Part shown: positions 1-64,000 of the stretch, one piece after another
Numbering within the stretch: position 1 is the first letter of the stretch
How the letters are laid out: the number at the start of each line of letters is the position of its first letter
Source: Phycisphaerae bacterium
Lineage (GTDB): Bacteria > Planctomycetota > Phycisphaerae > Sedimentisphaerales > Anaerohalosphaeraceae
Length of the DNA stretch: 64,000 nucleotides
Assembly (NCBI GenBank): GCA_018052735.1
Contig: JAGPMT010000005.1
Span: forward strand, 62,001 to 126,000
Direction: 5' to 3'
Notes under the pieces: model-generated
Told to the model about the DNA's origin: nothing
Seen by the model: the letters and a program-made list of their open reading frames with translations, nothing else
Databases searched by the model: none
Position numbers and translations under genes: made by a program

Positions 1-925
1 TTGTGCGGCCTGTTTTCATCTCATAGTCAATGCGACCTAATTCTGCTAAGATGCTGGCCAGCTGCGGCAGCGAGAGTCGGTCGGCTTGGGCAAGCAGATC
101 GTCCGGTCTGCGGCTGTCTACGTTTTTTGCTGCCTGTATCGGGGGTGTTCCGCGGCTCATCAGGGCCTTTACCCTGAAAAGACGGCGAAAATGGTATCCA
201 AACGCCCCTATTACAGTGTATTCCGAGTCCCTGTCGGCGGCAAACATCCGCCGCAGCCGGCTGATGGCATCTTCTGTCCGGCCTGTACTGACGGCGTCGA
301 TGACATCGAATGCGTCGAACAGGCGGTTGTGACCGATTAAGGCTTCGATATCCTTTAAGGAAATAGTTTTGGACGGCGCTGCATAAGCGGCCAGCTTATC
401 TATTTCTCTGCATAAGCGGCCGGGGTCATCGCCCGTCAGCTCAACCAGCCAGCGGCTACATTGGCTGTCCAGCCGGATGCCATAGGTCTGCTGGGCATAA
501 TTAGAAACGAATGCAGGAAGCTGGTACGTCTTGATGCCGGGTATTTCGATAACGGCATTGAGTTTCTGAAGCTTTTTGTGCAGCCGCGTGCGTTTGTCCC
601 AAGAGGTGGCGGTTAGAATGAGCACGCTGGAGGGACTGGGATTCTCTATGTACTCTTCCAGAGCTTCAAGGTTGGACCTAATAAACGATTCTGCATTTTT
701 GATAACAACAATTCGTTTGGAGGCCAAAAACGGCAGGGTCCACAATTCTTCCAGAATGTCCGCAATTCTGGCTTCCTCAGCTCGCGGCTCATACAGCGCC
801 ATTTCGCGTTCGTTTTGATCCAGCAATGAATCCAGAAGCCGCTGGCATTCGACACTGACGACATAGGGATCGTCGCCGCAAAGCACGATAAAAGGCCGGG
901 ATGTTTCTGTTGTCTTTTTTGACAC
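1..925 (-). CDS. holA: DNA polymerase III subunit delta (partial, 3' end outside window)
   Basis: This is the clamp-loader delta subunit, which opens the beta sliding clamp for loading onto primed DNA. Reading the minus strand from a GTG at 925 gives about 308 residues with the HolA plan: an N-terminal nucleotide-binding-like domain starting near 'PFIVLCGDDPY', a middle segment with 'LPFLASKRIVVIKNAE', then a helical region with 'LTGDDPGRLCREIDKL' and 'FRRLFRVKAL'. The frame is open to the left edge, so the C-terminus is missing. The start lies 15 nt after the gyrA stop, so the two are probably cotranscribed. The GTG start is inferred because no ATG in this frame sits near the N-terminus. Family assignment is from recognised motifs only. 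Confidence 0.85.
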   Translation of the reverse strand, partial: MSKKTTETSRPFIVLCGDDPYVVSVECQRLLDSLLDQNEREMALYEPRAEEARIADILEELWTLPFLASKRIVVIKNAESFIRSNLEALEEYIENPSPSSVLILTATSWDKRTRLHKKLQKLNAVIEIPGIKTYQLPAFVSNYAQQTYGIRLDSQCSRWLVELTGDDPGRLCREIDKLAAYAAPSKTISLKDIEALIGHNRLFDAFDVIDAVSTGRTEDAISRLRRMFAADRDSEYTVIGAFGYHFRRLFRVKALMSRGTPPIQAAKNVDSRRPDDLLAQADRLSLPQLASILAELGRIDYEMKTGRT

Positions 926-940
926 GGGATTTCTGTCCGG

Positions 941-3502
941 CTACGGTTTGGATTGGTCGTCCTGAATGTCCTGCTGGTCCTCTTCTACAATGAGCCGCTC
1001 GGCTGCAACAAGCTTGTCGCCTTCCTTGAGCGAAATCATTCTGACGCCGGCAGTGTTGCGGCCGATAGCCCGAACTTCTTCAAGACCTGTTCGGACGATC
1101 ATCCCGTTGGCTGTAATCATCATGATTTCGTCATCGTCGTGAACCGCTTTGATGGCTACAACCTTTCCGTTGCGTTCGGTTGTCTTGATGTTGATCAGGC
1201 CGATCCCGCCGCGTCCCTGCACCCGATAATCCGACAATTCGGTGCGTTTGCCATAGCCGTTTTCACAGACGGTCAGCAAAAAGGCTCCTTCTTCTGCTAT
1301 AACCATGCCGATAACCCGGTCCTCGTCCCGCAGGGTAATGCCACGTACCCCGCGGCTGACGCGTCCCATCGGGCGGACATCCGTCTCATGGAAGCGGATC
1401 GCCATTCCATTGCGCGTGCCGAGAATGATGTCGTCGCTGCCGGAAGTGATAGCGGCCCCTATCAAGACATCTCCCTCATCCAGCTTGATGGCAATAACGC
1501 CGCTGCTGCGCGGATTGCTGTAGGCACTGAGGGCTGTTTTTTTGACGATGCCGTTCTGGGTAGCCATAACAAGCTGCCGCTTGTCGTCAAATTCGCGAAC
1601 ATTGATAATCGATGTAATTTTCTCGTCTTTGTCCAGCTGGAGAAGATTAATGATATTGCGTCCTTTGCTTTGTCGGGACATGGCAGGCACATTGTAAACC
1701 TTCAGCCAGTGGCACATGCCTTTGCTGGTGAAAAACATCAGCGTATCGTGCGTGGATGCCACAAACAGATGCTCCAGAAAATCCCCTTCTTTGGTGTCCG
1801 AGCCGATGACACCTTTGCCGCCCCGCCCCTGTTTGCGATAGGCATCAATTTCAGTTCGCTTGATATAGCCGGCGTGGGTAATTGTCACAAGCGTTTCCTC
1901 GTCGGCAATCAGGTCTTCAATCTCCAGCGTATCGGCCTCGTCCATGACAATCTGCGTGCGGCGCGGGCTTTTGTATTTTTCCTTGATTTCAAAAAGGTCC
2001 TCCCGAATTACATCCAGCTGCAAATCCCTGCTGGCCAGAAGAGCTTCAAAGCCGGCGATTTTCTCGGCTACATCCGCATATTCTTTGGCCAGCTTTTCAA
2101 TTTCCAAACCGGTCAGCCGCTGCAGCTGCATTGTCAAAATAGCATCTGCCTGAGGGCCGGACAGAAAGTGATCATTTTTTGTCCGAAGGTCAACAAATTC
2201 CGCCGGAAGCAGTTTACGCAGGGTCTGGCTTTCTGACAGGCGAAGGGGTTTTTTCATCAGGTTGATTTTTGCCGTAGGCCCATCGGGTGAGGCTTTAATC
2301 AGGGCAATAATTTCATCTATATCGCTGACGGCTAAAATCAGCCCTTCCAAAATATGGGCGCGGTTGCGGAAACGCCGCAGCAAATGCCGTGTCCGCCGGC
2401 GGATTACCGTAAGTCGATGGTTAATATACAGCCGCAGCATCTGCTTGATATTCAGAGTTTCCGGGCGGTTGTTGACCAAAGCGACATTGTTAACGGCAAA
2501 TGTTGTCTGCAAAGGAGTAAAACGGTATAATTTGTTCATTACTACATTGCTGTCGGCATCTTTTTTCAGTTCGACAACAATGCGAAGGCCTTTGCGGTCT
2601 GACTCATCACGGATATCGGAGATTTCATCAATCTGGCCGTTCTGGACGCATTCGGCAATTTTTGCCACGATGTTGCTCTTTACGGCCATGTAGGGAATTT
2701 CGGTAATAATTATGCTTTCCTTGCCCCGCTTGTTTGTTTCGACATGTGCCTTGCAGCGTACGCGCAGATGCCCCCTGCCGGTAACATAGGCATCCATAAT
2801 GCCCTTGCGGCCGCAAATAATACCGCCGGTCGGAAAATCCGGCCCCGGCAGGCGTTCAAGAATATCCTTAAAGCCGCAATCGGGGTCCTCTATCATCAGC
2901 AGGAGCGCATCGCATACTTCTTCTACATTATGCGGAGGGATGTTGGTTGCCATCCCGACAGCGATACCGCTGGCACCGTTGACAAGGAGATTTGGAAACT
3001 TGGCCGGCAGAACGGTGGGCTCCTGGCGTGTTTCGTCATAGTTTGGGACAAAGTCAACAGTATCCAGCTTCAAATCTTCCAGCATGTCCACGGCGGCCTG
3101 CGTCATGCGGGCTTCTGTGTACCGCATCGCAGCGGGCGGGTCTGCATCAATGCTGCCGAAATTGCCCTGCGGATCCACCAGCATCACCCGCATATTCCAC
3201 TCCTGCCCCATACGGACAAGGGTGCCGTAGGTTGCCTGATCGCCGTGAGGGTGATAGTTGCCGCTTGTATCACCTACAATCTTGGCACATTTTCGATGTT
3301 TGGAGCGGGGGCCGAGGTTCAAATCGTTCATCGCTACTAATATACGCCGCTGGGAGGGCTTGAGGCCGTCGCGCACATCCGGCAATGCACGCGCAACAAT
3401 GACGCTCATCGCATAATTCAGATACGAATTCTTGAGTTCATCAAGAATCTGCATATCCTCAATATGTTCAGTGTACTCCGGATGAACCGTATTTTCGTCC
3501 AT
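941..3502 (-). CDS. gyrA: DNA gyrase subunit A
   Basis: Breakage-reunion subunit of DNA gyrase, which introduces negative supercoils together with GyrB. The 853 residues fit the family. The N-terminal winged-helix and tower region holds the catalytic tyrosine at Tyr128 ('AAMRYTEAR'). A GyrA box, 'QGRGGKG', lies at the start of the C-terminal beta-pinwheel; it is the element that separates gyrase from topoisomerase IV. The quinolone-determining loop reads [10 protein letters not shown], with Gln89 and Gly93 at the positions equivalent to E. coli Ser83 and Asp87. The start is the ATG at 3502. A strong promoter lies upstream at 3574-3602, and holA follows. gyrB is not in the window. Confidence 0.97.
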
Positions 3503-3573
3503 AAATATGCCTTTAGACTGTTTTAGAAAGATAAAACCTTATACTGTGTTTTATTACATATTGCAAAATAATA

Positions 3574-3602
3574 AGAATACCTTAATTCGGTCTTGCTGTC
3601 AA
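3574..3602 (-). promoter_or_regulatory. sigma-70-type promoter of gyrA
   Basis: On the minus strand TTGACA (3602-3597) and TATTCT (3579-3574) are separated by exactly 17 nt. The -35 is a perfect consensus and the -10 matches 5 of 6. It points at gyrA and gives a leader of about 70 nt. The 3503-3727 gap otherwise holds no convincing gene; a 28-codon minus-strand ORF upstream of the promoter has no support. Confidence 0.75.
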
Positions 3603-3727
3603 TCTTGCCCCAAATCCGGCAGGCCCTTTTTTAAGCATATTTTCAGGGTTCCATACAGAATTTGCTGTATTGCGGCGGCCTTCATAGTATGGGGATATAA
3701 AGCGGCTGCTGTGCCGGAAACCAGACG

Positions 3728-5203
3728 TCAGTAAAGCTGCTCTGACCCGCCGAAAATAGCCTTGATTGTATCCAGATTGGGGATTATGGGCGGCAGGTTA
3801 TCCGCCGGCGAGAAGGCCTGCGACCAATATACCAGTATGGCCTTGCCCATCAGATAATCACGCGGCACAACACCGGCATCGTATGTACGGCCCCTGTTGC
3901 CGATACCCTCATTAGACCAGAGGCGTCCATCTAAACTATTGCCGGTATTGTCTCCGCAGACAAAATACTGCTCCCTACCCAGCACAAATGGAATTTCATC
4001 TGTTGCCCGCAGAGAATACCCTTCTTTGCCCATATAAAAAATATCGCGGAAGAGTCCTACATGCCTTATTTGAACCGGACCGGCTGCAAAGATCTGCACG
4101 CGGGGCGGGGTTTCAGAACTGGCCGGCTGCGGAGAGAAATCGGGGTCTGCCGAAAGGTCATAGGTGAGCCGCCGGCTGCCCCACTGCAATACCAGAAGCT
4201 GGTCTACACAGGCAAATTCAAACTTCTCATACCGCCCCGGGGCAATCGGTCCTATCAGCATCGGTAAGCGCAAGTCTTTTGTTGTATCATTGACGGTTTT
4301 GGTTAAAACCATAACTCCCCCGAATTCGATGCGTGCGGAGTAGAGAACATTGTATTTTTCAAGGGAAGCCCCAATACAGCCGCCGCTGGCTTCATGTTGG
4401 GCATAAAAGGTAATCATCAGATCACTGACAATGGGTTTGGATTCTTTATCCCATCCGTCGTTGTAGGCACAGCCGGCGCGGAAGCAAGAAGGATCATTGG
4501 GGACAAAGTTTATCGTATGAAGCTGCCCGGATGTATCCTCCAGAGAAAAAAACGCACGCTGAAGCTGCCAAGTCGAATTCGGTTCATTTTGAAAAGGCAG
4601 CGGACTGGGTTTGTTAAGCGGACATATAGGGTCGTCATTGTTCACAAGAGGCGGATTGTCCTGCAGAAAAATGGGCGTCCACAACTCTTTTTGCACGCCG
4701 GCTGGTTTGCGGGCTATTTGACCGTTAATGAAAACATCACCGTTGATCAGCTGTACTGTCTCGTTGGGCAGCGCAATCAGCCGTTTGATGTAATTGTCCT
4801 TGGGATTGATCGGATTTTTGAAAACGACGACATCCCAGCGTTTCGGTTCAAAAAACTGATAAATCGATTTCAAAACGAATATGCGGTCGCCGTTTTTCAT
4901 ATTGTCTGCGGTCTGGGGGGGCTGGCTGCAATTGCAGATTGGGCAGCGCGGAGGCAGAAACCCTGCCGTATCGCTGCCGATATCAAAGGCATATCCGCAC
5001 TGCTGACAGCGCAGATGATAATGAGCTCCGCGGAGGGTATCTGCCATGCTGCCGGTAGGTATCTGAAATGCCTGAACAGCAAAACCCTGAAACAGCAGCG
5101 CCAAGATAAACGCAACCAGCAGCCATTCGAAAAGGGTAACAATGTTTTCAACAGAATGCTGATGCCGATGAGCCAAGCTTTGATAGGGCTGGTTTTGTTC
5201 CAT
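3728..5203 (-). CDS. lepB: Signal peptidase I with zinc-ribbon insert (paralogue 1)
   Basis: Type I leader peptidase (family S26), an inner-membrane Ser/Lys protease that removes signal peptides from exported proteins. A membrane segment (about residues 24-46) precedes the nucleophile Ser52 in 'PTGSM'; the general-base lysine is Lys140 in 'NYIKR'; the conserved box 'CGDNTGNSLDGRLW' lies near the C-terminus. At 491 residues it is far longer than the usual 200-320. One insert sits just after the active serine and carries four cysteines (66, 69, 87, 90) in a zinc-ribbon pattern. A second, about 200 residues, lies between the lysine box and the GDN box. The gene is 46 nt downstream of a paralogue with the same architecture. 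Confidence 0.9.
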   Translation of the reverse strand: MEQNQPYQSLAHRHQHSVENIVTLFEWLLVAFILALLFQGFAVQAFQIPTGSMADTLRGAHYHLRCQQCGYAFDIGSDTAGFLPPRCPICNCSQPPQTADNMKNGDRIFVLKSIYQFFEPKRWDVVVFKNPINPKDNYIKRLIALPNETVQLINGDVFINGQIARKPAGVQKELWTPIFLQDNPPLVNNDDPICPLNKPSPLPFQNEPNSTWQLQRAFFSLEDTSGQLHTINFVPNDPSCFRAGCAYNDGWDKESKPIVSDLMITFYAQHEASGGCIGASLEKYNVLYSARIEFGGVMVLTKTVNDTTKDLRLPMLIGPIAPGRYEKFEFACVDQLLVLQWGSRRLTYDLSADPDFSPQPASSETPPRVQIFAAGPVQIRHVGLFRDIFYMGKEGYSLRATDEIPFVLGREQYFVCGDNTGNSLDGRLWSNEGIGNRGRTYDAGVVPRDYLMGKAILVYWSQAFSPADNLPPIIPNLDTIKAIFGGSEQLY

Positions 5204-5249
5204 TATACAATAAGAGATTTAAAACATCTTAACTCCTGTTGATACGGAA

Positions 5250-6824
5250 TTATTCCGTGCCGCCGTAAATAACCTTCATCCCATCCACAAAAGGAATCCA
5301 GCGAATCGGTATCCGGCTGAGAGGTCCTTTCTCAATGCGGTAGCCGCCGGGCCAGTGCACGACAAATGCCTTTCCGACAAGATAGTCTTGCGGCACTATG
5401 CCGGCCGGATACTCAGGTCGGCCCGGATTGGCCAGACCCGGGCGGTCCCACAGTCGGGAATCCAGACTGAATGGACTGTTGTCGCCGCAGGCAAAGTATT
5501 CACCGTCATGCATGACCATCGGGGACTCTTTGGTCCCGCGTTTGATATTGTCTGAAATATAGTGGATGTCTCTGTATAAGGCAATGTGACTCAGACGAAG
5601 GCTGCCGATGCCGAAAATCTGAACAAGGGGCCTGATATGATAATCCGTGCCGGCATCTTCAATGCCGTTTCCGAGGTCATATGCAACCTTCGAACTTCCG
5701 TACTCCAGAATCAGCTGATGATCCAAGGTGGCAAAACGAAATCGGGTAATCCTTTTCAAATCGTCGGGTCGGCATTGTCCGGCTGCTATTATAACAGGTT
5801 CCCCTGCTGGGCTTAATCGGGCAATCTCCATCCGGCCGTCAGAATGAATCCAGCCTTCATAGGCGATGCCGTATTTTCGAATCTGTGCTCCTGCGGCCGA
5901 GTTTTGCCCGATAGAGGCATAATATTCGGCCATCAAATCGCTGCACAAAGGCATCATCGGATAACTGGCCGGATCATCATAGGCATATGTGGCGCGAAAA
6001 TCATTGCCCTGCCTGTCATTGTATTGAATGCGGTGAATTGCCGAATCCGAACTTTTCAGTTCGAACACCGTAGGGCCGTCGGCTGATAAATTCCATTGGG
6101 ATGCTTCTACACACTCGAACGGCTGTCTCCACGTGTGTCCATTAAAACTCTTTTCATCAGGACGTGCCGGAGGAAAGTCGTTATGATAAACCACCATCCA
6201 TAGTTCTTCCTGAACATTAGGCGGTTTTCGCTGAATGAGGCCGTTGATGTAAATGTCGCCATCAATAATCTGAAGGGTCTCCCCCGGCAAGGCAATGCAG
6301 CGTTTGATATAGTTAATGCGGGGTTCAAGGGGATTTTTAAAAACTATAACATCCCATCGTTTCGGCTGGAAAAACTGATAGATGCATTTGATGACGAAAA
6401 TCTGATCACCTTTGAAAACCGTCCGCGCAAAAGCAGGAACCGTTTTGCCGTCTTTATAGATAAAATAGCGGCCGTCGCTGGAACGGATTGGGGCCGGCTC
6501 GGCATAGCCGCAGCTTGGACAGCGGGATGAGCGGGGACCAATGGGAAGTTTTTGGGATGGGGTTACGGTGTCAGACATGCCGTATCGCTGTGCAATAAAG
6601 TCGTGGTCGTAGCGAAATCCGCACTGGCCGCAGCGAATCCGAAAATGCGCACCCCGAAGAGTTTCGGCCATACTGCCGGTTGGAATGCGGTAAACCTGCA
6701 TAACAAAAATGATAAAGACAAGGGTGTTTGCAAAAGCGGTAATCAGCCACTCTGCATTACGATATGCGCTGTCAATTTTGTCTTTCCCAGAGAAAACAAG
6801 ATTATCATTAAATATTGAAGACAT
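5250..6824 (-). CDS. lepB: Signal peptidase I with zinc-ribbon insert (paralogue 2)
   Basis: Second S26 signal peptidase, 524 residues, with the same plan as its downstream neighbour. A membrane segment (about residues 26-45) is followed by nucleophile Ser51 in 'PTGSM', general base Lys174 in 'NYIKR' and the C-terminal box 'CGDNSPFSLDSRLW'. The insert after Ser51 has paired cysteines 65/68 and 102/105, and a further insert of about 200 residues precedes the GDN box. Both catalytic residues are intact in both copies, so both should be active. The divergence suggests an old tandem duplication with possible substrate specialisation. The start is the ATG at 6824, with only a weak ribosome site. 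Confidence 0.9.
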   Translation of the reverse strand: MSSIFNDNLVFSGKDKIDSAYRNAEWLITAFANTLVFIIFVMQVYRIPTGSMAETLRGAHFRIRCGQCGFRYDHDFIAQRYGMSDTVTPSQKLPIGPRSSRCPSCGYAEPAPIRSSDGRYFIYKDGKTVPAFARTVFKGDQIFVIKCIYQFFQPKRWDVIVFKNPLEPRINYIKRCIALPGETLQIIDGDIYINGLIQRKPPNVQEELWMVVYHNDFPPARPDEKSFNGHTWRQPFECVEASQWNLSADGPTVFELKSSDSAIHRIQYNDRQGNDFRATYAYDDPASYPMMPLCSDLMAEYYASIGQNSAAGAQIRKYGIAYEGWIHSDGRMEIARLSPAGEPVIIAAGQCRPDDLKRITRFRFATLDHQLILEYGSSKVAYDLGNGIEDAGTDYHIRPLVQIFGIGSLRLSHIALYRDIHYISDNIKRGTKESPMVMHDGEYFACGDNSPFSLDSRLWDRPGLANPGRPEYPAGIVPQDYLVGKAFVVHWPGGYRIEKGPLSRIPIRWIPFVDGMKVIYGGTE

Positions 6825-6968
6825 ATTAGTTCCGCTTTTGTGATAAAAATAATTCTTCTATTTTATACATAATCTAATAAAGGGGCAAGAATTGATTCTG
6901 TCATTAGGAAAAAAATCCAAGTTTCCAAGACTGAATTCCATAACTTAAAAAAAATCTGAAAAAATCGC

Positions 6969-6997
6969 TTGATGATTAGAAGTCTTTTCTATATAGT
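6969..6997 (+). promoter_or_regulatory. Predicted promoter of the HU-like gene
   Basis: TTGATG (6969-6974) and TATAGT (6992-6997) are separated by 17 nt in an AT-rich 262-nt gap between the divergent signal peptidase and HU genes. The leader would be about 80 nt. Confidence 0.5.
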
Positions 6998-7086
6998 AAG
7001 TTGCAATAACGCAAATCAGCTTCCATGAGACCTTGCGGCGGATTAAAAATTTTAAAGAATAAATAGTTAAAACAAGAGGGTCGCAG

Positions 7087-7404
7087 ATGTCAACAATCAC
7101 GAAGAAAGATCTAATTGACAGAATTTCTGATGCCACACAGGCAAAAAGGGTTGTTGTAAAGCGCATTATTCAGTCCTTTCTTGATGAGATTATATCTGAA
7201 TTGGCTGCAGATAACCGGCTGGAGTTTCGCGATTTCGGTGTTTTTGAAACACGAAGCCGGACGGCTCGTGTAGCGCAAAATCCTAAAACACTCGAGCGGG
7301 TTAAGGTGCCATCCAAACGCAGCGTCAAATTCAAGATGGGTCGCCTCCTGAAAGAACGTTTGTCTGGCAGTTCTTCGCTTGCTCCTACGCGGGATGCGGA
7401 TTAG
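7087..7404 (+). CDS. HU/IHF-family DNA-binding protein
   Basis: Small nucleoid-associated protein that bends DNA as a dimer. The 105 residues begin with the helical dimerisation part ('ITKKDLIDRISDATQAKRVVVKRIIQSFLD' split over residues 4-33) and continue with the beta-arm core 'LEFRDFGVFETRSRTARVAQNP', which contains the conserved GxFxxxxRxxRxxxNP-type pattern and the proline that intercalates DNA. A short Ser/Pro-rich tail follows. The start is the ATG at 7087, preceded by 'gagggtcgcag'. It lies just upstream of a cold-shock gene in the same orientation. HU versus IHF subtype cannot be decided from sequence alone. Confidence 0.92.
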   Translation: MSTITKKDLIDRISDATQAKRVVVKRIIQSFLDEIISELAADNRLEFRDFGVFETRSRTARVAQNPKTLERVKVPSKRSVKFKMGRLLKERLSGSSSLAPTRDAD

Positions 7405-7466
7405 ACCTTCTTTTATGCTTGCCCATTTTGGCCGGCACAAGTAAAGTAAGTATGCAGGAGACAAAA

Positions 7467-7700
7467 ATGGCCGAAGGAAAGGTCAAATGGTTCGATAAAA
7501 AGAAGGGATACGGTTTCATTCTCAGCGAAGAAGGCAAGGATATTTTTGTCCATTATACCAGCTTTGCAGACAGTTCTTTGCGTTCCCTGAACGATGGAGA
7601 CATCGTTGTATTTGACATCGTTCCGGGGGAAAAGGGTCTGCGAGCAAAGAATGTTTCTCTGAAAACAGCTGCGAAAGCGACAGCAGATTCAGGGTTATAG
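7467..7700 (+). CDS. Cold-shock domain protein
   Basis: Single-stranded nucleic-acid-binding protein of the CspA family, an RNA chaperone. The 77 residues form one OB-fold with both signature motifs: RNP1 'KGYGFI' and RNP2 'DIFVHYT'. The frame extends upstream to 7419, but the ATG at 7467 is chosen because it has a clear ribosome site (GCAGGAG at 7454-7460, 6-nt spacer) and begins with the canonical 'MAEGKVKWFD'. The C-terminus carries a short Ala/Lys extension of about 10 residues beyond the usual domain. Confidence 0.95.
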   Translation: MAEGKVKWFDKKKGYGFILSEEGKDIFVHYTSFADSSLRSLNDGDIVVFDIVPGEKGLRAKNVSLKTAAKATADSGL

Positions 7701-7827
7701 CTTCAGAAGAATAGCTCCTGTCGGATTGGACTATATCTGTGAGAGCAGTGTTATCGGAAGATAGAAGTGCCGCCTACGGGTGAGATCTATACGGCGGAGG
7801 GTCTGGTTTAGTAAAAGAGCAGAAAGG

Positions 7828-8463
7828 ATGTCCACAATAACATACCATGAAGCTCTGGACTGCCGGGTGCTTGTATTGAATAAGCACTATTTGGCACTGC
7901 GGGTTATCGGTGCCCGGCGGGCTTTTTCGCTGTTATTCCGCAATCTGGCTGAAGTTGTATCTTGTGATGACGGGACTTATGCCAATTATAATTTTCAAAG
8001 CTGGATGGAAGTCAGCGAAGCAAAACGCACATTCGAAGCCCACAAGTACGACTGGATAAGGACGGTCAATTTTGATATCGCTGTTCCACGTGTCATCCGT
8101 CTGCTCTGTTATGACCGCATTCCAAATAAAAGCGTCAAACTCAACCGCCGCAATATATTTGCACGGGACAGCTGCCATTGCCAGTACTGCGGCAAGAAAT
8201 TTCCGCCGGCGGAACTTTCACTGGATCATGTGATACCGCGCCGTCTCGGGGGGCAGACAACATGGGAAAATATTGTCTGTGCATGTATGAAATGCAATGT
8301 CAAAAAAGGTGGCCGCACGCCTGCTCAGGCGGGAATGAAGCTGGTTCAGCTGCCGGAAAAACCAAAACGGAATCCCGTTATTCATATCCATTTAAGCCAT
8401 GAACGCTACAGCAGCTGGAAACAATTCCTTGAACATGCTTACTGGTCAGTGGAATTGACTTAA
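7828..8463 (+). CDS. HNH endonuclease
   Basis: HNH-fold nuclease of the kind common in bacterial chromosomes; its cellular substrate is not known. Numbering from the ATG at 7828 (211 residues), the zinc-binding cysteines are Cys118/Cys121 ('CQYCG') and Cys153/Cys156 ('CACMKC'), and the catalytic '[10 protein letters not shown]' has His134. The N-terminal half ('[13 protein letters not shown]...[10 protein letters not shown]') is the conserved accessory region of this subfamily. A GTG at 7780 would add 16 residues, but the first of those look unlike the family and neither start has a well-spaced ribosome site. It is a single gene with no modification enzyme beside it, so I do not call it a restriction enzyme. 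Confidence 0.85.
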
Positions 8464-8478
8464 AAGATTGAAGTTATA

Positions 8479-9219
8479 TCAGAAATGGGGATGAAATAAT
8501 CCTGCTGCAAGATTATAAAGGCCGTGGAGCGCCATGGCTGCAGCAAAAAAAACAAAACCATGTGACAGGTCAGCTGCCCTGCTGTCTTTGAGCTGTATTT
8601 TCCAAACACGGATGAGCCCTAAAGAAGCAATCAGCGAACAAACAAGATGAAGCAAGGTACATACGGTCCAGCGATACAGGCTGTACTGATGCGGATTATT
8701 CAAAGAGCTTATCGGTATATAGAGCCAGATATAAAGAAGGTTTTCGGACGCAGAGAAAATGAATGCAGAAACTGCTGCGGCAATAAGAAACTGTCCTGCT
8801 GAAAAAATGCGATACGGCTTTTTTTCCAAAAGGTATATCATTCCTGATTGCTTAAGCAGTTCTTCAATGATAGGGGCAAAAACTGTCATATACAGGGCAT
8901 GTGTCAGCCCTTGCCCACCCGAAATAACCGCTCCCAAGACGGCAAAAGAGCCGCCGGTCAGTGCGGCAGCCAAAGTGACTGCCCAATTGCCGAGCCGGGT
9001 ACACTGGCTGCGTTTTTGAGCCAGCCACTGCCCTAACTCGGCCTGCTTCAGCTGGCCTGTGAAGACAGGTTCATTTAAAACCGAATCCCGTACCGTCGAG
9101 ATCTCATCTTCTCGGCCGTCTAATGGGGGCACGGCAGATTCACTGGGATCCGAATTGAAGGGACCGGGGTAATTAACCGGCTCGACATTGACATCAAAAT
9201 AATCGGGGGAAGCACTCAT
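8479..9219 (-). CDS. PrsW-like intramembrane protease (PF13367-type)
   Basis: Predicted polytopic membrane protease related to PrsW, which in Bacillus cleaves an anti-sigma factor. With the start at 9219 (246 residues) the conserved residues stand out: Glu119-Glu120-x-x-Lys123 in 'APIIEELLKQ', Glu159 in 'FSASEN', His191, and His232/Asn236 in 'ALHGLYN', all within or next to hydrophobic helices. Residues 1-75 are soluble and acidic. The ATG at 9219 overlaps the stop of the upstream UPF0145 gene by 4 nt (ATGA), which decides the start. Substrate unknown; a CPBP-type protease is the main alternative. Confidence 0.75.
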   Translation of the reverse strand: MSASPDYFDVNVEPVNYPGPFNSDPSESAVPPLDGREDEISTVRDSVLNEPVFTGQLKQAELGQWLAQKRSQCTRLGNWAVTLAAALTGGSFAVLGAVISGGQGLTHALYMTVFAPIIEELLKQSGMIYLLEKKPYRIFSAGQFLIAAAVSAFIFSASENLLYIWLYIPISSLNNPHQYSLYRWTVCTLLHLVCSLIASLGLIRVWKIQLKDSRAADLSHGFVFFAAAMALHGLYNLAAGLFHPHF

Positions 9220-9668
9220 TTCAAGGCGGTTCCGTAAGCGAGCATTTCTACGCCGCCGGGTTTGTTTTTCTGCTGTCCTTGAATAGCAGAAGTTTCGTAG
9301 CGGATATTCCAAACAATACGCGCCCCCTGCTGCTTTGCCTGCTCGAGCATCCTCACTGTCGCCTGTCGGCGTGCCCGCTCCATAAGGGTTACGTAGCTTT
9401 TCATTTCCCCGCCGAATAAGGTTCGAAGCCCTGCCGCAAACACCTTAAAATAGTCCGTTGCGATAACGGCCGCTCCCATCACAAGAAACGGCTGGGTGTT
9501 TTCCAGTTCCGGCGGGATGCTTTTCAGGTTGGTTATCATCATATCTTTATAGCATTCTTCCTGCTGCCGGAGTTGTCTGAAATGGTGCAGTTCCGTGCCC
9601 TTTCCAATCAGCATAAAAACAACAACCAGTATCAATGGAATTGCAATTTGCAGCAGAAGTTCTATCAT
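9216..9668 (-). CDS. Membrane-anchored UPF0145 (YbjQ-family) protein
   Basis: 150 residues with one N-terminal membrane helix (about residues 5-22) followed by a UPF0145/YbjQ-type domain: 'GGEMKSYVTLMERARRQATVRMLEQAKQQGA' and 'VWNIRYETSAI' match the family core. The biochemical function of the family is not established; the fold forms symmetric multimers and was once called heavy-metal-binding. This copy differs from its upstream neighbour in carrying the membrane anchor. It overlaps both neighbours by 4 nt (9665-9668 and 9216-9219), so the three genes are almost certainly one operon. Confidence 0.75.
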   Translation of the reverse strand: MIELLLQIAIPLILVVVFMLIGKGTELHHFRQLRQQEECYKDMMITNLKSIPPELENTQPFLVMGAAVIATDYFKVFAAGLRTLFGGEMKSYVTLMERARRQATVRMLEQAKQQGARIVWNIRYETSAIQGQQKNKPGGVEMLAYGTALK

Positions 9669-10024
9669 TGCCCCTCTCCTTTCTGCTGAACGGCAGCAGA
9701 CGGAGTTATCGGCTGTGCTACAACGGCCGTGCCATAGACATACAATTCGGCCGCACCGGAGGTAATTGAACTGGTAGCAAAACGGACATTGACAACGGCA
9801 TTTGCTCCAAGCTGCTGTGCCTGAGCCAGCATTCGGGCCATGGCTTCCCGACGGGATTCCACCAGCAGTTCGGTATAGCCAGTCAGTTCGCCTCCGACTA
9901 GATTTTTCAGCGAGGCGGCTATATCTCTTCCGATATGCTTGGCCCGTACGGTATTTCCTTGTACAAGACCTTTAATTTGCAGGATTTTACAGCCGGGGAT
10001 AGTTTCGGTGTTCACGACAATCAT
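9665..10024 (-). CDS. UPF0145 (YbjQ-family) protein
   Basis: Soluble 119-residue YbjQ-like protein: 'IPGCKILQIKGLVQGNTVRAKHIGRDI', 'GGELTGYTELLVESRREAMARML' and 'LGANAVVNVRFATSSI' are family hallmarks. The frame could begin at a GTG at 10030, but that codon lies inside the ribosome site; AAGGAG with a 5-nt spacer points to the ATG at 10024. The C-terminal 15 residues are a low-complexity tail. It is first gene of an operon with a membrane-anchored paralogue and a PrsW-like protease. Function unknown. Confidence 0.8.
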   Translation of the reverse strand: MIVVNTETIPGCKILQIKGLVQGNTVRAKHIGRDIAASLKNLVGGELTGYTELLVESRREAMARMLAQAQQLGANAVVNVRFATSSITSGAAELYVYGTAVVAQPITPSAAVQQKGEGQ

Positions 10025-10073
10025 AACCACTCCTTGAAAATGGGATACGGCATCATATTAAAAAACTAACCAT

Positions 10074-10102
10074 ACTATACCCACAATGGTTTTTCTAAGC
10101 AA
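10074..10102 (-). promoter_or_regulatory. Predicted promoter of the UPF0145-PrsW operon
   Basis: On the minus strand TTGCTT (10102-10097) and TATAGT (10079-10074) are separated by 17 nt, about 50 nt upstream of the start at 10024. Confidence 0.5.
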
Positions 10103-10224
10103 TAAAAAAACAGCATCCTTATTATGAGCAGAAAGATATTCATGATATGCAGGAAAATGATGATTAACAGAAATTGAACCGGTTATTATCTATCTACTAA
10201 TAACAAATAAAGTTAAAATTCCTA

Positions 10225-10252
10225 TTGCAAATATTTTCTATCTATTTATAAT
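10225..10252 (+). promoter_or_regulatory. Strong predicted promoter with AT-rich upstream tract
   Basis: TTGCAA (10225-10230) and a perfect TATAAT (10247-10252) are 16 nt apart. The sequence just upstream, about 10180-10224, is A/T-tract rich like an UP element. The leader to the ATG at 10363 is about 105 nt. Confidence 0.65.
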
Positions 10253-10362
10253 GCCTTGTTTGCTCGATATTTTAGCTTGTTGGATAAAAAATAGTTATTA
10301 GTTCTTCGGAGAATAGAAACGTAAATCCTGAACCATTAAGGAAATCAAGGAGCCGCAAGGAT

Positions 10363-11652
10363 ATGGTATCTTTAACCAACGCACCAGTCAATCTGTTTGG
10401 GGCGGAACTGCCGAGTTTTGACCAGATAAAAAAACTCGGGCAATTTGTCAATGCCAGCGAAGCAATCCGGCTGAAATTCAGGCAGGAAGCGGACAAACAA
10501 AGTGATGTTTTGATACAAGGAATTGCCCTGCTGCTGTGCGGACAAGCAGGCGAAGCTATTGAGAAATTAAACAAAGGCAAAGAGTGTCCGCAGAAACATC
10601 TTGCATTGGGATATGCCTACCGCAAGGTAAAACTGTATGATAAGGCGATTGAACAATTTGACAAAGCCGCCAAACAGACTGAAGGAATGACGATAGCCAT
10701 GGAAAAAGCAGAAACCTGGCGTCTGGCCGGCCAGCTGGACAAATGCGAAGCAGAATTGAAAAACTGTGCCAACTTTGAAAATGTCAGCGCTGAATATCAT
10801 TATCAGCTCGGACGGCTGCTGGATGCCCGCGGGGACTACGAAGGAGCTATCGGCCAGTACGAGCGTGCAGTTGAACTGGACAACCGTCATATCAATGCCC
10901 TTTTCCATCTTGCATATGCGTTTGACCTTCGGGGTGATGACGAAGCGGCGGTGAATTATTACAAGGCCTTGATACAGATTGAGCCGGCTCATGTGAACGG
11001 ACTGCTGAATCTGGCGGTGCTGTATGAAGATATGGGTGAATACGAGAAAGCCATGCGGTGCGTTGATACTGTTTTACGTTCGCATCCAAACCACTCCAAA
11101 GCACAGCTGTTCCGCAAGGATATTGCCAGCTCCAGTGTCATGATTTATGACGAAGAAAAGGAAAAAAGACGGGATCGGCAGAACAAAATACTGGAAATAC
11201 CGATTTCCGATTTTGAACTTTCGGTTCGCAGCCGCAATTGCCTGAAGAAAATGAATATTGTAACACTGGGTGATTTGCTGCGAACTACCGAGCAGGAACT
11301 GCTGTCGTACAAGAATTTCGGTGAAACCAGTCTGATGGAGATTAAGAAGATTCTGGAATACAAGGGGCTTCGTCTGGGAATGTCACTGGAAGAGGAAGGT
11401 CCGGCCAAACCTGTTCCTGCTGAATTCACTGGTCAGGCCAGTCCGGAGATACTGAACAAGTCAACAGATGAACTGGAACTGTCGGTTCGTTCCCGTCGTG
11501 CCCTCGAGCGGCTGGGTGTCAAAACGGTATTTGACTTGATTAACAAAACAGAGGCGGAACTGCTTGGCTGCAAGAACTTCGGCGTGACCAGTCTGAATGA
11601 GATAAAAGACCGTCTGGCCGGATTGGGATTAAGCCTTCGCAAGCTTGAGTAA
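10363..11652 (+). CDS. TPR protein with two C-terminal RNA polymerase alpha-CTD-like domains
   Basis: 429 residues. Residues about 45-255 form tetratricopeptide-like helices, for example 'GDYEGAIGQYERAVELD' and 'GEYEKAMRCVDTVL'. Residues 282-345 and 368-429 are two copies of the RNA polymerase alpha C-terminal domain. Copy 1 keeps the residues that contact UP-element DNA in E. coli alpha (Arg289, Asn292, Gly320, Ser323, equivalent to R265, N268, G296, S299). Copy 2 keeps Arg376, Gly407 and Ser410 but has Arg379 for the asparagine. No alpha N-terminal domain is present, so it cannot be the polymerase subunit itself. I infer a DNA-binding or polymerase-associated scaffold. It starts the run towards spoIID, tgt, yajC and secDF. 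Confidence 0.85.
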   Translation: MVSLTNAPVNLFGAELPSFDQIKKLGQFVNASEAIRLKFRQEADKQSDVLIQGIALLLCGQAGEAIEKLNKGKECPQKHLALGYAYRKVKLYDKAIEQFDKAAKQTEGMTIAMEKAETWRLAGQLDKCEAELKNCANFENVSAEYHYQLGRLLDARGDYEGAIGQYERAVELDNRHINALFHLAYAFDLRGDDEAAVNYYKALIQIEPAHVNGLLNLAVLYEDMGEYEKAMRCVDTVLRSHPNHSKAQLFRKDIASSSVMIYDEEKEKRRDRQNKILEIPISDFELSVRSRNCLKKMNIVTLGDLLRTTEQELLSYKNFGETSLMEIKKILEYKGLRLGMSLEEEGPAKPVPAEFTGQASPEILNKSTDELELSVRSRRALERLGVKTVFDLINKTEAELLGCKNFGVTSLNEIKDRLAGLGLSLRKLE

Positions 11653-11669
11653 GGTACGCCCTTACAGCA

Positions 11670-12938
11670 ATGAATTGTGTTATGAAAGGAATACGCAGGC
11701 TCACGGCGTATCGAAGTGCTGCGCTGTGGGCCTGTATGGTATGTATGCTGCTGCCGGCCGGATGCCGGCAGCGCAGCCCGGAACCTACTGTCGGGACAGA
11801 GCGTCCGATACAGGAATGGATGCGGGTTTTGCTCTTTGGCAATCTAAGAGAGTGTTCCGTCGCATCGCTAAGCGGTTTTCGCATTGAAGATATTGACGGC
11901 GGAAGCAGCGCTGAATTTATGACCTCAGCCCCGATACAAATCCGGCATCAGGATGGATTTATCCAAGTCGGCGACCATTTTTTCGGGCGGCAAATTTTAA
12001 TTAAACCCAACGCCCCCTATGTTGTTTTTGAAATCGACGGCAAAGCCTATCGCGGCTATCTTCGCCTCCACATCCGAATGGATGAAGCCGGCATGGAAGT
12101 CATCAATGAAGTACCACTGGAATCATATCTTTTCGGCGTGGTAGGAGCTGAAATGCAGAGCTATTGGGAGCCGGAGGCACTGAAAGCACAGGCGGTTGTT
12201 TCGCGAACCTACGGTTTGTACATCAAAAGCCGCTTTGGAGCCCTGCGTTCATGGGACTTAACACAGTCCGAGGCCAACCAGGTTTATCGCGGGATCGAAG
12301 CCGAAACACCTTCTGTCAGACAGGCGGTGTTGGAAACGGCCGGACAAATTCTCATCGGCAAGTGGGCTGACGGCAGTGAATCGCTGTTTCCGGCTTATTA
12401 CAGCAGTTCCTGTGGTGGACATACCGAGGCGGCACAAAATGTTTTCGGAGGATCTGCAGCAGTTCCTTTATCGGGAGTGCTGTGCCCCTACTGCAAGGAG
12501 ATTGCCCGCCGGAAAGATTTTCACTGGCCCAATGTTACGCTTACAAAACGTCAGATTTTCGAGGGATTGACCCGGCGCTACGAGTCCTTGGAAAAGCTGG
12601 AAGGCATTGAAGATTTTGAGATTTCGCGTGTCGGTTTTCTGGGACGTGTTACCCAAGTCAGGCTGCTCGGCAAAAACGGCAAAACCGATACTCTTCGAGG
12701 CGAGGATTTTCGGCTGAGTCTTGATCCGACAGGGCGTAAAATTAAAAGTGCTGTGTTTACCGTTGATAAAAATGCAGATTCAGTCGTTTTTCGGGATGGT
12801 TTGGGCTTCGGACATGGAGTTGGTTTATGCCAGTGCGGGGCGCAGGGAATGGCACGGCAAGGGTATACTTATCAGGAAATTTTGGATTTTTATTTCCCGG
12901 GTTCCAAACAGGTTGCAATAGAGACATCAAAAGAGTAA
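11670..12938 (+). CDS. SpoIID/LytB-domain protein, probable lipoprotein
   Basis: Family of peptidoglycan lytic transglycosylases and amidase enhancers, acting outside the cytoplasmic membrane on denuded glycan strands. An N-terminal hydrophobic segment ends in a lipobox-like 'LLPAGC' with Cys32. The catalytic glutamate is predicted as Glu151 in 'VPLESYLFGVVGAEM'. Later family motifs are 'YYSSSCGGHTEAAQNVFG' and 'GFGHGVGLCQCGAQGMA'. The 422 residues are somewhat long. The ATG at 11670 follows the preceding gene by 17 nt; an ATG at 11682 is possible. The stop TAA overlaps the tgt start by one base. Sporulation is not implied, since the family is widespread in non-sporulating bacteria. Confidence 0.88.
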   Translation: MNCVMKGIRRLTAYRSAALWACMVCMLLPAGCRQRSPEPTVGTERPIQEWMRVLLFGNLRECSVASLSGFRIEDIDGGSSAEFMTSAPIQIRHQDGFIQVGDHFFGRQILIKPNAPYVVFEIDGKAYRGYLRLHIRMDEAGMEVINEVPLESYLFGVVGAEMQSYWEPEALKAQAVVSRTYGLYIKSRFGALRSWDLTQSEANQVYRGIEAETPSVRQAVLETAGQILIGKWADGSESLFPAYYSSSCGGHTEAAQNVFGGSAAVPLSGVLCPYCKEIARRKDFHWPNVTLTKRQIFEGLTRRYESLEKLEGIEDFEISRVGFLGRVTQVRLLGKNGKTDTLRGEDFRLSLDPTGRKIKSAVFTVDKNADSVVFRDGLGFGHGVGLCQCGAQGMARQGYTYQEILDFYFPGSKQVAIETSKE

Positions 12939-14068
12939 TGAACAGCTTCTGTGTTCAAAACAAGGATTTGCATAGTCAGGCCCGATGCGGATGCTTGACA
13001 ACCGCTCATGGGACGGTTCAGACCCCTGCGTTTATGCCTGTGGGAACACGCGGCTGTGTGAAAGGCATTACTCCCGAACAGCTTAAAGCCACCGGCGCTG
13101 AAATTGTGCTGGCCAATACGTATCACCTCCTGATACGGCCGGGACCTGATGTTGTCGAGGCACTGGGAGATCTGCATGGGTTGATGGGCTGGTCCGGCCC
13201 TATTCTGACCGACAGCGGCGGGTATCAGGTTTTTTCGCTGAGTACCTTAAATCGCATCGGGGAGGACGGGGTTGAGTTTGCCAGTCATATCGACGGGGCA
13301 AAAATTTATCTGGATGCCCGCATTGCTACCCAAGCCCAAAACCGGCTGGGAGCAGATATTATTATGTGTTTTGATGAGTGTACCCCTTGGCCCTGCCCTC
13401 CGGAACGGTTAAAGAAAGCGGTTCAGCGGACTATACGCTGGGCCCGGCAATGCAAAGAGGCTCACACTAATTCCCGACAAATGCTGTTTGGTATTATACA
13501 GGGCGGAGTTGACCTGGAATTAAGAAGCTTGTGTGCGGCTGAGTTGGTGCCCATGGATTTCGATGGCTATGCAATAGGCGGATTAAGCGTCGGTGAGGGA
13601 CACGATTTTATGGTACAGACAGTTCGTCATACTGCCGGACTGCTCCCGGAACAAAAACCCCGCTATTTGATGGGAGTCGGATTGCCGATTGATATTGTAG
13701 AGTCTGTTCGGGCAGGTATTGATATGTTTGATTGTGTTTTGCCCACCCGCAACGGACGCAATGCCTATGCCTTTACCGACAATGGGCCGGTTCGCTTGCG
13801 AAACAGCCGTTATGTGACTGATACGGAGCCGCTGGAGCCGGGATGCAGATGCTATACCTGTCAGCATTTCGGCAAGGGGACGTTGCGGCATTTCTTTAAT
13901 GTGGGTGAAATGCTGGGTCCGATTTTAGTATCGATTCATAATTTAACATATTATCAGCGTTTGATGAGCCGAATTCGCTCCGAGATTAATAATGGCTCTT
14001 TTCAAGCTTGGGCTGATGATTTTTGTATAAAACACAAAAACGAAATAGACGAAATAAACGAAAGTTAA
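12938..14068 (+). CDS. tgt: tRNA-guanine transglycosylase
   Basis: Exchanges guanine-34 for the queuosine precursor preQ1 in tRNAs for Asp, Asn, His and Tyr. In 376 residues the active-site aspartates are Asp92 ('LTDSGGYQVFSL') and the nucleophile Asp265 ('FDCVLPTRNGR'). The structural zinc site is Cys303, Cys305, Cys308 and His334. 'FGIIQGG' and 'YAIGGLSVGE' complete the signature. The frame is open to 12827, but the ATG at 12938, overlapping the previous stop (TAATG), is where homology begins. The order tgt-yajC-secDF is common in bacteria. Confidence 0.96.
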   Translation: MNSFCVQNKDLHSQARCGCLTTAHGTVQTPAFMPVGTRGCVKGITPEQLKATGAEIVLANTYHLLIRPGPDVVEALGDLHGLMGWSGPILTDSGGYQVFSLSTLNRIGEDGVEFASHIDGAKIYLDARIATQAQNRLGADIIMCFDECTPWPCPPERLKKAVQRTIRWARQCKEAHTNSRQMLFGIIQGGVDLELRSLCAAELVPMDFDGYAIGGLSVGEGHDFMVQTVRHTAGLLPEQKPRYLMGVGLPIDIVESVRAGIDMFDCVLPTRNGRNAYAFTDNGPVRLRNSRYVTDTEPLEPGCRCYTCQHFGKGTLRHFFNVGEMLGPILVSIHNLTYYQRLMSRIRSEINNGSFQAWADDFCIKHKNEIDEINES

Positions 14069-14091
14069 CATGATTGAACAAGGAGATTAGG

Positions 14092-14520
14092 ATGCACAAT
14101 ATCTGGATATTGGCTTCTTCTGAACCTGAATCTAAAGAAGAGGGTCAGATTGTAACGATGGAAGAGTCGGCATCGAACCAGCAGACAGCTACATCACAAG
14201 ACGGCCGGAATGGAGCAGACCAGCAGAGTCCTCCTATGTCCCAGAAACCGAATACGATGTTTCTTGTGATGATGGCCATTCTGCTGGTTTATATGTTCTT
14301 TGTGATGTTCCGCGGTCCCAAGAAAAAACAGCAGGAACATCAGCGAATGGTCCAGTCTTTGAAGAAAAACGACCGTGTGCGAACAATCGGCGGCATTTTC
14401 GGGACCGTTATGGATGTGCGGGATGATGAGATTGTGCTGAAAATCGACGAGTCCACCAATACCAAAATGCGGGTCAGCCCGGCAGCAATTGCAGCAGTGC
14501 TAAAAGACAAGACAGAATAA
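14092..14520 (+). CDS. yajC: Preprotein translocase subunit YajC
   Basis: Small inner-membrane partner of SecDF in the holotranslocon. The 142 residues have one membrane helix ('FLVMMAILLVYMFFVMF', about residues 60-76) followed by the conserved cytoplasmic part 'KKNDRVRTIGGIFGTV' and 'ESTNTKMRVSPAAI'. The N-terminal stretch of some 55 residues, rich in Ser, Gln and Glu, is longer than usual. The ATG at 14092 is chosen over an in-frame TTG at 14074 because AAGGAG (14080-14085) sits 6 nt before it. It is followed 42 nt later by secDF. Confidence 0.93.
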   Translation: MHNIWILASSEPESKEEGQIVTMEESASNQQTATSQDGRNGADQQSPPMSQKPNTMFLVMMAILLVYMFFVMFRGPKKKQQEHQRMVQSLKKNDRVRTIGGIFGTVMDVRDDEIVLKIDESTNTKMRVSPAAIAAVLKDKTE

Positions 14521-14562
14521 AACGGCAACAACGCAAATTAGGCACATATTCAGGAACCAGTT

Positions 14563-17500
14563 ATGGACAAAAATTTGATCTGGAAGAGCGTATTAATTTT
14601 TGTTGTTGTGGCTTTGGCAGCATGGAATCTGTATCCGCCGCAGGAAAAGCTGAAACCGGGTATTGACCTTGCCGGCGGGACCAGCTTGATTTATGAAATC
14701 GATACGACAGATCTGGCACCCGGTGAACAGCGGAATCTGGCACAAAATATGATTCCCATCCTGCTCAAGCGGATTGACCCCACGCATGTAGCCAACGTCG
14801 TTATGCGGCCGCAGGGAGACACGCGTATTGAGATTCAGCTGCCGGCAGCCAGTTTGGATACGCAGAAGAAGCGGGCTGCTTATGAAGCTGCACTGACAGC
14901 TCTCGAGGAAGAGAATATCAATCTGCTGAAGATTCGTCAGGCACTTGCCCTGCCCTCTGAACAGCGTCAGCAGGCATTTGAGCAGTATGCCAAAGGCAAT
15001 GACGTCCGCATGCAGATTCTGACGGATTTGGCGTCTATTTATGATCAGCGAAAGCATACCCAGCAGCAGCGGGATCAACTAATTGGAGAGATGGACAATG
15101 TCAAGACAAAATTCAGTGCTGCCGGACTTGACTATGAGACGCTCCAGTATGACCTAAGGGTATGGAGCAAGGAAGAGGCGGCAAAACAGAAAGAAAGCAT
15201 CGAGACCTATGTAAAGAACAATATTAAAGATGAGACAGCGGCAGAGGGTACTCTGGGACAGCGGCAGAAAGAAGCCGTTTCGCTGATCAATGAATATCTC
15301 GAACTGTATAGCCGATGGGTTCCCGTTGTGGATGCTTTAACCGGGCCGGAAACAGGATTGAATGTACAATGGGACAATGCTGTTAAAAAACTGGCGCAGC
15401 TGAATCTGAGTATTGAGTTGTTTCAGGATGTGCTTGAAATGCCCAAAGATTCACGGGTACGGCGGGAAAAGCTGGAGGAGATGAAAAAGGCCTATCCCGA
15501 AAGAAGCAGCAAGATCGAAGCGGCTGTCGCGGCATTTGATGCCTATCGTGTAGTCGGCGGGCGGCTGGACGATCCGGAAGACCTGAAACGGATGCTCAAG
15601 GGCTCGGGAGTATTGGAATTCCGCATTCTGCCGACAAGCGAAGAAGGCAATTCCGCGGAATTTCAGGCCTATCTTGAGGCACTGACCACCAAAGGCCCCA
15701 AGCAGGCATCTGATAACCGTTATATCTGGTGTGCTATCGAAGATCCTCAAACTTGGCCGGCAGGATTAGGCATCACCGGCACATTTGGAGAGAAAAAATA
15801 TGTTCTTTGCAGCAATCTGCCTAACGAAAAGATGCTGCATGAAGGCGAAAAAAAATGGAAACTTAAGAAGGCATACCCGACCTTTGATGAACAGGGCCGT
15901 CGAGCTATCGGATTTACATTTGACGAAATAGCGGCTAACCGTTTTTATGCTGTTACCAGCAGCAATAACGACAGGCCTTTGGCTATTCTTTTGGATGATC
16001 AGGTCATATCCGCTCCGCGTATTAACAGTGCCATCCGCTCTTCGGGCATTATTACCGGTTCATTTTCGCAGACCGAAGTATCGGATATGGTCAATAAGCT
16101 GAATGCCGGCTCCTTCCCTGCACGGCTCAGCGAAGTCCCCATCTCAGAGAAAAGCATCAGTGCAACAATTGGGACGGATAACCGCGACAGGGGTATTCGG
16201 GCCGGAATGATTGGTCTGGCAGCTGTTGCCGTCTTTATGCTGGGCTATTATTTGCTCAGCGGGGCTATTGCCGATGCTGCTTTGGTGCTGAACATTCTGC
16301 TGGTGCTGGGCGTTATGGCGATGCTGCAGTCGACCTTTACAATGCCCGGCATCGCAGGCCTGCTGCTGACTATCGGTATGAGTGTTGACGCAAATGTGCT
16401 GATTTTCGAACGGATACGGGAAGAGCAGCAGCGGGGTTCTTCGGTGAAGGCGGCTATCGCAAACGGTTATTCCCGGGCATTTCGAACGATTTTCGATGCC
16501 AATGTAACAACGTTCGGCGTTGCTGCCATACTCTATATGGCTGCGTCTGAAGAAATCAAAGGTTTTGCCATCGTACTGATGCTGGGTATCTTAGCCAGTA
16601 TGTTTACCGCCCTGTTTGTAACGCGAGTGATTTTCGACTGGCTGACCAGCCGGCGGATATTGACCCGCCCGCTAATGATGTTTCGAATGTTCCAGAATGC
16701 CAATATTAACTGGATGAGACTGAGTCCGGTATTTTTTGTCATTTCCGGTATTCTGGTTATAAGCGGTCTGCTGGTCTTCTTTTTAAGAAATGACAGCACA
16801 AACAGCAAATATGATATCGAATTTATCGGCGGAACAAGTGTTGAAATTGAATTAAAGGAAGGCACCGGCTTCAATCGGGAAAAGGTAGAGCAGATATTCA
16901 AGGCCTATGCCAATTCCATCGGCAACAGCGCCTTGACTGCCGCCAAAATTTATGAAGTCGGCAAATCCGGCCGCCAGTTTGAAATCAGCACTACCGAGAC
17001 CAATAAAACAACCGCAACCATTGTGCTGAACAGCGCTGGTACGGAAACAGCGGCAGCTCTGGCCGAAAAGATTCGAAAGGCATCCGCCGAAACAGGCAAA
17101 CTGCTGTCGAATCTTAACGTTGTTTCTATCGGCCCGAATACCTTCAAGGTTTCGACCAGCCGCTTAAATGCTGCCTTGGTCCAAGAGGTATTGTCTGCAG
17201 CTGTCGGTGCAGATGGAACTGTCACCAATGTCGAGGTCCAGGAAGTTGTCAGTGATGCGGTTCGCGAAGCGTTCAAAGATTATCTGACAGTTCGCGAAAA
17301 TCTCGGATTGTCGTTTATAGATGAGCAGAAAATAGAAACAAGTCTTGATGATGCCGCTCTATTGTCGGATTACTTGGGCGGGATTAAACTGACCTGCCAG
17401 CTTCAGATGGAAGCCACAGCAGCCGAACTGGAAGCTCGCATCAGCACGCTGCTGTCAAAACCGGACATGCAGGAATTGGTACGGTATCCGCACAAACTGC

Positions 17501-18246
17501 TGAAAACAGATTTGACCGAACCGGCCGCTGATGAACCTCTCAAAAGTTTTGTCTATGTCAGCGTTCATCCCGAAGCCGGCTATCGCGAGCTGGACCAGAG
17601 TGAGTGGCAGAATTTTGTAAACAACGAAAAGACCAAATTGGCCCAAGCCGCTTCGCTGGAAACGTCGCTTTCACGCGTTACGCAAATTGATCCTTCGATC
17701 GGCTCGCAAGCCAAACAGCGCGCGATTGTGGCCATTCTTCTTTCACTGCTGGCGATTGTGGGATATATCTGGGTGCGCTTCGGCACAGCCCGGTACGGCA
17801 TGGCGGCGATTATTGCCCTTGTTCATGATGTTATTATTACTCTTGGGCTGGTGACGGCATGCACCTATATCGCACCCACTGCTTTCGGCAAAGCCCTTCT
17901 GATTGGCGACTTCAAAATCAATCTGGAGATGATTGCGGCATTTCTGACGATTATAGGATATTCATTAAACGATACGATTGTCGTTTTCGACCGCATACGC
18001 GAGAACCGCGGAAAACTGAATATTCTGACGCCCAGCCTGATTTCCTCGAGCATTAACCAGACGTTGTCGCGAACAATTTTGACCTCCTTTACGACATTTC
18101 TGGTGGTGCTGGTTATGTATATCTGGGGCGGTGAGGGGCTTCGCGGCTTTACCTTCGCAATGATGGCTGGACTGATTGTCGGTACCTATTCTTCAATTGC
18201 CATTGCATCTCCGATTTTGCTAATGGGAAAATCTCAAGAGCAGTAG
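14563..18246 (+). CDS. secDF: SecD-SecF fusion, protein-export membrane protein
   Basis: Proton-driven accessory of the Sec translocon that pulls proteins across the membrane. One frame of 1227 residues contains a SecD half (about 1-700) and a SecF half (about 705-1227). SecD landmarks: 'GIDLAGGTSLIYEID' near 33, 'AYPTFDEQGRRAIGFTF', and Asp609 in the transmembrane 'SVDANVLIFERIREE'. SecF landmarks: 'IEFIGGTSVEIEL' near 750 and Asp1137 in 'LNDTIVVFDRIREN'. The two aspartates are the proton-pathway residues of the family. It is much longer than Bacillus SecDF (about 740). The extra length is charged helical sequence at about 100-345 of the SecD periplasmic domain, and an enlarged SecF periplasmic domain. 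It ends at a good terminator. Confidence 0.95.
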   Translation: MDKNLIWKSVLIFVVVALAAWNLYPPQEKLKPGIDLAGGTSLIYEIDTTDLAPGEQRNLAQNMIPILLKRIDPTHVANVVMRPQGDTRIEIQLPAASLDTQKKRAAYEAALTALEEENINLLKIRQALALPSEQRQQAFEQYAKGNDVRMQILTDLASIYDQRKHTQQQRDQLIGEMDNVKTKFSAAGLDYETLQYDLRVWSKEEAAKQKESIETYVKNNIKDETAAEGTLGQRQKEAVSLINEYLELYSRWVPVVDALTGPETGLNVQWDNAVKKLAQLNLSIELFQDVLEMPKDSRVRREKLEEMKKAYPERSSKIEAAVAAFDAYRVVGGRLDDPEDLKRMLKGSGVLEFRILPTSEEGNSAEFQAYLEALTTKGPKQASDNRYIWCAIEDPQTWPAGLGITGTFGEKKYVLCSNLPNEKMLHEGEKKWKLKKAYPTFDEQGRRAIGFTFDEIAANRFYAVTSSNNDRPLAILLDDQVISAPRINSAIRSSGIITGSFSQTEVSDMVNKLNAGSFPARLSEVPISEKSISATIGTDNRDRGIRAGMIGLAAVAVFMLGYYLLSGAIADAALVLNILLVLGVMAMLQSTFTMPGIAGLLLTIGMSVDANVLIFERIREEQQRGSSVKAAIANGYSRAFRTIFDANVTTFGVAAILYMAASEEIKGFAIVLMLGILASMFTALFVTRVIFDWLTSRRILTRPLMMFRMFQNANINWMRLSPVFFVISGILVISGLLVFFLRNDSTNSKYDIEFIGGTSVEIELKEGTGFNREKVEQIFKAYANSIGNSALTAAKIYEVGKSGRQFEISTTETNKTTATIVLNSAGTETAAALAEKIRKASAETGKLLSNLNVVSIGPNTFKVSTSRLNAALVQEVLSAAVGADGTVTNVEVQEVVSDAVREAFKDYLTVRENLGLSFIDEQKIETSLDDAALLSDYLGGIKLTCQLQMEATAAELEARISTLLSKPDMQELVRYPHKLLKTDLTEPAADEPLKSFVYVSVHPEAGYRELDQSEWQNFVNNEKTKLAQAASLETSLSRVTQIDPSIGSQAKQRAIVAILLSLLAIVGYIWVRFGTARYGMAAIIALVHDVIITLGLVTACTYIAPTAFGKALLIGDFKINLEMIAAFLTIIGYSLNDTIVVFDRIRENRGKLNILTPSLISSSINQTLSRTILTSFTTFLVVLVMYIWGGEGLRGFTFAMMAGLIVGTYSSIAIASPILLMGKSQEQ

Positions 18247-18276
18247 AAAGGAGTTCCCGCAAAACAGGAATTTCAA

Positions 18277-18305
18277 GGCCGGAACCACAGGGTTTCGGCC
18301 TTTTT
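18277..18305 (+). terminator. Rho-independent terminator after secDF
   Basis: A 10-bp stem (18277-18286 with 18291-18300, one G-U pair) closes an ACAG loop and is followed by TTTTT. The T tract runs into the stop of the convergent symporter gene. Confidence 0.85.
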
Positions 18306-19539
18306 AATTGCGCGGCGTTTTCCGCCCTAACCAAGAAGAAACAATTATAGCAGCGACTGTATCGCCGGATGCGTTGACCATAGTTGCCGGAGGATCGACC
18401 AATGTGCCCACGATTGAAATAATAGGCAGTGCTTCCGCGCCAAAACCATAGAAGGAAACAATCAGCACTTCACCCAGAAAACCTCCGCCGGGGATACCGC
18501 TCATAACTACGCCGCACAAAAGCGAAACACCTATGGCCGTAAGATAGGTTTCAATTCCTGCAAAGGGGTGGCCATAGATCGAGAACAGAACCGCTATTTT
18601 GACAACAGCCGCCAGACAGGTGCCATCCATATGAATAATGGCTCCCAGCGGCAGAATAATTTCTCGGATTTCCTCGGGTATTCCAATGCGTCGTGCAGCT
18701 TCCATATTGACCGGCAGGGCCGCTAAGCTGCTGCCGGTACCCCAAGCGGTCAAAGCAACCGGCGGTATATGGGTCCAGAATTGCCGCAGGGAGCTTACCC
18801 CCCCTGCCCATAAAACATACACCGAAAAACCGAGGCCAAAATATAAAAAAGCCAACGGATAATACAGCATCATCGCACGAATATAGATATCCGCCAGCTG
18901 CGGTTTTAATGCTCCGACCAGATAAGCAAAATATGCGCCAAGTCCTATGGGTGCATACAGCATAATCAGAGAAATCACCTTGCCCATAACCGCTGCACCG
19001 GAACAGAGGAAGTCCTGGAAAACTCGTCCCTTTTGGCCGGCTGTCTGCGATGCCAAGCCTACAAAGAGAGAAAAGACGATGAGTGCCAGCATGTTTTGAC
19101 GGCTCAAGAGGGCTGTAAAATCGGGTACTGTAAATGTTTCAACGAATTTTTCTGCCCAATCGGCCGAGCTGGTTGTATTTGTTTGCGTCGTCTGCAGTGT
19201 TATGCCCTGCCCCGGATCATACAGTTTGACAGCCGTAAGCATCAGGCAGGAGGAGATGATGCCGGTCAATGCAAAAACCAGCAGCATCGCCCCGGCAATT
19301 TGCCCTAAGCGGCGGATATTTGCACTGGAAGCCACGGCCGAAGCAATAGAGAAAAAAACCAGCGGAACAGCCGCACAGAATAACAGATTTAGGAAAAGGT
19401 CGCCAAAAGGTTTCAGCAGACGGGCTTTCGAACCGAACAAAACACCGATGACTGAGCCGATAAGCACGGCTCCTGTCAGGACAATCGTAAACCGCCATTG
19501 CTGCAGGAAAGTCTTTGGCTTCATAATTTGGGCATTCAA
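18304..19539 (-). CDS. Dicarboxylate/amino acid:cation symporter (DAACS family)
   Basis: Secondary transporter of the GltP/DctA type, which imports C4-dicarboxylates or acidic amino acids with sodium or protons. The 411 residues contain multiple hydrophobic helices and the family signatures: a serine-rich hairpin 'TAWGTGSSLAALP', 'LPLGAIIHMDGT' and 'GIPGGG'. The substrate cannot be told from sequence. The proposed ATG at 19539 lies 10 nt after a tRNA-Arg with no ribosome site; the ATG at 19524 ('MKPKTF') is an alternative. Cotranscription with the tRNA is likely. Confidence 0.9.
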   Translation of the reverse strand: MNAQIMKPKTFLQQWRFTIVLTGAVLIGSVIGVLFGSKARLLKPFGDLFLNLLFCAAVPLVFFSIASAVASSANIRRLGQIAGAMLLVFALTGIISSCLMLTAVKLYDPGQGITLQTTQTNTTSSADWAEKFVETFTVPDFTALLSRQNMLALIVFSLFVGLASQTAGQKGRVFQDFLCSGAAVMGKVISLIMLYAPIGLGAYFAYLVGALKPQLADIYIRAMMLYYPLAFLYFGLGFSVYVLWAGGVSSLRQFWTHIPPVALTAWGTGSSLAALPVNMEAARRIGIPEEIREIILPLGAIIHMDGTCLAAVVKIAVLFSIYGHPFAGIETYLTAIGVSLLCGVVMSGIPGGGFLGEVLIVSFYGFGAEALPIISIVGTLVDPPATMVNASGDTVAAIIVSSWLGRKTPRN

Positions 19540-19549
19540 AGCTGCTTAT

Positions 19550-19623
19550 TACGCCCGGCGGGATTCGAACCCACGACCCCAGGTTTAGGAAACCTGTGCT
19601 CTATCCAACTGAGCTACGAGCGC
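19550..19623 (-). tRNA. tRNA-Arg (anticodon CCT)
   Basis: The minus strand folds as a full cloverleaf: 7-bp acceptor (GCGCTCG with CGGGCGT, containing two G-U pairs), a D-arm with AGTTGGAT, an anticodon stem CAGGT/ACCTG around loop TTCCTAA, and a T-arm GTGGG-TTCGAAT-CCCGC. Discriminator A; the CCA end is not encoded. It reads AGG codons. Its 3' end is 10 nt from the symporter start. Confidence 0.95.
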
Positions 19624-19682
19624 ACAACTGCAATTTTAGTCTGGCCAAGCGTGAACTTCAACTGTTGTTTCAAAAAAGCACA

Positions 19683-20888
19683 CTACCACATTGGTGAATG
19701 GATTTGACGAATGACGGCCGCAGCAACGCCTTTAATCAGTGCATCTTCCCCTGCCTGTGCCGGAATTATCGGGATTTCCCGCAAGGCATTGTCGTACACC
19801 GATGTTTGTATCTGCTGCTGGATTTTCTGAGCTAAAAAAGGCAAAAATGGCAATACAACATATCCGGCCAAGATGATAACATCTGGATCGTAGCAGTTAA
19901 TCAGAATTGCGGCTGCCCAGCTTATATATCGGCTGACATACTCTCGTAGCTGAAGAGCATAACGGTCGCCGCGTTCTATATGTACAGGCCAATAGGCCAG
20001 CAGTTCTTCCGGAGTGTGGGAAATAGAATTGGCAAATGCAGTTTTTGTTCCATGTTGAATATCTTGCTTGATTTTAGCAGCCAAAGCCGGCCCGGAGATA
20101 ATGGCTTCAAGACATCCTTGATGACCGCAGCCGCATAACGGACCCGCAGGATCTGCAATAATGTGGCCGATTTCACCGTATCTGCCTGAGGCCCCAAAAA
20201 CCAATTGCCCGTTCATATAGAGTGTCGAGCCAACACCATTAGCGGCATTGATGTATAAAATGTTGCGAGAGGCCAGTTCGGGCTGGACTTCAAATTCTGC
20301 CAGAAGACGAACACGGTTGCTGAAGACAGAGACAGGAAATGGCAAAACGGCTGACAGTTTTTCTTTCAAATTTATATTTTTCCATCCCATTGGGCTGGAC
20401 AGCGAGATGTTGCCGTCGGGAGTTACCGAACCGCTTAAAGTAACACCTGCACCCATAATCTGTGATCCGTCAATACGATGGTCATCCAGCAAATCGGGCA
20501 ATCGGTCTTTCAGCAGAGTCAGAACATGCCCAATTGAATGATCCTCTCCTAAGGGAATTCGAATCTTGTTTTTGAGAAATCCAACAAAATTAAATAATCC
20601 CAAGACTAAATAGCTTGGATTGATTTCAACGCCTATCAAATAAAGATAATCCGGATTTAATTCCACCAATATTGGTTTTGGTCCCCTTTTGCTGCTGCTG
20701 CCGCGGCGCTCGGTAACAAAACCTTTTTCACGCAGACGGGCTACGATAGTGCTGGCAGTTGAGCTTCTAATGCCGGCAAGCCGGCAGAGTTCAGACTGCG
20801 ACAATCTTCCATGCTTGCGAAGCATAGATAGAATAAGATGCTCGTTTCTCTGGCCGGCACTCTTAGAATCAATCGGACTATTAATCAT
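19683..20888 (-). CDS. ROK-family transcriptional regulator
   Basis: NagC/XylR-type sugar-responsive regulator. Of 401 residues, about 10-75 form a winged helix-turn-helix ('LSQSELCRLAGIRSSTASTIVARLREKG'), and the rest is a ROK sugar-kinase-like domain with the zinc motif 'CGCGHQGCLEAIISG'. The kinase part usually serves as an effector-binding module in this subgroup. It is transcribed divergently from the uronate cluster that begins at 21104, so it is the obvious regulator of that operon. An inverted repeat over its own promoter (20931-20962) suggests autoregulation. Confidence 0.92.
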   Translation of the reverse strand: MINSPIDSKSAGQRNEHLILSMLRKHGRLSQSELCRLAGIRSSTASTIVARLREKGFVTERRGSSSKRGPKPILVELNPDYLYLIGVEINPSYLVLGLFNFVGFLKNKIRIPLGEDHSIGHVLTLLKDRLPDLLDDHRIDGSQIMGAGVTLSGSVTPDGNISLSSPMGWKNINLKEKLSAVLPFPVSVFSNRVRLLAEFEVQPELASRNILYINAANGVGSTLYMNGQLVFGASGRYGEIGHIIADPAGPLCGCGHQGCLEAIISGPALAAKIKQDIQHGTKTAFANSISHTPEELLAYWPVHIERGDRYALQLREYVSRYISWAAAILINCYDPDVIILAGYVVLPFLPFLAQKIQQQIQTSVYDNALREIPIIPAQAGEDALIKGVAAAVIRQIHSPMW

Positions 20889-20930
20889 AAATCACTCTTT
20901 CTGACCAGAATTATCTCACAACATGTGCTA

Positions 20931-20962
20931 TTTTCAAATCCTTTTCGAATGAAGTTTGAAAA
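20931..20962. promoter_or_regulatory. Inverted repeat, candidate ROK operator
   Basis: Perfect 8-bp arms TTTTCAAA (20931-20938) and TTTGAAAA (20955-20962) are 16 nt apart. The left arm contains, on the minus strand, TTGAAA, a plausible -35 for the ROK gene with GATAAT 16 nt further on. The repeat lies in the 215-nt divergent gap between the ROK gene and the uronate operon. Confidence 0.4.
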
Positions 20963-21103
20963 ATATGCTTGAAAAGCTCTTGGAATTATGACAATAATAA
21001 TCTCATGGCGTGTGATATTTATAGCTGCCTAACCATAATATTATTAAGTTCTTTTTTTATATATAGATACGTCAATTGTCGCAGTAAATAAAGGGAAAAT
21101 AAC

Positions 21104-21922
21104 ATGACGAACTTGTTCAGCGTTAAAGATAAGTGTATCGTTATTACTGGGGGAGCCGGAATATTGTGCGGAGCCTTGGCGGAGGACTTGGCTCGAAGCG
21201 GAGCCAAAGTGTGCATTGCCGATTACGATGAATTCCGTGCCAATCAACTGGCAGAAATAATTAATGCCGCTGGGGGATTTGCATTAGCCGTTCGGATTAA
21301 TGTACTGGACAAAAAAGAAGTTGAGGAAGCATTTGCCTGTGCTCTTGAAAGTTTAGGCCGCATCGATGCCCTTATCAATGGAGCCGGCGGCAATAAAAAA
21401 GAGGCGACAACTTCCGACCAGCTTGCGTTTTTTGATATTCCGGCAGATGCTTTTCGCTGGGTTTTTGATTTGAATTGCTTGGGTACAATCTTGCCCTGTC
21501 AGGTTTTCGGCCGGTATATGGCACAACAGAAAGAAGGCGTAATTCTGAATATCTCCAGTATGAATGCTTTCAGGCCATTGACCAAGATTTCGGCCTACTC
21601 CGCCGCCAAAGCTGCCGTCAGCAATTTCACGCAGTGGCTGGCGGTCCATATGTGTCAAAATTATTCCACAAGCATTCGGGTTAATGCCATTGCTCCGGGA
21701 TTCTTTTTGACCGAACAGAATCGATTCTTATTGACGGATGAAAAAACCGGAGAATTAACCCCTCGCGGCCGAACCATTATCGGCCATACCCCGATGGGGC
21801 GTTTCGGACAGCCCGAAGAATTATGCGGTACGGTGCGATGGCTGTTGAGCGATGCATCCAAATTCGTTACAGGAACCGTTATACCGGTAGACGGCGGCTT
21901 CAGCGCATTCAGCGGTGTTTGA
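21104..21922 (+). CDS. SDR-family oxidoreductase, probable fructuronate reductase (D-mannonate oxidoreductase)
   Basis: Short-chain dehydrogenase of the type represented by Bacillus UxuB/YjmF, which interconverts D-fructuronate and D-mannonate with NAD(P)H. The 272 residues show the nucleotide-binding 'TGGAGILCG' (about 15-23), 'NGAGG', the catalytic Ser151/152, Tyr165 and Lys169 ('YSAAK'), and the C-terminal 'TGTVIPVDGGFSAF'. General SDR membership is certain; the substrate is inferred from similarity to the mannonate subgroup and from glucuronate isomerase in the same operon. First gene of the cluster, preceded by an AAGGGA ribosome site. Confidence 0.85.
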   Translation: MTNLFSVKDKCIVITGGAGILCGALAEDLARSGAKVCIADYDEFRANQLAEIINAAGGFALAVRINVLDKKEVEEAFACALESLGRIDALINGAGGNKKEATTSDQLAFFDIPADAFRWVFDLNCLGTILPCQVFGRYMAQQKEGVILNISSMNAFRPLTKISAYSAAKAAVSNFTQWLAVHMCQNYSTSIRVNAIAPGFFLTEQNRFLLTDEKTGELTPRGRTIIGHTPMGRFGQPEELCGTVRWLLSDASKFVTGTVIPVDGGFSAFSGV

Positions 21923-21945
21923 TACATTTCAAAAAAGGAAGACTG

Positions 21946-22854
21946 ATGGCAAATCCTGCTCAAGCTCTGATTGATATGAAACCGACCAGACCTTTTCTGG
22001 TCGCCATTGATTCTGACGGCTGCGCATTCGACACCATGGGCATCAAGCATCGGGAGTGCTTCTGTCCGATGCTGATTGCCTATTTCGGCCTTCAGCCGGT
22101 TGCCCAGGCGGCACGGGAGTGCAAGGACTTTGCAGATTTATTCAGCAAAACCCGCGGCGCTAACCGTCATAAAACAACCATTCGGATTCTGCAGGAGCTG
22201 CTTCCTACCCATCCTATGGTAAAGGAGCGTGGATTTGCTGTACCTCAATTTCCTCATTATGCAGCATGGGTCAATAATCCCAAAAGTCTTTTGAGTAATG
22301 AAGGGTTAAAAAAAGCAATCGATGAAACGCAAAATGAAGAGGCCAAAAAGGAGCTCCAGACGGCGCTGACTTGGAGCAAGCGTGTCAATGAGCTGGTGGC
22401 TGAGATTGTCAAAAACATCCCGCCTTTTCCGTATGTGCGGGAGTGTCTTGAAAAGATTTATCCTGCTGCCGATATTATTGTCTGTTCGGCCACCCCGACG
22501 GAAGCCCTGCATCGGGAATGGGCCGAACACAATCTTGCCCGATATGCGAAAGTTATCGCCGGCCAAGAGATGGGTTCTAAGGCCGAGCATCTTTCGATAA
22601 TGCGGCAGAAATATGCCCCTGATAAAATTCTGATGGTGGGAGATGCGCTGGGCGACCAGCAGGCTGCCGAGAAAAACGGCGTTTTGTTTTATGCGATCAA
22701 TCCGGGACATGAACCGGCCAGCTGGAAGCGATTTTATGATGAGGCCTTTGATAAATTTGTCTTGGGGACATACACCGGAGACTATGAAAGACGGATTAAG
22801 ATAGAGTTTGACGGCTATCTGCCTCAATTGCCCCCTTGGCTGTCAAAAGGATAA
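21946..22854 (+). CDS. HAD-family hydrolase
   Basis: 302-residue haloacid-dehalogenase-superfamily enzyme, most likely a phosphatase. Motif I is 'AIDSDGCAFDT' near residue 21, with both aspartates of DxD; 'VCSATPTEAL' fits motif II; and 'MVGDALGDQQAAEKNG' near 235 is the acidic motif III/IV. A long helical cap separates motif I from motif II. The start at 21946 is fixed by 'AAAAAAGGAAG' just upstream; the frame is open to 21823 inside the previous gene. Its place in the uronate cluster suggests a sugar-acid phosphate substrate, but I cannot name it. Confidence 0.8.
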   Translation: MANPAQALIDMKPTRPFLVAIDSDGCAFDTMGIKHRECFCPMLIAYFGLQPVAQAARECKDFADLFSKTRGANRHKTTIRILQELLPTHPMVKERGFAVPQFPHYAAWVNNPKSLLSNEGLKKAIDETQNEEAKKELQTALTWSKRVNELVAEIVKNIPPFPYVRECLEKIYPAADIIVCSATPTEALHREWAEHNLARYAKVIAGQEMGSKAEHLSIMRQKYAPDKILMVGDALGDQQAAEKNGVLFYAINPGHEPASWKRFYDEAFDKFVLGTYTGDYERRIKIEFDGYLPQLPPWLSKG

Positions 22855-22857
22855 ATT

Positions 22858-24123
22858 ATGTTATATTTTGCTCGCGGAAATGAAAATGCCTTCTTGTCTC
22901 ACCATGACCTTCAAGAAGGCCTTATTACGGCACTGGAAGCATTGGGACCTCGCCGCAAGGTGCTGGCAATCCCGCCTGATATAACCCGTTTTTTTTCGCG
23001 GGCTGGAGAGCTGACCCGTTATGCGGCAGACTACTACGGCAAAAAACTGACGGATATCCTGCCCGCTTTGGGCACACACGCTCCCATGACAGAAGAGGAA
23101 ATCCGGCGGATGTATGCGGATGTACCGCTGGAGCTGTTTCGCCAGCATAACTGGCGGAAGGATCTAAAAACTCTCGGGCGCGTCCCAGCCAAGTACATAC
23201 GAGAAATCAGCGAAGGCCGGGTAGATTATGACTGGCCGGCTCAGGTTAATCAGCTGCTGACGGATGGCGGTTTTGATTTGATTCTGTCAATAGGCCAAGT
23301 TGTCCCGCATGAGGTCATCGGAATGGCCAATTACAATAAAAATATTTTTGTGGGTACCGGCGGGACCGAAGGCATCAATAAAAGCCATTTCCTTGGTGCT
23401 GCTTACGGGATGGAGCGCATTATGGGGCGTGCCGATACCCCTGTGCGGCGTGTTTTAAATTACGCATCGGAACACTTTGCTGGAAATCTGCCTATCGTAT
23501 ATGTCCTGACAGTAGTCAGTGCAGTCGATAACAGGCAGGCAGTGCGAGGGCTGTTTATCGGAGACGACATCGAATGCTTTAATCTTGCCGCCGCCTTGTC
23601 ATTAAAGGTCAATTTCAAAATGCTTGACAAACCCCTGAAAAAGGCCGTGGTGTATCTGGATCCGCACGAGTTTAAGAGCACTTGGCTGGGCAACAAGAGC
23701 ATTTACCGCACACGGATGGCAATGGCAGATGGGGGCAAGTTGATTGTTCTGGCCCCGGGATTGAAGGAATTTGGAGAAGATAAAGAAATTGACCGGCTGA
23801 TTCGGCAATACGGTTACGTCGGCACAGACCGGGTGCTGCAGCTGGTGGAAGCCAATGCAGACCTGCAGAATAACCTTAGTGCCGCCGCTCATTTGATTCA
23901 CGGCTCGTCTGAAGGCCGATTTGACGTTATCTATTGTCCGGGACATATTACAAAGGAAGAAATCGAATCGGCGGGCTTTTCTTACGCCGAACTTGACGCT
24001 ATGATGCACAAATACAACCCCTGCTTGCTCAAAGACGGCTTCAATGAAGTGGATGGAGAGGAAATATTCTATATATCCAATCCCGGGCTGGGTCTGTGGG
24101 CATACAGGGAACGATTTAAATAA
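22858..24123 (+). CDS. LarA-family nickel-pincer racemase/epimerase homologue
   Basis: 421 residues of the lactate-racemase (LarA, DUF2088) family, which inverts the carbon bearing an alpha-hydroxyl using a nickel-pincer nucleotide. The key residues align in spacing with Lactobacillus LarA: 'DITR' (Asp41, Arg44), His74 in 'LGTH', His151, Lys161 and His177. The last three repeat the 10- and 16-residue steps of LarA His174, Lys184 (cofactor attachment) and His200 (nickel ligand). The enzyme is therefore probably active. The neighbours (mannonate oxidoreductase, 6-phosphogluconate dehydrogenase, glucuronate isomerase) suggest an aldonate substrate, with D-mannonate/D-gluconate C2 epimerisation as my inference. 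Cofactor genes larB, larC and larE are not in the window. Confidence 0.8.
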
Positions 24124-24157
24124 AAGAATCCAAACATTTTATCGAGGAGAATCACAG

Positions 24158-25609
24158 ATGGCCAAGGCAGATATAGCAGTGGTAGGATTAGCAGTGATGG
24201 GCGAAAACCTTATTTTGAATATGGAAAGCAAAGGGTTTACCGTTGCCTGCTATAATCGGACTGTTTCCAAAGTGGATGATTTTATCAATGGCCGAGCCAA
24301 AGGCAAGAATATTATCGGCTGCCGGAGTATTGAAGAAATGACGGCTGCCCTCAAACGTCCGCGCAAAGTAATGATCATGGTCAAGGCAGGCAAGCCGGTG
24401 GATGATTTTATTGAGCAGCTTTTGCCACATTTGGGAGATGGTGACATTATCATTGACGGCGGCAACAGCCATTTTCCCGACACCATCCGACGTACCCAAT
24501 ATGTTGAAAGCAAAGGGAAACTTTACATCGGCACAGGCGTTTCAGGCGGCGAGGAAGGCGCTTTGCGGGGGCCTTCCATTATGCCGGGCGGCTCTCCTGC
24601 GGCATGGCCGCATGTTAAGCCCATCTTTCAAAAAATTGCCGCCAAGACCGACAAGGGTGAACCCTGCTGTGAGTGGGTTGGAGAAAACGGCGCAGGGCAT
24701 TTTGTCAAAATGGTGCATAACGGCATAGAATACGGCGATATGCAGATGATATGCGAAACTTACCAGATGATGAAGCAGGGACTGGGGATGAGTAATGCTC
24801 AGATGCATAGTGTTTTTGCCGAATGGAACAAAGGGGAGCTCGATTCCTACCTGATAGAAATTACGCGCGATATTCTTGGGTATAAGGATTCCGATGGCAA
24901 TGAAGTGGTCGATTTGATTTTGGATGCGGCAGGCCAGAAAGGCACAGGCAAATGGACGGTTCTGGCAGCCCTTGACAGCGGCCAGCCGCTGACGCTGATT
25001 GCAGAGGCGGTATTTGCCCGCTGTTTGTCAGCTCTTAAAGAAGAGCGTGTTGCCGCTTCAAAGGTGCTGGCCGGTCCGAACAAACAGTTCAACGGCAATA
25101 AAAATGATTTTGTCAACGATCTTCGTCAAGCTTTATATGCCTCAAAAATTGTCAGTTATGCACAGGGCTATCAGCTGATGCGGGCAGCGGCTAAGGAATA
25201 CAACTGGAATCTCAATTACGGCGGGATCGCCCTGATGTGGCGAGGCGGATGCATTATTCGGTCTGCTTTCTTGGGCAAAATCAAAGAGGCCTTTGATAAG
25301 AATCCGAATTTAAGCAATCTTCTGCTGGATCCGTTCTTCAAGGAAGCTGTTGTCAAGGCACAAGATGCCTGGCGGCGTGTGGTAACCAGCGCAGTAACCA
25401 TTGGAATCCCGATGCCTGCCATCAGTTCTGCATTGGCCTATTATGACGGCTACCGGAGTGAGCGGCTGCCGGCCAATCTGCTTCAGGCCCAGCGGGATTA
25501 TTTCGGTGCTCATACCTATGAACGGGTTGATAAACCGAGAGGTCAATTCTTTCATACGAACTGGACAGGCCGCGGCGGTGATACGGCGGCATCTACCTAT
25601 GTGGTATAA
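24158..25609 (+). CDS. gnd: 6-phosphogluconate dehydrogenase, decarboxylating
   Basis: Converts 6-phosphogluconate to ribulose 5-phosphate and CO2 in the oxidative pentose phosphate pathway. The 483 residues match the long homodimeric form. An N-terminal Rossmann domain begins '[18 protein letters not shown]', with 'NRT' at the dinucleotide-binding site, which usually marks NADP preference. '[21 protein letters not shown]' and '[16 protein letters not shown]' hold the catalytic and substrate residues, and '[10 protein letters not shown]' closes the C-terminus. The ATG at 24158 has GAGGAG 8 nt upstream. Its location between the LarA homologue and uxaC is unusual and suggests that gluconate is the pathway's exit. 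Confidence 0.96.
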
Positions 25610-25645
25610 ATTAGAAAGGATTTTCTCTCGCAGGAGGCAAAGCCG

Positions 25646-27058
25646 ATGAAGACACCGTATATGCACGAAGATTTTCTTCTGCAGAATGACACAGCTAAAG
25701 AGCTGTATCACAATCATGCAGAAAAAATGCCGATTTATGATTATCACTGCCACCTGCCGCCGGCCCAGATAGCCGAAGACAAGCGGTTTGCCAACCTGAC
25801 TCAAATATGGCTTTATGGAGACCATTATAAATGGAGAGCGATGCGGACCAACGGCATCGACGAGAGATACTGCACCGGCGATGCGGACGACCGCCAGAAA
25901 TTCCGGCACTGGGCTCAAACAGTGCCTTTCTGCATCCGCAATCCGCTGTATCACTGGACGCATCTGGAGCTGAAAAAACCTTTCGGAATTACGGACATGC
26001 TGCTCAGTGCAGAGACCGCAGACACTATTTATGACAGATGCAGCGAAATGCTCCAGTCACCCGAATTCAGCGTCCGTAATATTATGCGCAAATGGAATGT
26101 CCGTCTGGTCTGCACAACCGAAGACCCGCTGGATATGCTTGAGCATCATAAGGCGATCCGTAAAGACGGCTTTGAAATTGCCGTTCACACGGCATGGAGA
26201 CCGGACAAAGCCATGATGCCGGAAAATCTTGATGTTCAGAATGCTTGGATTGACAAGTTGGCTGAACTAACTAACATAGAAATCAACACATTTGACCGAT
26301 ATCTTGAAGCCATTCAGCAGCGGCATAACTATTTTCACGAACACGGCTGCCGTCTAAGCGACCACGGTCTGGATCGTCCTTTTGCGGCGGATTATACCGA
26401 CAAGAAAATTCAGGCAATCTTTCTCAAAATTCGTTCACGGAGTCCCCTGTCACCGCTTGAAATTGACCAATTCAAATCGGCAATGATGATCGAATTTGGG
26501 AAAATGGATTATCGCAGGGGCTGGGTGCAGCAGCTCCACATCGGAGCCCTTCGCAACAACAATTCACGGATGTTCGCCAAACTCGGGCCGGATACGGGAT
26601 TTGATTCCATAGCCGATTATGAAATTGCCCTGCCGCTATCGAAATATCTAGACAAACTTGCCAGTCAAGATATGCTGACAAAAACAATCCTGTACAACCT
26701 GAATCCAAAGGATAATGAAGTGATTGCCACTATGCTGGGCAACTTTCAGGGGGATGGTATCCCCGGAAAGATTCAATTCGGATCGGGGTGGTGGTTCCTC
26801 GATCAGATGGATGGGATGACAAAACAGATGAATGCCCTATCGAATCTGGGGCTGTTGAGCCGATTTATAGGCATGCTCACTGATTCCCGCAGCTTTTTAT
26901 CTTATTCTCGCCACGAATATTTTCGTCGAATATTGTGCAATCTTCTTGGTGAAGAGGTTGAAAAAGGATTCTGGCCAAAGGATATGACACTGCTGGGACG
27001 GATGGTGGAAGATATCTGCTACAACAATGCTGTAAATTACTTTAGCATGAAACTCTGA
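25646..27058 (+). CDS. uxaC: Glucuronate isomerase
   Basis: Uronate isomerase of the amidohydrolase superfamily, which interconverts D-glucuronate and D-fructuronate (and galacturonate and tagaturonate). Length 470 matches E. coli UxaC. The metal-binding 'YDYHCHLPP' is at about 31-39, followed by 'LVCTTEDP', and the C-terminal 'GSGWWFLDQMDGM', 'LSRFIGMLTDSRSFLSYSRHEYFRR' is the classic active-site block. The ribosome site AGGAGG stands 8 nt before the ATG. Last gene of the uronate cluster; a separate promoter for tatA follows. Confidence 0.96.
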   Translation: MKTPYMHEDFLLQNDTAKELYHNHAEKMPIYDYHCHLPPAQIAEDKRFANLTQIWLYGDHYKWRAMRTNGIDERYCTGDADDRQKFRHWAQTVPFCIRNPLYHWTHLELKKPFGITDMLLSAETADTIYDRCSEMLQSPEFSVRNIMRKWNVRLVCTTEDPLDMLEHHKAIRKDGFEIAVHTAWRPDKAMMPENLDVQNAWIDKLAELTNIEINTFDRYLEAIQQRHNYFHEHGCRLSDHGLDRPFAADYTDKKIQAIFLKIRSRSPLSPLEIDQFKSAMMIEFGKMDYRRGWVQQLHIGALRNNNSRMFAKLGPDTGFDSIADYEIALPLSKYLDKLASQDMLTKTILYNLNPKDNEVIATMLGNFQGDGIPGKIQFGSGWWFLDQMDGMTKQMNALSNLGLLSRFIGMLTDSRSFLSYSRHEYFRRILCNLLGEEVEKGFWPKDMTLLGRMVEDICYNNAVNYFSMKL

Positions 27059-27077
27059 TTGTTCTTCTGTTTGCGGC

Positions 27078-27106
27078 TTGACGATATTCTGATTTGCTGA
27101 TACAAT
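27078..27106 (+). promoter_or_regulatory. Predicted promoter of tatA
   Basis: TTGACG (27078-27083) and TACAAT (27101-27106) are separated by 17 nt, 35 nt before the tatA start. Confidence 0.7.
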
Positions 27107-27140
27107 ACGTCAAAAACAGGCGTAAGGAAAGGATCTATCC

Positions 27141-27386
27141 ATGACACAGAATCTGTTAGCCATATTCGGTCTGCCGGGCGGCGGAGAATGGATTATTATT
27201 TTGATTATCGCGGTTTTGATTTTCGGACGAAGGCTGCCTGAAATCGCCCGCGGACTTGGTAAAAGTATTACCGAATTTAAGAAAGGCATAAAAGATACCG
27301 AGGATGAAGTCAAGGACGCTCTGGAAGAATCGGATAAAATCGCCGAAAAACATACGGAAAAGAAAATCAATCCCCCTTCCGATTAA
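27141..27386 (+). CDS. tatA: Twin-arginine translocase subunit TatA
   Basis: Pore-forming small subunit of the Tat system, which exports folded proteins. The 81 residues have the typical plan: a short membrane helix (about residues 16-29), the 'FGRRLPEIARGLGKSITEFKKG' hinge and amphipathic helix, then an acidic, charged tail. The helix is preceded by a glycine-rich 'LPGGGEW'. TatA versus TatB or TatE cannot be separated with certainty, but FG followed by a short amphipathic helix favours TatA. It has its own promoter and faces tatC tail to tail with 15 nt between stops. Confidence 0.93.
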   Translation: MTQNLLAIFGLPGGGEWIIILIIAVLIFGRRLPEIARGLGKSITEFKKGIKDTEDEVKDALEESDKIAEKHTEKKINPPSD

Positions 27387-27401
27387 TTGAAACAGACCTC
27401 T

Positions 27402-28178
27402 TTATTTTACCTGCCTTTTACGCCTCCATATCCGGCAGACAATTATACTGCTTTCGTAGAGAAAATAGAGCGGAACCGCCAGAGAAATCTGGGAAACAAC
27501 ATCCGGCGGTGTTGCGATTGCGCCGACGACAAAACACCCTAAAAAAACATATTTCCGTACACGGCAGAGTGTTTCAACTGACACCAGCCCCATCCGTTCA
27601 GCAAAAACAATTGCAATGGGTGTTTGGAAAGCTGCGCCGAAAACCAGAGACAGTATCAATATAAAATTCACGGACTTTGTCAGGGAAGGCTGGTAATTCA
27701 GATAATCGATGCCGGGATTGAAACGTACAAAGAACTTAAAGACAAAAGGCGCGATTACAGTTAAAAAAAAGAGTACACCCGTCGTAAAAAGAAATGCGCT
27801 GGCAGGAGCGACCATTTTGACAAAACGGCGTTCATGAGTATAGAGCCCCGCCGAAACAAATGCCCAGATTTGATAAAACAGCCACGGTGAACAGATAAGA
27901 ATCCCTAATACCAGAGATGCCTTCAAGTAAACCATAAACGGTTCCGGCACATCAATAGCAAGCAATTTCATTTCAATGTTCAAATCTGTCATCGCCCTTT
28001 TATACGGCCATAAAATAAACTGCAGAAACCACTTGCCGAAAACCAGACCGATTATAGATGCGGCGGCTAATCCGACCAAGCTGAGAATCAGACGTGCTCG
28101 GAGCTCCTCCAGATGGTCTCCCAGACTCATACTTTTGAGTTCTTCTTCATCGTGGTGTCTTCGTTTGCTTTCGCTCAT
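27402..28178 (-). CDS. tatC: Twin-arginine translocase subunit TatC
   Basis: Signal-peptide receptor of the Tat system. From the ATG at 28178 the protein has 258 residues with six predicted membrane helices and the family motifs 'MSLGDHLEELRARL', 'PFMVYLKASLVLGILICSPWLFYQIWAFVSAGLYTHERRF' (spread over about 85-125) and 'FAERMGLVS'. The frame is open to 28259, but those residues lack family similarity. The gene is convergent with tatA rather than in an operon with it, and no tatB is seen. Confidence 0.92.
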   Translation of the reverse strand: MSESKRRHHDEEELKSMSLGDHLEELRARLILSLVGLAAASIIGLVFGKWFLQFILWPYKRAMTDLNIEMKLLAIDVPEPFMVYLKASLVLGILICSPWLFYQIWAFVSAGLYTHERRFVKMVAPASAFLFTTGVLFFLTVIAPFVFKFFVRFNPGIDYLNYQPSLTKSVNFILILSLVFGAAFQTPIAIVFAERMGLVSVETLCRVRKYVFLGCFVVGAIATPPDVVSQISLAVPLYFLYESSIIVCRIWRRKRQVK

Positions 28179-28303
28179 ATTTATCAAATCAGCCGCAGAT
28201 TTTCCTGTACTTATAGAATATAGAGCAGATAGTTTAAGGAAAACAAGAGCTATTGGCAACTATTTTAAATAGCCGCCGGCGTAGACTTTCTTATAATGAA
28301 GTT

Positions 28304-28540
28304 ATGCAATATAAAACAATTGTAATGTTGATTGCTGGCATCTTGTTTTGTTTGGGCAGTGCAGGATATGTCGTGTTTAAAAGTATCCTGCGGAGCAAAG
28401 ACAGGAATCGTATTGGGGAATACAATGAGATGTTTGAAGTTGACAATCCGTATTTCCTGAAATATCAACGTTGGATCCGTATTTGCTTTACTGTGGTTAT
28501 TATCAGCATGCTGTTGCTTTTTGTTTGTATTGCTATTTAA
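28304..28540 (+). CDS. Small two-helix membrane protein, unknown function
   Basis: From the ATG at 28304 the frame gives 78 residues with two hydrophobic helices (about 3-23 and 60-77) joined by a charged loop 'RSKDRNRIGEYNEMFEVDNPYFLKYQRW'. I do not recognise a family. An upstream in-frame start at 28253 would overlap the divergent tatC leader and adds only basic residues. The hydrophobicity pattern makes a real gene likely, but no ribosome site is clear. A separate leader follows before the DUF4870 gene. Confidence 0.5.
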   Translation: MQYKTIVMLIAGILFCLGSAGYVVFKSILRSKDRNRIGEYNEMFEVDNPYFLKYQRWIRICFTVVIISMLLLFVCIAI

Positions 28541-28655
28541 TGGTTCAATGATAGCGTTGTATTTTTTTTTCTTTACAAATCTAAATATCTGGTATACAAA
28601 AAAGTAATAGTGGAGATATAAGGGAATGTTTTACACAAAATAGGAGAGAATTGTT

Positions 28656-29066
28656 ATGGAGCAAAATGCAGAAAATCAACCTACTTCATCTGAAAATCAG
28701 CCGCAGCCATCTTCTCAATCGCCTCAATCTTCCAATATCAGTCAAGTCCCTCAGGATTCCAGAAATATGGCTATGCTATGCCATTTACTGGGACTTTTTA
28801 CAAGTTTTGTCGGTCCGCTGATTTTGTGGCTGATAAAAAAGGATGAGGATAAGTTTGTGGACAGCCAAGGTAAAGAAGCTCTCAACTTCCAAATCACGGT
28901 AATAATTGCAGGTATTGCCGCCGGCTTGCTGTCGTTTATCTGCATCGGAATATTTGTAGCGATTGCCGTATCTATTTGCGATATCGTTTTCTGTATTTTG
29001 GCCTGCGTGGCTGCCAGCAAAGGGCAGGATTACCGATATCCCCTAAGTCTGCGGCTGATTAAGTAG
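28656..29066 (+). CDS. DUF4870 (Tic20-like) membrane protein
   Basis: 136 residues: a Ser/Gln/Pro-rich soluble N-terminus (1-35), then 'RNMAMLCHLLGLFTSFVGPLILWLIKKDEDKFVDSQGKEALNFQITV', split over about 36-82, which is the DUF4870 hallmark, and further membrane helices. The family is annotated as Tic20-like; its function in bacteria is not established. The ribosome site AGGAGAG lies just before the ATG. It ends at a hairpin terminator and looks monocistronic. Confidence 0.85.
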   Translation: MEQNAENQPTSSENQPQPSSQSPQSSNISQVPQDSRNMAMLCHLLGLFTSFVGPLILWLIKKDEDKFVDSQGKEALNFQITVIIAGIAAGLLSFICIGIFVAIAVSICDIVFCILACVAASKGQDYRYPLSLRLIK

Positions 29067-29089
29067 AAACTTGCTCGTTTCGCTCAAAA

Positions 29090-29133
29090 AGGCATTTTAT
29101 TCCCTTCAAAAACGGGATAAGATGCCTATTTTG
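29090..29133 (+). terminator. Probable terminator after the DUF4870 gene
   Basis: An imperfect 14-bp stem (29090-29104 with 29114-29127; one bulge and one G-U pair) is followed by ATTTTGTAT. Confidence 0.6.
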
Positions 29134-29196
29134 TATCTATAGGAGGATAAAATGCCGGCTTGCATATACGGTGTTTTACTGCTATTATGATGTTAT

Positions 29197-29667
29197 ATGG
29201 GAAAACAATCCAAACAAAATCCGGCTCCTTCCGTTCAGAATAAAAAGGCCTGGCACAATTTTGAACTTGTAGAAAAAGTTGAGGCAGGTATCGTTCTGCT
29301 TGGAACGGAGGTAAAAAGTCTGAGGGAGCGGCAATGCGACTTGGACGGCAGTTATGCTCGTTTAGCAGACGGAGAGGTGTGGCTGCTGGGCTGTAAAATT
29401 GCCCCGTATGAACGAGGGGGCTACACAAACCATGAGCCTCTTCGGAAGCGCAAGCTCCTGCTGCATAAAAATCAAATTCGAAAAATCCGCACAAAACTGG
29501 AGCAGCGGGGATTTACGCTTGTTCCAACCCGGATTTATTTTAACGATCGCGGAAAAGCTAAAGTGGAACTGGCGTTGGCAACCGGCAAAAAACTGCATGA
29601 CAAGCGTCAGGCCCTTCGGGAAAAGCAGGCACGCAAAGACATCGGCAGGGATATGAAATATAAATAA
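29197..29667 (+). CDS. smpB: SsrA-binding protein SmpB
   Basis: Partner of tmRNA in trans-translation; it brings tmRNA to stalled ribosomes. The 156 residues contain the SmpB core: 'KKAWHNFELVEKVEAGIVLLGTEVKSLR', 'LDGSYARL' and 'PYERGGYTNHEPLRKRKLLLH' (spread over about 17-95), then the basic C-terminal tail 'DKRQALREKQARKDIGRDMKYK' that mimics an anticodon arm. tmRNA itself was not recognised in the window. A DUF1844 gene follows 24 nt later. Confidence 0.96.
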   Translation: MGKQSKQNPAPSVQNKKAWHNFELVEKVEAGIVLLGTEVKSLRERQCDLDGSYARLADGEVWLLGCKIAPYERGGYTNHEPLRKRKLLLHKNQIRKIRTKLEQRGFTLVPTRIYFNDRGKAKVELALATGKKLHDKRQALREKQARKDIGRDMKYK

Positions 29668-29691
29668 CGTATTTCTGTAATGGAGCAAACC

Positions 29692-30066
29692 ATGGCGGAC
29701 AATGGCAAGAAAATCATCATCGATGAAGATTGGAAAGCCCAAGCACAGCGGGAGAAGGAAATTTTAAAAGAACAGGAAAAACGGGAAAAGGAGCAAGCCA
29801 GTTATCCGGGTCTTCCGTCGGCAGATTTTGCCGGTCTGGTAAGTATGCTGGCTACACAGGCATTTTACGCTCTGGGTGTTATAGGTCCGCAGGACGGCAG
29901 AGAAGAAGACCGTCAGCCGGACTGGGCTATGGCCAAGTTCAACATTGATATGCTTGGCGTGCTTGAGGAAAAATGCAAAAATAATCTGTCTGACGAGGAA
30001 GACAAGCTGCTGAAGGGAACATTAGGGCAGCTGCGCATGCTTTTTGTTCAACTATCGGAAAAATGA
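29692..30066 (+). CDS. DUF1844 domain protein
   Basis: 124 residues: a highly charged helical N-terminus ('DEDWKAQAQREKEILKEQEKREKEQ', about 10-34), then the DUF1844 core 'FAGLVSMLATQAFYALG' and 'DMLGVLEEKCKNNLSDEEDKLL'. Function unknown; the family is common in planctomycetes and several other phyla. The frame opens at an ATG at 29680, but that ATGGAG supplies GGAG 6 nt before the ATG at 29692, so the latter is the likely start. It ends 3 nt before trpC, so the two are probably cotranscribed. Confidence 0.8.
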   Translation: MADNGKKIIIDEDWKAQAQREKEILKEQEKREKEQASYPGLPSADFAGLVSMLATQAFYALGVIGPQDGREEDRQPDWAMAKFNIDMLGVLEEKCKNNLSDEEDKLLKGTLGQLRMLFVQLSEK

Positions 30067-30069
30067 CCT

Positions 30070-30885
30070 GTGGCTTCCATTTTGGATAAAATCCTTTCTG
30101 ATAAACGGGCAGAAGTCCAGCTGCGCCGTCAGCAGCAGCCAATAGAACTGCTGATGGAAAAAGCGATGGGACTTAAAAAATGCCGCAATTTTTATCAGGC
30201 AGTTACAAAACCTAATCCGCGAGGACTGAATGTTATTGCCGAGGTTAAAAAGGCCTCTCCGTCGGCCGGCCTGATACGGGCAGATTTTGATCCCGTTCAA
30301 ATAGCCCGGATTTATCAGCGATGCGGTGCTGATGCCATCAGCGTTCTGACAGATGAACCGTATTTTCAGGGCAAGCTGGAATATCTCAGTCAAATCAAGG
30401 AAGCTGTCTGTCTGCCAGTGCTTCGCAAGGATTTTATTATCGATCCCTATCAAGTTTACGAATCGCGGGCAGCAGGAGCAGATGCCATTTTGCTGATTGC
30501 AGAGGCACTGACCCCTTCGATGCTGATGGATCTGCTGATACTGGCTAATGAGCTGACGCTGACGGTGCTGATTGAGGTACATAATGCTGATACGCTTCTG
30601 CAGATGCGAAGCATCATCGGCTTTCCCCAGAAAAATTACAGCGTGCTTGGGATTAACAACCGGGATCTTGCCACGATGAAAGTGGATTTGAATACCACTG
30701 GCCGGCTGGCCGAACTGGTCGATAACCGCCGCGAGTTGATCGCTGAAAGCGGGATACAAACAAGGGCAGATGTCGAGAAGCTCATACGAATCGGCATCGG
30801 GGGCGTTTTAATCGGTCAGACGCTTTGTCAGAGCCCAGATATTCCGTCTAAGTTTAACGAGCTGTTCGGCAGCTGCGAAGGGTAA
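30070..30885 (+). CDS. trpC: Indole-3-glycerol phosphate synthase
   Basis: Closes the indole ring in tryptophan synthesis. The 271-residue TIM barrel begins at a GTG and shows the conserved 'VIAEVKKASPSAGLI', 'SVLTDEPYFQG', 'LRKDFIIDPYQVYE', 'LIEVHNADTL', 'GINNRDLATMKVDL' and 'AESGI'. No other trp genes are nearby, so the pathway is dispersed in this genome. It follows DUF1844 by 3 nt and is followed by a TauE/SafE transporter 2 nt after its stop. Confidence 0.95.
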   Translation: MASILDKILSDKRAEVQLRRQQQPIELLMEKAMGLKKCRNFYQAVTKPNPRGLNVIAEVKKASPSAGLIRADFDPVQIARIYQRCGADAISVLTDEPYFQGKLEYLSQIKEAVCLPVLRKDFIIDPYQVYESRAAGADAILLIAEALTPSMLMDLLILANELTLTVLIEVHNADTLLQMRSIIGFPQKNYSVLGINNRDLATMKVDLNTTGRLAELVDNRRELIAESGIQTRADVEKLIRIGIGGVLIGQTLCQSPDIPSKFNELFGSCEG

Positions 30886-30887
30886 AT

Positions 30888-31697
30888 GTGTCGATTTTAA
30901 TCTTCTTTGCGATTGGATTAGCCGCTGGCGTACTGGGCGGCCTGCTCGGAATCGGCGGATCGATTGTCATTATCCCTGCCTTAACCATTCTATATGGCGA
31001 AAACCAGCATCTTTATCAGGCATCGGCAATGATCTGCAATTTCTTCGTCTCTGCAGCAGCTATTATTGCACACTGGAAAGCCGAGTCCTTTGACAAGACC
31101 GTATTGAAATGGATGGTGCCCTTGGCCGTTCTGGGCATTTGGGGAGGAGTTGCGTTGAGCAACTGCACAATTTTTGCTGCAGAAAACAGCTATCTTCTGG
31201 CACGTGTATTCGGAGCGTTCCTGATTTATGTTGCGGTCTATAATATCCGTCATCTGTACCTGCACTGGCGAGGCAAAAACATTACACTCCATGGTCCTCC
31301 GGTTGCGTCGATGGCGCATTTGGTTTTGTCGGGATTCTGCGGTGCGGCAACAGGTCTGGCTGCAGGTCTGCTGGGCATTGGAGCCGGAACCATAGCGACG
31401 CCCCTACAGCAGCTTTTACTGCGGATGCCTCTGTGCAAAGCGATGAGCAACTCGGCCGGTATAATTGTCGCGATTGCATGGCTGGGAGCAATTTATAAGA
31501 ATCTTACCTTAGCCCAGCATGGTCTGCATTGGAGCAGTTCGCTGCATATCGCAATTTTTGTAATTCCCGGTTCTATCGCGGGTGGATATATTGGAGGTCA
31601 TTTAATGCATCTTCTGCCGAGAAATCTTGTTCGTTTCGTCTTTATTCTTGTGTGTGCGCTGGCCGCCGCCAAACTGCTGACAGTCTGCCCTGCTTGA
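30888..31697 (+). CDS. TauE/SafE (TSUP) family transporter
   Basis: 269 residues with about eight hydrophobic helices and the duplicated family motif: 'GVLGGLLGIGGSIVIIPALT' in the N-terminal half and 'GLAAGLLGIGAGTIATPLQ' in the C-terminal half. Members export sulfite, sulfoacetate or related organosulfur anions, but the substrate cannot be inferred here. The start is a GTG at 30888, 2 nt after the trpC stop. It is convergent with the cyclophilin gene. Confidence 0.88.
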   Translation: MSILIFFAIGLAAGVLGGLLGIGGSIVIIPALTILYGENQHLYQASAMICNFFVSAAAIIAHWKAESFDKTVLKWMVPLAVLGIWGGVALSNCTIFAAENSYLLARVFGAFLIYVAVYNIRHLYLHWRGKNITLHGPPVASMAHLVLSGFCGAATGLAAGLLGIGAGTIATPLQQLLLRMPLCKAMSNSAGIIVAIAWLGAIYKNLTLAQHGLHWSSSLHIAIFVIPGSIAGGYIGGHLMHLLPRNLVRFVFILVCALAAAKLLTVCPA

Positions 31698-31727
31698 TAT
31701 GGAACAGGCGGTTTTCTGCAGACAGAG

Positions 31728-32234
31728 TTATTCTATCACTCGAACCGAAAGGATTTCTACCGGTTCGACTGGCACATCATTATAGAATCCTTTTCGGGTT
31801 GTTTTTACAGCGGCTATCTTATCTACCACATCAAGACCTTCTACGACTCTGCCGAAAACCGCATATCCTATTTTATCTGGCTCGGCCCCCTGACAATCGA
31901 GAAAATGATTGTCCTTCTGGTTGATAAAAAACTGATTGGTTGCACTGTCAGGGTCTGATGTTCGGGCCATTGCAATTGTGCCGCGTTTGTTCTTCAGACC
32001 ATTAGAGGCCTCGTTAATAATCGGATCATGACTGGATTTGGGACGCAGGTCTTTGGTCATTCCCCCGCCCTGTATCATAAAACCGTTAATCACTCGATGA
32101 AAAACTGTACCGTCATAAAAGCCGTCATTAACATATTCGAGAAAATTTTTGACCGTTACCGGCGCCGCATCGGCATCCAGCTCAATAAGCATATCGCCCA
32201 ATGTTGTTTTCATTTGAACTTTTGTACAAGCCAT
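31728..32234 (-). CDS. Peptidyl-prolyl cis-trans isomerase, cyclophilin type
   Basis: 168 residues without a signal peptide, so probably cytoplasmic. The cyclophilin core is complete: '[33 protein letters not shown]' (over about 26-58) with the catalytic Arg47, then '[22 protein letters not shown]' and '[18 protein letters not shown]'. It lies 33 nt downstream of a gene whose product ends in a closely similar cyclophilin domain, so the pair probably arose by duplication. Confidence 0.94.
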
Positions 32235-32267
32235 ACAATCCCCATTTTCAAGATAGAAGAATTATCT

Positions 32268-33902
32268 CTATTCTGCCGCAATAGATTCTATAATAATAGT
32301 ATCAGCCGGAACATTGGAATGAGGGCCTACGCGTTTGGTAGGTACAGCCGCAATCGCATCTACCACATTCATTCCGCTAACGACTTTTCCAAAAACAGCA
32401 TACCCCGGCTTCATCGGGCCGTCAAAATCCAGCGAACGGTTATCAACATGATTGATGAAAAACTGACAGGTAGCGCTGTCGGGTGCATTGGTACGGGCCA
32501 TTGCAATTGTACCGCGTTCGTTTCGCAACTGATTATAAGACTCATTTTTGATTGGTGCATTAGTGGGCTTTTGCTGCATTTCAGGGGTAAAACCGCCGCC
32601 TTGTATCATAAAATTAGGAATAACGCGGTGGAAAATTGTTCCATTATAGAAACCTGAATGTACATAATCCAAAAAGTTTTTGACAGTAATAGGTGCTTTA
32701 TCGGCATACAATTCAATCTGAATGTCGCCTTTGCTGGTTTTCATCCGTACAATGGGATTTTTTGCTTTACCAGCCTCTCCTGAATCGGGGATTTGGCCTG
32801 TTAATTTTTTTATCAGCTCAGTCTCTTCTGGACTGTAAGGAGTCCCATCAGAGCGAAATACTTCATGAAACCAAATCTCCGGTTCGGCCGTAAACTGCCT
32901 GCGCCAAGATTCCCAAGGGTATTGTGTTTGAGTTTTGCCGGCAACCAAGCCCCAGTTGATCGCTCCGATGCGATTGTCCTTAAAATAAGGGAGCTGTTCT
33001 GCAAATGTGGAACCTGCTGCTCGAGCCATATATTCTGTACAAATCAGCGGCCGCCCGTAGGGTTTTAAGCTTTCCACACGCTCTTTCGTGCGGCTCAGAG
33101 GGCTGTAATCATGGAACGTAATGATATCGGAGTTTTCGAGTGAATATTTGTTAAGGGTATCGGCTTTATCCGGATGCCATTCGTTTTTCCAAACTCCAGC
33201 CGTCAACGGCTGTGAGGGATTGACCTGACGGGCCCATGCAAATACTTTCTGAAGCAAATAGAGTCCCAGCTCATCTTTATTTTGCGGCTCCAATTCGGAA
33301 TATGCGGGAACATTATTGTTACCGGGTTCATTATACAAATCCCACATCAGAACACGGGAATCATTTTTGAATCTCTCCAAAATGCCCGTTACATATGGGC
33401 GCAGAGTCTCTATTTTTTCAGGGGATTTGAGGATATCAATATGCGGACCTTGCACCCACCCGGAATTATGGAGGTGCGGTTTGGGCGGACGCTGTTTACC
33501 CAACTGGGGATAGGGATCCCAGACGCTGTCAAAAAGGACAAACATCGGTTTTATCTTATGTCTGTCAGCAATCACCAGAAACTGCTCTATTCGCCTCAAA
33601 AATCCTTCGCTGTCCTGCTGCCACAGCAAATCATGAAGGAACACCCGCACTGTATTCATCCCGATGCCGGCAGCCCAGCCCAGTTCTCGGTCAATTGTCT
33701 GGGGGTCAAAAGTTTCTTCCTGCCACATTTCCAACTGATTTATGGCGGTGCTGGGTGTAAAATTACAGCCAACCACCCAAGCCTGGCTGTTATACCAATC
33801 CTGCGCCTTTTGGCTGGACCACCGCAATGACACTTCAGATTGAGCGGAACACAACATAGCTGCCGCCAGAAACAGAAAAACACACACCTTTTTCATCTTC
33901 AT
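32268..33902 (-). CDS. Secreted glycoside hydrolase (GH5-like) fused to a C-terminal cyclophilin domain
   Basis: 544 residues in one open frame. A signal peptide ('[20 protein letters not shown]') precedes a TIM-barrel glycosidase of the cellulase-like GH5 group: acid/base Glu192 in 'WDLYNEPGN' and predicted nucleophile Glu290 in 'CTEYMAR'. After a short linker rich in Gly, Glu and Lys (about 370-384), residues 385-543 form a complete cyclophilin with '[14 protein letters not shown]' (Arg426) and '[12 protein letters not shown]'. The start at 33902 is chosen because CAGGAGA lies 4-5 nt upstream and a signal peptide follows. The glycosidase substrate is unknown. The pairing of these two domains is unusual; a separate cyclophilin gene follows directly. 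Confidence 0.85.
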
Positions 33903-33994
33903 TTGTCTCCTGTTTTCAACTCTTCTTTCTTTGGACGACAAATAATATACCCGTCATTTGTTCTTTTGCCAGTTATTTCTTACAAGGTCCGTCT

Positions 33995-34735
33995 TCATTG
34001 AAAATCTTTATTTGCATTCTTTTTTAATCTTGATTTTATCAAACAAGCCGCACCCGCTGAAAACAAAACCAAACAGATCCCGGCAATGGCAGCAAATATG
34101 CCGGCTGAGCTGATACTTCGTCCCCAGAATCTTGCTGCGGTTATGACAGCCAGCAGTAGAAAAACAGGAATAATTAGCGCAAACAGCATGTTGAAACGGC
34201 GAAAAAATACGCTGCGTCGCTGATGCTGAATCCAGATAAAGGTAAAAGCAGCATAAGCAGTAAAATGAAAAATACTATCCAAATGATATTTCGGATAAAT
34301 ATGAGGAAGATTTGACATTGTGGAAACAACAAAAATAAATACCGCTGAGGCCGTCAGCATAGCCGGCCAAAAATCGAACAGCATCAATACCACCACACCT
34401 GCCGCCATTCCTAATATATCCGATAGAAAATCGATGATATCCGAGGAACGCCCCATTATCATCCCCTGCAGACATTCATCCAATGCAGCATAAACTGTAA
34501 TGATGGCTATTACTATCCAAGTCTTCAGCTTGTCCCAGCGTATCTTATCGTAAGGACTGACAGCAAACCAAATCAGGAAAGTCAATACAAAATACGCCAG
34601 CACATGCATTGTCTTATCACTCATTCCGCTCCTGCGAGCGATCTCAGGCACAGGAATATGCGTCAGCCAGAAAATGGCCGGCCAATAAATTCCAAGAGCT
34701 GTTAAAACTGATTTGTGGCGGCGAAGTAAATGCAT
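33995..34735 (-). CDS. VanZ-family membrane protein
   Basis: 246 residues from the ATG at 34735 (a TTG at 34753 would add six). Seven or so hydrophobic helices carry the VanZ-like pattern: 'DKTMHVLAYFVLTFL' with the conserved histidine in the first third, and 'DECLQGMIMGRSSDIIDFLSDILG' where Glu, Gln, Arg and Asp residues are conserved. The second half repeats a similar histidine helix ('LDSIFHFTAYAAF'). VanZ gives low-level teicoplanin resistance in enterococci; the role of the wider family is not known. Confidence 0.78.
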   Translation of the reverse strand: MHLLRRHKSVLTALGIYWPAIFWLTHIPVPEIARRSGMSDKTMHVLAYFVLTFLIWFAVSPYDKIRWDKLKTWIVIAIITVYAALDECLQGMIMGRSSDIIDFLSDILGMAAGVVVLMLFDFWPAMLTASAVFIFVVSTMSNLPHIYPKYHLDSIFHFTAYAAFTFIWIQHQRRSVFFRRFNMLFALIIPVFLLLAVITAARFWGRSISSAGIFAAIAGICLVLFSAGAACLIKSRLKKNANKDFQ

Positions 34736-34777
34736 CAGCGTTTTACGGCGCAAAATGGCTTCTCATGGAAGTAATAT

Positions 34778-35764
34778 CTATTCATCTACAGGCCCTTGCG
34801 AGCAGCTGGTGGGCTGGTTCACAGAATTGCATGCTGTGATTTGCTGTAGGCCAAAAACATCATACGCAGAACCGTACTGTGCCAGATAGCACAGTGAATA
34901 AGCTCGCCGCCACACCAGCAAGGGCAGCATCATGACAGTTCCAATATAGGGAATTGCCAGAATGCATGCTGCGCAGCAGCAGGTAGCAAATATGGCCGCC
35001 AACACGATTACAAATAAAATAATGCCCACGACAAATAAAAAAGATAGATACAGCGTAAACGGCCACATATAGCCGAATAAAAGAGTTTTAAATTCCCGCC
35101 AAGCAGCAAGAGCGGAACATCGCCGAAGATACATAATAGGGATTATAAAATCTTTTGTCATCAATTTGATAAGGCCAATAGTCATAAGCACAAATATAAA
35201 TCCTGATACCAGTAGAACAATCCAAAACAGATGCATCACAAAAGCGAATCCCTTAATAAACATCACCACACCCAGAAAAACTGTTGGCACAAGAAAAACA
35301 GCCGACGTTGCAAGGCCAACCAGCCATAAGACAATATTGAACACAAACAGACTGTTGGCCTGATCTGCATATTCCTTCCATGGATAAACAACATGGGCAC
35401 TGTTCCTGGCTACACAATCCAAAAACATAAATTGCCCCCGGCTGTGCAGCCACAGAAGCAAAGCCGATATGGCAAGAACAATGACTGCTACAGCCGTTCC
35501 AACTGAAAGAATAACCGGCAGATTACTAAGAACGACATCTTTTAGATGCAGGATTTTATTTTGCAGATCCTGTATGTTATCAAATTTGTTCAATTGATAA
35601 TTGAATCCCGGACCGCGGCTTCCAAAGGAAGCCAGCCATGCACAAAACCCGATAGTAAGCCATTTTACGACATCAAAAGGATGAAAAAGGATTTCCCTTG
35701 TTTTTTCGATAGCCGCTCCAATTGGCTCTAATATGCCGATATTTCCGGCCTGTATCTGTTCCAT
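34778..35764 (-). CDS. Polytopic membrane protein, unknown function
   Basis: 328 residues from the ATG at 35764 (ribosome site GAGAGG, 6-nt spacer). A soluble N-terminal part ending 'PFDVVKWLTIGFCAWLASFGSRGPGFN' is followed by about six strongly hydrophobic helices, including one with four clustered cysteines ('FATCCCAACILAI'). The layout resembles DUF4013/DUF7544-type proteins of stomatin-like operons, but I cannot assign a family with confidence. It is downstream of hisF and precedes the VanZ-like gene by about 40 nt. Confidence 0.7.
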   Translation of the reverse strand: MEQIQAGNIGILEPIGAAIEKTREILFHPFDVVKWLTIGFCAWLASFGSRGPGFNYQLNKFDNIQDLQNKILHLKDVVLSNLPVILSVGTAVAVIVLAISALLLWLHSRGQFMFLDCVARNSAHVVYPWKEYADQANSLFVFNIVLWLVGLATSAVFLVPTVFLGVVMFIKGFAFVMHLFWIVLLVSGFIFVLMTIGLIKLMTKDFIIPIMYLRRCSALAAWREFKTLLFGYMWPFTLYLSFLFVVGIILFVIVLAAIFATCCCAACILAIPYIGTVMMLPLLVWRRAYSLCYLAQYGSAYDVFGLQQITACNSVNQPTSCSQGPVDE

Positions 35765-35809
35765 TGCCAACCTCTCTTTCTAATGATCATGCCGTGCCTA
35801 ATAGCATTA

Positions 35810-36577
35810 TTATATAGGACGCACAGGAATTCCTCTCTGATGCAGAAAATCCTTAACTTGTTTGATAGTGTAAGTACCATAGTGAAAAATTGAGGCCGCC
35901 AGTACAGCATCCGCTTTGCCTTTTTCAAGCACCTCAGCCAAAGATTCCAGCGTTCCAGCTCCCCCAGAGGCGATTACCGGAATACCCACGGACTCGGCAA
36001 CAGCCCGAGTCAGTTCTATGTCATAGCCGGATTGTGTGCCATCAGCATCCATACTGGTCAAAAGAATCTCGCCGGCACCAAGTTTTTCAGCCCGTACTGC
36101 CCATTGGACTGCATCAATTTCTGTAGGTTCAGAACCTGCCTTTACACACACTTGCCAATGGCCCGCCCGGATTCTGCTCCGGCGGGCATCAATTGCCAGA
36201 ACTACGCACTGGGATCCGAATCGCTCGGCGGATTCTTTCAATAAGTCTGGATTTGATACGGCAGCTGTATTAACCGAACATTTATCCGCTCCGCTCCGCA
36301 GCAAAAGACCTATTTCATCGGCTTTTGATATTCCCCCTCCGACGGTAAAGGGAATGAAAACATTCTGGGCTACTTTTTCGACAAGTTCAACAATGGTCTT
36401 TCTCGACCGGATAGTAGCTGTAATATCCAGAAATACAAGTTCATCGGCCCCTTCCTCACTGTAGCGGGCGCCTAATTCCACAGCATCGCCGGCATCCCGC
36501 AGATTCAGAAAGTTTACTCCCTTGACAACACGGTTATCTTTCACATCCAGGCACGGAATGATGCGCTTTGTCAGCAT
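35810..36577 (-). CDS. hisF: Imidazole glycerol phosphate synthase, cyclase subunit
   Basis: Takes ammonia from HisH to make imidazole glycerol phosphate and AICAR in histidine synthesis. The 255-residue beta/alpha barrel opens '[22 protein letters not shown]', with Asp11, and has the conserved 'FTVGGGISK', 'SVNTAAV', 'LAIDARR', '[18 protein letters not shown]' with Asp at the active site, and 'IASGGAG'. It overlaps hisH by 7 nt (36571-36577), so the heterodimer is translationally coupled. Other his genes are not in the window. Confidence 0.97.
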
Positions 36578-37194
36578 GATGAAAGCCTTTCACGGCAAAT
36601 AGAGACAAAATTTCTCAATACCTGCAAGCCATCAGTGCCGCTTTTCTCGGGGTGGAATTGGCAGCCGTAAATATTGCCTTTTTCAACAGCGGCAGCAATC
36701 AGAACACCATATTCTGTATAGGCAGTTGTGGTCAGCGGGTCATTTACTTGTGCATAGTATGAGTTGGCAAAGGCAAAATGTCTGCCTTCGTGCATATGCT
36801 TAAACAGCCGCATTTCTGGTGTAAATGTTACATAATTCCATCCCATATGTGGAATAGTCAGCCCTGCATCTTGAGGAATAGGAATAACCTTTCCTTTTAT
36901 CAATCCAAGACAGCGATGCACACCCATTTCATGGCTTTCATCAAATAAAAGCTGAAAGCCGACACAGATGCCCAGCAGCGGTTTGCCTGCAGCCGCCTGT
37001 TCTTTTATTATATCGGCAATAGGTGTCACCCGCTGCATAGCATATCCGCTGGCCCCGACCCCGGGCAGAATCAGACCGGCCGCTTTGCGGATAATGGCCG
37101 GATTGCAGCTTACCGTTATATCTGACCCAATATAACGAAAAGCATTTGTTACGCTCCGCACATTCCCTACACCATAATCTATAATAACCAGCAT
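36571..37194 (-). CDS. hisH: Imidazole glycerol phosphate synthase, glutamine amidotransferase subunit
   Basis: Class I glutaminase that feeds ammonia to HisF. The 207 residues begin '[15 protein letters not shown]', with the nucleophile cysteine in '[13 protein letters not shown]' and the His-Glu pair in '[11 protein letters not shown]'. The frame opens at a TTG at 37203, but the ATG at 37194 is the family start, with AGGAAA upstream. The two-gene hisHF unit stands apart from the rest of the histidine pathway. A 120-nt gap separates it from cbiO. Confidence 0.96.
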
Positions 37195-37323
37195 ATATGA
37201 CAATTTCCTGCAGATTTAACGGATTATTTCTGATATACCCGTATTTCTAATTATACTAGGATGACCATGATTTATCAACTCGATTTGTCGGAAAGCAGGC
37301 GGTTCAAGAAAGACAGACTAGTC

Positions 37324-38088
37324 TTATTGTCGCGGCTTCTTTGAGCTGCACAAGGGACAGTTTTGCATTGATAGGGGTTTTTCAAGGCGGCTTTGGGCCA
37401 GCAGCTCGTCATCTGTAAAAACAGTCAGAGTGGGACCATCCCTTATAATCCGGCCCTGATTGAGAACAATAGTGCGTGGACATAATTCTATTGCCAAATC
37501 CAGATCATGGGTGGCGATGATTTTTGTATGCTCAAAGGTCTGCAGCAGGGCAATCAGTTCACGCCGGCTTCGAGGATCTAAGCTGGATGACGGCTCATCC
37601 ATAAGCAAAACATCCGGACTCATCGCCAATACCGCGGCAATAGCAGCCCGGCGTTTTTCACCTGCAGACAGTTTATAGGGGGGGCGGTCCTTTAATTGCG
37701 AAATACCCACACGCTCCAAGGCCTTCATTGCAACAGGTATCACTTCCTCTCTGCCAAATCCCAGATTCATTGGTCCAAAAGCAACATCCTCAAATACTGT
37801 CGGCATAAAGAGCTGGTCATCACTATCCTGAAAAACCATTCCGACAGAACGGCGCACAGCAGCACGCGTGCGGGATGTAACCGCCCAGTCCCCTATTTGC
37901 ACCGATCCTTTTGTCGGCAGCAGACAGCCACTAAGATGAAGAAGCAAAGTGGACTTGCCCGCCCCATTGGCTCCAACCAGAGCTACAGATTCCCCATGTG
38001 AAATTCGAAAATTTACCCCCGCCAATCCGATTGTTCCATCCGGATAAACATAATGCAAATCGCAGGCCTGAACAATATGGTGACTCAC
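37324..38088 (-). CDS. cbiO: Energy-coupling factor ATPase for nickel/cobalt uptake
   Basis: ATP-binding subunit of an ECF-type Co/Ni transporter. The 254 residues, from a GTG at 38088 that overlaps the cbiQ stop (GTGA), contain Walker A 'GANGAGKST', Q-loop 'VFQDSDDQLF', signature 'KLSAGEKRR', Walker B 'VLLMDEPSSSLD' and the switch histidine 'IATHDL'. 'FQDSDDQLF' is typical of the ECF A components. A longer frame start at 38199 would lie inside cbiQ. The C-terminus ends with an unusual 'NCPLCSSKKPRQ' that holds a Cys-x-x-Cys pair. Confidence 0.93.
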   Translation of the reverse strand: MSHHIVQACDLHYVYPDGTIGLAGVNFRISHGESVALVGANGAGKSTLLLHLSGCLLPTKGSVQIGDWAVTSRTRAAVRRSVGMVFQDSDDQLFMPTVFEDVAFGPMNLGFGREEVIPVAMKALERVGISQLKDRPPYKLSAGEKRRAAIAAVLAMSPDVLLMDEPSSSLDPRSRRELIALLQTFEHTKIIATHDLDLAIELCPRTIVLNQGRIIRDGPTLTVFTDDELLAQSRLEKPLSMQNCPLCSSKKPRQ

Positions 38089-38894
38089 AGCAGGATTCCT
38101 GTTATCAATTTTCCTAGCTGCATCGGGGGATTTGTAAAACGAAAGAGCATGCAAAGCCCAGTAATACTTAATAAAAACAGCGTGTCGGCGTTTGTCCATC
38201 GCAGTTGTCGGGATAAACGCAGGCTGCCATCAAAGGCCCGACAATACATGGCCTGATAAATACGCTGAGAGCGGGCTGTGGTTCTTAAAAAAAGAGTTCC
38301 CAGCAGCTTTGAAAAAACCGGGATACTTACTGTTTGTTTTAAAGGTGCCCGCAAGTAAAATGCACGCAGCATCCGTCCGCTTTCCTCTGCCAGCACGAAA
38401 CCATACCTGTACAAAAACATCAGCTGCAATACGAATATTTCAGGCACCGCAAGTTTTTCCATGGCTAGACACAGCATATAAAATCCTGTTGTGCCTACAA
38501 GAATAAGGACCATTAGCACGGTAAGACAAAAGCGAAGCATAATAGACGCAAAGGAAACTACTCCGCCTGAGATTTGCAAACATCCAATCTGCAGCAGGAT
38601 CTGACGGTCAAGCAGCGGATTAAAGACCGCAAACATCACGGCAAAGGGGGCTACCCACAGCATTCGCTTGATTAAATACAGCGTCGGCAGGCGGCTTATC
38701 GCCGTTAAAATAATCGGGATCGCCATAAATGACAAAACAGGCATAATTTGGTACTTATCAAAAGACATAACCATTCCAATAAACACACCGGCCGCCAGCA
38801 ATTTTGCGCGCGGATCCAGACGATGAATCCAGCTGTCTCCTGCAGCCAGAGTATCCATATAGCCTAGATTATGAAGAATAGTTTCTGTCTTCAT
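38085..38894 (-). CDS. cbiQ: Energy-coupling factor transmembrane protein CbiQ
   Basis: Transmembrane T component that links the substrate-binding CbiM to the ATPase. In 269 residues, 'SWIHRLDPRAKLLAA' near the N-terminus is the family opening; several hydrophobic helices follow, with the cytoplasmic coupling motifs around 'EESGRMLRAFYLRAP' and 'RSQRIYQAMYCRAFDG' (Arg-Ala-Arg/Gly type). It sits between cbiM and cbiO in the usual order, 79 nt after the cbiM stop, and overlaps cbiO by 4 nt. Confidence 0.9.
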   Translation of the reverse strand: MKTETILHNLGYMDTLAAGDSWIHRLDPRAKLLAAGVFIGMVMSFDKYQIMPVLSFMAIPIILTAISRLPTLYLIKRMLWVAPFAVMFAVFNPLLDRQILLQIGCLQISGGVVSFASIMLRFCLTVLMVLILVGTTGFYMLCLAMEKLAVPEIFVLQLMFLYRYGFVLAEESGRMLRAFYLRAPLKQTVSIPVFSKLLGTLFLRTTARSQRIYQAMYCRAFDGSLRLSRQLRWTNADTLFLLSITGLCMLFRFTNPPMQLGKLITGILL

Positions 38895-38973
38895 TATCTA
38901 TATTATGCTTTTCATACAAAACACTTTCACCGGTTTATATCCGAAAAAGGTATTTATAAAAGATTCCGGAGTT

Positions 38974-40014
38974 TTATATATTTCGTTTTAGACTCGAGGG
39001 TTTAAGTTTCCATTTGAGCAAAAAGCCGATCCCTGCAGACAAAACAAGCGTCGAAACCACCCCAACCAACCCGGAGATGGTTGTTTCGGCACTGACGGCA
39101 GGCCATTTCGGCTCTGTCTGGCTCTTTTCCTCCGGTACTTGCTTGAAGCTGTAATCCGGCAGAAAGGCAGTTTTCTCCTGAATACTGTCTAGTTTGTCGT
39201 AAAGAGGGTGTGCCAACGGCTCCAACTCTTCGCGGCCGGCGGTTTTTAACATTGACCACTCAAGTCCATCGGGGGCAGAAGATGCAAACCAACTTAACAT
39301 TCCCCCGATAATAACCGCAGCCAATATCAATCCCATATATTTGACTGATAATGACGCGTTTTTTGCCTGCGGCTGTATTGTATATATAATCTGCGGATTG
39401 GTTTTTGCGATAAATCTCACAACACCGGCCGTTACAAATCCTTCAACAATTCCTATTGCCAAATGGATAGGCAGCATTGTCATTATGAAAGTTCCAAATG
39501 GCAGTTCTGAAATGCCGGATAAAACCGTCTGCATAACAACGCTGAACGCTCCCAGCTGCAATCCCAAAACCGCAGAAATTATTGATGCCCAGAATAACTT
39601 AGTCTGAGACGGCTGTTGTGCCGCAATCTTTTTATAGATGAAAGGATATGCTACAAAGCATGTCCAAAATCCAAGATTGAAGATATTACATCCCAAGGCC
39701 AAAAGACCTCCATCGGCAAAAAAGAGAGCTTGGATCGTTAAAATAGATGCCATCACCAAAAAGCCAGCCCAAGGTCCCAGCAATATCGCCAAAATCATTC
39801 CGCCGCCTAAATGTCCGCTGGAACCTGTTGCCGGTATTGCAAAATTAATCATCTGCGCTGCAAAAACAAATGCCCCGGTTACTCCCATAAGAGGAATTTT
39901 GCTGTCGTCCAGTTTGGTGCGGATTTGCCTGCAGCTGTATCCGATTAGTCCAGCGGAAATAGCCCAGAAAGTCCCTCCTACTGCCGGTGAAATTAATGCG
40001 TCTGCCATATGCAT
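38974..40014 (-). CDS. cbiM: Nickel/cobalt transporter substrate-binding component, CbiM-CbiN (PDGLE) fusion
   Basis: S component of the metal ECF transporter. The start at 40014 gives Met1-His2 ('MHMADALISPAVG'), the N-terminal group that coordinates the metal in this family, so the start is certain. The CbiM/NikM domain (1-205) includes 'ATGSSGHLGGGMILAILLGPW' and 'ADGGLLALGCNIFNLG'. After a membrane helix comes 'APDGLEW' (about 240-246), the PDGLE signature of CbiN/NikN, and a C-terminal helix. Nickel rather than cobalt is inferred from the nikR gene upstream. It is second in the operon after the porin gene. Confidence 0.93.
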   Translation of the reverse strand: MHMADALISPAVGGTFWAISAGLIGYSCRQIRTKLDDSKIPLMGVTGAFVFAAQMINFAIPATGSSGHLGGGMILAILLGPWAGFLVMASILTIQALFFADGGLLALGCNIFNLGFWTCFVAYPFIYKKIAAQQPSQTKLFWASIISAVLGLQLGAFSVVMQTVLSGISELPFGTFIMTMLPIHLAIGIVEGFVTAGVVRFIAKTNPQIIYTIQPQAKNASLSVKYMGLILAAVIIGGMLSWFASSAPDGLEWSMLKTAGREELEPLAHPLYDKLDSIQEKTAFLPDYSFKQVPEEKSQTEPKWPAVSAETTISGLVGVVSTLVLSAGIGFLLKWKLKPSSLKRNI

Positions 40015-40049
40015 ATCAATTTTCTCCTTTTAAGCAGGTTTGTTACCGC

Positions 40050-41288
40050 TTAAAATGCAATTAAAGCCCGCAACCCCAGCACAATTGCATCGCTTCCAGA
40101 TTTGTCGCCGCCGGGATTGGTAATATATTGAATGGATGGAGTTATCGTCATCCATTTGGTTAGAACTGCGCTGTAATACAATTCTGCTGCGCTTTCATAA
40201 TCCTCTGTGAAGGCAGTATCAGCAGAATCGCTGAATGCCCCATAAGCAAAGCCCAGTCCCAATATATCCTCATTGCGGCCGCAGAACAGACCCTGATACT
40301 GCAGGCCCCCACTGTAAAATTCGGCAATATCATTGCTGCGGCTGGGAGCATATCCAAACCGGAAAAATATGCCTAGTCCCTGCATATCTTCAGGATTTTC
40401 CCTTGTTACCTTCTGATCACAGCTGATATATACGCCTGCATCATCCCGATATTTTTTATCGGAATCCGATTGCAATTTGGGCTGGGGATCATACCAGACA
40501 CCCAGCCGGTAAGCCCCCTGCAAGGGTCCTTTGGGGGAATCTATTTGCGGAGTTATGCCCGTTTCGGCCATATAAATGAAATAATCTTCTTGATGAAATG
40601 CTGTATTAAAGCCAGTTTCTCGCTTATCTGCCTGCGCATCGGCGGTACCGGCTGAAAGATACCAGTTTTCAATCGGATTCCAATATATGATGGCACCCAA
40701 TCCATAATCAGGAAAGGGGATGGTTGGGTTGTTTACTAATGCACTATTAAGAAATTGGGTGTTTTCATCATTGGCATACATATTGCCGTCAAACGACACA
40801 GGACAGCCCCGACATTCAAAACCGCCGGTCATATCAATTTTACCCAAGCGAATCTGCAGCGTATCATCAAAACAGGTTTGCTGGTACCACAATTCGATAA
40901 CGTTAAATGCTTCGCGAGGAGCGAAATCTCCATTTACTCCAAATGCCGAATTCACAGATGTATCATTAATATCCCGCCGAGGCCAAGTACCTTCTGAGTG
41001 CATATAAATCGTGCCGCCCTGTATACCCAGCAGGCGTTCCAGATCGGCGTTCATTTCTAAGTCATAACTTCCGCTCCAGCGGCCCTGTCGCCGGTGAGTG
41101 CTTATTCCCCCCTTGGTGTTGGCCTGATAGATGCTGGTCAAACTGAACGCAAAATCAAGTCCGCTGGATTCCAATGATACAGTGCCATCGGTTAAGGCAC
41201 CCCGCTGCTGCATATGTTCGGAAGGATCGGCCCATACAAATCCTGTCAACAATACCAGCAATAACATGTCTGATTTAATGGATTTCAT
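40050..41288 (-). CDS. OprB-like outer-membrane porin, nickel-locus associated
   Basis: 412 residues from the ATG at 41288, with a signal peptide ('MLLLVLLTGFVWA'). The rest is beta-barrel-like with alternating aromatic residues and the OprB/carbohydrate-porin motif 'LQIRLGKIDMTGGFE', 'YGLGAIIYWNPIENWYLSAGTADAQ' and C-terminal 'LRALIAF' ending in Phe. OprB porins usually pass sugars. Here the gene is first in the ECF nickel transporter operon and its promoter is covered by two palindromes, so I infer nickel or a nickel chelate as the solute. Two cysteines in 'ECRGCP' lie in the barrel and might bind metal. Confidence 0.82.
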   Translation of the reverse strand: MKSIKSDMLLLVLLTGFVWADPSEHMQQRGALTDGTVSLESSGLDFAFSLTSIYQANTKGGISTHRRQGRWSGSYDLEMNADLERLLGIQGGTIYMHSEGTWPRRDINDTSVNSAFGVNGDFAPREAFNVIELWYQQTCFDDTLQIRLGKIDMTGGFECRGCPVSFDGNMYANDENTQFLNSALVNNPTIPFPDYGLGAIIYWNPIENWYLSAGTADAQADKRETGFNTAFHQEDYFIYMAETGITPQIDSPKGPLQGAYRLGVWYDPQPKLQSDSDKKYRDDAGVYISCDQKVTRENPEDMQGLGIFFRFGYAPSRSNDIAEFYSGGLQYQGLFCGRNEDILGLGFAYGAFSDSADTAFTEDYESAAELYYSAVLTKWMTITPSIQYITNPGGDKSGSDAIVLGLRALIAF

Positions 41289-41302
41289 TTTCTTATCCTT
41301 GC

Positions 41303-41355
41303 GCATAAAATTTTATTATTTGTGCTATTAACGCATAAAAATATATTATTTGTGC
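41303..41355. promoter_or_regulatory. Two tandem 23-bp imperfect palindromes, candidate NikR operators
   Basis: Sites at 41303-41325 and 41333-41355 share the form GCATAAA-N9-TTTGTGC, with identical outer arms and a 30-bp repeat distance (three helical turns). The arms are complementary at 6 of 7 positions. They lie between the porin ribosome site and the -35 of its promoter, next to divergent nikR. They differ from the E. coli NikR operator (GTATGA-N16-TCATAC). Confidence 0.6.
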
Positions 41356-41366
41356 TACTGGGTCAA
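41338..41366 (-). promoter_or_regulatory. Predicted promoter of the porin-cbiMQO operon
   Basis: On the minus strand TTGACC (41366-41361) and TATTTT (41343-41338) are 17 nt apart. The -10 and spacer overlap the second candidate operator, so binding there would block RNA polymerase. Confidence 0.55.
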
Positions 41367-41525
41367 GGAATTACTTGAAAAAAAATTAAATTGCCCTAAA
41401 TTTTATTCAGATTGGGCAGAATTTATAAAAACCCCTTTTTTTCAACTGAATTTAATGCTTCTGTCTAGAAAACTAACTGCGGCGTATCAGATGGGATAAA
41501 AGTTTTGTCTTAGCAAGAGGATTTT

Positions 41526-41945
41526 ATGAGCACTATTGAACGAGTCGGGGTTTCGCTGGAAAAAGATCTTTTGGAGCGGTTCGATGCGTTAATCAGCAAA
41601 CAGGGATATACTAACCGTTCGGAGGCCATCCGAGACCTTATTCGGCTGCGTCTATCCGAGGAGCAGCTGGCAAATCCAAATATCGAAGCTGCGGCCGGAG
41701 TTTTTCTTGTTTATGACCATCATGCAGCAAAAGTGGCTGACAAGCTGCTTGACCTGCAGCATGGTCATTTCTTAGAGATTATCGCCTCTACCCATATCCA
41801 TCTTGATCATCATAATTGTCTGGAAGCCATTATCCTCAAAGGCAAAGTCAGCCAAATCGAACAGCTGGCAAGCCGTATGGGAAGCTTAAAAGGTGTCAAG
41901 CTCAGCCGGATTGCCTTAATGACTCCTGTTGGCAAAATTGCCTGA
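41526..41945 (+). CDS. nikR: Nickel-responsive regulator NikR
   Basis: Ribbon-helix-helix repressor with a nickel-binding ACT-like domain. The 139 residues match the family. Residues 1-45 ('ERVGVSLEKDLLERFD' and 'YTNRSEAIRDLIR') form the DNA-binding part. The high-affinity nickel ligands, by spacing with E. coli His76, His87, His89 and Cys95, are His79, His90, His92 and Cys98. The gene is divergent from the porin-cbiMQO operon and separated from it by the tandem palindromes. AGAGGA precedes the ATG. It is convergent with trxB, 15 nt between stops. Confidence 0.95.
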   Translation: MSTIERVGVSLEKDLLERFDALISKQGYTNRSEAIRDLIRLRLSEEQLANPNIEAAAGVFLVYDHHAAKVADKLLDLQHGHFLEIIASTHIHLDHHNCLEAIILKGKVSQIEQLASRMGSLKGVKLSRIALMTPVGKIA

Positions 41946-41960
41946 CAGACAGAGGAGTTT

Positions 41961-42959
41961 TTACCATTCGCCCGGCGTCAGGGCTTCATGGAACGGCTGA
42001 TTCCACCACGCCGCATCGCGAAGATAATGCTTGGACCACATTGCGGCATTAACGCCATCGGCAACCGCGGTTACCAGCTGCATCGCAGCACCGCATCGGC
42101 AGTCCCCTGCCGCAAATACCCCCGGCACCCGCGTTCGAAGATAGGCCGGATCACAGCGGATAAATCCCTGTTCAGTCAAATCCACAAAACCTTTGAGGAA
42201 CTGGGTGTTTGGGACCATGCCAACAAAGATAAAAACGCCGTCGCATTGAAGCTCCTCGGTTTGCCCTGTCTTAACATTTTTCAATATCGCTTTTTCGACC
42301 TTTCCAGTGCCTTCAATAGCCGTCATCACCGTATCCAATCTTAATTCGAGATTGCTGTTAGGCTTGCTGACATATGCCAGCAATTCTTCGACCAGCACTT
42401 TTGTCGCTCGAAACTCCTGCCGACGGTGGACCATATAGACCTTTTTGGCATATTTAGCCAGATGCAGCGTATCTTCAACCGCTGTATTGCCTCCGCCGAC
42501 GGCGACGACAGTTTTATCCTTAAAAAAGGGCGCATCACAAGTACCGCAGTAGCTGACGCCTGTACCGGCTTGTCGGAATTGATCTTCTCCCGGCACGCCT
42601 AGAGCACGATAGGAACTGCCCGGCGAAAGTATAACAACGCGTCCTAAAAAGGTATGTTTGGCAGAAGCAACTGCAATAAGGCCGTCTGGTCTGCGGTTGA
42701 GTGTTTTAACTTCGGTGCTGGTTTTTATCTCAGCCCCGAAGTTTTTGACCTGATTAACCATTTTCATAATCAGGTCGGGGCCGCTGATATTTTCATAGCC
42801 GGGGTAATTTTCGATACGGTCGGTATTGTTGATTTGTCCGCCGGGATAAAACTTATCGATTAAAAGCGTCTTTTGCCGGTCACGTGCTGTATATAAACCG
42901 GCTCCTAATCCGGCCGGACCTGCCCCTACAATGATGCAGTCATAAATGGTTTCTGTCAT
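41961..42959 (-). CDS. trxB: Thioredoxin-disulfide reductase
   Basis: Flavoprotein that reduces thioredoxin with NADPH. The 332 residues include the FAD-binding 'CIIVGAGPAGLGAGLYTAR' at the N-terminus, the redox pair Cys138/Cys141 ('VSYCGTCDAPFF'), the NADPH-binding 'VVAVGGGNTAVEDTLHLAKYA' with 'HRRQEFRA', and the C-terminal FAD motif 'GVFAAGDCR'. The tail after residue 310 is about 20 residues longer than in E. coli. The ATG overlaps the upstream stop by 4 nt (42956-42959), so trxB is the second gene of an operon with a membrane-anchored protein of unknown function. Confidence 0.94.
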   Translation of the reverse strand: MTETIYDCIIVGAGPAGLGAGLYTARDRQKTLLIDKFYPGGQINNTDRIENYPGYENISGPDLIMKMVNQVKNFGAEIKTSTEVKTLNRRPDGLIAVASAKHTFLGRVVILSPGSSYRALGVPGEDQFRQAGTGVSYCGTCDAPFFKDKTVVAVGGGNTAVEDTLHLAKYAKKVYMVHRRQEFRATKVLVEELLAYVSKPNSNLELRLDTVMTAIEGTGKVEKAILKNVKTGQTEELQCDGVFIFVGMVPNTQFLKGFVDLTEQGFIRCDPAYLRTRVPGVFAAGDCRCGAAMQLVTAVADGVNAAMWSKHYLRDAAWWNQPFHEALTPGEW

Positions 42960-44299
42960 TTTACTCTCCGTTTTAAAATCATACCAGAATCCAAATTGAT
43001 GAGCTTATTGACTGTGGCTATCTGGTCTTGCGGCATAGGAAAATCTTCGCCGAAAATAGATTCAATCTGCTGGAGAGTTGCCGCAATCCAAATTCGACCC
43101 CTCTGACGCGGCTGCTGCTCAAATTTTCCAATCAGTCTGCCCTCCGGGTCAAAAAACAGCTCCTCGAAAGAGTTCGGATGATGCAGGAAATCCAGACGGA
43201 CAACAAATGCAGCATTCTGGGATTTTGCCGTCGCCTGTTCTTTTTGAATTTTTTCCACATGCACCGGCACAACCTGACCTGTTGGGGCAAGAACATCCAC
43301 CATTACATCATTATACGTGCTGTCCAGCAACACTGCTGCATACTCGGGCAGGAGAATCTCCGGCAAAATAAAAAAGGATGCAGCCGATATTTTAGGTTTT
43401 TCTATATTGCATTCTACCTGCAGTTTTCCCGCCCCATCGGCCCTGATATCATACGTTTTCGGTGCCGTCATCCCCGGATATTTCAAGATGGTTTTCCAAA
43501 GGTAGTTTTTCTCAGAGGGATTAAGCCACAAGGATGATTCATATCTTACGCCCCGGTTTTCATACTGCCAAACCCGCATCTGGTGCAGCTTCTGGTTATT
43601 CTCATAACAGCGAAAATAGCCGAGGTTTCTTCCCAGCTCATCCCGAATTAGAAATGCCTCCGGCTGTATCGGATTGCTCTTCTGTCCTAAAGCCATAAGG
43701 AATGATTCAAGCAGGGCCAGCCCTTCGTTTAATGCGGCTGGCTTTTTATATTGAATGCCGGCTGCCAACGAACGAAAGATATGTTCTGCGTAGTAGTCAT
43801 CCATCGTACGGGAAACTACCTGGAGTTCAAGCGAACGGCCGAAATCCAATATAGTTGCGCCCATATAGGCACTGCTGTTGAGGCTCGAAACACCACTGAG
43901 AGCCGTAAAGGCCATTTTAACCGGCTCGTTTAAGTATTCAATTTCCTGCAGCGCGGAATTGGCTTCTGCTGCCCGTCTTTGCAGCAACTTGTCTGGCAGC
44001 ACTTCAGGGGTATGAAGATTATAACGCCAGCGGACCTCGATGTCTGCATCGCGGCTGCGAAACCGCCCAATCAAGGTCATCGAATTGTCCATTTCGTAGC
44101 GCCAGACATCCGTACGCTCCCAACCCGGATTGGCAGGCATTGAGACAGACAAGCCCGATCCGGTCAGTACGATCGGTTCCGATAGAACAATTCGCGAACG
44201 GTTTCGGACGATAACATTGGCGATTATTAGTCCGATAACAAAAATGCCCAACAGGACGACCTCGGCCAGCGAATAGCGTTTTACTTTCTCTATATCCAT
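42956..44299 (-). CDS. Membrane-anchored protein of unknown function
   Basis: 447 residues with one N-terminal membrane helix ('VVLLGIFVIGLIIANVIV', about 14-31) and a large soluble domain that should lie outside the cytoplasm. I recognise no family. The soluble part has two internal sections, both beta-rich ('LTGSGLSVSMPANPGWERTDVWRY' and 'ESSLWLNPSEKNYLWKTILKYPG'), and no obvious catalytic motif. It overlaps trxB by 4 nt. A -35/-10 pair at 44308-44336 would start transcription within a few nt of the ATG, so the mRNA may be leaderless. Confidence 0.75.
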   Translation of the reverse strand: MDIEKVKRYSLAEVVLLGIFVIGLIIANVIVRNRSRIVLSEPIVLTGSGLSVSMPANPGWERTDVWRYEMDNSMTLIGRFRSRDADIEVRWRYNLHTPEVLPDKLLQRRAAEANSALQEIEYLNEPVKMAFTALSGVSSLNSSAYMGATILDFGRSLELQVVSRTMDDYYAEHIFRSLAAGIQYKKPAALNEGLALLESFLMALGQKSNPIQPEAFLIRDELGRNLGYFRCYENNQKLHQMRVWQYENRGVRYESSLWLNPSEKNYLWKTILKYPGMTAPKTYDIRADGAGKLQVECNIEKPKISAASFFILPEILLPEYAAVLLDSTYNDVMVDVLAPTGQVVPVHVEKIQKEQATAKSQNAAFVVRLDFLHHPNSFEELFFDPEGRLIGKFEQQPRQRGRIWIAATLQQIESIFGEDFPMPQDQIATVNKLINLDSGMILKRRVK

Positions 44300-44307
44300 A
44301 ATTTCAA

Positions 44308-44336
44308 ATCATACCTTCAAATATCCGATTTTTCAA
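44308..44336 (-). promoter_or_regulatory. Predicted promoter, possibly leaderless, of the unknown protein-trxB operon
   Basis: On the minus strand TTGAAA (44336-44331) and TATGAT (44313-44308) are 17 nt apart. The -10 ends 8 nt before the A of the ATG at 44299, which leaves almost no 5' leader. Confidence 0.55.
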
Positions 44337-44590
44337 CCGACGTGTTGCAAAAACTGATGCGAACGGATGAAAAATCTAACCGCTGATGGCTGCAAAGTCG
44401 ATAGAGGAGTTTAGCATCTTATTGCGAATAAAGAACTTAACTGCAACAAGCCGTTTTTATAGTCAGGTTGGTATTCCATGGAAGTGTATAACTGTTCGGG
44501 AAGCCCTCAAGGTTCTGCTCAAATGAGCCGATTTATGGGAAAAGAGATACCCAAAAAAGATTAGATATGCGATAAAAAAAGGGCTTATTT

Positions 44591-45352
44591 ATGAATTTAG
44601 CGCCGGCATCCTGCAAAGAAGTTCTTTATTTAGATGAGAGAAAGGATTTTTTGCTTCAGGCCATTCAAGAGCAATCACCGGTTATCGCCAGCTATCTATT
44701 CGACGGCAAGTGGCACTTGCTGGAAATGAAAACAATAGGGTTTTCTGAAGATTTTATTACATTTAAGGCGCAAAAGCCATCCGAAAACCTAAAGGCCGAA
44801 CAACCTGTCGGCATATGCATTCATCAGGGATATTTTAAATACTTATTTGACACGGCTGTGCAGGCAGTCAGCAGCGAAGGATATATGCCCCTGATAAAAA
44901 TGGATTTGCCGGACCGTGTTGAGCGGATTCAGCGCCGTATGTATCATCGTCAGCCCGTTCCTGCATCATTAAAGGTCAAAGTCCTTTTTTGGCATCGCGG
45001 CTACTTAGAGGATACCGACGAGCAGCCCGAAGAACTGTACTGGGAAGGCCGGCTGCTGAATCTGTCTGCTGGCGGTGCGCAATTTGAAATTGATGCAAAA
45101 GAAAAAAATAATTTCAGGGCAGGACAGCTTCTTGGAGTTCAGTTCACTCCGATGAGTTATCAGAAACCCTTTCTGCTTGAATCACATGTGCGATATTTGA
45201 AAAACCAGCCTGATCAGACAAGTTTTCGGATTGGGGTAGAATTCTTGGGCTTGGAAGCCAGCCGCGAAGGACGCGAAGTATTAAATCGGCTGCTGGAAGT
45301 TATTGACATTTACAGAACAATGAACAAAGCAGCTCAATCTGTCTCTGCCTGA
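44591..45352 (+). CDS. PilZ-domain protein, YcgR-like
   Basis: Predicted cyclic-di-GMP receptor. The 253 residues split into an N-terminal YcgR-N-like beta domain (about 15-105) and a PilZ domain. The ligand motif RxxxR is at Arg116-Arg120 ('RRMYHRQ') and the (D/N)xSxxG motif at Asn157, Ser159 and Gly162 ('NLSAGG'), so binding should be intact. YcgR proteins brake flagellar motors in enterobacteria; no flagellar genes are in the window, so the output is unknown. A 290-nt gap upstream has no other gene. It is convergent with pabB. Confidence 0.85.
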   Translation: MNLAPASCKEVLYLDERKDFLLQAIQEQSPVIASYLFDGKWHLLEMKTIGFSEDFITFKAQKPSENLKAEQPVGICIHQGYFKYLFDTAVQAVSSEGYMPLIKMDLPDRVERIQRRMYHRQPVPASLKVKVLFWHRGYLEDTDEQPEELYWEGRLLNLSAGGAQFEIDAKEKNNFRAGQLLGVQFTPMSYQKPFLLESHVRYLKNQPDQTSFRIGVEFLGLEASREGREVLNRLLEVIDIYRTMNKAAQSVSA

Positions 45353-45367
45353 CTGTCTGTGCCGGTT

Positions 45368-46807
45368 TCAAAAATGCACATGCTGTTTTGACATGCCGGC
45401 AACAGCATTGATACCTGCCAAAAGCGCTTCTGCTTTGGTGAGCGTTTCCTCCCATTCGGTCTGGGGTATGGAATCGGCCACAATTCCGCCGCCTGCATAT
45501 ACATACGCTTTTTGCCGGTGAACCAATATGGTGCGTATAGCAATATTGAGGCACATATCATAATTGATCCCAATCCATCCGATGCTTCCGGTATAAATAC
45601 CGCGGCCAGTTAGTTCCAGCTGATCAATAATTTCCATCGAACGAATCTTCGGTGCGCCGGTTATCGAGCCGCCGGGGAAGACCGCTTTCAAGATTTCATT
45701 AAGTCGCCTGGGGTCGGGTTTTGACGCGAGGCGTCCTTCTATTACTGCCGAAGTATGATAAACGGTTGGAAACGCTTCGATGGCTCTGGGGCAGATTACC
45801 CGTCGTGTGCCGGGCCGACAGATACGAGCCAAATCATTTCTTTCTAAATCCACTATCATTGCCAATTCGGCCTTGTCTTTGTCGCTGTTGAGAAGTTCAT
45901 CACAGTATCGCTGATTCTCTCCGGTTTGATCAGGTAAACAGAGATTTCGCGGACGCGTACCTTTGACTGGTTTGGTTATAATCGTTTGACCGCAGACTTT
46001 TATAAATAATTCCGGCGAGGCGCACACGATCGCCCCATCGTCCAATGTCAGATAGGCCGCATAGGGATTTGGATTGCAGCTATTCTGCCAATGGAACAGA
46101 TCCCACGGACAGGCAAAAAATTCGGTCTCAAACCGCTGGGAAAAGTTAATCTGATAGGTATGGCCGTCTTTAATATAGTGCTGAATCTGCTCCAGCGCCT
46201 TCATATAATATGACCGACTCATATTAGCAGTAAATGCAGATACAGACTTCATAGATTCTGCGTCTGGCCGACAGACGCTTATTTTCTCCGCCTCACAGAG
46301 CCATCTTTTCAAAACTTCAATTTTCTGTTCGACCGGCTGCTGTGGCGGCCTTTGGCAGTCCAGCGCTAATAAGAAAACGCGTGCGGTGTTATGATTATAT
46401 AAAATTGCTTTATCATAAAATCCCAGCTGGATAATGGGAATATCCAAGTCATCTCTGGATCTGGCGGGCAATCGTTCGATAAACCGATTCAGCTCATATC
46501 CGAAATATCCAATCCATCCCCCGCAGAAAACACCCGCAGCAAATGGTTTTGCTGAAGGACAGCATTGATATTTTGAAAGGAGACATTGCAGTTTTTCAAA
46601 AGGATGATCATCGCCGAGGCAAAATGAAAAGATTTCGGTTGGTTCGGCTGCAAATATGCTCCATCCTGCAACCGATGCATTCGCCCCAAGAACAGCAGGA
46701 AAGCGTTTTTGGGCAACTGCCTTGCTGATTGCCGCTATGCCGGCATGTGTCGATACGGGATAAAAACAGGGCTTGCAGAATATAGGCCGCTGTGCTGAGT
46801 TTTTCAT
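45368..46807 (-). CDS. pabB: Aminodeoxychorismate synthase component I
   Basis: Chorismate-utilising enzyme for p-aminobenzoate and folate synthesis. The 479 residues have a chorismate-binding C-terminal domain: 'YIKDGHTYQINFSQRFE', 'PNPYAAYL', 'ASPELFIKV', 'MIVDLERNDLARI', 'PGGSITGAPKIRSMEII' and 'YTGSIGWI'. The active-site loop reads 'KPVKGTRPRN'; lysine in this PxKGT position is typical of PabB, whereas anthranilate synthase TrpE usually has alanine. The start at 46807 lies 1 nt after the deoC stop; the longer frame to 46855 lies inside deoC. No amidotransferase partner is adjacent. Confidence 0.87.
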   Translation of the reverse strand: MKNSAQRPIFCKPCFYPVSTHAGIAAISKAVAQKRFPAVLGANASVAGWSIFAAEPTEIFSFCLGDDHPFEKLQCLLSKYQCCPSAKPFAAGVFCGGWIGYFGYELNRFIERLPARSRDDLDIPIIQLGFYDKAILYNHNTARVFLLALDCQRPPQQPVEQKIEVLKRWLCEAEKISVCRPDAESMKSVSAFTANMSRSYYMKALEQIQHYIKDGHTYQINFSQRFETEFFACPWDLFHWQNSCNPNPYAAYLTLDDGAIVCASPELFIKVCGQTIITKPVKGTRPRNLCLPDQTGENQRYCDELLNSDKDKAELAMIVDLERNDLARICRPGTRRVICPRAIEAFPTVYHTSAVIEGRLASKPDPRRLNEILKAVFPGGSITGAPKIRSMEIIDQLELTGRGIYTGSIGWIGINYDMCLNIAIRTILVHRQKAYVYAGGGIVADSIPQTEWEETLTKAEALLAGINAVAGMSKQHVHF

Positions 46808-46808
46808 G

Positions 46809-47510
46809 TCAGGGATTGAATTGTTCAAGTATCTGTACAGATGAAGACGAGCCAAGACGGACTGCTCCTGCTTCGATGAAAGCCAGTGCCTCTTGGGCTG
46901 TTTTAATTCCGCCGGCAGCTTTGATCCGGCACTGGGGAGCAGATGAGGCCATCAGATGCACATCCTTAATCCGTGCTCCGCCGGCTTTGTGAAAACCGGT
47001 ACTGGTCTTTATGTAATCCATACCTGCATCTTGAGCAATGCCGCAGACAAAACGTATCTGTTCCTCACTCAAAGCAGCAGACTCAATAATCGCCTTTAAG
47101 ACAACCGCCGGCTTCATCCTGCGGCAGACTGCCAGCACGCTGTTAAACTCTCGAAGCAGATAGGCAGAATCGCCCGCTATAATAGACGCCAAATCTGCCA
47201 CCATATCCACCTCATCTGCACCATCCATTATAGCAGCTTCTGCTTCATAGGCTTTTACTTTGGGCAGGTTAGTCCCAAACGGAAAGCCTGCAACCGAGAC
47301 AACCTTTACATCGCTTCCATGCAAAATATCCGCACACAGTTTGACCCATCGCGGCTGCACGCATACGGCGTAAAATCCATATTGAATGGCCTCTTTGCAA
47401 ATCCGTCGGATATCCTGCTCCCCTGCCATACAGTCCAGCAAGGTATGGTCAAAATAACGGGCAAGGTCTTTTCGTGTCTGCGGAATCAAAAACAGTACCC
47501 TATCTTTCAT
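46809..47510 (-). CDS. deoC: Deoxyribose-phosphate aldolase
   Basis: Class I aldolase that splits 2-deoxyribose 5-phosphate into glyceraldehyde 3-phosphate and acetaldehyde. The 233-residue barrel has 'DHTLLDC', 'VSVAGFPFGT', 'GADEVDMV' (Asp102), 'VLKAIIESAAL' (Lys139) and the Schiff-base Lys168 in 'DYIKTSTGFH', then 'KAAGGIKT'. It overlaps the upstream esterase gene by 11 nt and is followed by pabB after 1 nt, so the three are probably one transcript despite unrelated roles. Confidence 0.95.
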   Translation of the reverse strand: MKDRVLFLIPQTRKDLARYFDHTLLDCMAGEQDIRRICKEAIQYGFYAVCVQPRWVKLCADILHGSDVKVVSVAGFPFGTNLPKVKAYEAEAAIMDGADEVDMVADLASIIAGDSAYLLREFNSVLAVCRRMKPAVVLKAIIESAALSEEQIRFVCGIAQDAGMDYIKTSTGFHKAGGARIKDVHLMASSAPQCRIKAAGGIKTAQEALAFIEAGAVRLGSSSSVQILEQFNP

Positions 47511-48417
47511 CGTCTACGGCAGACACCATATGAATCTGCCGCAGCCATTTTAAGCATTCATCCGGCCATTGTGAAGCAGGTCCAGCGCTTGGCCGCATTC
47601 CAAAACCATGTCCTCCTTTGAGATATATATGCATTTCCGCTGGCACGTGGTGTTTTCGCAATGCTTGGTAAAAACAAATACTATTTTCTGCAACTACGCC
47701 TCTATCATCGTCGGCATGAACCAAAAAAGTCGGCGGAGTCTGCGGAGTAACCTGCTTATCATTCGAAAGAAGTTCAATCAGCTCCGGGGATGGATTGGGG
47801 CCCAGAAGATTGTTTTTTGAACCCCTGTGGGTTATCCCATCTTCCATGGAGATTACTGGATACACAAGAACCATAAAATCCGGATGTGCTGAAACCGCAT
47901 CAATCACATCAGGTTTATATCCTTCCATTTCTATACTCTTGTCAAAATGAGTGCCAGCGGTTGAGGCCAGATGTCCCCCGGCAGAAAAACCGAGAATTCC
48001 GATCTTGTTCGATTCAATATTCCATTGAGCTGCATTGTACCTTACCAGTCGAATAGCCCGCAGCACATCCAGCAGAGGAACAGGGTGCCGATAGCCATTG
48101 GCAGGCAGGCGATATTGAAGGATAAATGCCGTAATACCCTGCCGATTGAACCATTCAGCAATTTGACGGCCTTCATGGTCCATCGCAAGACCGGCATAAC
48201 CGCCGCCCGGGCAAATAACAACGGCTGCGCCTTCTGTCTTTGTGGCAGAGGATTTATATAGGGTAAGCGTCGGAACATCCTTTTCCTGGTTTCCCTTTGC
48301 TCCGGGAGGGGTCGCATCCCACAAGCGAATAGTTACACTATTCAATTCCTGCGGTCTCATTTCTGGTGTTCCGCTGCTCAGTACCATTAGCATCAGAAAG
48401 TGCGTTAGTCCAATCAT
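47500..48417 (-). CDS. Exported alpha/beta hydrolase (acetyl-xylan-esterase/BD-FAE-like)
   Basis: 305 residues with a short hydrophobic N-terminus that may act as a signal peptide. The alpha/beta hydrolase core has the oxyanion segment 'VVICPGGGYAGLAMDHEG', nucleophile Ser in 'GILGFSAGGHLAS', Asp in 'FLVHADDDRGV' and His in 'YLKGGHGFGM'. This arrangement is common in carbohydrate esterases that deacetylate xylan or remove feruloyl groups, but the substrate is not proven. It begins a three-gene run with deoC and pabB. Confidence 0.85.
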   Translation of the reverse strand: MIGLTHFLMLMVLSSGTPEMRPQELNSVTIRLWDATPPGAKGNQEKDVPTLTLYKSSATKTEGAAVVICPGGGYAGLAMDHEGRQIAEWFNRQGITAFILQYRLPANGYRHPVPLLDVLRAIRLVRYNAAQWNIESNKIGILGFSAGGHLASTAGTHFDKSIEMEGYKPDVIDAVSAHPDFMVLVYPVISMEDGITHRGSKNNLLGPNPSPELIELLSNDKQVTPQTPPTFLVHADDDRGVVAENSICFYQALRKHHVPAEMHIYLKGGHGFGMRPSAGPASQWPDECLKWLRQIHMVSAVDDER

Positions 48418-48436
48418 AGTTTTTTAATCCGATGAG

Positions 48437-49486
48437 TTACTCTGCTTTTGGGGAAACAGATTCGTCCGATTTATTCGCATTGGCCGATTGTGGTAAACCG
48501 CCATTTGCCTGCTGGGCAGGAAGCTCTAAAATAGAAATACGCGGTTTTTCTTCTGTTTCGGAAGAAATCTTGATGGCAGACAATTCGGCTGAAAATTCAT
48601 CATCAATATCATCTATGTCGGAATCTGGATTGTTTGCCTGCCCCGAGGATTCGTCAGAAGATTGAAAAGTGTCAACAGGCTCATCTTGCGGTTTTTGGTC
48701 ACGGATTTTGGACGCCGCATAGAGAGCTTTTTGTACCGCCTGCTCAGCCGGCTCATCCGTCAGGGATTTCAAATATATAGTACCCGTGCTGTCCGGCTGC
48801 TCGACCCATATCAACTGATTCCTCATCAGCTCCAGCATTGCCAAAAACAGCCCGATCATCGCAAGTCGGTTATTTTTGCCTTCAAAGACCTTCTGCAGCG
48901 TCATAGGACCCTCTGCTTGGAGCCGATGCAGCAGTTCGATTTGGTACAAATCAATCGGCGTATCATCTTTGATATGGTCGTAGCGGGTATTGATATTTCC
49001 CGTGGCCTTTAAAATTGCGTCAAATGCCTCCAGAAGCGTCCAGATACTGATTTGGTCCAAGTCCAGTTCAGGCTCCTGCGTCGGTTTGATTTTTTCGAGT
49101 ATATAATTCGAACGGGTAAACCGCAGCTGCCGCTGCTGGCCAGCTTGCTCAAGCAGATTGGCTGCATCTTTATATTTTTTATACTCGAGAAGCTGACGCA
49201 CCAGTTCGGCACGGGGATCCCCGACAGCTGCTTCATCCTGTTGATTCAGTTCCGTTTTCGGCAGCAGCATCGCCGATTTAATCTCCATCAGCGTTGCCGC
49301 CATCACCAGAAAGTCCCCGGCCAAATCGATGTCTAAGTTCTTGAGCATCTCGATGTATTCAACATACTGCTGGGTAATGCGGGCAATAGGAATATCGTAA
49401 ATATCAACCTCCTCTTTGCGCACCAAATACAAAAGCAGATCCAGCGGCCCGGCAAAGGTATCCAGATTGACACGATATTCACTCAT
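48437..49486 (-). CDS. scpA: Segregation and condensation protein A
   Basis: Kleisin subunit that closes the SMC ring for chromosome condensation. From the ATG at 49486 the protein has 349 residues, about 100 more than usual. The N-terminal kleisin motif 'FAGPLDLLLYLVRKEEVDIYDIPIARITQQY' spans about 11-41, and a winged-helix-like C-terminal region ends near 270. The extra 80 residues are acidic and Ser/Asp/Glu-rich and look disordered. The start overlaps the upstream DUF2007 stop by 4 nt (ATGA). scpB and smc are not in the window. Confidence 0.93.
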   Translation of the reverse strand: MSEYRVNLDTFAGPLDLLLYLVRKEEVDIYDIPIARITQQYVEYIEMLKNLDIDLAGDFLVMAATLMEIKSAMLLPKTELNQQDEAAVGDPRAELVRQLLEYKKYKDAANLLEQAGQQRQLRFTRSNYILEKIKPTQEPELDLDQISIWTLLEAFDAILKATGNINTRYDHIKDDTPIDLYQIELLHRLQAEGPMTLQKVFEGKNNRLAMIGLFLAMLELMRNQLIWVEQPDSTGTIYLKSLTDEPAEQAVQKALYAASKIRDQKPQDEPVDTFQSSDESSGQANNPDSDIDDIDDEFSAELSAIKISSETEEKPRISILELPAQQANGGLPQSANANKSDESVSPKAE

Positions 49487-49725
49487 TGACAACCCTTCTG
49501 CTGTTCTATATCTTCCTGAAGGATCATCTTTGCTCTGTGCTCATCTTCTTGGCGAACCTGCAGTTCAACGGCCACAGAGGGAATGCCATAGGTTATATTT
49601 ATTGCCAGCGGCTCCCCCAAAATAACACAATCAATACCCGCTTTGTCGAGAGTCAGCTTAGCAAGTGAGGCATCAAAACTGTTTGAATAGCAGGCGACGG
49701 TTACCAATTTCTGTTTATCAGCCAT
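49483..49725 (-). CDS. DUF2007 domain protein
   Basis: 80 residues of the DUF2007 type ('putative prokaryotic signal-transducing protein'): 'LVTVACYSNSFDASLAKLTLDKAGIDCVILGE' (about 6-37) followed by 'VELQVRQEDEHRAKMIL'. This is a small alpha/beta ferredoxin-like fold of unknown role. It overlaps trpS by 8 nt and scpA by 4 nt, so trpS, this gene and scpA are cotranscribed. Confidence 0.85.
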   Translation of the reverse strand: MADKQKLVTVACYSNSFDASLAKLTLDKAGIDCVILGEPLAINITYGIPSVAVELQVRQEDEHRAKMILQEDIEQQKGCQ

Positions 49726-50695
49726 TTCGCTTTTCTCCTAACCCGACAGCATCTCTTACCCGCCGCATCGTTTGTGCAGCTATGGCACGGGCCCGGCGGG
49801 CTCCATCGCTTAAAACCTGTTCCACATAGTCCCGATTCTTTTCTAATTCCTGACGTTTCTGCCGAAAGGGATGGAAATAGTCATGAAGCAGCTCAACTAC
49901 ACGCTTTTTGACTGTTCCATAACCAACACCGCCGGTTTTATACTTATCCTTCCATTCAGCTGTTTCCGCTTCTGATGCCACAAGCTTCAGCAAGGCAAAG
50001 ACATTGCAGGTATCAGGATTCTTGGGTTCTTCAACCGGTGTAGAATCGGTTACAATCTGCATCACCTTCTTTTTGACGCTGCTTTCCGGCTCAAAAATTT
50101 CGATTGTATTATTGTAGCTTTTACTCATTTTTCGACCGTCAATGCCCGGTACAACCGCCACTTCCTGAAGGATATGCTCCTGAGGAATAACAAAAGTCTG
50201 GCCGTACATTGCATTGAATTTCTCGGCAATATCGCGGGTTACTTCAATATGCTGCTTTTGGTCGGCTCCAACTGGAACTAGGTTGCTGTCAAACATTAAA
50301 ATATCGGCAGCCTGCAGAACCGGATATGCAAATAAACCATGTACCGGACTTAATCCCTGCGCAACCTTATCTTTAAAACTTGTACAGCGCTGAAGCAGTC
50401 CCATTGGGGTTACACAGGACAGTATCCATGCCAATTCCGTTACTTCCGGCACATCTGACTGACGCCAAAAAACTGTCTTGACTGGATCCAATCCCAAAGC
50501 CAAATAATCCATTGCTACATCAAGCGTTCGCTGCATGAGGGCATCAGGACGCGGATTCGATGTCAATGCATGATAATCAGCGATAAAATAAAAACCTTCA
50601 TTTTGGGCCTGCAGCTCAAGATGCTGCCGCATTGCCCCGAAATAATTTCCGATATGAAGCTTGCCTGATGGCTGAATCCCTGAAAGTACTCGCAA
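49718..50695 (-). CDS. trpS: Tryptophanyl-tRNA synthetase
   Basis: Class I synthetase that charges tRNA-Trp. The 325 residues match the bacterial form. 'LSGIQPSGKLHIGNYFGAM' contains the HIGH-type motif, 'GADQKQHIEVTRDIAEKFN' binds tryptophan, and 'GRKMSKSYNN' is the KMSKS loop. No T-box or trp leader is visible upstream; the gap to the coiled-coil gene is 30 nt. First in a compact run with DUF2007 and scpA. Confidence 0.97.
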   Translation of the reverse strand: MRVLSGIQPSGKLHIGNYFGAMRQHLELQAQNEGFYFIADYHALTSNPRPDALMQRTLDVAMDYLALGLDPVKTVFWRQSDVPEVTELAWILSCVTPMGLLQRCTSFKDKVAQGLSPVHGLFAYPVLQAADILMFDSNLVPVGADQKQHIEVTRDIAEKFNAMYGQTFVIPQEHILQEVAVVPGIDGRKMSKSYNNTIEIFEPESSVKKKVMQIVTDSTPVEEPKNPDTCNVFALLKLVASEAETAEWKDKYKTGGVGYGTVKKRVVELLHDYFHPFRQKRQELEKNRDYVEQVLSDGARRARAIAAQTMRRVRDAVGLGEKRNG

Positions 50696-50725
50696 TATCG
50701 CCTCCTATATATCAGATTCTTAAAT

Positions 50726-51394
50726 TTACCTTTGTAAAAGCAAAACAAAGCAGATTATAAGTGCTGTCATCGCAAAAAAACAAATACCCAAAGAAATCCC
50801 AAACAGCCAATAAAAACGGGTCTGCTGTTTTTCGAATGTATATTTCAAGAAACGCTCGCTGGCAGAAAAAGACCGGCTCATTTGCTGAATCCACTGGGTC
50901 TGATTGATTGTATCTTCATCAATTTTGCTGAGTGTCCCTGACAATTTGCAGATATGGTCACACATTTGCGCATTTGTTTCCGCTGCCGCCGCAGTTTTCT
51001 CGTAAATTCCCGTCAGCTCCTCAGCAACCTTCTCATCACGCGCCGCCTTTTCCTGAAGCTGCTCTGCAACCTGAGCGAATGCTTGCCGCTGCTGTTCGAA
51101 AACAGCCGGCAGCGCATCCATCCGCTCTACAAGCTGCCGATTTTGATGGATTTGCTGCTGAAGGTTTTCATTGATGCTTTGGAGTTTCTCTACCAGAAGA
51201 TTGACAGCTTCATTAAAAACCTCTGCAGAATCTTTTTTCTTCTGGATAACCGGCTCGGCTGGGCGCAGCGGCACAACCGAAGCATCAAGGCTGTTATAAG
51301 ACGCTTTAAAATTTTCCCGCGAAACCATCTCGCTGCCCAAGATATCCGATTGGGGGCAGGCTTTCTTTTTTCTGAAACTGAAAATTTTGAACAT
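50726..51394 (-). CDS. Coiled-coil protein with a C-terminal membrane anchor, unknown function
   Basis: 222 residues. Residues about 55-180 are rich in Gln, Glu, Ala and Leu with heptad spacing ('VEKLQSINENLQQQIHQNRQLVERMD', 'RQAFAQVAEQLQEKAARDEKVAEEL'), predicting a long coiled coil. A single hydrophobic helix near the C-terminus ('FYWLFGISLGICFFAMTALIICFVLLL', about 193-219) makes it a tail-anchored protein facing the cytoplasm. The N-terminus is basic. I recognise no family. It lies 30 nt upstream of trpS and may share its transcript. Confidence 0.75.
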   Translation of the reverse strand: MFKIFSFRKKKACPQSDILGSEMVSRENFKASYNSLDASVVPLRPAEPVIQKKKDSAEVFNEAVNLLVEKLQSINENLQQQIHQNRQLVERMDALPAVFEQQRQAFAQVAEQLQEKAARDEKVAEELTGIYEKTAAAAETNAQMCDHICKLSGTLSKIDEDTINQTQWIQQMSRSFSASERFLKYTFEKQQTRFYWLFGISLGICFFAMTALIICFVLLLQR

Positions 51395-51522
51395 ACTAAT
51401 CCTCTTTGTAATTATCAGAAGAAACGGACACTATTTAATAGTATTTATCTGTTATTTGCAAGAAATTTATGTTTGGCGACGTTCTTTCAAGCAAGAGACA
51501 TTGTTTTTTGAAAGGGAATTCA

Positions 51523-52461
51523 ATGAAATTAGCAACATATGATTATCATCATGCTGTTTCGTGTGGTATTCTGACAAACGAGGGATTTATAGATATCCCA
51601 TCTCACACACAAGGGGCCAAACGGCTGCATAGTGTTAAGGAAATACTTATTAAAGGCCAAAAAGCTCTTGAAATATTGCAGGAATTGCAACATTCGGTTC
51701 AAGAACGGATAAAACCGGATCATATAAAGCTCCGGGCTCCTATTCCGCATCCGGGAAAAGTAATAGGACTGGCCGGCAACTATAGAAAGCATTTAGAGGA
51801 AACTGCCTGGCAGGATGGAACCTTTGATGATCAAGCGGTAAAAACCAATCCTTGGCCGTTTCTTATGCCGGCATCGGTCATTACAGGCCACCAAACAGTC
51901 ATACCATGGCCTGTTTACAGCCAGCAGATAGATTATGAAATAGAGCTGGCCGTATTTATCGGCGACAATGCTTCAAAAATTACCCCTCAACAGGCCCTTT
52001 CATATATCGCCGGATATAGTATTGCCAATGACATATCTGCCAGAAGCGTTACATTCAAACAAGGACGAAAGGAGCGTCCCCGTGATGTGTTTTTTGATTG
52101 GATGATGGGAAAATGGGCAGATGGATTTTTGCCCTTGGGACCATGGCTTGTAACAGCAGACGAGATAAATGACCCGCAAAATCTTGATATGGAATTAAAA
52201 GTCAATGGCCAGACCCGACAAAAAGCCAATACTTCACAGATGATTTTTACAATCGCCCAAATAGTATCATTTATCAGTCATTTAATGACATTGGAACCAG
52301 GCGATGTTATTATTACCGGTACGCCACACGGTGTTGCCACTGCGGATGGAAGCTACCTGCACCCGGGGGATATTGTGGAATGTACCATTCAGCATCTTGG
52401 CACATTGACTAATACAATTGGAGCAAAACCAGACAATTTCTATCGGGCATTTATTCAGTAA
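51523..52461 (+). CDS. Fumarylacetoacetate hydrolase (FAH) family enzyme
   Basis: 312 residues of the FAH superfamily, which hydrolyses or decarboxylates beta-dicarbonyl acids, or acts on 2-hydroxyhepta-dienedioate-type substrates. 'GKVIGLAGNYRKHLEE', the metal-binding acidic segment 'DYEIELAVFIG', 'IAGYSIANDISARS' and 'LEPGDVIITGTPHGV' are all present. The substrate cannot be read from sequence. The start at 51523 is chosen because GGGA lies upstream and the protein begins 'MKLATYD'; the open frame to 51469 is not supported. It is a single gene, convergent with the DJ-1 gene. Confidence 0.9.
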   Translation: MKLATYDYHHAVSCGILTNEGFIDIPSHTQGAKRLHSVKEILIKGQKALEILQELQHSVQERIKPDHIKLRAPIPHPGKVIGLAGNYRKHLEETAWQDGTFDDQAVKTNPWPFLMPASVITGHQTVIPWPVYSQQIDYEIELAVFIGDNASKITPQQALSYIAGYSIANDISARSVTFKQGRKERPRDVFFDWMMGKWADGFLPLGPWLVTADEINDPQNLDMELKVNGQTRQKANTSQMIFTIAQIVSFISHLMTLEPGDVIITGTPHGVATADGSYLHPGDIVECTIQHLGTLTNTIGAKPDNFYRAFIQ

Positions 52462-52506
52462 AACCCCTTTAGAATAAAAGAACAATTTGTCAGCCAAAAG
52501 ATAAAC

Positions 52507-53067
52507 TTATGTGCGAAAACACATAGGTTCAGCAACTTGTTCGGCGCGACTGTCTCCAAATAGACAGCGGACCAATGCTATAGCAAACTCCATTGCGGTA
52601 CCTGGTCCTTGGCTGGTAATACAGTTTGCGTCGACTGCCACTCTTCTGGATGCGGCTGACTGGTCAGGCAATTTTTCTCGAAAGGCTGGATGGCAAGTTG
52701 CCTTTCTGCCTTCTAAAAGGCCGTGGGCTTTTAAGACAACTGCCGGCGATGCACAAATAGCCGCATACAGCCGGCCGGTTGCTCTCTGCTGCTTGAGCAT
52801 ATCAGCCAAGATAGCGCAGTCACGCAGATGCTCTGCTCCGGGCATTCCCCCCGGAAGTGCAATTAAGTCAAATTGCTGATTTTTGCAGTCGTCAATCAAG
52901 CAATCCGCTGTGAGTTTGACTTTCCGTGAGGCGATAATATTCAACCTGTCAACAGAAGCGATTGTTACTTCTGCCCCAGACCGTCTCAGGACATCAATCA
53001 TTACAACGGCCTCGATTTCCTCTGTACCATCAGCTATTGGGACTAGTACTGTTTTGCGTTCTGTCAT
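52507..53067 (-). CDS. DJ-1/PfpI family protein (YajL-like)
   Basis: 186 residues of the DJ-1 group. The reactive cysteine is Cys105 in 'AAICASPAVVL' at the nucleophile elbow, and Glu17 in 'ADGTEEIEAVV' is the residue that tunes it. 'LIALPGGMPGAEHLRD' is the other family motif. Members have been described as chaperones or deglycases of glyoxal adducts; which role applies is not settled. It is monocistronic, followed on its upstream side by about 1 kb without convincing genes. Confidence 0.9.
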   Translation of the reverse strand: MTERKTVLVPIADGTEEIEAVVMIDVLRRSGAEVTIASVDRLNIIASRKVKLTADCLIDDCKNQQFDLIALPGGMPGAEHLRDCAILADMLKQQRATGRLYAAICASPAVVLKAHGLLEGRKATCHPAFREKLPDQSAASRRVAVDANCITSQGPGTAMEFAIALVRCLFGDSRAEQVAEPMCFRT

Positions 53068-54088
53068 ATAAAATCTCCCTTTTTTTATTCTACAATTTTA
53101 TGATTGCCGCCGGCCTTCAGCATGCAGCAAACAGCGATAAAAAAGGACATAGAAAAATTGTGCTTCTTCAAGAATTGGCTTCGCATTCAGGACACACAGA
53201 CTCCTGAGATGCTCATAAGCCATTTAATATAAAATACTTATAGACATCCTGTTTATCCAAAAAATTGGCCTCGTTTTTTCAAACCGCATTTTTGCCGCGA
53301 TATTTCAAATTTTTAACATCCTTCTCCGCCATGTCTGCCTTCTTTTATCGATTTTGAGTTTTCAATTTCGTATTATCCATTTATGCGAATTGTACCATAT
53401 GTTTAATGATAGCCAAACTAAGAATTTTCAATTTACCATTTTCAATTCAGCAACAAAGGTTCAGAGAACACTGCTTTTTTTTAAAACAGTCAGAGAGCCC
53501 TAAGGGGAATCACGGATTTTTTCACTGATTTTTGGAACCCTTCTGCACTTTGCGAGCTGCGCTTGTCAGGCAGGACATCATGATTAACCGAATTGAGAAT
53601 GTCCGCTTGCTTTCGGGATGTTCCGCGGGGACGAATGCGGCCACACGGCCATTCGGCGTTTGTTTTGAACATTCGAGTTTCGGTAATTCGATATTGTGGT
53701 GCAAGCCGTGCCTTGCAGTATTTTGAAGTTTGATCTTCAAATTTTAAAGTTAAGTCCATATAAAAAAAAGCGTTATCTGCAAACCAAAGCATTCTTTGCG
53801 ATGACGTAAGTAACAGGCAACTGTCCCTATTTTCACTCTGTTTTTCCTATTTCCAATAATACTATAAATTTTTCTTGACAAAGCAGCTATGAATTCGTTA
53901 TATGTATTTATATATCTTCGTAGTTGGAAAGATAGTTAATTTGGAAGAGGTGTGGAAGAAGAGAAAAACATGTCAGAATCCATTTCAACGCCTCTCAAAT
54001 TTGTTTAAAATGATAGTGTGTGAAGTATTGTTCGTTAAGTAAAACATTTTACTGTAACCAATATGTTTATTTTGTGGAGGATTGAAAG
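53068..54088. other. Gene-poor 1 kb region with a possible degenerate repeat
   Basis: About 1,020 nt with only short, mutually overlapping ORFs in several frames and no ribosome sites. It contains repeated TTTTCAATTT-like words (about 53361 and 53428-53448), a GC-richer island at 53540-53730 with hairpin-forming sequence near 53633-53660, and the leader and promoter of the PEP-CTERM gene at the right end. The island's composition differs from both flanks and suggests a decayed mobile or repeat element. Confidence 0.5.
53875..53903 (+). promoter_or_regulatory. Predicted promoter of the PEP-CTERM gene
   Basis: TTGACA (53875-53880) and TTATAT (53898-53903) are 17 nt apart. The leader to the ATG at 54089 would be about 180 nt, which is long for this genome. 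Confidence 0.6.
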
Positions 54089-54742
54089 ATGAAAAGCGTA
54101 TTCGTTCTATTCATGGTGGCTGCGTTGGCCACAGCGGTAGAGGCGGCAGACATCTCGTCGCTATTCACTAACCTGGATTTTGATTCCGGGGCTGTAACTA
54201 CTTGGCCGTTTAAAGGTTTTGACGCTCCTGCTGCTACTGAGATCATTGGGTGGTCGAACTATCCTGCCGGCTCATTGAATGACGCAGGGGTTGAGGGACC
54301 GGGTGCTTGGTGGCTAACTGAAGCTTATACTAATGTTTATCAGAATGCAGGCTTTATGTCGGCCGGCGATGCAGCCTACAATATGAGCACGTACGTCATT
54401 CAGGCGGGCGATGTATTTTTCATCAGCTATATCGGCGGCGAGTGGGGTTGGACTGGGACTTTAGGTCAATGGACGGCCACTTTGTTCTATGACAATCCCG
54501 CCAATGTCATCGGCAGCTACGTACAGAACATGAATTCCTGGATGCCGAATGCGGTCTGGTACACTGATGCTGTTGGGATTGCAGCCACTCCTGCATCGGT
54601 CGGAGGAACACTCGGCATTCTTTTCAAGAGTACGGGGGACAGGATAGTACAGTTCGATGAAGTGACCGTTACTGTCATTCCGGAACCGGCAACGATGGTT
54701 CTGCTGGGTCTGGGCGGACTGCTGTTGCGTCGCAGGAAATAA
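54089..54742 (+). CDS. PEP-CTERM sorting-domain protein
   Basis: 217-residue secreted protein. A signal peptide (1-20, 'VFVLFMVAALATAVEA') is followed by a beta-rich body with many Trp and Gly residues. The C-terminus has 'VIPEPATMVLLGLGG', a short hydrophobic helix and 'RRRK', the complete exosortase recognition pattern. The body shows no further domain I recognise; by analogy with other members it may be an extracellular matrix or surface protein. Exosortase is not in this window. GGAGG precedes the start. It is monocistronic, between its own promoter and a strong terminator. Confidence 0.92.
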   Translation: MKSVFVLFMVAALATAVEAADISSLFTNLDFDSGAVTTWPFKGFDAPAATEIIGWSNYPAGSLNDAGVEGPGAWWLTEAYTNVYQNAGFMSAGDAAYNMSTYVIQAGDVFFISYIGGEWGWTGTLGQWTATLFYDNPANVIGSYVQNMNSWMPNAVWYTDAVGIAATPASVGGTLGILFKSTGDRIVQFDEVTVTVIPEPATMVLLGLGGLLLRRRK

Positions 54743-54780
54743 GCATTTAACGTTTAGCTTATTGCAGGTAACACCAACAA

Positions 54781-54810
54781 AAAGCCCCGTCATACATGAC
54801 GGGGCTTTTT
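54781..54810. terminator. Bidirectional Rho-independent terminator
   Basis: A perfect 12-bp inverted repeat (54781-54792 and 54797-54808) with a TACA loop has T runs on both strands. It ends the PEP-CTERM transcript and, on the minus strand, the SNase transcript. A second copy of 'CCGGGGCTTTTT' follows at about 54823-54834. Confidence 0.9.
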
Positions 54811-54877
54811 AATTGAAGTTGTCCGGGGCTTTTTAGTGCCTTCCTTATGGCCGCAGGGTTTACGAGACATTCAAGCC

Positions 54878-55537
54878 TCAGCGAGAATTGCGGAGGAGTT
54901 CGGGACGTTTTTGACGGAGCCATTTGGGCAAGTCGTCGCGGGCAACACCGGCCCAGAGGCCGGTTTTAGATTGCATTGCTTGTTCCATTAGTGCTTCGTA
55001 TGCAGCATATTTGGTGTGAGGAAAACCCAAATGGGCATAGCCAAAGCCCAGGCGGACAATTTCCTCATTGAGTACTCGGCCGTCAGGCAAGACAACATAG
55101 GCCAGCAGACGGCCGTATCGGTCACGCTGGTCACCGACAGTATCCAGCAAGATAGTTACCCTTTGGCCGAGGGCCGTCTGTTTTGAAAAATTATATGCTT
55201 CGGGACCATAATACATAACACCAATGGTGGGGTGTTTGGTTTCCGGCGTGTCAACACCCAGCAGCCGGATACGGGTATTTGTAAATTCTTTGTCCGGTAT
55301 ATCGATATCCAGTGTATCGCCGTCAATGACTTCCACTACTGTAAACTGTCTGCCATGGTACTTTTGCCAATCAGGCTGGGTGTATGCAGCCTGCCGAATG
55401 GTTTTCCGGATTGCGCCGCCGAATTGACGGTCCAACAAGGTGATAGACGAGACTACAATAAGCAAGAATGCCGCGGCAATTACATTTCTTGTTATGCGGC
55501 GCATTGCATATCGGGGTTTTCTCTTTTTCTTGGCCAT
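54878..55537 (-). CDS. Membrane-anchored thermonuclease (SNase) family protein
   Basis: 219 residues from the ATG at 55537 ('MAKKKRKPRY'), with a basic N-terminus, one membrane helix ('NVIAAAFLLIVVSSITLL', about 18-35) and a staphylococcal-nuclease OB domain facing outward. Active-site residues are in 'VIDGDTLDI', 'IRLLGVDTPET' (Arg and Asp), and 'QRDRYGRLLAYV' with the second catalytic Arg. The frame is open to a TTG at 55579, which I do not favour. The function is probably extracytoplasmic nucleic-acid degradation. Confidence 0.88.
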   Translation of the reverse strand: MAKKKRKPRYAMRRITRNVIAAAFLLIVVSSITLLDRQFGGAIRKTIRQAAYTQPDWQKYHGRQFTVVEVIDGDTLDIDIPDKEFTNTRIRLLGVDTPETKHPTIGVMYYGPEAYNFSKQTALGQRVTILLDTVGDQRDRYGRLLAYVVLPDGRVLNEEIVRLGFGYAHLGFPHTKYAAYEALMEQAMQSKTGLWAGVARDDLPKWLRQKRPELLRNSR

Positions 55538-55630
55538 AGAGAAAAAACATAATATCCCCTCCCTCGCCGAACCGAACAAGTCTGGCTTATGCCCCTTGCT
55601 GCCGGTTTAATATTTCAGCGCAATAATTTC

Positions 55631-56869
55631 TCAGGGGTGACGCCGCCTGTTAACGGGCTTGTCTAATTCGAAAGCGTCACATACGGCCACTAAAGCCGTA
55701 TCGACATCGTTGTGGTTAACCAGACAGCTTATACGAATTTCGCTGGTGGTAATAGCATCAATGTTGATTTTTTTATCCGCCAGCGCCTTAAACATTTTTT
55801 CCGCAACACCGCAGTGAGAGCGCATTCCAACACCGACAACAGAAACTTCAGCGATATCTTCCCGAATCAGCACCTCCTGACAATGCACTTCATCCCGTAT
55901 TTCTTCGATGGCCTGCTTGGCCTCACTTAAATCAGAAGTAGCTACTGTAAATGACAGATGGGCTTTTTGCGGACTCATTTCCGTCTGAATAATATCATTG
56001 ACGCTGACGTTGTGTTTTGCCAGATGGGCAAAAATGCGTGCCGCATTGCTGGGTTTGTTGTCCACACCGATTAAACCGATTTTTGCAAGGTCTTTCTGTG
56101 ACGTTGCGCCTGAGACCAGAATGCCTTCCATTTGAGGTACCTCATGTGTAATAAGGGTTCCGGGATTATCGTTCATACTGCTTCGAACATGAATTTTTAC
56201 GTTGTATTTTTTGCCGAATTCAATTGACCGGCTGTGCATAACACCAGCCCCGAGACTGGCCAGTTCAAGTATTTCATCATAACTGATTTGCTCCAGCTTG
56301 ACGGCCTTGGGGTATTTCCGCGGATCGGCTGAATAAATGCCGTCCACATCGGTATAGATTTCACAGTAGTCGGCCCCCATCGCCGCCGCCAAAGCGACCG
56401 CACTGGTATCCGAGCCCCCGCGGCCCAGTGTTGTGATATTCCCATCTTCATCCACACCTTGAAAGCCGGCTACCACACAAATATACCCTTCGTTGAGCTT
56501 TTTGCGAAGACGGTCGGTACCAATGCTGCGAATACGAGCTTTGGTATGGGAATTATCGGTAATCATCTGAATCTGCTGGCCGGTAAAACTGATTGCCTTT
56601 TGGCCCATAGCGGCCAGAGCCATAGCAAACAGGGATACTGTCTGCTGTTCGCCTGTGCTCAGCAGCATATCCATTTCCCTGCGCGGGGGATTGGGATTCA
56701 CTTCCAGCGCATCTGCAATCAGTTCGTCCGTCTGTTTTCCGCGGGCAGAGGCAACCACAATTACCTGCTCTCCCCGCTGATGGGCTGCCAGAGCTCGGGC
56801 TGCGGCACGGCGGATTTTGTCAGCATTGGCGACAGATGTCCCACCGAATTTCTGCACTAAAATGGCCAT
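55631..56869 (-). CDS. lysC: Aspartate kinase
   Basis: Phosphorylates aspartate in the first step to lysine, threonine, methionine and diaminopimelate. The 412 residues are a monofunctional kinase: 'VQKFGGTSVANADKI' at the N-terminus, 'GRGGSDTSAVALAAAMGAD', 'YTDVDGIYSADPR' and two ACT domains in the last 150 residues (one around 'IGLIGVDNKPSNAARIFAHLAKHNVS', one around 'SVVGVGMRSHCGVAEKMFKAL') for feedback control. No lysine riboswitch is visible in the 138 nt before it, which end at a tRNA. No other lysine genes are adjacent. Confidence 0.96.
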   Translation of the reverse strand: MAILVQKFGGTSVANADKIRRAAARALAAHQRGEQVIVVASARGKQTDELIADALEVNPNPPRREMDMLLSTGEQQTVSLFAMALAAMGQKAISFTGQQIQMITDNSHTKARIRSIGTDRLRKKLNEGYICVVAGFQGVDEDGNITTLGRGGSDTSAVALAAAMGADYCEIYTDVDGIYSADPRKYPKAVKLEQISYDEILELASLGAGVMHSRSIEFGKKYNVKIHVRSSMNDNPGTLITHEVPQMEGILVSGATSQKDLAKIGLIGVDNKPSNAARIFAHLAKHNVSVNDIIQTEMSPQKAHLSFTVATSDLSEAKQAIEEIRDEVHCQEVLIREDIAEVSVVGVGMRSHCGVAEKMFKALADKKINIDAITTSEIRISCLVNHNDVDTALVAVCDAFELDKPVNRRRHP

Positions 56870-57007
56870 TTTTGCATAATCCTGTTACTGTATAAATAAA
56901 GATTTGTTTTCTGTTTCACAAAAACAGGCAAATACAATATCACTCTTTTTGAAAAAAACAAGTAAAAAATTGCTTAAAACGCCTATTTGGACTGGCCTGT
57001 TTCTGAC

Positions 57008-57081
57008 CGCGCCCGAAGGGATTCGAACCCCTGACCGACGGATTAGAAATCCGTTGCTCTGTCCAACTGAGCTACGGGCGC
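57008..57081 (-). tRNA. tRNA-Arg (anticodon TCT)
   Basis: The minus strand gives a perfect 7-bp acceptor (GCGCCCG with CGGGCGC), a D-arm with AGTTGGAC, an anticodon stem ACGGA/TCCGT around TTTCTAA, and a T-arm AGGGG-TTCGAAT-CCCTT. Discriminator G; no encoded CCA. It reads AGA codons. It lies 139 nt upstream of lysC. Confidence 0.96.
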
Positions 57082-57264
57082 TATTTTCTTGTTGAGTGAA
57101 ATTGAAACAGTTTTGCAATCTGTCTTCTATTGCAGTGTTTATAACCGAAAATCCGTTGGCCTGCAATAATGCGGTTGCAAAATAAGCCTAATAAAGGTTT
57201 TTTTCAGACTACCGAGAACAGCCTGTGGAACTGAAACCCCATACAATTCCCAACCTACAATCAA

Positions 57265-58635
57265 TTATTGAATAACTGAATCATCAGGTGCTGTCCCTTT
57301 CAGGTGAATCTGATAAGGCCATTGCTCTTCGGCGGTATTATCGGCTCTGCGTCCTCTGCCCCCTGCCACAGGCCAGTGTTCGACCGGGGCCCCCATCACA
57401 ACCAGCCACAAGTATTCCGTATTCTCCGGCACTGTAAATGCCAATATCCCTTGTGGCTCCTTACCAACGCTGCTGTATATGCGGCCGCCGTCCTTGAGCG
57501 AAGCCAGAAAACCATACCGCCAGCCGGCCATTTCTATTTTTACGGCATTATAGCCCTCGGCCCCTGCAATGCCATTAAAATGTAAGACAACTTCTGTTCC
57601 CGGCGACGGTACTTTGAGCCTAATACCATTGTAGCCGTAATTTTGAGGACACCGTGAAGGGGCAATTCGATACCACCCGTCTTCGGCAGGTATAAGACTG
57701 CATTGGTGCTGGTTGGCGTAGGGTCTGGCGACTTTTTCAATCCGCTTCATATCCCATGTTATAAATCGGCGCGATGCATCAAACATTTCATTATTAAACT
57801 CATCCTGTGTAACCGAAAGTATTCTTTTATAAGTTGTAACAGGGTCTTCATTCGGCAGAGTTTCCCGATACAGCCGGCCGAAAAACTCTTTGCCGTGTTT
57901 GTTGAGCCAATATTCCAATACATAGGGAGAGTGGTACATATTGGTAGGATGCAGAAAGGCATAATGGGTTTTCTTCATAAAATCGACAAGATGGTAGTTT
58001 TCAAATGTCATCCATTCGGGATAGACCTGCCAGAGCATCAATTGTGCTGACATCTCTACAATGGATCCCCGCAGGTGTTTACCCGTGTCGATTCCAATTA
58101 TGTATTGAAAGCTGTGTACCATCTCGTGGGCTAAAACACCATACGGAGGCTTATTGACCCGCACGGCAGGTGTCCATAATACGCCGATTTTCTCATCCAC
58201 TCCGCCGCCAAATGCTGTGCCCCCTTCGCCGCCAAAAACATAAACAAGCATCTTGTATTTATCACTGATAGAATTGCCTTTCAGGACCAATTTCAGTTCA
58301 TCAATATAGTATTTATAAAAGCGTTCGCATTCAGAGAGCATAAACTGGACATCAAAGCGCTTCCTTGCATCCGGATTGCCGAGGGGATCATCGCCATATT
58401 CTTTGCTCCAAAAAATAGCAATATTATCCGATTGAACCATGCGTTTGAAGCAGTATTCGCTATCTTGGCTGTTGTAGTCATTGTTTTCCGGCACACGGTC
58501 TGCTTTTTTCGGCAGATAAAGCTCCTTTGGAGACGAAACAGTCTTTTCTGATTCCTGCGCCGCTGCCTGAAGTGAAAAAAAGACAATCGCTGCAATTACT
58601 GCCGCAACTGGGTGCCTTGTATTTTTAGAATACAT
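57265..58635 (-). CDS. Secreted DUF6055-like protein with an HExxH motif
   Basis: 456 residues with a signal peptide (1-26, 'VAAVIAAIVFFSLQAAA'). The body begins 'SDNIAIFWSKEYGDD', as in DUF6055 proteins, and holds a zinc-protease-like motif His170-Glu-Met-Val-His174 with a plausible third ligand Glu194 ('SIVEMSA'). A beta-rich C-terminal section (about 330-440) looks like a carbohydrate-binding or jelly-roll domain. The catalytic motif suggests an extracellular metallopeptidase of the gluzincin type, but I have no proof of activity. It is monocistronic. Confidence 0.75.
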   Translation of the reverse strand: MYSKNTRHPVAAVIAAIVFFSLQAAAQESEKTVSSPKELYLPKKADRVPENNDYNSQDSEYCFKRMVQSDNIAIFWSKEYGDDPLGNPDARKRFDVQFMLSECERFYKYYIDELKLVLKGNSISDKYKMLVYVFGGEGGTAFGGGVDEKIGVLWTPAVRVNKPPYGVLAHEMVHSFQYIIGIDTGKHLRGSIVEMSAQLMLWQVYPEWMTFENYHLVDFMKKTHYAFLHPTNMYHSPYVLEYWLNKHGKEFFGRLYRETLPNEDPVTTYKRILSVTQDEFNNEMFDASRRFITWDMKRIEKVARPYANQHQCSLIPAEDGWYRIAPSRCPQNYGYNGIRLKVPSPGTEVVLHFNGIAGAEGYNAVKIEMAGWRYGFLASLKDGGRIYSSVGKEPQGILAFTVPENTEYLWLVVMGAPVEHWPVAGGRGRRADNTAEEQWPYQIHLKGTAPDDSVIQ

Positions 58636-58950
58636 TCTTCATCTCCTCATTAAACTACTTTTGAGCAAAGATGATTCATACCAAAATAGACAACCCCCAA
58701 ATAATTGGGCCTCTGGTGCTCATTTGGGCAAAATTGTCGCAAAAAGCATTTATTGTGTCAAACATTATGTGTGACAGATTTGAGGAGAATAAATGACTTG
58801 CTATGTCCGGTTAAATAACGGTCCATCGGATTATCTGCCTGAAATCTTAAAATGCCGAATCTGCAAGGGTTATTTGCGTATTTTCCTTGATTTTTAACCA
58901 GCAAGCTGTTTTAATGCCGGCTGAATTTTTGGACGAAGCAGAATCTACTA
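58636..58950. other. Intergenic region of 315 nt
   Basis: The gap between the divergent DUF6055-like and aspC genes holds one possible small ORF (58793-58897, separate entry). I see no tRNA or riboswitch, and no strong promoter. Confidence 0.5.
58793..58897 (+). CDS. Possible small protein of 34 residues
   Basis: An ATG at 58793 has GAGGAG 5 nt upstream and opens a 34-codon frame that ends TAA at 58897. The protein is MTCYVRLNN...with a Cys-x-x-Cys pair in 'LKCRICKGYLRIF'. The ribosome site is the best feature; the frame is otherwise unsupported and short enough to be chance. Confidence 0.3.
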   Translation: MTCYVRLNNGPSDYLPEILKCRICKGYLRIFLDF

Positions 58951-58965
58951 ATGAGAGGATTTTTT

Positions 58966-60153
58966 ATGAAAATCAGCCAACGCGCTCAATCTGTACCGCC
59001 ATCGGCTACGCTGGCAGTTACCAGCCGCGCCAAGGAAATGAAAGCACAGGGAATTGATGTATTGGGATTTGCAGCCGGAGAACCGGATTTTGATACGCCT
59101 GAATTCATCAAAGAAGCGGCAATCAATGCCCTCAAAAAAGGACAAACCAAATATACTCCCGCGGCTGGTATGCCCGACCTGCGGAAAGCTATCGCCGAAA
59201 AACTGAAGCGGGAAAACAATCTGGACTACAGCTGGGAGCAGGTTGTGGTTAATTTGGGAGCCAAGCATTCAGTCTATGGGGCAATGCAGGCGGTTTTGGA
59301 TCCCGGCGATGAAGTGCTGATGCCCGCTCCTTATTGGGTTACCTATCCAGAGGCCATCAAACTGGCCGGAGCCAAGGCCGTTATACTTGAAACAACGGGC
59401 GCCACTAATTATAAAATTACCCCTGAACAGCTTCGAAAGGCCATCACGCCTAAAACAGCGATGCTGATTCTAAATTCACCGAATAATCCCGGCGGCTTCT
59501 GCTACAGTCCCGATGAACTTATGGCGCTGGCGAAGGTACTTGAGGGAACAGAGGTGATTGTTCTGTCAGATGAAATCTATGAAAAACTTGTTTACGGCAA
59601 AACCCGGTTTGTCAGTTTCGCTTCACTGAGCGCCGACGCCTATCAGCGGACCCTTACAATCAACGGCCTCAGCAAGGCCTACTCGATGACCGGCTGGCGG
59701 CTTGGTTATACGGCCGGACCCCTGAATGTCATCAAGGCGATGGCCCGCTTGCAGGATCATTCGACATCTAATCCGGTTACCTTTGCTCAATTTGGAGCGA
59801 TTGCGGCCCTGAAAGACCAGGGCGACACAATTGAAAAAATGCGGATTGAATTTGAAAAAAGAGGACGCTTGATGGCTCAGCGGCTCAATGCAATAAAAGG
59901 AGTGTGCTGCCACCAGCCAGAAGGTGCTTTTTACTGCTTCCCGGATGTCTCGGCTCATTACGGCCGCACCATCGGAGGAGCTGTTATACGCGACAGTATG
60001 GATTTTGCGGCTGCTCTGCTCGAACAAGCCCATGTAGGAGTAGTTCCGGGTGCTCCGTTCGGCAGTCCCAATAATATCCGGTTAAGTTTTGCCTGTTCGC
60101 TGGAACAAATAGAAAAAGGGATGGACCGCATCCAAAGGTGGCTTCAGGAATAA
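58966..60153 (+). CDS. aspC: Aspartate-type aminotransferase (class I)
   Basis: PLP-dependent aminotransferase, subgroup Ib, that usually uses aspartate with 2-oxoglutarate or prephenate. The 395 residues show 'LGFAAGEPDFDTP', 'AAGMPDLRKAIAEKL', 'ILNSPNNPGG', 'VLSDEIYEKLVYG' and the PLP lysine in 'NGLSKAYSMTGWRLGY'; the C-terminal 'NNIRLSFACSLEQI' carries the carboxylate-binding arginine. The ATG at 58966 is preceded by GAGAGGA and is preferred to 58951. A large membrane protein begins directly after its stop (TAAATG), so they are coupled. Substrate is inferred from family. Confidence 0.92.
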   Translation: MKISQRAQSVPPSATLAVTSRAKEMKAQGIDVLGFAAGEPDFDTPEFIKEAAINALKKGQTKYTPAAGMPDLRKAIAEKLKRENNLDYSWEQVVVNLGAKHSVYGAMQAVLDPGDEVLMPAPYWVTYPEAIKLAGAKAVILETTGATNYKITPEQLRKAITPKTAMLILNSPNNPGGFCYSPDELMALAKVLEGTEVIVLSDEIYEKLVYGKTRFVSFASLSADAYQRTLTINGLSKAYSMTGWRLGYTAGPLNVIKAMARLQDHSTSNPVTFAQFGAIAALKDQGDTIEKMRIEFEKRGRLMAQRLNAIKGVCCHQPEGAFYCFPDVSAHYGRTIGGAVIRDSMDFAAALLEQAHVGVVPGAPFGSPNNIRLSFACSLEQIEKGMDRIQRWLQE

Positions 60154-62853
60154 ATGAATGAATTAGGAAACACCTCCCGTCGGACTGGCTGGTTGCAGCT
60201 GGTTTTATTTGCGGGCATGATGCTGTTCGCATTTTACGGGTCTACGCATATGGTTGCTGCCGGCGATACGTGGGTAGCGATGGCCTGCGGGCGGCATTTT
60301 GCTCATCATGGGGTTGATACCATTGAACCGTTTAGCTTCAACTCTCACCCTGCTGGCCCGTCTGATGAACAGCTCCAGAAATTTCCTGCTTGGAGCCGCA
60401 GTTTTATACGCTGGTGGCATCCAACCGGCTGGATTAACCAGAACTGGCTGACGCATCTTATTTATTACAAACTGGCTGTCTGGTTTGGAAGCGAAGATAA
60501 GCCCAACTATAATGTTCTGGTTATCTGGAAGTTTGCGCTGTATTTTCTGACTGTTTTCAGTGTGTACGGCATCGGTAAACTGCTCGGAGTAGGCAATTTT
60601 CTATCGGCCGCAGCAGCGTGCATGGGAATGGTGGTCGGCCGAACATTTTTCGATATTCGTCCTGCCGGCTACTCCAATCTGCTTGTGCCCGTCTATATTC
60701 TGGTGCTGGCGCTGGCAACATACCGCAATTGGCGGCTGATATGGCTGATGATTCCGCTGATTGTTTTCTGGGCCAATGTTCACGGGGGCTATATTTATGC
60801 TTTTATTATGTTCGTGCCGTTTATTGGGATTCATTTTCTTCTGAATCTGCCGCGTCGGTGGACTGTCAGTCTGGGCTGCATGGGCCTATGGCTGGTGCTC
60901 TATTTAATGATTTATAAATTTCTGACCAATGATTATTATGTCCAGACACAGAAACTCCTGAATTCTGATTATAAGGCGGCTCCCTTTATCAGCAAAATGC
61001 TGGCAATGTGGGGGATCCTTGCAGCGGGTTCTGTAATTCTGGCTGCCATAAAAACAGTCAAGCCGGCTCCTTTTTATGCTTACCACATTGGCGTCGGCTT
61101 TATCTGGTTTCTAAGCTTATGCACTTCCTTTTTTGCCCGGATTCCTGTTAACCTGACGCCTCAGTTTAAGACAATTTATTCATCTTTTGTGTCTTCTTCT
61201 CAGCTATCGTTCTGTTTTGTCTTCATTGCAGGAACTCTTCTGGTATTCGCGATGGCAGTCAAAAAAGAGCGGTTTGTTATATTGCCGGTTCGTGGATTGA
61301 TTCATACCATCGGCGCAGCAGTCTGTTCGTTTATTGCAATGGTTATACTAAATCCCTTCCATCTTACGAACCTGACCCATACTTTTGAAATCAGCGTCAG
61401 CAAACATGCTGAATCATGGCGTCAGGTCAATGAGTGGAAACCTGCCTTCGACTGGATGGATAAAACCTCAACAACACCCAATCCGGTAGGCGAAGAAGAG
61501 GCATTTGCCGTACTGTGCATTTTGACGGGGCTTGTCCTTTTGGCATGGCTGAGCGGCTACTTTTTAAAACCGCAACTGACGATTAAGGGCAGCCGCAAAT
61601 CGCTTCGGCAGGAATGCAATCTGCCGTCTGGCCGGCCGCGCATCGACTTGGCTATTATTGTTCTATCGCTGCTGACCCTTTATATGGCTGTACAATCCAG
61701 ACGTTTTATTGCTCTTGCAGGTTCTGCCGCAGCACCTGCAGTGTTTCTGCTGGCGCGGCAAGCATGGCAAATGATTACAGCCAAATTTAATCTAAAAATC
61801 TTTTCAGCATCAGATTCTTCGAATTTTCGTATTGTTTCCGCCGGTTATATCGTATTAAGCATTTTCTTGGCTCTTTTAGGACTTTTTTGGGCGATAAAAT
61901 TCAAGCGGGTTTATCTCGATCCTTGGCCGACAGATAACCGGTATCACAGTATTTTTATGCGAATGACTGCTTCCCATTTGAAGCCCTTCGAGGTATGCCA
62001 GTTCATCAACATCAATAACTTACGGGGCCGCGTTTTTAATTATTGGACAGAAGGCGGCGCTATTGCATTCGGTCAGCAGCCGGACAAGGATACCGGCCAA
62101 ATTCCGCTGAAACTCTTTATGGATGGACGTGCTCAAGCTGCTTATAATCACGATAAATTCCGCTTATGGCAGCTTATTCATGGGGGCGGTCCAATTGCTC
62201 AGCAGGCCCTTGCGGAAGGCCGAAAATTAACCGCCGAACAGCTACGAGAAGTCGGTCTATGGATCGACAAGCAGCTCAAATCTTATCAAGTGTGGGTAGT
62301 TTTGATGCCGCAATCACAGGAAGACTCGACTTTTATGCAGGCCCTCAAATTGACACCGAATTGGAAGACAGGGTATCTCGATAATACCCAGCATCTTTTG
62401 GTTGATATCGAAAATCCTGACGGCAGAAACCTCATCGACAATATTTTGAATAATAAGGCCGGATTTCCAGACAGTTTTTCTCAAAAGCTGACAACTTCTG
62501 TCGCTATTTTAGAAAATCAATACGCTCCGCGTTTTGGGGATTTGTATGAATTAACCAAAGGTGCTTTTGACGAATATCCTTATCCCGCTGCGGCGCTGGC
62601 GTTAAATCGGCTGACTGGACTGGCTCAGTTTAGGGAGCAAGCAACATCGGATTTGCAGACATATCTGGATGATTTTACTCAAAATCAAGAGATGTATAAA
62701 AAAGAAAATGGATTTCTACTCCGGCTTGGCAGTGCAGAAATAGCTGCCCGTTGTCTGATGCAGATTAAGGGGCAGGAAAAAGACCGCTATCGTCAGTTTG
62801 CAGAACAGTTTCGAGAATTATCCAAACTGATTAATACCAGCCGCATCTGGTAG
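60154..62853 (+). CDS. Large polytopic membrane protein (GT-C-like), unknown function
   Basis: 899 residues: about ten hydrophobic helices in residues 15-590, then a soluble C-terminal domain of about 300 residues. The first periplasmic loop has 'GDTWVAMACGRHFAHHG' and 'TGWINQNWLTHLIYY', with the acidic/histidine pattern typical of oligosaccharyl- and mannosyltransferase-like (GT-C) proteins. I cannot assign a family. It begins 1 nt after aspC and is followed by a GT2 of the polyprenyl-phosphate-mannose type that could supply a lipid-linked sugar. The role is therefore guessed as glycosylation of exported proteins or polysaccharide. Confidence 0.7.
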   Translation: MNELGNTSRRTGWLQLVLFAGMMLFAFYGSTHMVAAGDTWVAMACGRHFAHHGVDTIEPFSFNSHPAGPSDEQLQKFPAWSRSFIRWWHPTGWINQNWLTHLIYYKLAVWFGSEDKPNYNVLVIWKFALYFLTVFSVYGIGKLLGVGNFLSAAAACMGMVVGRTFFDIRPAGYSNLLVPVYILVLALATYRNWRLIWLMIPLIVFWANVHGGYIYAFIMFVPFIGIHFLLNLPRRWTVSLGCMGLWLVLYLMIYKFLTNDYYVQTQKLLNSDYKAAPFISKMLAMWGILAAGSVILAAIKTVKPAPFYAYHIGVGFIWFLSLCTSFFARIPVNLTPQFKTIYSSFVSSSQLSFCFVFIAGTLLVFAMAVKKERFVILPVRGLIHTIGAAVCSFIAMVILNPFHLTNLTHTFEISVSKHAESWRQVNEWKPAFDWMDKTSTTPNPVGEEEAFAVLCILTGLVLLAWLSGYFLKPQLTIKGSRKSLRQECNLPSGRPRIDLAIIVLSLLTLYMAVQSRRFIALAGSAAAPAVFLLARQAWQMITAKFNLKIFSASDSSNFRIVSAGYIVLSIFLALLGLFWAIKFKRVYLDPWPTDNRYHSIFMRMTASHLKPFEVCQFININNLRGRVFNYWTEGGAIAFGQQPDKDTGQIPLKLFMDGRAQAAYNHDKFRLWQLIHGGGPIAQQALAEGRKLTAEQLREVGLWIDKQLKSYQVWVVLMPQSQEDSTFMQALKLTPNWKTGYLDNTQHLLVDIENPDGRNLIDNILNNKAGFPDSFSQKLTTSVAILENQYAPRFGDLYELTKGAFDEYPYPAAALALNRLTGLAQFREQATSDLQTYLDDFTQNQEMYKKENGFLLRLGSAEIAARCLMQIKGQEKDRYRQFAEQFRELSKLINTSRIW

Positions 62854-62856
62854 TCT

Positions 62857-63594
62857 ATGGGAGATACCTTAGAAATCAAAAAAACGCACCCCGTCACCTC
62901 ACTGACGGTTTTCTTTCCGTGCTTCAACGAGCGTGAGGCCATTGGACCTCTGACAGTAAAAACACTCGCTGTTTTAAAGGAAATATGCCCGGATTATGAA
63001 ATTATTATTGTCGATGACGGAAGCAAAGACGGTTCCGGCCAATTGGCCGACCAGCTGGCACGGGAATATCCGGCAGTTCGGGTGATTCATCACCCGGTAA
63101 ACCTTGGTTACGGTGCGGCACTGCAAAGCGGCTTCCGGGCCGCCGCCAAAGAGTATGTCTTTTATACAGACGGCGACGGACAATTCGATGTCACCGAATT
63201 GCATCGCCTTTTGCCGCTGATGGAGCAATATGATATTGTCAGCGCCTATCGCCTTAAACGGCAGGAAGGCTGGAAGCGTCAACTGAACGCCTTCTGCTGG
63301 ACAGCCCTGATTAATTTTCTTTTTAATCTTAACCTGAAAGATATTGACTGCGCCTTCAAACTGTACAAGCGGCGGATTTTTGACCAAATTGAAATGATCA
63401 GCACGGGTGCCTTAATCGATACAGAAATTCTGGCACGTGCCAGCCGACTGGGATTCAGGATAACACAGGTCGGTGTTCATCATTATCCGCGCATAGGAGG
63501 CCGTTCAACCGGCGCTAATTTTAAAGTAATTCTTCATGCTTTCCGAGAACTCTTTAAGTTGCGTAAAACGATTTTACAGACAGGAAAGCGATGA
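62857..63594 (+). CDS. Glycosyltransferase family 2 (polyprenyl-phosphate-sugar synthase-like)
   Basis: 245 residues of the GT-A fold: 'VFFPCFNEREAIGPL', 'EIIIVDDGSKDGSGQLAD', 'YTDGDGQFDVTEL' (the DxD metal site) and 'YKRRIFDQIEMISTGALIDTEIL'. The lack of membrane helices and the length match dolichol/undecaprenyl-phosphate mannose or glucose synthases of the DPM1 class. It lies 3 nt after a GT-C-like membrane protein, a likely acceptor of its product. Its last base pairs overlap the start of alr (ATGA). Confidence 0.88.
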   Translation: MGDTLEIKKTHPVTSLTVFFPCFNEREAIGPLTVKTLAVLKEICPDYEIIIVDDGSKDGSGQLADQLAREYPAVRVIHHPVNLGYGAALQSGFRAAAKEYVFYTDGDGQFDVTELHRLLPLMEQYDIVSAYRLKRQEGWKRQLNAFCWTALINFLFNLNLKDIDCAFKLYKRRIFDQIEMISTGALIDTEILARASRLGFRITQVGVHHYPRIGGRSTGANFKVILHAFRELFKLRKTILQTGKR

Positions 63595-64000
63595 GAGTCT
63601 ATCGAACCCAGCAATTTATCCGCCCGGATCTGCAGGCGCATATTTTTTCGCAGGACCTGCTGAACAATGTTCGTCATCTGCGGAGTTTATGTTCTCCAAA
63701 AACCAAATTCTGCGCTGTAGTTAAAGCCAATGCATACGGTCACGGACTGGCCGAAATTGTGAATATTCTTGTACGGGACGGGGCCGATGCTTTTGCGGTA
63801 GCCACATTTTATGAAGCACTGCATATTGCCTCGATGGTTTTTGATAAATCTATATTGATTCTGGAGCCGATGAATCCTTCTCAGTCCATCGAAGAAATAC
63901 AGGTATGCGCCCGCAGCGGATTTGACGGGGTTTTGTCTTCGCTGGATTCCCTGAATTATATTAAAGAAGCTCTTAAAAAAACATCGTTGGTCCAAAAAGT
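63591..64000 (+). CDS. alr: Alanine racemase (partial, C-terminus outside window)
   Basis: PLP enzyme that makes D-alanine for peptidoglycan. The first 136 residues are present. The PLP-binding Lys45 lies in 'FCAVVKANAYGHGLAEI', and 'DGADAFAVATFYEALHI' and 'FDGVLSSLDSLNYI' are conserved barrel segments. The ATG at 63591 overlaps the GT2 stop by 4 nt, so it is the fourth member of the aspC-GT-C-GT2 run. The frame is open at the right edge. Confidence 0.92.
   Translation, partial: MRVYRTQQFIRPDLQAHIFSQDLLNNVRHLRSLCSPKTKFCAVVKANAYGHGLAEIVNILVRDGADAFAVATFYEALHIASMVFDKSILILEPMNPSQSIEEIQVCARSGFDGVLSSLDSLNYIKEALKKTSLVQK

Follow-up and report, generated by a model that had tools for sequence, protein, structure and literature searches.

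A single-copy core gene of Planctomycetota encodes a TPR protein with two RNA polymerase alpha-CTDs, a candidate transcription factor of the phylum

The window, i.e. the whole 64,000-nucleotide stretch of a Phycisphaerae contig that was analysed, encodes a 429-aa protein in which a TPR superhelix is followed by two RNA polymerase alpha-CTDs, here numbered CTD1 and CTD2 (TPR-2x alpha-CTD protein). The gene and its surroundings comprise the following features:

10180-10300, + strand: A/T-rich upstream stretch, 77% A+T (0.03% of 121-bp windows are equally A/T-rich)
10347-10352, + strand: ribosome-binding site AAGGAG, 10 nt before the ATG, read from the sequence
10363-11652, + strand: TPR-2x alpha-CTD protein, whole CDS including the stop codon (429 aa; found with a full-length profile in 294/297 planctomycete genomes)
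10417-11136, + strand: TPR superhelix, residues 19-258 (Pfam TPR models, AlphaFold2 model and fold match)
11152-11193, + strand: charged linker helix, residues 264-277, running directly into CTD1 (DSSP of the model)
11170-11358, + strand: CTD1, Pfam match at residues 270-332 (82.5 bits; fold match 9zum)
11227-11229, + strand: codon of R289, equivalent to E. coli R265 (invariant, 130/130 homologues)
11443-11619, + strand: CTD2 (70.6 bits; fold match 1lb2)
11488-11490, + strand: codon of R376, equivalent to E. coli R265 (invariant, 129/129 homologues)
11670-12938, + strand: SpoIID-domain protein gene, conserved neighbour 17 bp downstream (directly downstream in 78/120 loci)
12827-14068, + strand: tgt, queuine tRNA-ribosyltransferase, conserved neighbour (listed ORF; the true start is probably later)
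14074-14520, + strand: yajC, conserved neighbour (gene-order comparison)
14563-18246, + strand: fused secDF, conserved neighbour (gene-order comparison)

The initial annotation had described two alpha-CTDs on a TPR protein devoid of the alpha NTD, an architecture that is borne out by Pfam, an AlphaFold2 model and fold matches. RNA_pol_A_CTD (PF03118) is found twice in the protein (whole-protein E-value 2.3e-42, 143 bits) and, given a gathering cut-off of 23.8 bits, the 82.5 bits of CTD1 and 70.6 bits of CTD2 are far beyond chance. Several Pfam TPR models match as well, with repeats at residues 143-176, 177-210, 211-244 and 245-278. The alpha NTD models (PF01000, PF01193) gave no match within the protein, and NCBIfam RpoA models score far below their cut-off. 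As no hydrophobic signal stretch was found when the N terminus was read, the protein is probably cytosolic.

The AlphaFold2 model (mean pLDDT 88) displays the TPR superhelix and two CTD folds, with a disordered loop between the latter (residues 341-353, pLDDT below 50). A fold search with the whole model returned TPR proteins alone and no alpha-CTD structure; its TPR part aligns with 1w3b (Z 21.5 over 217 residues, rmsd 3.9 Å). The CTD pair was therefore folded separately, upon which CTD1 matched 9zum, an alpha-CTD-DNA structure from Caulobacter (Z 13.5, 1.6 Å, 74 residues), and CTD2 matched E. coli 1lb2 (Z 13.1, 0.9 Å, 66 residues). Both domains match solved alpha-CTD structures, DNA-bound ones (9zum, 1lb2, 3n97) among them, at Z about 13.

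The TPR part carries a conserved groove. In the homologue alignment, F181, N216, E222, D223 and D253 are invariant or nearly so, the last TPRs hold invariant groove residues, and D263, E264 and L277 of the linker-helix region are conserved. A carboxylate clamp of the Hop/CHIP type (K5-N9-N6-K2-R6) was considered and rejected, as only two of its five positions fit: N6 (N216) and a basic position 2 (residue 246) are present and the remaining three are F, Y and F.

A total of 297 planctomycete genomes with a completeness of at least 95% was surveyed with a full-length profile of the protein (match threshold E ≤ 1e-35). Matches were obtained in 294 genomes and 188/190 genera, mostly with E-values from 1e-95 to 1e-204. 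The gene was single-copy in every matched genome except two, and three of the 297 genomes gave no full-length match. PF03118 itself matches at least three times in each of these genomes, about eleven excepted, and among the best 80 of 238 relatives the names are nearly all planctomycetes or Phycisphaerae. This distribution is that of a core gene of Planctomycetota, and one ortholog in 294/297 genomes together with a conserved gene order argues for vertical descent and a core role. A mobile or phage origin was ruled out: no relative was confirmed when viral contigs were scanned with the profile, and what matched in phages and plasmids were rpoA genes, unrelated TPR proteins or other proteins with a single alpha-CTD. 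Some plasmid-labelled records that carry rpoA, such as those of Clostridioides difficile (L299, with rplQ beside it) and Streptomyces (L295), may be mislabelled chromosome pieces. Our search of the open-licence literature retrieved no paper describing the protein. A transposon essentiality map exists for the cultivable Planctopirus limnophila (PMC10632474), and the main text of that study does not mention the protein. Its near-universal presence and the conservation of CTD1 (see below) point to a candidate undescribed core transcription factor of the phylum.

Gene order was compared across 120 distinct loci. The SpoIID-domain gene lies directly 3' in 78 of them, followed in many by tgt, yajC and secDF. 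In one group (including L147, L148, L150, L152, L234 and L235) the order is TPR-2x alpha-CTD gene, ruvA, ruvB, queH-like, spoIID and tgt, from which it follows that the gene heads an ancestral ruvAB-spoIID-tgt-yajC-secDF cluster in distant classes. The conserved order supports orthology; no function is read from the neighbours. Promoters are often A/T-rich, and a promoter scan of the A/T-rich upstream stretch found a promoter-like TTGCAA-16-TATAAT at 10225-10252 (+). The stretch weakly suggests a UP-like control region, through which autoregulation is possible. Elsewhere in the neighbourhood, the SecD-SecF fusion (14563-18246, +) is a single protein of 1227 aa that contains a long, charged insert, and two adjacent YbjQ-family genes (9216-10030, -) lie upstream of and divergent from the TPR-2x alpha-CTD gene. 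Tandem signal peptidase I genes (Peptidase_S26; 3728-5203 and 5250-6824, -) have a long insert at their centre and, shortly past the GSM serine motif, one of CxxC type.

The relation of the protein to the polymerase's own alpha subunit was complicated by the source genome, in which a domain search detected no rpoA NTD (PF01000) and in which CTD1 and CTD2 are the only PF03118 matches. Normally, rplQ adjoins rpoA; it was not detected either, in an assembly that is 96% complete. Among relatives, RpoA was seen in 51/59 genomes, almost always as a single complete frame of about 335-370 aa that comprises NTD and CTD, and an ordinary RpoA usually accompanies the TPR-2x alpha-CTD protein in planctomycete genomes. 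Since rplQ is missing too and almost every relative has a complete RpoA, the absence of rpoA is an assembly gap, and a split alpha subunit, with its CTD moved to another protein, is ruled out on the same grounds.

To specifically focus on the contact residues, positions were counted in 130 CTD1, 129 CTD2 and 63 planctomycete RpoA CTD sequences and are given below in E. coli numbering. In E. coli, R265 and N294 insert into the minor groove and K291 and K298 form salt bridges to the DNA backbone (PMC7822876), substitutions of N268 abolish UP-element function (PMC11434276), and D259/E261 contact R603 of sigma (PMC5511352). As the initial annotation had noted, both copies in the window retain the minor-groove Arg (R289 and R376 align with R265), and CTD1 also keeps Asn, Gly and Ser (N292, G320 and S323, equivalent to N268, G296 and S299). 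CTD2 keeps G407 and S410 (G296 and S299) and has Arg in place of the Asn. That annotation would have been refuted had most homologues lost Arg289 and Arg376; instead, R265 is invariant throughout CTD1 (130/130), CTD2 (129/129) and the RpoA CTDs.

The further counts go beyond that annotation, as do the single-copy core status and the higher conservation of CTD1 relative to the RpoA CTD. CTD1 retains R265, N268, N294, G296, S299, E302 and E261 without exception (130/130), and position 259 is D in 122/130 and Glu in seven more (D/E in 129/130). This acidic pair, at positions that are variable in planctomycete RpoA, would face a partner that is preserved, as the R603 equivalent is kept in all 24 planctomycete primary sigmas read (six loci had no match to the search motif). 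N294 is present in 130/130 CTD1 and 124/129 CTD2, with S instead in 38/63 RpoA; N268 is invariant in CTD1 and RpoA and replaced by K/R in 112/129 CTD2. Position 267 is R/K in 130/130 CTD1 and 126/129 CTD2, and most RpoA have S, T, N or G there. Neither CTD has K291 or K298: position 291 is S/A/G in CTD1 and G/E/A in CTD2 (RpoA keeps K291 in 37/63), and position 298 is T in both, nearly throughout. Position 297 is E/D everywhere in CTD1 and K or E by lineage in RpoA. Two apparent peculiarities were discarded, namely acidic 297 as a CTD1-specific trait, because many RpoAs of other classes share it, and K298T as a sign of lost function, because the phylum's own RpoA has T298 in 63/63.

Conservation is higher in CTD1 than in the RpoA CTD, the RpoA NTD and CTD2 of the same genomes. 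Mean pairwise identities among 13 genomes of the same order are 0.813 (CTD1), 0.721 (RpoA CTD), 0.695 (RpoA NTD), 0.653 (CTD2) and 0.431 (TPR), and the ranking is the same across 25 phylum-wide genomes (0.716, 0.625, 0.616, 0.528 and 0.365, respectively). CTD1 identity exceeds that of the RpoA CTD in 260/300 pairs of these 25 genomes; the pairs are not independent, and the direction is consistent. In a tree of 64 columns, a length at which the deep branching order is unsupported, CTD1 forms one group (96/93 support) and CTD2 another (92/86 support), which supports a single origin for each. T298 is common to planctomycete RpoA, CTD1 and CTD2, and K298 is found in all eight RpoA CTDs from outside species, a pattern that fits duplication from the phylum's own RpoA, presumably before its classes split. 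One family, probably the anammox group (Brocadiales), has lost the NFG..SL turn of CTD2 or lacks CTD2 altogether (L150, 392 aa).

Because the minor-groove and sigma-pair residues are fixed, the backbone lysines are gone and the TPR groove is fixed, we infer a factor acting at A/T-rich DNA. We tentatively propose, at somewhat less than an even chance, that the protein is a core transcription factor found phylum-wide in Planctomycetota, which would supply an alpha-CTD pair in trans, with contacts to the minor groove and sigma region 4 and a partner held by the TPRs. The invariant Arg of each CTD, with the Asn at position 294, would enter the minor groove of A/T-rich DNA, and CTD1, beside the -35 element, would touch sigma region 4 with its acidic pair (D259/E261 facing R603 in E. 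coli numbering). The TPR groove would bind a conserved partner, for which RNA polymerase itself and a regulator are the likeliest candidates, and so bring it to A/T-rich DNA next to sigma region 4, presumably in an activating role; CTD1 would do most of the reading, assisted by CTD2. With the backbone lysines lost, firm binding probably depends on the two CTDs acting together, on the partner, or on both. Competition with, or replacement of, the polymerase's own CTDs, as suggested in the initial annotation, is compatible with the residues kept. Several observations count against a factor of this kind: CTD1 has no basic residue at 291, 297 or 298 (E. coli K291/K298 bind the backbone), K/R replaces N268 in most CTD2, the degenerate or lost CTD2 of one family implies that the pair is not always needed, and the uniform conservation of the CTD1 surface means that protein binding would fit equally.

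A stronger form, which we regard as doubtful, makes the protein an obligatory general factor, in which polymerase and sigma would work with a TPR-held, detached alpha-CTD pair and CTD1 would take the sigma-proximal UP-element position normally held by a polymerase CTD. The tentative proposal itself, a trans-acting alpha-CTD pair beside sigma region 4, is favoured by a different protein at a relative's locus (L292), in which three alpha-CTDs are fused to sigma-70 region 4, an independent joining of both modules; evolution has thus brought them together before.

The CTDs could alternatively bind protein rather than DNA, i.e. sigma, an elongation factor or another polymerase-bound factor, and couple the polymerase to the TPR partner. 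The lost backbone lysines, the acidic 297, the near-total conservation of the CTD1 surface, D259/E261 included, and the conserved TPR groove all agree with such an adaptor, which we nonetheless consider unlikely, since CTD1 always, and CTD2 nearly always, retains R265 and N294 for the minor groove, and both domains have gained a fixed basic residue at position 267 (R/K). Quite unlikely is a decoy that mimics the polymerase CTD and occupies UP elements or titrates activators to tune polymerase output: the DNA-contact residues are the same as in RpoA and a protein without NTD is unable to join core polymerase as alpha subunit, but CTD1 is a distinct clade with fixed residues of its own (R/K267, E/D297), is under tighter constraint than the RpoA CTD, which a mimic should track, and its near-universal presence suggests a housekeeping part. 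A helix-hairpin-helix DNA-binding role away from promoters, e.g. in chromosome structure or repair, is improbable, as the helix-hairpin-helix fold included in the alpha-CTD and the adjoining ruvAB of one family are outweighed by the membership of ruvAB in an old housekeeping cluster that does not adjoin the gene in most loci and by a fixed sigma-contact pair in CTD1 for which such a role has no use.

Little is understood of planctomycete promoters and gene regulation, and a single-copy gene across nearly the whole phylum, with a CTD tighter than the polymerase's own, is a strong candidate for a missing transcription part. The two invariant arginines offer direct mutants to test the proposed trans-acting CTD pair; if it holds, alpha-CTDs act in nature as separable promoter modules.

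Compared with known systems, CTD1 and CTD2 resemble the RpoA CTD (PF03118) in fold and in R265, G296, E302 and N294 as in E. coli, and planctomycete RpoA in T298; unlike in RpoA, they are detached from the NTD, tandem and TPR-fused, with R/K267 in both. Small stand-alone alpha-CTD proteins (NF005841/PRK07758 and a planctomycete solo family) likewise have no NTD, but they carry a single CTD and no TPR; NF005841 matches the TPR-2x alpha-CTD protein with 44.6 bits versus a cut-off of 115. BREX PglW kinase shares an alpha-CTD-like stretch (partial match to NF033442), whereas the architecture is not common to both, NF033442 being a 1391-position kinase model whose cut-off of 990 bits is not approached. 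AfsR (SARP-NOD-TPR) similarly couples its TPR scaffold to a module engaging both promoter DNA and polymerase, and is described as activating via its SARP domain (PMC10936776); unlike AfsR, the TPR-2x alpha-CTD protein itself bears alpha-CTDs.

Further alpha-CTD proteins were observed along the way. The solo family (L284-L290, e.g. L288:3047-3457, -) is a third, small alpha-CTD protein of about 75-100 aa, with sequence MTRIPL...KLEMSTAEIGLSVRTTNCLEERGIFTV.DLLNCT..DLLSISNFGEKTLEEVY; it occurs in 7/10 genomes searched, each of a different genus, is highly conserved and branches with RpoA CTDs. At L292:2593-5058 (+), an open frame of 822 aa combines sigma-70 region 4 and a HARE-HTH-like stretch with three diverged alpha-CTDs. 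Two genomes (G084, C4:1479137-1479304; G231, C44:6407-6577) have open frames with a single, weaker alpha-CTD match; at 1417-1423 aa, these are the size of BREX PglW.
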